From: Bacillota bacterium
GTDB lineage: Bacteria > Bacillota > Limnochordia > DTU087
DNA length: 32,017 nt
Direction: 5' to 3'
NCBI GenBank assembly: GCA_012518905.1
Contig: JAAYRF010000139.1
Location: 1 to 32,017 of the forward strand
Part shown: piece after piece, positions 1-32,017 of the stretch
How the letters are laid out: each line of letters opens with the position of its first letter
Numbering within the stretch: position 1 is the stretch's first letter
Notes under the pieces: generated by a model
Told to the model about the DNA's origin: nothing
The model's database searches: none
What the model saw: the letters and a program-made list of their open reading frames with translations, nothing else
Position numbers and translations under genes: made by a program

Positions 1-3000
1 CAAGTTGTGCTATACACCCGGGAGCGGCGACAGGTAGCGGCTGTTCGGACAGGGGCTGATGGCATGTATCAAATCGGCTCTTTACCTGTCGGTAAGTACT
101 ACCTGGAAGCAAGCTCACCTGGATATGTCTCTACCCAAAGCGAGGTTTTTCAGCTCGATGGCTATGAGGATTTTAGGCTAGATCTGGCTCTCTTGCCGAA
201 CAGAACTCTAGATCTAGACTTGCAGCTTCAACCTAGTGCGGCTGCTGTTGGTGATTTGGTACAGGCTGTACTTTATGTCACCAATTCTGGAACTAGAGAT
301 CTCTTAGGTAGTGTGGTGGAGCTTGCTTTGCCCCATGGTCTTAGCTACGTGGCAGGGAAAAAAGATGCCGGAAGGCTAGAGAGTAGCAATGATGAGGCTG
401 GAAATCGAGTGATCCGCTGGGAAACGGGCTTTCTTGCCCGAGGAAAAACCCGTCAGGCAGAGATCTGGCTGCTAGTGGGCTTAGATGTCCCCTATGGTGG
501 TACCAAGCTAAGTGCCCAAGCTACTGGTTATGCTAAAGGGGCAGCATCTGTTACACCCCGGGTGGAGCGGAAGCTGCATGTAGAGAGTGGTCCTTTCTTA
601 GCCACGACTCCTCAGCATGTAGTAGATTGCCATCTGATTTTGCCCTTTGGTGAAAAGGGAACCATGGAGGTGCATATCCAACCGGACAAAGCCGTACTTG
701 GACCGGGACTTCCCTTCGCAAAGCGAGACGTGGACAAACGCAGACAGCGAAGCTCTTTGGTATCAGTGGCAGAACCCTTGCCCCTAGATACAGGGGTGAT
801 AGCGCCCCACAGACTTCGTATCCGTTTAGAGAAAGATGACTGGGCTGTAGAAGGCGGCAAGTGGCACCATAATATTGATTTTTCCCCGTTTCCTCAAGAG
901 ACTGTGGCGTTTCAGGGAGTACAGATTGGCAGCAGGCTAGATCAGATTGCAACTTTGCGGATTTTCTATGGGCTTCCTTTAGCATGGCCGCATGTTGCCC
1001 TTTACCCAGCAGACAATACCTCGGGGCCTTTTGAGTTGCCAAAAGCACCTAGTTTAGCTGGAAGAGTGGATGTAGCGATCTTAAGCTGGGATCCTGTGAA
1101 GAATGCTTGGCAGGAAGAGGCGCCGGTGCTCTTTCGGGTAGATCACGGCCAAGGAACTGTGACCTTAGGCCGGGCAGTTAGCACTTACAATGCCCAAGGT
1201 AGGCAGCAGTATGTTCTGGTGGCATATACGCAAAATGAAATGGGCTTCGATGTAGCCTGGAAAGAAGCGGGGCTGTCTTTTGCCGGGGATGATTGGCATC
1301 TTTATGCCGGGTATCTAGAAACTGATCTCTTAGGCAAGCATAAGATGGCTACTGTCTTGGGAAAGGCCAGGGGGCCTGAGTTTAGGCTGCAGGGGAGCCT
1401 ACGAACTGTGTTGGGTTACAGGGACAAAGTACTAAATCCAATTGATACAACGGCAAGTGATGCCGAAAAAACTGATGCTTACTTTCCGGCCTTGTCTAAG
1501 TCAAGAGATTCTCATATAGATTGGGATCGTGGTTTAGCTTGGCAGCTTACTGCAGCCCTTGAGGCCCGGCCTGGGCTGTGGTTAGCAGGCGGATGGGAAG
1601 GAGCAGGGAGAGGCTTTGTTGATCTTTGGGGGGTAACAGCTCTTCAAGATTGGGAAGCCGCAAAGATACCATCGGAGGGAAAGGAAGAACTAGATGGCAT
1701 GGTGCTTCGCGTAAGAGAAGTGCTGGGTCAGCAATCTAGAATACATCGGGGTGCAGACGGGTTTTTGTCTCCTTCCGACCGCCGGCGAGCTGCGGCCATC
1801 GGTGCCGAACTTGAGCTCAAGGGAGGCTGGGCGCTGGGTTCACTAGCAAGTCGCACGAAGATTATGCCCGCTCAGGGTGACAAGGCCCAGATGGGCCCTA
1901 TGGAGACGATCCAAGGGTGGGAGCAAAGACTAATCTATCGAGGGATAGGCCTACCCCGTTGGAGCCTGGGCTATGGCCAAAGGATGGCGGATAAGCAATC
2001 ATCGGTGCAGAAGACGCACTATGCCCTTATGGAGGTAGATGGCTACTTGGCTGACTTGGAGTGGGGTGCCCGGTTGGAGATCAGCCAGGAAATAGGGCAA
2101 AGTGGCAAACAGGATAGTCTCCCATGGAGTAACCCGCTGGTGGCCACTGGTGAACTAAAGGCTGCATACGAGCATGGCAGGGTTCGGCCATATCTCCATG
2201 GGCGTCAGGGAGTATTCCATCCGGGTCTGGGTGAGAAATCGTCGCCGGGTCAAGAAGAATGGACCATTGGGGTGGAAGGTGAGCTGAGTGAGGCTTTTTC
2301 GCTTAGACTTGCCCATACTCAAAGGCGAGATGCCTATGGGCCAGCAAACCGTGGAGACCAAGGACTTGGTGATTTGGAGCGCTCCCAGAATCGGGACACC
2401 TTGTCAATTGGGGCTCAATACATGATGGGAGAAAAGGGGAGGCTAGAGGGCACATATGAATGGCCCACGGGCCCCAAAGCTTCGTCCAATCAAGTTGCTT
2501 GGCGGGGTAGCCTTGAGCTAGAGAGAGAGCTATCTCCCAACGCTTTCTTGCGCCTAGGATGGGTAAGATGGCAGGATACCCTTATCTCACCGGTGCGAGA
2601 ACCATGGGATCGGATAAACTTGGAGTTAGCCTTGGGGGATGCCAGTCAGATGCTGTCTACTACAAAGCTCAATTTGGCTGCACATCTCGGGAAGGGCCAA
2701 ATCCTTGGTTGGGAGCTAGCGGGGGAGGGGAAGTGGGAATTTGCGAGAGTCTGGGAGATTTGGGTTCATGCCGCACAGAAGCAGGTGGTTAACGGCGAGA
2801 TTGGCAGCTTTACCACCCAGCAGGGAATACTGCGCTTTTCCCGGGCTCTTTCAGATAGATTCGCTGCATTTACACAAGTCGGTGGATGGCGCCAAACGGG
2901 TAGAAACGAAAGGGGATATAGCCTTGGCCTAAGTTACCGAATGGCCCCGGGAGTCGCCTTGGCCGTAGGTCATACCTGGTCAAATCAGAGACATAGAACT

Positions 3001-3057
3001 AAAGAGGGCTTTTTGAGTGTCAAGCCCGGTATTTTCCTGCAGATCCAGTATCGCTAA
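1..3057 (+). CDS. Large surface/outer-membrane-like protein: carboxypeptidase-regulatory-like domain, DUF11-like domain, C-terminal beta-barrel-like region (5' end outside window)
   Basis: Frame is open from base 1. YQIGSLPVGKYYLEASSPGY matches a CarboxypepD_reg-like fold; VGDLVQAVLYVTNSGTRDLLGSVVELALPHGLSYV is DUF11-like; the C-terminal ~550 aa has alternating amphipathic strands ending LGLSYRMAPGVALAVGHTWSNQ...KPGIFLQIQYR. Confidence 0.75.
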   Translation, partial: QVVLYTRERRQVAAVRTGADGMYQIGSLPVGKYYLEASSPGYVSTQSEVFQLDGYEDFRLDLALLPNRTLDLDLQLQPSAAAVGDLVQAVLYVTNSGTRDLLGSVVELALPHGLSYVAGKKDAGRLESSNDEAGNRVIRWETGFLARGKTRQAEIWLLVGLDVPYGGTKLSAQATGYAKGAASVTPRVERKLHVESGPFLATTPQHVVDCHLILPFGEKGTMEVHIQPDKAVLGPGLPFAKRDVDKRRQRSSLVSVAEPLPLDTGVIAPHRLRIRLEKDDWAVEGGKWHHNIDFSPFPQETVAFQGVQIGSRLDQIATLRIFYGLPLAWPHVALYPADNTSGPFELPKAPSLAGRVDVAILSWDPVKNAWQEEAPVLFRVDHGQGTVTLGRAVSTYNAQGRQQYVLVAYTQNEMGFDVAWKEAGLSFAGDDWHLYAGYLETDLLGKHKMATVLGKARGPEFRLQGSLRTVLGYRDKVLNPIDTTASDAEKTDAYFPALSKSRDSHIDWDRGLAWQLTAALEARPGLWLAGGWEGAGRGFVDLWGVTALQDWEAAKIPSEGKEELDGMVLRVREVLGQQSRIHRGADGFLSPSDRRRAAAIGAELELKGGWALGSLASRTKIMPAQGDKAQMGPMETIQGWEQRLIYRGIGLPRWSLGYGQRMADKQSSVQKTHYALMEVDGYLADLEWGARLEISQEIGQSGKQDSLPWSNPLVATGELKAAYEHGRVRPYLHGRQGVFHPGLGEKSSPGQEEWTIGVEGELSEAFSLRLAHTQRRDAYGPANRGDQGLGDLERSQNRDTLSIGAQYMMGEKGRLEGTYEWPTGPKASSNQVAWRGSLELERELSPNAFLRLGWVRWQDTLISPVREPWDRINLELALGDASQMLSTTKLNLAAHLGKGQILGWELAGEGKWEFARVWEIWVHAAQKQVVNGEIGSFTTQQGILRFSRALSDRFAAFTQVGGWRQTGRNERGYSLGLSYRMAPGVALAVGHTWSNQRHRTKEGFLSVKPGIFLQIQYR

Positions 3058-3098
3058 CCGGAATGATCACGAGCAGCAAGACTTAGAGATTCACCTTC

Positions 3099-3113
3099 TG
3101 GAAACGGTTTCCA
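3099..3113. promoter_or_regulatory. Perfect 15-bp palindrome TGGAAACGGTTTCCA, LacI-family-operator-like
   Basis: TGGAAAC-G-GTTTCCA read directly. Confidence 0.45.
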
Positions 3114-3205
3114 TGGGCCTATATCTCTATCTTTGCCTCTCAAGGGCGGCAAAGACAGTCCGGCAGGGGTGCCGTGATACGCATATGCCATGAAATGGAT
3201 CTGGA

Positions 3206-3249
3206 AAGCAAGAAAAGGGCTATCCGCTTCATTCTTAGCGGAGAGCCCT
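3206..3249 (-). terminator. Rho-independent terminator of the downstream minus-strand gene
   Basis: Minus strand: AGGGCTCTCCGC-taagaatgaa-GCGGATAGCCCT followed by TTTCTTGCTTT. Confidence 0.7.
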
Positions 3250-3288
3250 CAATATTTGATCCCATTGATAAAGAGAAACCCGGTACTT

Positions 3289-4137
3289 TTAGAAGCCAGG
3301 CATTTGCATCTTCCATGGCTCTGTCTGCAACTCGTATTTGAGTTCCTCGGGCCAGTCCTCAGCCATTTTCTCCAGCAACGCAACCAGTATCTCCCAGGCA
3401 AGGTCAGGATGGGAAGACGCAAACCAGATGGCAAGGATCTCGTTGCGTCCCGGATGGGGGATGCCATAGATTGAACCGTCCACTTGCAGAGCCTCTAGTC
3501 CATTCGGGAAGAAGCTATCTATGAGATCTGGCCTAGATTCCAGGTAAGGAGTGAGATCCAAAAGACCCCCGTGCTCAGCGAACATAAGATAGCGATCTTC
3601 AAAGAGGGAAAAAACATCCGGTGCGTCCCTAGCTCCCATGAGGACAACCAATTTTTGATCATAGGCCACAGAAGGCGTTACTGCTATAGATAGATAGTGT
3701 TCGGGATGTGATGCGTTGAACTCTTCAACGATAGGGTCAAAATAAGCGCTTTCCGGTATTCCACCCGGCACCATGATGCTGATTTTGGTCCGTCCAGCGG
3801 CTGGATCCGGTCCAGGTCGCAAGGCAAACCCCACCAGCCCTAAAACCAGTACTACAGATATAATAATAAGAGCAGTGCGCTGGGGGCTGCGTTTGAGATA
3901 GCGGGCATCACCCAGATTTTCCCTAGGTTCGCTCTGAACTGCCAGTGCTACTTGTGGGCAGCCGTGTTGCCTGCAGCCTGCGGCTTCCCGCCAGCAGTCA
4001 GCGTGATGTGGGGATTTGCAGCGGGGACATACCACTACTTCATCGCCGGCATTTAGCTTCTTTTGGCATGCAATACATACATCGCCCACTAGCTTATGAT
4101 CTGCGGACAAAACCAATAGCTTCTCACTTCTGGCCAT
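3289..4137 (-). CDS. RING-like zinc finger + single TM + reduced extracellular solute-binding (SBP family 1-like) domain protein
   Basis: CIACQKKLNAGDEVVVCPRCKSPHHADCWREAAGCRQHGC treble-clef/RING-like cluster; TM ALIIISVVLVLGLVGFAL; SBP-like ISIMVPGGIPES..FDPIVEEFNASHP..DVFSLFEDRYLMFAEHGGLLDLTPYLE. The ORF extends to 4194, but the ATG at 4137 has GGGGGAG upstream. Confidence 0.75.
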   Translation of the reverse strand: MARSEKLLVLSADHKLVGDVCIACQKKLNAGDEVVVCPRCKSPHHADCWREAAGCRQHGCPQVALAVQSEPRENLGDARYLKRSPQRTALIIISVVLVLGLVGFALRPGPDPAAGRTKISIMVPGGIPESAYFDPIVEEFNASHPEHYLSIAVTPSVAYDQKLVVLMGARDAPDVFSLFEDRYLMFAEHGGLLDLTPYLESRPDLIDSFFPNGLEALQVDGSIYGIPHPGRNEILAIWFASSHPDLAWEILVALLEKMAEDWPEELKYELQTEPWKMQMPGF

Positions 4138-4349
4138 AGCAACTCTCCCCCAAAGACTTCCCAATCGACCTAACTCCTTGCTCAAGCATATCATATTAGT
4201 CGCTTGATTTCCATGCGATAGAATCCGGTGAAATCCGGTGGCATGGATACCGAGGAAGTTCTAGAAATCCTCCATAGAAGCCATGCTAAGTGCAGGAGGA
4301 GGGAGTTCTCTAACCTGGACAGTTCGTAGATAGCTGAAAGGAGAAGGCC

Positions 4350-4595
4350 ATGGTTCTAGGTATTATGGGTATTCTGCTGAAGGATCGTCGGGCTCAGGCG
4401 CCGGAGGTACAGGAGGTGTTGACCAAGTATGGAGACATAATCCTCTCCCGCCATGGCGTACACGATGCTGCCGAGTCAAAAGGATTGATCACCCTCACCA
4501 TTGAGGCAGCTGGGGAAGAGTTTGATGCCCTAGTAGCAGAGTTAGAGGATGTATCGGAAGTTTGCGTGAGTACAGCGATGTTTCCTAATAGATGA
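4350..4595 (+). CDS. TM1266-like putative iron-only hydrogenase system regulator (ACT/NikR-C-like small protein)
   Basis: MVLGIMGILLKDRRAQAPEVQEVLTKYGDIILSRHGVHD...GLITLTIEAAGEEFDALVAELEDVSEVCVSTAMF; upstream GAAAGGAGAAGG. Confidence 0.65.
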   Translation: MVLGIMGILLKDRRAQAPEVQEVLTKYGDIILSRHGVHDAAESKGLITLTIEAAGEEFDALVAELEDVSEVCVSTAMFPNR

Positions 4596-4651
4596 AAGTA
4601 TGGATTAAAGGCTGACCCAATCAGGCTAATGCCAGTGGCACTGTTGGACTG

Positions 4652-4673
4652 GGGGTAGCAGGATCGCTACCCC
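4652..4673. terminator. Tail-to-tail hairpin, possible bidirectional terminator
   Basis: GGGGTAGC-aggatc-GCTACCCC; only a short T tract. Confidence 0.45.
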
Positions 4674-4683
4674 TTAAGCAGAA

Positions 4684-4785
4684 TTAGAAGACCTCGTCGA
4701 TGACCCAAACTACCACGGCAGCCAAGGCAATGATTAGCAGAACGGTCAAGATCTGATCCAAATCTCCCCCAGAATCTCTGCACAT
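4684..4785 (-). CDS. 33-aa single-TM microprotein MCRDSGGDLDQILTVLLIIALAAVVVWVIDEVF
   Basis: ATG to TAA, 34 codons; strong upstream SD AAGGGAGGGGATAGAG; hydrophobic core LTVLLIIALAAVVVWVI. Below the ORF-track length cutoff. Confidence 0.6.
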   Translation of the reverse strand: MCRDSGGDLDQILTVLLIIALAAVVVWVIDEVF

Positions 4786-4955
4786 CTCTATCCCCTCCCT
4801 TCGCCCACTCCTCTCATCGCGGTATAGGCTATGTGGCGGTCAGTCAAAGGCATACGAGAGCGAAACTCTATTTTCAAGCCTAGAGTTCGTGGGCCTTGAG
4901 TTGGGCTTTTGCAGGCGTGGTGGTATTTGGCAGAAGACGAAGGCCTTGGTATCTG

Positions 4956-4984
4956 TTGACACTTTTTGGGTGAAATAGTAGGAT
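4956..4984 (+). promoter_or_regulatory. SigA-like promoter upstream of the ferredoxin gene
   Basis: TTGACA-N17-TAGGAT. Confidence 0.5.
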
Positions 4985-4997
4985 AGATGAGGTGTAG

Positions 4998-5198
<201 letters not shown>

Positions 5199-5250
5199 GC
5201 ACCTGGCTTAGGAGCCCTAATGGCTTCTGGGGATTATCAGTAAAGAGCGC

Positions 5251-5287
5251 AAGGCCGGGGTTTGCCCGGCCTTGGCCATTTTTTTGA
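5251..5287 (+). terminator. Rho-independent terminator after the ferredoxin gene
   Basis: AAGGCCGGG-gtttg-CCCGGCCTT then ggccaTTTTTTT. Confidence 0.75.
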
Positions 5288-5295
5288 GTAGAGGG

Positions 5296-5988
5296 TTAGC
5301 CTAGTGTCCCCGCTTGTTCCCGCTTGATGGCCTCCTCCATGATTACTTCAGTCGCAGTAGCGCCAATCCGAACGGCACCGGCTTTCCGCATGTTCAAGGC
5401 AGCATCTAGGCTTCGAATACCACCGGCTGCTTTTACTCTTACCTTCGGTCCTGTAGAACTTCGCATGAGCCGCACATCATCCACGGTAGCGCCACTCTTG
5501 CCAAAACCGGTGGATGTCTTGACGAAATCTGCTCCACTAGCTTCCGAGATCTGACAAGCCTTTTCCTTGAGTTCATCTGTTAGGTAGCAGTTTTCCAAGA
5601 TGACTTTGACAATAGCCCCCCGAGAGTGGGCGGCCTCGACCACGGCTCGGATATCCTGAGCAACATAATCAAAATCTTCCGAAAGAAGGCGGGCATAGTT
5701 CATTACCATATCTAGCTCTACTACCCCGCCGGCAATGGCTTCGATTGCTTCGGCTACTTTCATGGCAGTCGTGTGGGTGCCGTGGGGAAAGCCAATGACG
5801 GTGCTAAGGGCGATACCGCTACCCTCCAAGCATTGCCTGGCGATTTCCACATCACAAGGCCGTACACAGACAGAGGCAACGTCGTATCTGCGGGCGATTT
5901 CACAGCCAGCCCTTACGTCGTCCATGGTCATATTGGGCCTAAGCAGCGAATGATCGATCATCTGGGCGATATCTCTGGCTTTGAGCAT
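5296..5988 (-). CDS. deoC: Deoxyribose-phosphate aldolase
   Basis: IDHSLLRPNMT, VIGFPHGTHTTAMKVAEA, ELDMVMNYARL, VKVILENCYLTDELK, DFVKTSTGFG, VRVKAAGGIRS. Confidence 0.95.
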   Translation of the reverse strand: MLKARDIAQMIDHSLLRPNMTMDDVRAGCEIARRYDVASVCVRPCDVEIARQCLEGSGIALSTVIGFPHGTHTTAMKVAEAIEAIAGGVVELDMVMNYARLLSEDFDYVAQDIRAVVEAAHSRGAIVKVILENCYLTDELKEKACQISEASGADFVKTSTGFGKSGATVDDVRLMRSSTGPKVRVKAAGGIRSLDAALNMRKAGAVRIGATATEVIMEEAIKREQAGTLG

Positions 5989-6165
5989 GGTGCAAACACC
6001 TCTTTTCTTAGCGTTATTGGGTCTATCCCGTTAATCTCCTTCGAGATCAGCTAATGCTTTCCTGTTGGCGGGTAAAAGGATACTGACGAGGCAATAGGGA
6101 ACAAACTACACTAAAGGGCCATTTAAGTATGGAATATATGAGTTGACGGGAAGGATGAAGGGAGT

Positions 6166-6675
6166 ATGGCATTTCAGTTTACCCGCAAAATGGTAAAGAT
6201 CAAAGGTCAGTTGCGGGAATATCATATTGTGGAGCACCATGGTGCTGTAGCTATCATCCCTTGGCAGGACGAAATGGTAACCTTTGTCTACCAGACCAGG
6301 CCCGCTGTTGGCAAAAAACTACTGGAGATCCCGGCAGGCGCATTGGAAAAAGGCGAGGAGCCTCTGGAGGCAGCTCGCCGGGAGTTGGCTGAGGAAACGG
6401 GCTGGCGGGCAAAGATATGGCATAGATTGGGTGAGTTGTATCTGGCCCCTGGCTATAGCACAGAAGTCCTGCATCTGTACCTTGCTACTGACTTATCCTT
6501 AGGCGAGCAGGACCTCGATGATTCAGAAGATATCGAAGTGATACATCTGCCATGGAGAGAAGCTCTTATCCGTGCCCAAACAGGGAGTATTAAGGATGCC
6601 AAGACATTGGCGGCATTCTTGCATTTGGAGGCTTGGCTGCAGAATCAGATAAAGACTGAATCTCGAGCGCAATAG
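6166..6675 (+). CDS. NUDIX hydrolase, ADP-ribose pyrophosphatase-like
   Basis: Nudix box GALEKGEEPLEAARRELAEETGW. Confidence 0.93.
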   Translation: MAFQFTRKMVKIKGQLREYHIVEHHGAVAIIPWQDEMVTFVYQTRPAVGKKLLEIPAGALEKGEEPLEAARRELAEETGWRAKIWHRLGELYLAPGYSTEVLHLYLATDLSLGEQDLDDSEDIEVIHLPWREALIRAQTGSIKDAKTLAAFLHLEAWLQNQIKTESRAQ

Positions 6676-6722
6676 ACCTGCAGGTAGTCCTATCGTTACC
6701 AGCATCTAAAGGAGGGGACGAC

Positions 6723-8093
6723 TTGAGAGAGAAGTACCGGGAAATCATGGATGAACTAGACTATATAACTACCCACGAAGGCTTTGTAGAAACCTGCTTG
6801 GATCTACGAGATTCCATGTACTTCTACGACAAAGGTCTGATTCTGGCCGGTTATGCTGGTTCTGTAGAAATGCTAATGAGCTTTGCTATGTTTTGGGCGG
6901 TCCTCGAGGCGCCGGAGCGGGGCGAAGAGATCTTTGATGAGATAGCGGATATTACCAATCATCTGGAGACAAGGCTCCGGGCAGACGAAGCAGCCATGGA
7001 TATTGTAGCATTAGTGGAGACCTTCCTCCAGACCACTGGCTGGGTTGTGGAGCAGCGCTATGTCGTTTTCCGCGAGATGTTTGAGGCTTACATGACCAAT
7101 GCCTATAGCGCCACAGGGTGTGCTGATGAGCTCTTGCGCCAAGCCCAGCTATGGGTGGAAAAAGATAACGCCAAGGCTGCCAAGCTGGTAGGACAGGTAG
7201 GGGCCATGGCTCTTCGGGGTGTGGAGGTCAGGCCGGTATGGTTCTATATCGCTAGGCCCCGTCTGCAAATGTGGCTCCGGGGAGTTTTGGGTGCTATCCA
7301 GAATTTCGCAGCAGCGGCCCATTTTTCTTTTCCCGTTGATAGTGTGGAGCGGGAAAGGCAAAAGTGGCGGTCGGATGCTCCTCGGCCTGTGGTGGATCTA
7401 CGGGCTTTTCGCAATCTGCGCTATCCTATGATGCCTACGGATACCCCCGAGGTCTTGAGGCGAGGAGAGCTGGACGATGACCTGCTTCAGCTCTTCGCAG
7501 GAGGTCCACTGGACAAGGATACTATGCACAGCTTGGTGACAGCCGGGGAGTCAATCAAGGACGTGCTCTTGGCGATTCTGGAGACCGAAGAACTAGGTGA
7601 GGAAGACGCACCGGGGGAAGGATGGGCCTTGGCTAATGTGATACGGCTCCTAAGTGAGCTGGAGTACCCAGAGACAGTTGCTGCTTTGCTGGGGCTTTTG
7701 GGTAGGATTAGGCCCGGCTCAGTTTTGTATAATCATGTGAAGTCAGTTTTGGTGGATCAGCCGGAGACAGCTGGAGAAGCCGCGTTGGAGAAGCTTAAGG
7801 CTGCAGATGTCAGTGTCCAGGAAGCATTGGCTCTTATCGATTTACTCAATCAAATTCAACCTGCCAGAGTCTACCCGGCGTTAGTAGGCGTCTTGGATAA
7901 GGCGGTGAGCTGGGAGGAAAAATTGGCTGTGGCCCGAAGCCTTCTGGACACCGGAGATGTGCGGGCCATTCCCCATTTACGCCGTCTGGGAGCTTCTATG
8001 TCCAATTCGCCCTATGGCGGTGCGGTAAAGGAATTTCTCAGCGTGGCCACCAGGCAGCTGCGGGCTAGCCAAGTCCAAAAAAGGCGTGTATAA
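6723..8093 (+). CDS. Hypothetical protein with C-terminal HEAT-like repeats
   Basis: TTG start behind AAAGGAGGGG; C-terminal HEAT-like helices (PETVAALLGLLGRI, LAVARSLLDTGDVRAIPHLRRLG). Confidence 0.7.
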   Translation: MREKYREIMDELDYITTHEGFVETCLDLRDSMYFYDKGLILAGYAGSVEMLMSFAMFWAVLEAPERGEEIFDEIADITNHLETRLRADEAAMDIVALVETFLQTTGWVVEQRYVVFREMFEAYMTNAYSATGCADELLRQAQLWVEKDNAKAAKLVGQVGAMALRGVEVRPVWFYIARPRLQMWLRGVLGAIQNFAAAAHFSFPVDSVERERQKWRSDAPRPVVDLRAFRNLRYPMMPTDTPEVLRRGELDDDLLQLFAGGPLDKDTMHSLVTAGESIKDVLLAILETEELGEEDAPGEGWALANVIRLLSELEYPETVAALLGLLGRIRPGSVLYNHVKSVLVDQPETAGEAALEKLKAADVSVQEALALIDLLNQIQPARVYPALVGVLDKAVSWEEKLAVARSLLDTGDVRAIPHLRRLGASMSNSPYGGAVKEFLSVATRQLRASQVQKRRV

Positions 8094-8118
8094 GGGGGTA
8101 CCTGTTAGCGATACCCCC
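8094..8118. terminator. Hairpin immediately after stop codon in a convergent gap
   Basis: GGGGGTA-cctgttagcga-TACCCCC; no clear T tract. Confidence 0.4.
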
Positions 8119-8214
8119 CGTTAATTGCGCTATCTTTTTAGCGTAGTGGCAAAGGCTTTTTACCATCCAACCCGCCTGTCTTTAACGTAGAGCAATTTCG
8201 CTACTGCAAAAAGG

Positions 8215-9636
8215 TCAGCCAAGGATAAAGGCAGAGGACGAGATTAGATCACCTAGGCCAACTGTCAATACTGGCTTGGCTACTACTTTGGTCGGCACAA
8301 AAACTATGTGGCGACCGTTTCTTGCCCCGATGCCGGTTGTGGCAAATTCCTCGCATTCCAAGACCTTCGCCAGTGATGCTAGTCTCTCTTCGGCGCCGGT
8401 TGCCAAGGGTACATCCAGTCCGGCCAAGATCTCTTCCCAAGTTCCCACCTTGCCGATGGTGGACCGGCTGGCGGCCAGAGTTGCTGCAAATATCATTCCG
8501 TCTCGGCATTGCTTGCCAGTCGTATATTCGTTATCGACCAAGGTGAGGTAGTAGCCTAAGTCGTGGAGCTGTATGCGACGCAGACCTGTCCGATCAGCTA
8601 GCCTTTCCAGGCCTCGAAGGACCGCTTCCATGGAAGTGTGAGCTTCTATTTCCTCTGCTAACTTCACCTCTCCCTGATCCCGCAAAATGGCACAGAGCTC
8701 CACCTCGTTAAGCCCGAGACTATCTACTGTGGGCAGTATATGATCGACAATGCCTTGGCGTATGGCCGCGCTGGCGATGGAAGCGAACTCATAGTGAAAA
8801 CGAAGATGGATATGGGTTTTCTTCGTCTCTCGGAGAAAGCGGGCTACCGGCTTGAGATAGTCTTGCCATGTGGTGCCGTCGGGATATGTTTCCGACAGAA
8901 TATGGAATCCTGATACGATAAAATGGCTGAAGTCATCGGCCAACTTGGGCAAGTGATGCATGAAACCTTCTTCGATCTGAAGCTTGTTGTTAATCGGGTT
9001 CCACGCTGCGATGAAGCGGTTAGCCCTTGGGCTTTCTATGACTGTATCACCTATCTTTAGCTTCAGCCCTTTGGGATATTCAAATATCCAGTGTATGGCA
9101 TAGATGCCTTCTCCTTGCCATGCCTTTTGCGGATGCTCTAGCTTGCCTTTGGAGTTAATGACAAAAAGGTTGTCGGCATCGCTAAAGAGCTCAGCTTGCT
9201 CTTTGGTCAACGGATTAGCATAGACCAGAATTTGGGGTAGAGGCAAGGGTGCCAGGGAGTTGGCCATATTGCCCGAGGTGCCTCCCATACGGATATTATC
9301 ATATCGGAGGTTATCCATGATCCAATTGTGTGTTGCTTCTTCTCTGATCATGAGCTGTAGTGCCTTACCTTTTTGCAGGGAACTTAGCAACCCAACGAGA
9401 AGATCGGCAGGTGTGCTGATTTCCGAGGGGACCGCTCCTAGGCGGCTTAGTACTTCCTCCTGCAAGGTAGGGTCCTCATTAAGTACCTTTTCTATTTCTG
9501 TGGGAACGACTCGTTTGAAGCCATCGATGGTTGAATGAAAGCCTAGAATCACACCGGGTACAGCTTCCAGGCTAGTGCGTTTTTTCGGCACTGCCTCCCG
9601 GTAGAGGTTTTCCCAGTTTGCCTGAATAGACACCAA
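8215..9636 (-). CDS. ADP-dependent glucokinase/phosphofructokinase family protein (ADP-specific sugar kinase)
   Basis: ILGFHSTIDGFKRV, GGTSGNMANSL, NRFIAAWNPINNKLQI, FIVSGFHIL, DSLGLNEVEL and C-terminal TVGLGDLISSSAFIL (GxGD). TTG start behind AAAGGAG. Confidence 0.85.
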   Translation of the reverse strand: MVSIQANWENLYREAVPKKRTSLEAVPGVILGFHSTIDGFKRVVPTEIEKVLNEDPTLQEEVLSRLGAVPSEISTPADLLVGLLSSLQKGKALQLMIREEATHNWIMDNLRYDNIRMGGTSGNMANSLAPLPLPQILVYANPLTKEQAELFSDADNLFVINSKGKLEHPQKAWQGEGIYAIHWIFEYPKGLKLKIGDTVIESPRANRFIAAWNPINNKLQIEEGFMHHLPKLADDFSHFIVSGFHILSETYPDGTTWQDYLKPVARFLRETKKTHIHLRFHYEFASIASAAIRQGIVDHILPTVDSLGLNEVELCAILRDQGEVKLAEEIEAHTSMEAVLRGLERLADRTGLRRIQLHDLGYYLTLVDNEYTTGKQCRDGMIFAATLAASRSTIGKVGTWEEILAGLDVPLATGAEERLASLAKVLECEEFATTGIGARNGRHIVFVPTKVVAKPVLTVGLGDLISSSAFILG

Positions 9637-9731
9637 AAGCTCACTCCTTTAATTGGTAAGATACCATTGTACCACGGTACTAACACTTCCACAAAGGTTC
9701 CATTATTCCCTTTCAAGGAAGGAGGGATGGG

Positions 9732-10367
9732 ATGCTAGAGGAGTACTTGACTGTAGGCGGCACCGGCACTGATATGGTGGTCATCCGACGGTCGAAGTTC
9801 ATCGGTGCTGCAGCTCCTGCCGAGGATGAGATACAGGCTCTGGAGTTTATTGAGAAGGTTAAGGCAGAGCATAAGCAGGCCACCCATAATGTTTACGCTT
9901 ATCAGATAGGGGAGCGCAATCAGTTACAGAGATTCAGCGATGATGGAGAGCCGAGCGGTACTGCGGGCATGCCAGTTTTGGAGGTCATTAAGAACATGGA
10001 TCTCAAAGATGTGGTAGTGGTCGTTACTCGCTATTTTGGGGGGACTAAACTGGGAGCCAGTGGGTTGGTGCGAGCATATACTGAGGGAGCCAAAATCGGC
10101 ATTCTAGCGGCCGGCATCGTAAGGAAGGTGCTCCACAAGCGATATCAGGCGACGGTGGATTATACTTTCTCCGGTAAACTGGAGAATGTGGTTATGCAGT
10201 CTCCTTGGCTCCTAGAGAAGACCGACTATGGAGTCCAGGTCACTTTTACCTTGCTTACGCCTCCCGGTGAAGGCCCCAGGATGCGGAAAGCCTTCACCGA
10301 GGTTACCAGCGGTGAGGCGGTAATCAAAGCGCTGGGAGAAAAATACGTGTCCATACCTATGGACTAG
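9732..10367 (+). CDS. yigZ: YigZ/IMPACT family protein
   Basis: RSKFIGAAAPAEDEIQALEFI...HKQATHNVYAYQIG...RFSDDGEPSGTAGMPVLEVI...VVVTRYFGGTKLGASGLVRAYTEGAK. Confidence 0.95.
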   Translation: MLEEYLTVGGTGTDMVVIRRSKFIGAAAPAEDEIQALEFIEKVKAEHKQATHNVYAYQIGERNQLQRFSDDGEPSGTAGMPVLEVIKNMDLKDVVVVVTRYFGGTKLGASGLVRAYTEGAKIGILAAGIVRKVLHKRYQATVDYTFSGKLENVVMQSPWLLEKTDYGVQVTFTLLTPPGEGPRMRKAFTEVTSGEAVIKALGEKYVSIPMD

Positions 10368-10458
10368 GGGGCAGTAATTGCCAGATTACCAAATGGCAGG
10401 ATCAAGCCCTACCAACGAGAAATGGAGTAGCAGGAGAGAAACGGGAAGGACCGGTAGT

Positions 10459-11430
10459 GTGAACCGTTTTACAGCACAAGCAGCCTTGTTGGGGGCCTCT
10501 ATATGTCTGTTGGCCATAGCCTTGAGCAACTGTTGGTATCTTGCGGTACCAGCTGTAGCTTTGCCTGCTGCCGTAGATGTCCAGCCAGCAAGTCCGAGCC
10601 GGCCCGTATCTAGACTAAGGGAGAGTTGGCCCAGGGAAAGGGGAAAAGCCTCTGTGCGGGTTATGACTTATAATATCCATCACGGAGCGGATGTAACAGG
10701 GAAATTGGATCTAGAAAGGATAGCGCAAGTTATTGAAGATGCCGATGCTGATATCGTCGGACTTCAAGAAGTTGACCGCAACTTTGGCAAGCGATCGGAC
10801 TATCAAGACCAGCCTGTTATGCTGGCAGAGCGCCTTAAGATGCATTATGTCTACGGGGAGTCACTCAAAGTATACAATCTAGGAACAGGACGGGGAACCG
10901 GGTACTATGGTAACATGATCTTAAGCCGCTACCCCATCAGTGATTCCAGTTTAGTCAGATTGCCCACTCAGTGGGGTAATGAGCCTCGGACAGCACTTAA
11001 GGCTACGGTGGAGTCGCCCCACGGGCCCATGACAGTTTGGGTGACTCACCTGGGTCTTTCCAGGGGGGAGCGACAAGCGCAAGTGGGGCACCTCTTAGCT
11101 AGGCTAGAGAGAGAGCCACTGCCTAGCATAATCTTAGGTGATTTCAATGCAAACGCCCATAGCTCGGAGATACTGGCTATGAAGGAGTGCCTTGGGGATG
11201 TGGCCAGTCTTCTACGCAAGGATCAGCAAGGCACGTTTTACACAGGCCCCAACGAACCTATGCCCAGAATTGATTACATTTGGGTTGACGAGAGCTTTCA
11301 GCCTGTCGAATACCAAGTCATTACTGGCTGGGCATCAGATCATCTGGCGGCAACAGCTGATTTAGTGGTATTATCTGAAGGTAGAGGGATAAGAGCTCAG
11401 GATGGGCGAGGGGAGTTGGTAGAAAGATGA
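10459..11430 (+). CDS. Endonuclease/exonuclease/phosphatase family protein with N-terminal signal/TM segment
   Basis: VMTYNIHHGADVTGKLDLERIAQVIEDADADIVGLQEVD...ILGDFNANAHS...RIDYIWV..ASDHLAATADL. ORF opens at 10378; GTG at 10459 precedes a signal-like segment, so the start is uncertain. Confidence 0.88.
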   Translation: MNRFTAQAALLGASICLLAIALSNCWYLAVPAVALPAAVDVQPASPSRPVSRLRESWPRERGKASVRVMTYNIHHGADVTGKLDLERIAQVIEDADADIVGLQEVDRNFGKRSDYQDQPVMLAERLKMHYVYGESLKVYNLGTGRGTGYYGNMILSRYPISDSSLVRLPTQWGNEPRTALKATVESPHGPMTVWVTHLGLSRGERQAQVGHLLARLEREPLPSIILGDFNANAHSSEILAMKECLGDVASLLRKDQQGTFYTGPNEPMPRIDYIWVDESFQPVEYQVITGWASDHLAATADLVVLSEGRGIRAQDGRGELVER

Positions 11431-12497
11431 GGGACTATCTGGTTGGCGGCGATGAACCAGGAGATCTAGTGGATCTACGGAGTGACACATTCACATTGCC
11501 TACAGCTAGGATGCGGGAGGCCATGGCCAGGGCCCCTCTGGGCGATGACGTCTTCGAAGAGGACCCAACGGTCAGGCATCTGGAAGAATTGGCAGCTCAA
11601 AAGGTAGGCAAGGAAGCTGCTTTGTTTGTGGTAAGCGGCACCATGGGCAATTTGGTTGCTACCCTTAGCCACACTCAGCCCGGTGAAGAGGTGATTCTCG
11701 GCCTCAACAGCCATATATACGGTTACGAGGTAGGTGGACTAGCCCGCATCGGGGGACTGATGCCCCGGGTAGTAGATGATTCTGCGGGCATTATCCGACC
11801 GGAGCAGGTTCAAAATGCCCTGCGAGATGCAAACATCCATTTTGCTCCCACGACTTTAGTCTGCATGGAAAACTCACACAACATGTCCGGCGGCCGGGTG
11901 ATGAGTGTGGAGCAGACCAAGGCACTGGCGGATTTTGCTCATGAGCGGGGTTTTAGGCTGCATATGGATGGTGCTCGTATCTTTAATGCGGCGGTGGCTT
12001 TGCAGGTTCCCGTGACTGAGCTCACAAAGCCTGTAGATTCAGTGATGTTCTGCCTATCAAAGGGTTTAAGCGCTCCGGTAGGTTCGTTACTAGCCGGGGA
12101 TAGGGGGTTTATCAAAAGAGCTCGCAAGTTCCGTAAGCTCCTCGGAGGTGGAATGCGGCAGGCTGGTGTCATCGCAGCCGCGGGAGTTGTCGCCCTAGAA
12201 GAGATGGTTGACCGTTTGGGTGAGGATCATGCGCGGGCTAAGGCACTGGCCCATGGTCTCTCTAGTGTGCCAGGGGTGAAGGTTATAGCTAGCAACTACC
12301 AGACTAATATTGTCTTGATCGACATAGAAGAAACAGGGCTTTCTTCCCAGGAGTTCGCCCGAAGGCTAGGTGAGCGGCAGATTAGGGTCCTCACTAGAAC
12401 TGAAACAGCCCTCCGGGCTGTAGTCCACAGGCACATAGAAGATGAGGATATCGACAAAGCGATTGCAGCGTTTCGGGAAGTAGCCCGAGGTTCGTAG
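11427..12497 (+). CDS. ltaE: Low-specificity L-threonine aldolase
   Basis: DLRSDTFTLPTARMREAMARAPLGDDVFEEDPTV..., FCLSKGLSAPVGSLLAG (PLP lysine); ATGA overlap with the upstream gene. Confidence 0.93.
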   Translation: MRDYLVGGDEPGDLVDLRSDTFTLPTARMREAMARAPLGDDVFEEDPTVRHLEELAAQKVGKEAALFVVSGTMGNLVATLSHTQPGEEVILGLNSHIYGYEVGGLARIGGLMPRVVDDSAGIIRPEQVQNALRDANIHFAPTTLVCMENSHNMSGGRVMSVEQTKALADFAHERGFRLHMDGARIFNAAVALQVPVTELTKPVDSVMFCLSKGLSAPVGSLLAGDRGFIKRARKFRKLLGGGMRQAGVIAAAGVVALEEMVDRLGEDHARAKALAHGLSSVPGVKVIASNYQTNIVLIDIEETGLSSQEFARRLGERQIRVLTRTETALRAVVHRHIEDEDIDKAIAAFREVARGS

Positions 12498-12517
12498 GCT
12501 AGCTGCCTTACTCGACC

Positions 12518-12556
12518 AAAGCCAGCCAATAAGGCCAGCCGATAAAGCCAGCCGAG
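12518..12556 (+). repeat. Three tandem 13-bp units (AAAGCCAGCCAAT / AAGGCCAGCCGAT / AAAGCCAGCCGAG)
   Basis: Direct reading; contiguous units sharing CCAGCC. Confidence 0.85.
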
Positions 12557-12590
12557 GGCGGGGAAAGGACCCACCCAGGCTGGTTTTGCT
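12544..12590. terminator. Terminator-like hairpin between convergent ltaE and cutC
   Basis: AAAGCCAGCC pairs with GGCTGGTTTT (10 bp with one G-U). Confidence 0.5.
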
Positions 12591-13333
12591 TACGTCTTAC
12601 TTTGAAATGCCCTGACAATGGCGGCTACATCGGCCTCATTAATTACTTTCTGTACATTGTCATCGGCGGTGCCCATGGCGACTTGTGCTCCGGGGGTAGC
12701 TAGGCGCGATGGCACTGTCTCCATACTGCCGGTATGGATCTCGGTAATATCTAGCTCTAAAAGGGGCTCAAGGTTGTGGGGCCTTACTTTTCCGCCCGGC
12801 ATGATGGAGAGCTGGTCTTTGGCTATTTCGATTAGCTCCTTGAGTAAGGGAATCCCTTCTACCGCTGTAGGCTGTTGCCCCGATGTGAGGAGCCGATCGA
12901 CACCGAGGTTGATTAGCTCCTGTAAGAATTCTTTAGGATTCCTGGCTCTATCGAAACAGCGATGACAAGCGACTTTCAGATCATATTCCTTGGCTACTGC
13001 TACCAATCGCCGCATCTTAGGTACATCGATATACCTCGACTCATCAAGCACCCCAAATACTACACCCTCTGCGCCGAGTTCACCGGCTACGGCAATATCC
13101 CGTTCCATGAGCCTTATCTCATCCATGGAGTAGATAGCATCTCCTGCCCGGGGTCTCACCATGACTGCTACATCAATAGGGATTGTCTGGATTACTTGAG
13201 CAATTAGCCCTTGGCTGGGAGTTGTCCCCCCGGCAGCCATATCAGCGCAAAGTTCTACTCGCTTAGCTCCGGCTCTTTGAGATCTTTTGACATCCTCCAT
13301 GGTGTAGCAGCATACTTCTACTATGCGTTTCAA
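12590..13333 (-). CDS. cutC: CutC family protein
   Basis: KRIVEVCCYTMEDVKRSQRAGAKRVELCADMAAGGTTPS, VMVRPRAGD, GVVFGVLDE, CHRCFDRARNP, LLTSGQQPTAVEG, IMPGGKVRP. TTG start at 13333 behind GAGGAGG; the ORF extends to 13390. Confidence 0.93.
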   Translation of the reverse strand: MKRIVEVCCYTMEDVKRSQRAGAKRVELCADMAAGGTTPSQGLIAQVIQTIPIDVAVMVRPRAGDAIYSMDEIRLMERDIAVAGELGAEGVVFGVLDESRYIDVPKMRRLVAVAKEYDLKVACHRCFDRARNPKEFLQELINLGVDRLLTSGQQPTAVEGIPLLKELIEIAKDQLSIMPGGKVRPHNLEPLLELDITEIHTGSMETVPSRLATPGAQVAMGTADDNVQKVINEADVAAIVRAFQSKT

Positions 13334-13684
13334 TAGAGTACCTCCTCGCATATTGTGATCGACACTTTGGTTTTCCCAACTGTCTACCACCTAGTTCAGG
13401 TCGTTATCATCTTCAAGCTATGCAATGACTTCCCCTGCTGTGGTCTTAGGTAGTAAGCTGCTTTTGCATTGTGCCGCTAGCTCCATTTAGAATACGCCGC
13501 AGGAATGCAGTGACGCAGCCTCATTCAACACAGGATGCGATATTCCTGTGGGAGTGTTGACCAAGAGCGAGCGAGGCAATGGGTTTGAGTAAGAGGACAA
13601 GAGCTAGGAATGATGAATTGATAGATTAACAGACTATTAAATTGGAGGAAATTCCCTAGAGGTCAAACACCAAGTCAGGAGGAG

Positions 13685-15721
13685 ATGGTCTTGGCAGTGG
13701 AATCTCGTTTTCGTCAGGTACATCTGGATTTTCACACTAGCCCTCATATCCCCCAAGTAGGTCATGATTTTGACGCAAGAGAGTTTGCTTCTACCCTACA
13801 TAAGGCCCGAGTTGATTCTATCACTTGCTTTGCCCGCTGCCACCATGGCTGGATGTACTATAATTCGAAGCAGTTTCCAGATCTGATCCATCCTACACTA
13901 GTGAACAAGAACCTACTTCTAGAGCAGATTGAAGCCTGTCATGGATACGGAATCAGGGTGCCCATATATACAACAATTCAGTGGGACTATCATACTGCCA
14001 TGGAGCATCCTGAGTGGCGGGTGATAGGGCCAAAGGGAGAGTTGGTGGGCACAAAACCTTATGAAGCCGGATTCTACCAAGAGATTTGCATCAACACCCC
14101 TTATCGAGAGTTTATCAAGGCCCATGTAAAAGAGCTCATGGCACTGCTACCTGTGGACGGGTTCTTCTTTGATATAGTCCGGCCTCAGGACTGTTCTTGC
14201 CGATATTGTCTGGAGGGTATGCTGGAGGCAGGTCTAGATCCCACGGATCAAAAGCAACGCCTAGCTTACAATAAAACCGTGCTAGACAGCTTCAAACTGG
14301 AGCTTTCCGCCTTTGTCCGCGAGTCCCATCCCGATGCAAGTATCTTCTATAACTCCGGCCATATCGGTCCCTTTGTGCGGGAATCTAAGGATGCTTACTC
14401 TCACTTCGAACTAGAGTCGCTACCTAGCGGCGGTTGGGGTTATATGCATTTTCCTTTGACAGTTCGCTATGCTCGCAACTTGGGCATTGACTGTGTATCC
14501 CATACCGGTAAGTTTCACACAAGCTGGGGGGATTTTCATTCCTTTAAGAACAAGGCTGCTTTGGAATTTGAATGCTTTCGAATGCTGGCCCTAAACTGTA
14601 AGTGTGAGATAGGCGATCAACTCCACCCCAGCGGCAAGATAGATCCATATGTCTATGATCTTATCGGCTCGGTCTACCACCAGGTGGAGAAAAAAGAGGC
14701 CTGGTGCACAAATGCTCGGGCTAAGGCTGAGATCGGCGTTTTTACCACAGAGGAGTTCACCGGTGAACAGGTCCCGAAGGCTGTGGCTGGGGCAGTGCAG
14801 ATGCTGCAGGAGGCGGCCCATCAATTTGATATCCTAGATACTCGCAGCAATTTTCAGCAATATAAATTGCTTGTTTTGCCCGATGATATCCAGTTAACTG
14901 AGAAGCTGGGGGCTGAGCTAGATGAATATGTCAGAGGGGGCGGCAAGCTCATTGTCACTGGCCGTTCGGGTCTGAATGAAGCTGGTACCCGGTTCATGCT
15001 GGGTAGTTTAGGTGTCACCCTTAAGGCCAATCCGACCCGCGCCCTAGACGGCCTGCCGGCCGGGGGCAGAGAAGCAGGCGGAAGGCTGCAGTATGTTGAT
15101 TACATTCTACCGGGGCAGGCCATTGGCAAGGGCTTGCCACCTACCGAGCATGCCATGTACATCAAGGCGGTGGAAGTAGAGGCCAAGCCCGATGGGAAGG
15201 TCTTGGCAGAGGTAGTTGCCTCATACTTTGATAGAACTTGGCAGCATTTTTGCTCCCATAGACAGACTCCTGCTTCGGGGAGGGTGATACAGCCGGGGAT
15301 AGTGCAAAGAGGCGGCGTGATCTATTTCGCCCATCCCATCTTTACACTCTACAACAGGAATGCTCCCCGGTGGTGCAAGCAATTGGTGCTCAATGCCATT
15401 GGACTTCTCTTGGGAGAACAGCTGCTTACGCATAACGGTCCTACCTCTCTTTTAGCCACCGTAAACGAGCAACCAGAGGAGCGCCGCTGGGTAGTGCACC
15501 TTCTGCACTATATACCGGAGCGTCGCAGCCAAGAGATCGATATCATTGAGGATGTGATTCCCCTATACGATGTTAGAGTATCGCTCAAAGTTGATACATC
15601 GGTCAAGGCTGTTACCTGTGTCCCCGAGATGCGGGCTCTGCCTTTCTTCAGGGAAAATGGCAGGCTGTGCTTCGTTTTACCAAAACTAGAGGGTCACCAA
15701 ATGATCGAAATCGCTTTCTAA
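13685..15721 (+). CDS. Putative glycoside hydrolase, GHL6-like TIM barrel with GH42-type trimerisation-like domain
   Basis: QVHLDFHTSPHIPQVGHDFDAREFASTLHKARVDSITCFARCHHGWMYYNSK...GFFFDIVRPQDCSC...YKLLVLPDDIQLTEKLGAELDEYVRGGGKLIVTGRSG. GGAGG is very close to 13685, so the start may be TTG 13691 or nearby. Confidence 0.8.
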   Translation: MVLAVESRFRQVHLDFHTSPHIPQVGHDFDAREFASTLHKARVDSITCFARCHHGWMYYNSKQFPDLIHPTLVNKNLLLEQIEACHGYGIRVPIYTTIQWDYHTAMEHPEWRVIGPKGELVGTKPYEAGFYQEICINTPYREFIKAHVKELMALLPVDGFFFDIVRPQDCSCRYCLEGMLEAGLDPTDQKQRLAYNKTVLDSFKLELSAFVRESHPDASIFYNSGHIGPFVRESKDAYSHFELESLPSGGWGYMHFPLTVRYARNLGIDCVSHTGKFHTSWGDFHSFKNKAALEFECFRMLALNCKCEIGDQLHPSGKIDPYVYDLIGSVYHQVEKKEAWCTNARAKAEIGVFTTEEFTGEQVPKAVAGAVQMLQEAAHQFDILDTRSNFQQYKLLVLPDDIQLTEKLGAELDEYVRGGGKLIVTGRSGLNEAGTRFMLGSLGVTLKANPTRALDGLPAGGREAGGRLQYVDYILPGQAIGKGLPPTEHAMYIKAVEVEAKPDGKVLAEVVASYFDRTWQHFCSHRQTPASGRVIQPGIVQRGGVIYFAHPIFTLYNRNAPRWCKQLVLNAIGLLLGEQLLTHNGPTSLLATVNEQPEERRWVVHLLHYIPERRSQEIDIIEDVIPLYDVRVSLKVDTSVKAVTCVPEMRALPFFRENGRLCFVLPKLEGHQMIEIAF

Positions 15722-15825
15722 GCGGTAATACAGCTAGGATTGCATGTACAGTGTCCCTAATTGATCCTGGGGTGCCGAGGATACCAATAGAGGAGAACCA
15801 AAAACAAAAAAAGGAGAGTCGCCTG

Positions 15826-17124
15826 ATGGAAGAACTAAAGCTGGCTATTATCGGCGCGGGGAGTACGTATACCCCGGAGCTCATCGAGGGTCTCATCGAA
15901 AGAAGAGAAGAATTGCCGTTTCGAGATGTTTGCTTAATGGATATCGATGCGCGCAAGCTTGGTATCGTTGGTGGTCTTGCCCAAAGGATGCTCGAGGCGC
16001 AAGATATGCCGGTGCGGGTGCGGCTAACGGAAGACTTGGAAGAGGCCATTGAGGGTGCCGATTATGTCTTAGCCCAAGTTAGAGTAGGCCTATTGGATGC
16101 CAGAATCAGGGATGAGAAGATCCCTCTAAAATACGACCTCTTGGGCCAAGAGACTACCGGAGCCGGAGGGTTTATGAATGCTCTGCGGACTATCCCCGTT
16201 ATCATGAATGTGGCGAGAACCATGGAAAGGCTAGCTCCCCATGCTTGGCTGATCAACTTTAGTAACCCTGCGGGTATCATCGCTGAGGCAGTGCTAAACA
16301 ACACAGACGTCAAGATGATGGGGTTATGTAACGTGCCCATTAACATGCTGAAGGATGTAGGAGCGAATCTACCTGCAGGGACTAAGGACTTTGACTATGA
16401 TTTCTTCGGTCTAAATCACCTATGCTGGATTACGAAGATCATGGTCGATGGTAAAGATATCCTGCCAGATATGCTCGATGGCGAACTGAGTCTTTCCCGT
16501 ATGAAAAACCTTTCCAGCCCCTTGTATGATCCGTCGCTACTAAGGGCTACCGGAGGTATCCCCGCTGGCTATCTAAACTACTATTATTACCGCGATGACG
16601 AGGTAAGAAAGTGCAAAGAAAAGGCACGTACCAGGGGAGAAGAGGTCAAAATCATCGAGGAAAGACTCTTAAAGATGTATAGTGACCCGGATCTAGCAGA
16701 AAAACCGGCTTTGCTTGCAGAACGGGGTGGAGCGCTATACTCTACCGCGGCTATTTCCCTCATCGATGCCGTTGAGAATGACAAGAGAGAGTACCATGTG
16801 GTCAATGTGAAAAACCAGGGTGCCCTGGAGTTCATGGGATATGATGATGTGATTGAAGCAAAATGCTTGGTCGGCAAAGAGGGGGCCAAGCCTGTGGCAG
16901 TCAAGGGCTACGATAATGAGTTTATCATGGGCCTTATGAAAACTGTAAAAGCCTATGAGAAACTGACTGTCCAGGCAGGCTTGACTGGAGACTATCATGT
17001 GGCCTTGGCGGCCCTTTTGGTCCATCCTTTGATAGGAGATTACAGCAGAGCCAAAGCAGTGCTCGATGATATGTTAGCAGCAAATAAGGAGTTTCTACCA
17101 CAATTCTATCCGGAGGGAGTCTGA
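15826..17124 (+). CDS. GH4 family glycosidase, 6-phospho-beta-glucosidase-like
   Basis: MEELKLAIIGAGSTYTPELIEGLI..., DYVLAQVRVGLLDARIRDEKIPLKYDLLGQETTGAGGFMNALRTIPV, INFSNPAGIIAEA, GLCNVPINM. ATG 15826 behind AAGGAGAG; the ORF-track start is upstream. Confidence 0.93.
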   Translation: MEELKLAIIGAGSTYTPELIEGLIERREELPFRDVCLMDIDARKLGIVGGLAQRMLEAQDMPVRVRLTEDLEEAIEGADYVLAQVRVGLLDARIRDEKIPLKYDLLGQETTGAGGFMNALRTIPVIMNVARTMERLAPHAWLINFSNPAGIIAEAVLNNTDVKMMGLCNVPINMLKDVGANLPAGTKDFDYDFFGLNHLCWITKIMVDGKDILPDMLDGELSLSRMKNLSSPLYDPSLLRATGGIPAGYLNYYYYRDDEVRKCKEKARTRGEEVKIIEERLLKMYSDPDLAEKPALLAERGGALYSTAAISLIDAVENDKREYHVVNVKNQGALEFMGYDDVIEAKCLVGKEGAKPVAVKGYDNEFIMGLMKTVKAYEKLTVQAGLTGDYHVALAALLVHPLIGDYSRAKAVLDDMLAANKEFLPQFYPEGV

Positions 17125-18110
17125 TGAAAGAGTTTGCTTTAGGAGTGGATGGTGGGGGTACCAATACTCAATGTGCACTTTTTGACCTAGAGGGAAATCT
17201 GATTGACGTATTGGATTGGGGTCCCACTAACCATGAGGTGTTGGCAGGGGGATTTGAAGAACTAGAGGAGTCCCTTAAGGCGATGTTGGGTATTTTCTAC
17301 GCCAAACATAGCATTGATGCTAAGAACCTCGTATCCTGTGCCTTTGGTATGGCCGGGGTAGATACCAAGAAGCAGGCGAAGATAATCGGAGACATGATCA
17401 AGAGGCTGGGCATTAACAGGTTCATCCTCTCCAATGATGCCTATCTAGGTGTAAAGGCTGGGTGTCCTTCAGGAGTTGGTATCTGTGTCATCAATGGGAC
17501 TGGGGCTACAATAGCTGGTATCGACGTCGATGGCAGCATGATACAGATCGGAGGGCAGGGGGGGTTCACCGGCGATGTAGGAGGTGGAGGGGCTCTGGCG
17601 GTGGCAGCCATAAGCAAGGTTTATGACCATCTCTTTAGAGATGGGCGGCATACCATACTAAAGGATATGCTTTTTCACCGCTTGAAGATTTCTTCCAGAC
17701 ATGATTTCATGGATGCAGTCACCGGCGGTCTCCAGGACGGAAGCCTGGAGCGGGTCGATGTAACTAAGATGCTTTTTGAGGCAGCTAGCCAAAAAGATGA
17801 GGTGGCCTTGGAAATACTGCGGTACGTCGGTACAGAGCTGGGGAGATCAGTTAATGGGGCCATCAATGAACTGGGATTCGCTGATATAGAGGTTATCGAT
17901 GTGGTGTTAGCCGGTTCAGTCAATGTCAAAGGCAGCGATCCGGCACTGGTAGATGCCATTAAGGCGGAGGTCTTGAGCAAAAACCCGGACCGTCGGATTG
18001 AGTTCATCATCCTAGAGCACCCCCCGGTAGCCGGTGCCGTCATATGGGCACTGGAGGGGGTATACAAAGGGAAGGGTCTATTTGACAAAGTCGTCGGGCA
18101 GTTTTCTTAG
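17124..18110 (+). CDS. BadF/BadG/BcrA/BcrD ATPase family, N-acetylglucosamine kinase-like sugar kinase
   Basis: [69 protein letters not shown]; 1-nt overlap with GH4 stop. Confidence 0.88.
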
Positions 18111-18928
18111 CCTTTCAAAGAACCGGCGAGAAGACCTTGAACGAAGTAATTTCCAAGCAGGATGTATACCAAAAGGGTGGGCAGAGCCGTAAGTAATGCT
18201 CCTGCCATCTGCACATGCCACTGGGCCACCAAACCGCCTGCTAGGCCCTGCAAGGATACGGTGGCCGGTTGGCTGGCAGGATTATTGGTGACTGTGACGG
18301 CAAACAAGAATTCATTCCAGATACTGGTAAACTGCCAGATCATAACGACGACGAAGCCGGGGGCGGAGATGGGCAGCATGATGTGGCGATATATCCCTAA
18401 CAAAGAGCAACCATCAATCTTGCCTGCCTCCACTAGTTCCGTAGGGATGCTGGTATAGTAATTGCGAAACAGCAAGGTAGTCATTGGGATACCGTAAACC
18501 ACGTGGACCACTACCAATCCTCCGATGGAGCCGTATAGATGAATGCTCTGCAAGAACCGAACCATGGGAATGAGTATGCTCTGATAAGGAATAAACATGC
18601 CGAATAGCAGCAAGGCGAAGAGAGTGTCTGCTCCCCTAAACTTCCACTTGGATAGGACGTAGCCGTTCATAGAACCTAAAAATGCCGATAGTATCGTGGC
18701 TGGCACGGCTAACCGTGTACTGTTTATGAGGCCCTGTCCTAGTTTGGCCAGGGCTTCTTTATATGAGGCCCAATTGAGGGTAGCGGGTAGTTGCCAAACA
18801 GAAGTCTGGGAGACCTCCTGCATGGTTTTGAAAGAAGTCGAAAAAACCACGTAGACTGGCATCAAGTAAAACAGAGCCAAGCCACATAGGCAGATATAGA
18901 GTAGCACACGCCAGGGGCGGACTCTCAT
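18107..18928 (-). CDS. Carbohydrate ABC transporter permease (MalG-like)
   Basis: [13 protein letters not shown]..., [44 protein letters not shown] (EAA loop). Confidence 0.93.
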
Positions 18929-19806
18929 CGTTCTACCTCCGTTCGCATAGAGTAGATGAGATAGGGCACAATCACTACTGCCACCATGAGTAGCATGATG
19001 GTGCCAATGGCAGCACCTCGGTTAAATAAGTCCTGTCGGAATGTGGCCATGAACATATAGACACCGGGCACATCAGTGGCCATGGCCGGCCCACCACCGG
19101 TCATCACGAATATAAGATCAAAGATCTTAAGGGATATGTGACCTAGCACCACAACTGCACTGACGGTGATGGGGTGCAGTAATGGGATAATAACCTTTTG
19201 GTACAACTGCCATTCAGTAGCTCCGTCGACCCGGGCAGCTTCCCTGAGCTCCAGCGGGATCCCTCGTATACCGGCCAAGTACATGGCCATGGTAAATCCA
19301 GACATTTGCCAGGTAGCGGCGATAACTACAGAATACAAAGCTACTCTTGGGTCGGTGATCCAACCGGACTGCAAGAATTCCAGCCCCATCTTTTTAAGAA
19401 GCACATTGAGTCCCGCCTGGGGGTTAAAGATCCAAGCCCAGATAGTCCCCGTGATCACGAAAGAAAGTGCCATGGGAAAGAGGAAAACATTCCGAAAGAA
19501 GCCCTCGAATTTTACCTTTTGGTCAAGCAAAAAGGCCAAGAAGAAACCTAACAGGATAGATGAGGGTATGAAAAGAGCGGTGAAGATGATGTTGTTCTTC
19601 ACTCCCACTCGGAAGCGGTGTAAAGAAAAGAGCGTTGCGTAATTCCTTAGCCCAACGAAGGTGTAATCGGGTACCATTCCTCGCCATTTGCTCATCGAGA
19701 CATAAACTGTCCATCCAATGAATCCGTAGACAAATACGCCAATTAGAATGATTGAGGGTAGTAGCAGCAGAAACGATGTCAATCTCTCTTTTTGGCGACT
19801 GGTCAT
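18925..19806 (-). CDS. Carbohydrate ABC transporter permease (MalF-like)
   Basis: [29 protein letters not shown] loop; multiple TM segments; ATGA overlap with 18107..18928. Confidence 0.93.
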
Positions 19807-19824
19807 TGCTTGGCCTCCCCCGAC

Positions 19825-19851
19825 AGGGGAAGCAGGATAACTGCTTCCCCT
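19825..19851 (-). promoter_or_regulatory. Perfect 11-bp intercistronic hairpin between SBP and permease genes
   Basis: AGGGGAAGCAG-gataa-CTGCTTCCCCT. Confidence 0.7.
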
Positions 19852-19880
19852 ACCATTTCCGTGGCTTACGTTGGCATTGT

Positions 19881-21125
19881 TTAGCGTAAGCCGAGGTCTT
19901 GAGCTTGCATCTCTAGGCGCTCGGCAGATTTTTCTGCATCTCGCTCCACGATATAGAGGCCCATTTCATCGTTTAATGCGCTGGCGAAGGCGTCAATCAC
20001 CGCGGAGCCGTGGGCGACACTGGGAATGAGAACGTCTTTACCGAAATCCTCCATGGTACTGAGGGCAATGACATCATATGGATCTGTGGGCACGTCAATC
20101 CGAGCGGGAATGGAGCCCTTCTTGGGATTGAAGCCGTTTTGGCCTTCCACTGATCCTAGGGTTCTCAGCCAGTTGATGGCGTTATCCCGATTGGGTGCAC
20201 CCTTTGGCAAGCCGAAGGTATCGGTAACTACGATGAAGATGCCTTCGGTGCCAGGAGAAGGTACCGAACCGAAGTCCACATTGGGCTCGGCGTCATTGGC
20301 GGTGAAGTAGCCCTTAGCCCAGTCTCCCATAATAGTCATGGCTGCCTGGCCTTGTAGTACATAACCACACGCCTGATCCCAAGTGACAGTGGGATGGTCC
20401 GCATTGATATAATCGAACACGCGTCCCAAGATCTTTAGGCATTCTACAACCCGGGGCTCGGTCCAAGGATGCTTTCCTTGGAAGAGCTCATTGTAGAATT
20501 CGGGACCGGCCACTGCCGCGATGACTGACTCAAATAGGTGACTGACTTCCCAGAGGTTGCGGGAGCCTATGGCTAAGGCCGGGATCCCATTTTCCTTGAA
20601 GACCTCAGCGACTGCAAAGAATTCGTCTAGGTTAGTAGGCACCTCGATATCGTACTTTTCAAAGAGCTTTACGTTATAATAAAGAGCGTTGGAACGGTGT
20701 ATGTTGGCAGGCACTGCATAGACTTCCCCTTCATAGCTGATCATATCGATCAGATCTTGGGGGAATGCATCGAACCAACCTTCTTCTTTCCATAGGTCGG
20801 TGATGGGCTCCATGTAGCCAGTCTTGACCCACGTGTCAATTAATTCGGAGCCACCGTGCACTTGGAAGGAATCCGGCGGATCGTTGCCCAGCATTCTTGT
20901 CTTCAAGACTGCCTTGGCATTGGTACCGGCACCACCGGCTACTGTGGCATTTACTATCTCGACATCAGGGTGTTGGGCCTGATAAACATCATACAGGGCA
21001 AACAAACCATCTTCTTCGCCACCCGCGGTCCACCAACTGAAGATAATGAGCTGATTCTGAGCAAAACTCACCGTACTTGCTACCAAGATTAACATCAAGG
21101 CACACAGTAATACTCTTCTGCTCAC
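19881..21125 (-). CDS. Extracellular solute-binding protein family 1 (sugar)
   Basis: Signal peptide VSRRVLLCALMLILVASTVSFAQ; IIFSWWTAGGEEDGLFALYDVYQAQHPDVEIV. GTG at 21125 behind AGGAGGTCGTGAA; the ORF-track start (21143) lies upstream of this SD. Confidence 0.93.
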   Translation of the reverse strand: MSRRVLLCALMLILVASTVSFAQNQLIIFSWWTAGGEEDGLFALYDVYQAQHPDVEIVNATVAGGAGTNAKAVLKTRMLGNDPPDSFQVHGGSELIDTWVKTGYMEPITDLWKEEGWFDAFPQDLIDMISYEGEVYAVPANIHRSNALYYNVKLFEKYDIEVPTNLDEFFAVAEVFKENGIPALAIGSRNLWEVSHLFESVIAAVAGPEFYNELFQGKHPWTEPRVVECLKILGRVFDYINADHPTVTWDQACGYVLQGQAAMTIMGDWAKGYFTANDAEPNVDFGSVPSPGTEGIFIVVTDTFGLPKGAPNRDNAINWLRTLGSVEGQNGFNPKKGSIPARIDVPTDPYDVIALSTMEDFGKDVLIPSVAHGSAVIDAFASALNDEMGLYIVERDAEKSAERLEMQAQDLGLR

Positions 21126-21345
21126 TTCACGACCTCCTGTCAATTTGATGATAGTAAATCAGCCTGCCATTCTAAATTCTCTGCAACCGGCGGAAATACC
21201 TGCCTTCCCAGAACATATTTGATAGATGTGGTTATTCCATGCTGTACAGGTGCAGCTGCATCGTCATCATCAACACCCGATCTGCTTGACTTCTTGGGAG
21301 TTTGTAGGAGATGATTATGAAAAGAATACACATAGGAGGACGGCC

Positions 21346-22188
21346 ATGAACGACACATTAAGATTGCTGCACGAAAGGGCTAGCTGCCGGGCTTTCGCAG
21401 ATCGTGATATCCCTCAAAACATATTGGAGTCTGTACTGGAAGCAGGAGTAAGGGCTCCTACCGGGGGCAATCTGCAGCCTTACTCTATTATCGTGGTGCG
21501 GGATCAGGCTGCCAAGGATAGGCTTACAGAATTATGCGGCAATCAAAGGTTCATTTCCCGCGCCCCCGTCAACTTGCTTTTTTGCATTGACTGGTACCGA
21601 TCCCGTCGATGGGCAGCCATGGAGGATGCGCCTTTTGCAGCGGATCATTCTTTTAGGCATTTTTGGATATCTTTTCAGGATACAATCATCTGTGCTCAGA
21701 ACATTTGCACCGCCGCCGATAGTGTCGGGTTAGGCTCAGTCTACGTAGGTACGGTTCTCGAATGTTTTTCGGAGCTTAGGTCTATGTTCGATTTACCTCT
21801 GGGCGTCTTTCCAGTCGTGTTGCTGTCTGTGGGTTACCCCCTAAGCAAGCCTAAACGCCGGGCGAAGTTTCCTCAAGATACGGTGGTGCACTATGAGTCA
21901 TATGATGACCCTGGTGATGACGAGCTTCGCAAGGCTCTTGAAGCAAAATACCAGGGCAAGACCTTCGAAGTTACTGAGGAGCGAGTACAGACTTTAAGAC
22001 GCGTTTGTCGGGCAATCGGCGGTGATGAGTTGGTGGGAGCTTGCATGGCTCGGATTGAGCGGGATGGTGCCGTTAACATGGCCCAGTATCGATTTGGGCT
22101 ACACTATGCCGCCGATAGAGTATGCAGAGGCAATCCTGAGTTTATCGCCAAGTTGCGGGAAGGTGGACTAGAGATAGTGGAGGATTGA
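21346..22188 (+). CDS. Nitroreductase family protein
   Basis: LLHERASCRAFADRDIPQNILESVLEAGVRAPTGGNLQPYSIIVV; AGGAGG SD before ATG 21346; extra ~80-aa C-terminal tail. Confidence 0.9.
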   Translation: MNDTLRLLHERASCRAFADRDIPQNILESVLEAGVRAPTGGNLQPYSIIVVRDQAAKDRLTELCGNQRFISRAPVNLLFCIDWYRSRRWAAMEDAPFAADHSFRHFWISFQDTIICAQNICTAADSVGLGSVYVGTVLECFSELRSMFDLPLGVFPVVLLSVGYPLSKPKRRAKFPQDTVVHYESYDDPGDDELRKALEAKYQGKTFEVTEERVQTLRRVCRAIGGDELVGACMARIERDGAVNMAQYRFGLHYAADRVCRGNPEFIAKLREGGLEIVED

Positions 22189-22270
22189 TGGGAAGGGATC
22201 CCACAACCTGTATGGAAATCCTTGAATGTCAATCAGTATCCAGACAATTCAGGCAGAACGGAGTGATGAT

Positions 22271-23287
22271 ATGGGGAAGGCGATTAAGGTTGGTGTGATT
22301 GGGGCGGGGCGCATCGGGAAGATCCATATTGAAAATCTCTGCTATAGAGTACCTAATGTGCAAGTGGCTGCCATCGCTGATGTGGCGGTAGACGAAACCT
22401 GCAAATGGGCTAAGCAGTTCGGCATTGCTAACGTTGTGGCAGATCCCATGGCAGTTATTTCTGATAGGAGCATTGATGCTGTCTTGATCTGTTCGCCAAC
22501 TGATACCCATGCGGATCTCATAATAGCGGCGGCTAGGGCAGGGAAGGACATATTCTGCGAAAAGCCCATCGCTAATGACCTCGGGAAAACTACGGCAGCA
22601 TTGGCGGCGGTTAAGGAAACCGGTGTCAAGCTTCAGGTAGGCTTTAATCGGAGATTTGATCCGAACTTCAAGAGGATCAAAGAGCTGATTCAAGGGGGAG
22701 AGCTAGGTGATCTGCATATAGTCAAAATCACATCCAGAGATCCTGCTCCGCCTCCCATCGAATATGTGGAGGTAAGCGGCGGCATTTTTATGGATATGAC
22801 TATCCATGACTTCGATATGGCTCGGTACTTGACCGGTAGCGAAGTCACAGAAGTATATGCTTCCGGCTCAGTGCTTATTGACCCCGAAATAGGGAAAGCA
22901 GGGGACTGGGACTCAGCCGTTGTCGTACTAAAATTTGCCAACAAGGCCACCTGTGTCATCGATAATAGTCGCCAGGCAGCCTATGGCTATGACCAAAGGG
23001 TAGAGGCCTTTGGCTCTAGGGGCAGCGCAATCGCATATAATAATAAACCCACCAATGTTGAGGTCAGTACGGAAAAGGCTGTCTGCACCGACAAGCCCCT
23101 ATATTTTTTCTTAGAGCGGTACATGGACTCTTTTGCCCAGGAACTTAAGGATTTTGTTGAGGCCCTGGAATCTGGCTCACCCATGCCGGTAACAGGGGAA
23201 GACGGTCTTCAATCTTTGTATGTCGCTATTGCAGCAACGAAATCTGCTAAGGAAAACCGACCGGTTAAAATAACTGAGGTTATGTAG
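22271..23287 (+). CDS. Gfo/Idh/MocA family oxidoreductase, inositol 2-dehydrogenase-like
   Basis: KVGVIGAGRIGKIHIENLCYRVPNVQVAAIADV, CSPTDTHADLIIAAARAGKDIFCEKPIA, GFNRRFDPNFKRIK, GGIFMDMTIHDFDMARYL. Confidence 0.92.
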   Translation: MGKAIKVGVIGAGRIGKIHIENLCYRVPNVQVAAIADVAVDETCKWAKQFGIANVVADPMAVISDRSIDAVLICSPTDTHADLIIAAARAGKDIFCEKPIANDLGKTTAALAAVKETGVKLQVGFNRRFDPNFKRIKELIQGGELGDLHIVKITSRDPAPPPIEYVEVSGGIFMDMTIHDFDMARYLTGSEVTEVYASGSVLIDPEIGKAGDWDSAVVVLKFANKATCVIDNSRQAAYGYDQRVEAFGSRGSAIAYNNKPTNVEVSTEKAVCTDKPLYFFLERYMDSFAQELKDFVEALESGSPMPVTGEDGLQSLYVAIAATKSAKENRPVKITEVM

Positions 23288-23311
23288 TTTGCAGGCAATC
23301 TATGAACTAAA

Positions 23312-23342
23312 GGAGGCTACCGGATGTATGTGGATAGCCTCC
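23312..23342. terminator. Hairpin in the convergent gap between dehydrogenase and methyltransferase
   Basis: GGAGGCTA-ccggatgtatgtgga-TAGCCTCC. Confidence 0.45.
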
Positions 23343-23398
23343 GTGTCATTTGAGTCAGGGCTATGTTCATCGGCTGGCTTGGGGGTTTGCTCCAAAAC

Positions 23399-24535
23399 TC
23401 ATCTTCTTGGTGGCCTTGGGCCATAGAACTGGTAGTAGTCCACTTTGATATTTCCGTTGTACAGTTTGCGTTTCTTCGATGCTTTCCTGCCAAACAGCTC
23501 TTCAAATCTGGGGTGGGAAGTTAGAACATAGAAAGACCAAGTGTCTAGCTTGCTGAAGACTCGACCCATCTCTTGATAAAGCGCTTCTACTGCTTTTCTT
23601 TCACCCATCCTCTCCCCATAGGGTGGATTGCAGATGATTTTGCCGTACTTCTTGCTAGAGCTTAGGTTGGCTAAAGGACTTGCCTGGAAGTGAATCAGCT
23701 CACTGAGCCCAGCTGCTTCCACATTTTGCCGAGCCACCCTTAGCACTTTTGGGTCAATATCAGTGCCGATAATAAAAAGCTCCCGCTGGAAGTTGGCTTC
23801 CTCCCGGGCTGTTTGCCTTGTCTTTTGCCAAAGGGTTTGTGGGATATTAGGCCAGTCTTCACTGACGAAGGTGCGATTCAGTCCCGGTGCCAGATTAAGA
23901 CCCATGAGAGCTGCCTCAATGGGTATGGTACCGGATCCGCAGCAGGGATCAATGAGGGCAATATCGTGATGCCAACGGGCCAGCATGACCATGGCAGCAG
24001 CCAAGGTCTCTTTAAGCGGTGCGTCTCCGATTAAGGTGCGGTATCCTCTCTTATGTAGGCCTGGCCCGGTAGTATCGATGGTGAGCGTAGCGATGTCCTT
24101 TAAGATAGCCACTTCGATTTTGTACAGGGGGCCATCTTCGGAGAACCAATCCCTTCGATAACGCCCCTTAAGGCTCTCGACGATAGCTTTCTTGACTATG
24201 GCTTGACAATCGGGGACACTAAAAAGAGTAGACTTTACTGACTTACCTTCTACGGGGAATCTGGCATTTTCCGGAAGCCAATCAGACCAAGGCAGCACCT
24301 TTGTTTGCTCAAATAACTCATCAAAGGTGACCGCCGGGAATTCACCGATCTTTAACCGGACCCGATCAGCTGTCCTCAGCCAGAGATTAGTACGGCAGAT
24401 GGCCTCCAGATCGGCCCGGAAGGTAACTTTGCCATCCTCTACCGTCTGATCTGGATAACCTAATTCTTTTAACTCGTCGGCTGCTAGGGCTTCTAGGCCA
24501 AAGGTAGTTGCGGCAATAAGCTCAACGTTTTCCAT
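23399..24535 (-). CDS. THUMP-domain class I SAM-dependent RNA methyltransferase (RlmL/YpsC-like)
   Basis: ELIAATTFGLEALAADELKELGY, LIDPCCGSGTIPIEAAL, IICNPPYGERMG. Confidence 0.93.
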   Translation of the reverse strand: MENVELIAATTFGLEALAADELKELGYPDQTVEDGKVTFRADLEAICRTNLWLRTADRVRLKIGEFPAVTFDELFEQTKVLPWSDWLPENARFPVEGKSVKSTLFSVPDCQAIVKKAIVESLKGRYRRDWFSEDGPLYKIEVAILKDIATLTIDTTGPGLHKRGYRTLIGDAPLKETLAAAMVMLARWHHDIALIDPCCGSGTIPIEAALMGLNLAPGLNRTFVSEDWPNIPQTLWQKTRQTAREEANFQRELFIIGTDIDPKVLRVARQNVEAAGLSELIHFQASPLANLSSSKKYGKIICNPPYGERMGERKAVEALYQEMGRVFSKLDTWSFYVLTSHPRFEELFGRKASKKRKLYNGNIKVDYYQFYGPRPPRR

Positions 24536-24650
24536 GATATCTCCCTCACATCTCTAGATACACCAGCATGTCTGTTATCAGTTTACCACAGAGGGGCCCT
24601 TTTCCTGCGGGAAGGCGACGGAAAGACCCAGTAAGAGGTCAATCCCAGTA

Positions 24651-24679
24651 TTGACAGCGGAGCGTGAGGTTCATATACT
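24651..24679 (+). promoter_or_regulatory. Near-consensus SigA-like promoter
   Basis: TTGACA-N17-TATACT. Confidence 0.75.
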
Positions 24680-24684
24680 AATGA

Positions 24685-24700
24685 TTAGATAGTTATCTAA
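24685..24700. promoter_or_regulatory. Operator-like inverted repeat TTAGATA-GT-TATCTAA
   Basis: 7-bp arms, 2-nt spacer, just downstream of the -10. Confidence 0.6.
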
Positions 24701-24780
24701 ATATCGAGGGGAGATAAAACTGGCAAGTGGGCAACCATAGGTTGGCCTGGATAGCCTGTGTTTAGCTGGGAGGTAGAGGT

Positions 24781-25695
24781 TTGGAAGACAAAGTGGTAAT
24801 CAAACTCGATGGAGTGACCAAGGCGTTTGGCTCGATGACTGTCATCAAGGATTTGTCTTTTACCATTAGAGCAGGGGAGATAGTAGGCCTGCTTGGTCCA
24901 AACGGCTCAGGGAAGACTACTACGGTGCGGCTAATCAATGGAGTTATTGCTCCTAATACTGGGTCCATCGAAGTGTTTGGCCGAAGCTCTCTGGCAGAGT
25001 CAGACAGCATTCGGGCCCGAACTGGAGTGCTTACGGAGACCGCCGGTCTTTACGGTGAGATGACGGCAAGAGAGAACTTAGCTTTCTTCGCCAAGCTGTA
25101 CGGTCTAAGAGATCCTCAGCATAGAGTCGAAGAGTTGCTGGAAACCTTTGGCTTATGTGAACACAAATACCGCAAGGTGGGTGCCTTCAGCACCGGTATG
25201 AGGAAGAGATTAGGCATCGCTAAGGCCTTGGTCCACCGGCCTGACGTGCTCTTTCTAGATGAACCCACAACAGGTCTCGATCCTGAAGCTTCCAGGGACC
25301 TTTTGAGCTACATCGAGGACTTGAACAAAAACGAGGGAGTGACGATTCTTCTTGCCACGCATCTTCTCAAACAGGTGCAAGATCTTTGCCATAGATTCCT
25401 ATTTCTCCATGAAGGTCGGTTGATCGAGGCGGGGACCTTGCGGGAGCTGGAGGATAAGTATTTACGGAGTTTCCAGGTGAAGGTAGAGACGGATCTAGTG
25501 CCCAAAGGTTCTTCGTACCTTGGTTTTTCACTATATGATAAGATGCCAGGGTTTCTTATTTTCAATCTGCAAAGCAAGGAGCAGATTCCCATCTTATTAA
25601 GTAAGCTCTTACAAGCAGGTCCCGTTTATTCCGCTGAGATCCTGGGTCGGGATCTGGAGACACTCTATTTTAATATAAGGGGTGAGGTGCAGTGA
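24781..25695 (+). CDS. ABC transporter ATP-binding protein (exporter type)
   Basis: Walker A GLLGPNGSGKTT; FSTGMRKRLGIAKAL signature; VLFLDEPTTGLDPEA Walker B; TTG start. Confidence 0.95.
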   Translation: MEDKVVIKLDGVTKAFGSMTVIKDLSFTIRAGEIVGLLGPNGSGKTTTVRLINGVIAPNTGSIEVFGRSSLAESDSIRARTGVLTETAGLYGEMTARENLAFFAKLYGLRDPQHRVEELLETFGLCEHKYRKVGAFSTGMRKRLGIAKALVHRPDVLFLDEPTTGLDPEASRDLLSYIEDLNKNEGVTILLATHLLKQVQDLCHRFLFLHEGRLIEAGTLRELEDKYLRSFQVKVETDLVPKGSSYLGFSLYDKMPGFLIFNLQSKEQIPILLSKLLQAGPVYSAEILGRDLETLYFNIRGEVQ

Positions 25696-26534
25696 ATAAG
25701 GATGCCATGTGGGCCATAGCTATCAAGGATATGAGGGCCATTGGAAATAGTGTACAAGTTTGGCTGCCTATGCTGATCGTCCCTGTTATCATGTGTGTCC
25801 TACTTCCCGGCGGACTCATCTTGGGGGTACGGCATTTTGGTGTAGAAGGGATGGACAATGTGGGAAGTTTGGGTTCTTTGGATAAAATGCTAGCTGCTCT
25901 GCCACCTAGCAGCTTGAAAGCCGCGCTAGATGCACTAGCTTCCCCAGAGCAGAAGCTATTGTACTTTGCCCTAAACTACATGTTCGTCCCCTTCTTCCTT
26001 TTGATTCCCCTGATGCTATCTAGTGTGATCACCGCCAATAGCTTTGCTGTGGAAAAGGAGCGAAAGACTTTGGAGAGTCTCCTGTTTTCCCCGATTGATA
26101 TTCCTAGCTTATTCCTCGGAAAGGTGCTGTCTGCTTTTGTTCCTTCCATGCTGGTAACCTGGCTATGTACCTTTCTCTATGGTCTTGTTGTGGATATTTT
26201 GGCTTACCCGATATACAGGCGGCTGATCTTCCCCACAACCAACTGGATAGTTCTGATCTTTTGGGCCGTCCCTGCCGTCAGCCTGGTGGCCGTTTTCATT
26301 AACGTGATCATCTCGGCGAAAGTAAAGGGCTTTCAAGAGGCATATCAACTAGGAGGACTTCTTGTCTTGCCCGTCTTGGGGCTGATCATGGGGCAAGCTA
26401 TGGGGGCTTTGATCATAGATGTGCGTCTACTCGGGTGGATAGGGGCCTTAGTTTGGGTCTTGGACTTTGGACTTCTAAGGTTCATCGTTAGACACTTTGA
26501 TCGAAATAAGCTCTTTGAAAGCCAGGTGTCATAA
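25692..26534 (+). CDS. ABC-2 type transporter permease
   Basis: Overlaps the ATPase gene by 4 nt; multiple TM segments; AVEKERKTLESLLFSPIDIPSLFLGKVLSAFVPSM. Confidence 0.88.
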   Translation: MNKDAMWAIAIKDMRAIGNSVQVWLPMLIVPVIMCVLLPGGLILGVRHFGVEGMDNVGSLGSLDKMLAALPPSSLKAALDALASPEQKLLYFALNYMFVPFFLLIPLMLSSVITANSFAVEKERKTLESLLFSPIDIPSLFLGKVLSAFVPSMLVTWLCTFLYGLVVDILAYPIYRRLIFPTTNWIVLIFWAVPAVSLVAVFINVIISAKVKGFQEAYQLGGLLVLPVLGLIMGQAMGALIIDVRLLGWIGALVWVLDFGLLRFIVRHFDRNKLFESQVS

Positions 26535-26542
26535 AGGGCAGG

Positions 26543-26571
26543 TTGACTTCCCCTTCTGGGCAGGGTACGAT
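26543..26571 (+). promoter_or_regulatory. Promoter candidate upstream of FGGY kinase
   Basis: TTGACT-N17-TACGAT. Confidence 0.45.
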
Positions 26572-26643
26572 TTCCATGGGACAACAAAAATCCTATAAAC
26601 CTGTTTCCGTAGGAAATTTACGGTGGAAGAGAGGCTAGAGATT

Positions 26644-28158
26644 ATGAGATTTGTGGGGATTGATGTTGGAACCACCCATTGTAAAGCAGGGCTATTTGAC
26701 GCTAGTGGCAAGAGTATTGCCATGGCCAGTGGCCAAACACCGTACCAAGATGTCGGGGGAGGCCATGTTGAGATCGAGCCAGAGGAGCTCTGGCAAGTAG
26801 TGCTCGAGACTTTGAGAGAAATCTTGCCTGGAAATACCGGCCAATCCGTTACTGCCATAGGCATTACCAGCATGGCGGAGGCCGGTTTTTTGATGGACAA
26901 GCAGACTAAGCAGCCTAGAACTCGATTCATACCATGGTTCGACGATCGGCCTAGATTCAGCGCCCATAGCCTGATGGGGCCCTTTAGTCCTTTAGAACGT
27001 TTTCAAAGAAGTGGTTTACACCCCGGCTCCAAATGGAGCTTGCCCAAGATCTTGTGGCTACGTTCGTTGGAACCAGGCATCACCGAGGGGGCCGTCTGGA
27101 TAGGTGCAGGTGACTACATAGCATATCGTCTGACGGGGAAGATCGCTACCGATTATACTCTCGCTACTCGCACCTATTGCTTTCGCCTCGATACGAGGAA
27201 TTGGGATGAAAAGCTTCTAGGAAGCTTTGATCTAGACCCCTCCCTATTTCCTCCTGCATACCCCAGTGGCCAGCCCTTGGGATTTACGCTGGAGGGTGAA
27301 AACTGGGGTCTCAATCTATCTCCCCGAGCCACCGTCTGCGTATCCGGTCACGATCATCCCTGCGCGGCCTTGGCCGTGGGGGCAACTCGGCCTGGTGTAG
27401 TCTATGATTCCATGGGTACTGCAGAAACTCTTATGGGAACCCTCACCGATGCTCTGCTAAGTGAAAAGGACTATGACTCTGGCTTTAGCTACGGTTGCCA
27501 TGTACTACCTGACCGCCTTTACTGGATGGGAGCATTATCTTCTTCCGGTGGGTCCATTGAATGGCTGCGGAGCATCATGGGCGAAGAACCCCTTAGCTAT
27601 CAAAGAATCGATGAGCTCTTAAGTGAATCGGGACCGGAACCTTCTGGCATCATATACTTGCCCTATTTGGCCGGCAGTGGAGCCCCTTGGCCTGATGTCA
27701 CTGTGCAGGGCGCTTTTGTGGGCTTACTGAGAAGACACAATCGAGGGCATCTCTTAAAGGCTGTTCTAGAGGGTACTGCCTATGAGATAGAAGCCATTCG
27801 CCAGACGGCAGAAGCTATAGTTGGCTCAGCCATTGATCAGATTATCGCTGTAGGTGGTGGGACCCGCAATAAACATTGGCTCCAGATAAAGGCCGATGTC
27901 TCGGGTTGCGAATATATAGTACCGCCGGTGGCTGAGGCTACGTTGTTGGGGGCTGCCTTGGTTGCTGCTTTAGGCTGTGGGGCACTGGAGGAAGAACAGA
28001 TTGTGGATTTGGCAAAGGTACAAAATGAGTTAGGTACCAAAGTCAGTCCCTATCTCCAAAGGCATGTATCCTATGAATATTGGTACGAAAAAGCATTCCT
28101 GGCTCTGCAGGAGCCTTTACGAAGTTACTATAATGCCGTGGTCGATGAGAGGGGCTAG
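26644..28158 (+). CDS. FGGY family carbohydrate kinase
   Basis: MRFVGIDVGTTHCKAGLFDASG, GITSMAEAG, GAGDYIAYRLTGKIATDYTLATRT, SGHDHPCAALAVGAT, EIEAIRQTAE, IIAVGGGTRNKHWLQIKADV. Confidence 0.93.
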   Translation: MRFVGIDVGTTHCKAGLFDASGKSIAMASGQTPYQDVGGGHVEIEPEELWQVVLETLREILPGNTGQSVTAIGITSMAEAGFLMDKQTKQPRTRFIPWFDDRPRFSAHSLMGPFSPLERFQRSGLHPGSKWSLPKILWLRSLEPGITEGAVWIGAGDYIAYRLTGKIATDYTLATRTYCFRLDTRNWDEKLLGSFDLDPSLFPPAYPSGQPLGFTLEGENWGLNLSPRATVCVSGHDHPCAALAVGATRPGVVYDSMGTAETLMGTLTDALLSEKDYDSGFSYGCHVLPDRLYWMGALSSSGGSIEWLRSIMGEEPLSYQRIDELLSESGPEPSGIIYLPYLAGSGAPWPDVTVQGAFVGLLRRHNRGHLLKAVLEGTAYEIEAIRQTAEAIVGSAIDQIIAVGGGTRNKHWLQIKADVSGCEYIVPPVAEATLLGAALVAALGCGALEEEQIVDLAKVQNELGTKVSPYLQRHVSYEYWYEKAFLALQEPLRSYYNAVVDERG

Positions 28159-28278
28159 TATTTTGGGCTCGCAGTTGCATGTCAATAGAATGAAAACAGG
28201 GTTTTCTGAAAGCTATGTCAACGCTGGGGCAAGGACAAGCCATGGAGATGCTCCAGGGCTGTTCCGGGAGGTAATACA

Positions 28279-29562
28279 ATGATTGGGGTAATCGCCGATG
28301 ATCTTACCGGCGCCCATGATATCGGTAGTATGTTTGCTAAGTCCGGTGCTTTGGTCCATGTTTTTACCCATACAGCACTTGATGAGCCAGCCGATTACCG
28401 CTGGGATGAGCCTGATGTGCTTATTCTAGATACCAACTCCCGCTTTGATACTCCCTCTGTTGCTTACACTAAAGTGCTTACCGCAGCTAGGAGGCTGAGG
28501 GAGTTGGGCTGCACTAAGTACTATAAGAAGATCTGCTCAGCGTTTCGGGGAAATATCGGGCCGGAGCTCGATGCTATGCTTCGCGGGATAGATGAAGATT
28601 TTGCTGTGGTAGTACCAGGGTTTCCCAAAAACGGACGACAGACTATCCATGGCATCCACTACATCCACGGGATCCCTTTGGCAGAATCGGAGTTCCGCCT
28701 AGATCCTGTCCACCCCATGACTGAATCTAACCTAGTGGAAATCCTCCAGGGTCAAACTGAGGGCCGGGTGGCCCTCGTCGATCATTCTCTGATCGAAAAG
28801 GGTCCTATCGGTTTGAGGGCGGAGGTGGAAAGGCTGGAGGGCGAGTATCAGTACGCCATCCTTGATGTAGTAAATCAAGACTCTCTAGAGATAATCGCCG
28901 AGGGACTGCGCCACTTGCCCATCTTCAGTGGAAGCTCTGCTCTAGCGGAGGAGCTGCCCATTCCACCGAAGAAGAGCCCCACTCATTACGATTTAGCTGT
29001 TCCCAAAAAGACAGATGTCGGCATTCTATGCGTAGCTGGTAGTCTCACCCCCCAAACTAAAGCCCAAGTGGAACATATGAAGGAAAGAGGCGCCCCTGCC
29101 CTTGAGCTAAGCTCCCTAGATGTGCTCACAGATAGGCGGAAGCTGGAGATAGAAAGGCTTGTGGCCCAGGCCAGCCCCAGGCTGGGGCGGGGGGAGGATG
29201 TTTTGATACACACTGCATACAGTCCCGAAGTGGTCACCCGAACTGTGGAGCTTGGTCGAGCCCAAGGACTATCCACTGAAGCAGTCTCCAGATCAGTATC
29301 CGAGGCATTGGCAGAAGTGGTCAACCAGTGTGTATACCGGGCTGGAGTAAGCCGTTTGGTTTTGGCCGGTGGCGATACCGCAGCTTCTATTTGCGCCAGA
29401 CTAAAGACCACAGGTATGCAGATCGGGCGGGAGATCGAACCGGGAATTCCTTCTTGCATTTCCCTTGGAGATCTGCATCTGTTTATGGTCTTAAAGCCCG
29501 GTAGTTTTGGAGGGTCCTCGTTCTTTACCAAGGCATGCAGGCACCTGAGAGGCAAGGGGTAG
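28279..29562 (+). CDS. Four-carbon acid sugar kinase family protein (DUF1537; OtnK/DtnK-like)
   Basis: IGVIADDLTGAHDIGSMFAKSG, YYKKICSAFRGNIGPELDAML, PGFPKNGRQTIHGIHYIHGIPLAESEFR, LVLAGGDTAASICARL, PGSFGGSSFF. Confidence 0.93.
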   Translation: MIGVIADDLTGAHDIGSMFAKSGALVHVFTHTALDEPADYRWDEPDVLILDTNSRFDTPSVAYTKVLTAARRLRELGCTKYYKKICSAFRGNIGPELDAMLRGIDEDFAVVVPGFPKNGRQTIHGIHYIHGIPLAESEFRLDPVHPMTESNLVEILQGQTEGRVALVDHSLIEKGPIGLRAEVERLEGEYQYAILDVVNQDSLEIIAEGLRHLPIFSGSSALAEELPIPPKKSPTHYDLAVPKKTDVGILCVAGSLTPQTKAQVEHMKERGAPALELSSLDVLTDRRKLEIERLVAQASPRLGRGEDVLIHTAYSPEVVTRTVELGRAQGLSTEAVSRSVSEALAEVVNQCVYRAGVSRLVLAGGDTAASICARLKTTGMQIGREIEPGIPSCISLGDLHLFMVLKPGSFGGSSFFTKACRHLRGKG

Positions 29563-29805
29563 GTGAATTCAGCGTGTCCAGTTAGTGTCCGGTGTCCATT
29601 GAAATCCTCTATCTTATTAGGTGAAGAGTCGGGATGGATGTTTTTCCCATATAATGCAAAATAGTGCAGGACTCTGGGGGTTTGCAACGAAGATTCTACC
29701 GATTTGCAACACGCCTCCCCTAAAGCTGCGATCAAGCGGGCTTCACCCCCCGTGTTCAAGATTCGGCCTTGGAGGAGCCACCTGTAAGAAGGAGAGGATT
29801 TCCCG

Positions 29806-31671
29806 ATGAAATCGATCAGAGCACGGATAATGTTGTTATTTGGGGTCTCTATGACATTGCTCTTGTCCTTGTTAGGGGTCTTGTTGTACTTGGATCTCAC
29901 TAGAACTGTGATTCCCCTGACTGAAGATATGAGCGAACAGATTGTGGAAGCTCGCAGCCAGGAAGTGAGTAACTGGCTAAATGGGCATGTAGATCAAGTG
30001 CGGCTTGTCGCCACCCAGGACATCTTCAGAAAATGGGACATACCGGCCATGGAGCGATACTTGGATCAGCACCGGCAGTTTCTGAACCCGGTCCACGAGA
30101 TGATTTTCTTCGCCGATACCACCGGGCAGTACTACACCACAGGTGGACATAGAGGCAGTATCGGCCATCGCGATTACTTCAAAGAGATCATGAAGGGCAA
30201 CAGAGATTATGTAATCAGTAGTGCTATGATCTCCAACTCCACCTCAAACCCCATTATTACCATCGCCCATGCTGTCAAAGATGACTACGGACGCATCAAG
30301 GGCATAGCAGCCGCCACAGTAGAGTTAAATACCCTCAGCCAAATCGCCACGAACATCAAGCTCGCCCGCACAGGTTACGGATTCATCATTGATGATACGG
30401 GCTTGGTTATCGCCCATCCGGATCAAAGCGTGGCGATGAATTTCAACATGCTCAAAGGCGATGAGCAGGGCTACAAAGGACTAACCGATGTCGCCAAGGC
30501 CCTTACGCAAGGGCAGAAAGGCATCAAGCGTGTTGCTCAGCCCGATGGCTCGGAGAGTATCAACATTTATACACCGATTCCCGGAACTGACGGTTTTGGG
30601 TTAGGTGTGGCCGTTCCTACCCAAGAACTCCTAGAGACAGCGCATGATGTTGTGAGACATACAGTTCTTCTTCTTTTGGTGGTAGGAGTGCTTATGTTGA
30701 GCGTCGCTTATTTCCTTGCCCAGTCGATATCCCGGCCGGTGGTTCGCTTGGCGACGGATATAGAGACTGTCGCCGGTGGAGATCTTACAGTCCAGGTCGA
30801 TGTGAAAAACAAGGATGAGTTGGGACGTATGGCAAATGCCTTTAACCGCATGGGTGAGGGCCTAAACTCTATGATTCGAGAGATCAAGGAAGTAGCAGAA
30901 CAGACTTCGGCTTCAAGTCAGCAGTTATCTGCAGCTAGCGAAGAGAGTGCTGCTGCTTCAGAGGAAGTAGCAGCAACTACTGGGCAATTGGCCAATGCTG
31001 TGGAGCAGGTCGCCAACAGTGCCGAAGACATGGCCAAAGAAGCGGAATCCATTAAGGATCTATCAGATAAGGGAAGAGAGCAGATGCTCCTAACCAGCCA
31101 GAGCATGGAGGGTATACAGCAATCTGCCGATCAATCTAGGCAAGTCATATATGGTCTAGCCGAGGCTATCAATCAGATCAATTCCATAGTCAATCTCATC
31201 TCCGACGTTGCTGAGCAAACAAACCTGTTGGCTCTTAACGCTGCCATTGAGGCAGCGCGGGCGGGGGAATATGGCAGAGGGTTTGCAGTGGTAGCCGATG
31301 AAGTTCGAAAGCTAGCGGAAATGACCCAGGGTTCTATTGTCAACATTCGAGGAATCGTCGATGCCATAAGTGATGAGACTCGTCAGGCCCTCGCTGTTTT
31401 CGATGCCAGCAATGTGGAGATCGATAAGGGTGTAGAGGGGCTATCCCAAACTCAGGCGGCTTTCGATGATATCATCGAACGGATCGATGCAGTTGTACCC
31501 CTCATCAATCAAGTGGCTAGGGCGAGTCAAGAGGTTAGGGAAGGGAGTATGGGCATAGCTGCATCCAGCCAGGAGCAGTCTGCTTCGATGGAGGAAATCG
31601 CTAGTACAGCCCAGTCTCTGGCAAGCCTAAGTGAGACATTGCAATCTCTGATTGCTGTCTTCAAGGTATAA
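29806..31671 (+). CDS. Methyl-accepting chemotaxis protein (dCache-like sensor, HAMP, MA domain)
   Basis: N-terminal TM; periplasmic Cache-like region; [43 protein letters not shown]; hairpin tip [41 protein letters not shown]. Confidence 0.96.
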
Positions 31672-31758
31672 CGGGGTTAGTGATTCACCAAGAGAGGACG
31701 TGCCTTAGTCTCTTAGGCCTTTTCTAGGCACAGGGATAAATTTGGATTTGGAATAGAG

Positions 31759-31787
31759 GGAGGGTGGCGATTTTCGTCACCCTCCTT
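31759..31787 (+). terminator. Terminator-like hairpin after MCP gene
   Basis: GGAGGGTGGCG-atttt-CGTCACCCTCC then TTcaagTTT. Confidence 0.6.
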
Positions 31788-31974
31788 CAAGTTTGGGATT
31801 AGGCGCCGATGCGGATTTATACGAAACAAGGCCATAAATGCGGTTTGTGACACTTTGTATACATTTCGGCAACAAAAAGGCAGGAAAGTTGACAGCCTAT
31901 GGAGAACAGTACATATGCAACAAATTACTTGTAGTACAAATGCGTTATCTGTCGTTTTCTTACGGAGGTGATGC

Positions 31975-32017
31975 TTGCTTAACAAGGTAGTGGACTGTAG
32001 CCATGGAAGTCATACTA
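31975..32017 (+). CDS. Possible start of a further gene, truncated by window end
   Basis: TACGGAGGTG SD, TTG start, open to the window end (MLNKVVDCSHGSHT...). Confidence 0.3.
   Translation, partial: MLNKVVDCSHGSHT

Follow-up and report, generated by a model that had tools for sequence, protein, structure and literature searches.

The focal gene encodes a membrane protein in which a Prok-RING zinc finger is joined by one transmembrane (TM) helix to a single lobe of a solute-binding protein (SBP). Judged from profile alignments, the second lobe is cleanly missing at the hinge. An architecture search of 61 genomes of the protein's class within the Bacillota (its own genome and 60 relatives) found the finger-TM-lobe protein in 48. 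The initial annotation of this DNA had described such a fusion; that observation is confirmed and is stronger than was claimed. Because a lone lobe is unable to close around a nutrient, the protein most likely serves as a transmembrane adaptor, not in transport. An SBP reduced to precisely one lobe and retained class-wide would be a clean natural case of a transport domain repurposed.

The gene, its neighbors, and its conservation

The window (i.e. the whole stretch of DNA analyzed, 32,017 nucleotides) lies on contig C253 of a 2.41-Mb genome in 299 contigs, whose named relatives are Bacillota metagenome genomes. Features are collected in Table 1. The coordinates and strand of the open reading frame had been given correctly in the initial annotation. 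The ATG at 4137 is the preferred start, and relatives begin at the equivalent position; a longer start at 4194 is less likely. The gene had been credited with its own terminator, and a likely hairpin was located behind it (Table 1), one that a simple consensus terminator scan did not list. As had also been stated, no transporter or permease gene adjoins the focal gene in the window, and a complete sugar ABC operon is ~14 kb away.

Table 1. Positions of the focal gene and associated features in the window
Feature	Position	Strand	Details
Focal gene	3289..4137	-	282 aa + stop: Prok-RING finger, TM, single-lobe SBP
Shine-Dalgarno GGGGGAGAG	4143-4151	-	5 nt before ATG 4137; from sequence
C4HC3 Prok-RING_1 finger, residues 21-60	3958..4077	-	PF14446 E 9.6e-12; ligands invariant
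Single TM helix, residues 88-106	3820..3876	-	Hydropathy 2.81; finger side usually the more positive
Lobe I N-terminal segment of SBP_bac_1, residues 115-229	3451..3795	-	E 4e-8; ends at hinge IYGIPHP
R182, conserved in single-lobe proteins only	3592..3594	-	Residue frequencies
Hinge junction, ~158 lobe II residues absent	3444..3462	-	Split profile matches, 16/19 full-length SBPs
Lobe I C-terminal segment, residues 230-260 (ILAIWFASSHPDLAWEILVALLEK)	3358..3450	-	C-segment profile
Rho-independent terminator hairpin of focal gene, likely	3215..3250	-	-22.2 kcal/mol, z -3.35, then U-rich run
HEAT-repeat-like gene	6723..8093	+	Homologs near focal gene, opposite strand, 22/38 loci

Two other genes lie close by. 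Positions 1-3057 encode a protein of at least 1018 aa with CarboxypepD_reg and DUF11 domains and a weak Porin_4 match, a combination that suggests a barrel in the outer membrane of a diderm cell. Positions 4350-4595, divergent from the focal gene, encode a TM1266-like putative iron-only hydrogenase regulator. The HEAT-like protein (Table 1) could be a partner of the focal protein, or the two may merely share synteny; other genes are also common to the loci of some families, so the proximity may be inherited order only. The placement of this neighbor (c1) and a second HEAT protein (c24) in one family was tested and was unsupported.

For alignment, a set of 38 orthologs was used, with identities to the window protein of 24-69%. 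The initial annotation had suggested looking for the same architecture in related genomes and had allowed for a frameshift that removed lobe II in this one. A frameshifted or truncated gene is excluded by the spread of the architecture through the 48 genomes, by eight invariant zinc ligands, and by a uniform junction. That the protein is a decaying SBP fragment, the chance survivor of a deletion, is scarcely credible: one lobe is indeed missing, but the gene occurs in many families with identities as low as 24%, the ligands do not vary, and the core of the lobe is conserved. Three candidates for stand-alone half-SBPs in the class (G000:C217, G022:C291, G028:C109) proved to be SBPs of the full-length type, at contig ends or with broken frames.

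Finger, membrane helix, and lone lobe

The Pfam profile PF14446 (Prok-RING_1) matches residues 17-58 at 45.1 bits, where the cut-off is 29.1; among the matches listed, this is the only one in its own genome. All 38 aligned orthologs match the same profile. The ligands C21, C24, C37, C40, H45, C48, C55, and C60 are invariant in this set and stand in treble-clef order; P38, R39, W49, and G59 are likewise invariant. Mean pairwise identity in the finger is 54%, the highest among the long regions. The “RING-like zinc finger” of the initial annotation is thus borne out, and from its sequence it is a C4HC3 Prok-RING of the two-zinc type, with zinc binding predicted. It shares with PF14446 a score above the curated cut-off, the treble-clef C4HC3 arrangement, and a location on a membrane protein, and differs in its fusion to a solute-binding lobe. 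In the literature searched, to which the founding survey (Burroughs 2011) did not belong, no paper was found on a RING-SBP fusion or on a single-lobe SBP.

Exactly one TM helix was predicted in 37 of the 38 orthologs, with a mean pairwise identity of 23% within it. Lysine and arginine are richer on its N-terminal side in 25 orthologs and on its C-terminal side in five (totals around the helix, 156 vs. 102). This bias places the finger inside and the lobe outside, the topology originally proposed. The part following the helix is as short as had been stated, although the figure is ~176 aa in place of ~190 aa.

This outer part was recognized by SBP_bac_1 (PF01547) over residues 129-227, a match that spans just positions 6-107 of the 307 in the profile (E 4e-8); 34 of the 38 orthologs matched as well. 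A PDB profile search returned sugar-binding proteins (best E 3e-16), with a second stretch of lobe I visible in two of the three alignments shown. Mean pairwise identities in the two lobe segments are 35% and 29%, and the middle region ahead of the hinge is shorter in some families. In MBP-type proteins, lobe II is an insertion in lobe I, whose first part is N-terminal and whose second part comes later in the chain; this layout is the pattern found in the focal protein.

The junction was located with a profile built from the orthologs and run against the retrieved proteins, among them 19 distinct full-length SBPs. In 16 of these 19, the profile split into two matches, the first mostly stopping at profile position 221-235 and the second beginning at 226-231. 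Beyond what the profile accounts for, 151-167 SBP residues were skipped at the split (median 158.5). In single-lobe proteins, the profile ran through unsplit. Taken singly, the second matches are weak (-1.7 to 7.4 bits); what counts is that they share a junction and that the skipped lengths fall in a tight range. In most full-length SBPs, a separate profile of the C-terminal segment fell close to residues 300-357; an example is SIPKTTKHPEAAWKLIEYLSG in a full-length SBP vs. IWFASSHPDLAWEILVALLEK in the window. The description of the domain as a half-size SBP without lobe II therefore stands. In common with SBP_bac_1, the focal protein has the lobe I segments, the PDV motif, the YGxP hinge, and the C-terminal helix of lobe I. 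It departs from that family in having neither lobe II (~158 residues) nor a cleft, in its TM anchor with a finger inside, and in its gene neighborhood: a permease gene adjoins it neither in the window nor among the conserved neighbors of the orthologs.

An AlphaFold model was made from an alignment of three sequences (the window protein and those of two loci). With this input, the whole protein had a pLDDT of 42.8, with the finger scored best, and the outer domain a pLDDT of 62.5 and a pTM of 0.60. A fold search with this model, too low in confidence for a judgement on the fold, gave a list rich in SBPs, but with all query TM-scores at or below 0.30 and E above 0.01.

The descent of the lobe from family-1 sugar SBPs, in which many genomes of the class are rich, would also suit a protein that serves sugar ABC importers as a decoy or assembly factor, its single lobe sitting in the permease dock of the true SBP's lobe I. 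We hold this to be improbable, given that no permease gene stands next to the focal gene and that family f7 retains the protein with just 1-3 total matches per genome in the architecture search (a figure that is not a full SBP count).

Finger-free relatives and FtsEX

A phylum-wide search revealed a second form of the lone lobe: lipoproteins elsewhere in the phylum, newly found here, that carry it without a finger. Short ones (174-224 aa) were found in families f64, f98, and f23; f23 also has longer ones (354-388 aa). Seven of the eight genes for the short form have ftsE-ftsX directly downstream, and the eighth has an S41 protease gene. In six f64 genomes, a transketolase gene is followed by those for the single-lobe lipoprotein, FtsE, FtsX, an M23 hydrolase, and an S41 protease; on one f23 contig the single-lobe gene precedes ftsE and then ftsX, and in the f98 genome it precedes the S41 gene. 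At locus L081, FtsE and FtsX scored above their NCBIfam cut-offs. The lipoproteins encoded upstream of ftsEX have no NCBIfam match of their own. They have in common with the focal protein the lobe, the deletion junction, and an arginine typical of single-lobe proteins; they differ in being anchored by a lipobox, in lacking the finger, and in lying mostly in ftsEX clusters. In family f23, the single-lobe SBPs of L093 and L179-L181 have an extra C-terminal part of ~170 aa and lie outside such clusters.

The arginine, R182, is present in 77% of the RING forms and 100% of the lipoprotein forms and is uncommon in full-length SBPs; the distribution of A169 and P155 tends the same way. A tree of 79 sequences (143 columns, full-length SBPs entered without the C-segment) set the full-length SBPs apart from all single-lobe proteins with 97% ultrafast bootstrap support. 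The tree is consistent with one origin of the single-lobe proteins but does not prove it. Since the lone lobe also occurs without a finger, loss of lobe II appears, on present evidence, to be independent of the finger.

The initial annotation had seen in the fusion a signalling or sensing device that replaces transport with an intracellular interaction finger. The architecture, the topology, and the loss of lobe II are supported, and transport may have given way to such a finger; the sensing of a ligand is less likely than the docking of a protein, because finger-free lone lobes exist. A sensor would bind a small molecule with the lone lobe, alone or dimerized into a cleft, and signal through the TM helix to the finger. 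Conservation of lobe I and the hinge motif, together with the restriction of R182 to single-lobe proteins, would fit. A cleft, however, requires two different lobes, a ligand set is not evident, and a TM route for signals is lacking in the lipoprotein forms; we thus consider a sensor unlikely, though a little less so than the decoy.

In the window's class, the focal gene was not found beside ftsEX, either in the window or among the orthologs. FtsX_ECD exceeded its cut-off solely in f7 genomes in a search of the class, and a profile of the FtsX stub matched in seven f7 genomes only. FtsX in f7 is a stub of ~180 aa or an M23 hydrolase fusion. At L159-L163, it consists of the ectodomain and flanking hydrophobic segments, and its gene adjoins that of an M23 hydrolase or is joined with it in one 539-aa fusion; an FtsE gene was not seen next to it at these loci. 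TIGR02673 (FtsE) had no match above its cut-off in the class among many ABC ATPases, a result that says little about FtsE itself. As the RING form does not stand beside FtsX in the class, any cell-wall role of it is one that we infer from finger-free homologs in other families. These relatives, encoded in ftsEX clusters, open a way to test function.

A proposed adaptor, and the ubiquitin question

A lone lobe of this fold class cannot form the usual cleft. With no second lobe, and hence no Venus-flytrap cleft, the outer domain is best understood as a protein-docking module. We infer from this that the protein, conserved and crossing the membrane once, is an adaptor whose finger lies in the cytosol and whose lobe docks proteins outside, perhaps in cell-wall or division control; this explanation as a whole is put forward tentatively, as having somewhat less than an even chance of being right. 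The outer lobe, related to the lipoproteins of the ftsE-ftsX-M23 hydrolase-S41 protease clusters, would dock proteins in the envelope; the finger would recruit a cytosolic partner; and the protein would thereby couple an envelope complex to the cell interior, perhaps in the control of the cell wall or of division. A wider proposal is possible but doubtful: that single-lobe SBPs are previously undescribed envelope regulators acting with FtsX-type proteins and M23/S41 peptidases in cell-wall remodelling, and that one of them, in the window's class, gained a cytosolic RING finger that supplies the transmembrane link that FtsEX provides otherwise. In that class, FtsX is either a stub or was not detected.

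According to published work, the functions of prokaryotic RINGs vary, and not every one is tied to ubiquitin (PMC4029887). The focal finger would offer a concrete, class-wide membrane example of a bacterial RING outside ubiquitin systems. An E3-like ligase or proteolysis adaptor, whose RING draws machinery for ubiquitin-like conjugation or for degradation to membrane proteins, would be in keeping with the finger's membership in the RING/PHD fold group and with a Prok-RING protein found elsewhere in the phylum beside YukD, ThiF, and JAB genes. It is unsupported, and we rate it as quite improbable, below both the sensor and the decoy, because the YukD-like ubiquitin fold is absent from 21 near genomes in a search with a working control and no ubiquitin-system genes lie near the focal gene. 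Two E2 families gave no matches, but their positive controls were silent too. The locus elsewhere in the phylum (L082:6361-10217, family f64) has genes for a YukD-type ubiquitin fold, a ThiF/E1-like protein, and a JAB protein, followed by a converging gene for a Prok-RING protein with a TM segment, and resembles a ubiquitin-like system of bacteria that includes a RING in the membrane.

The other Prok-RINGs met in the searches likewise reside on membrane proteins. At three loci (L174:4200-4556, L175:4077-4421, and L177:2219-2683), the RING protein is short, ends in a TM segment, and has no SBP lobe; at L174 and L175, the preceding gene encodes a secreted protein that is CsgG-like by eye. At L091:9898-10635 and L092:9112-10104, a Prok-RING is fused to other multi-TM domains, that of L091 being RDD-like by eye. 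The RDD-like and tail-anchored proteins (L091, L174, L175, and L177) resemble the focal protein in that a finger is followed by a membrane segment, and they differ from it in having no SBP lobe outside.
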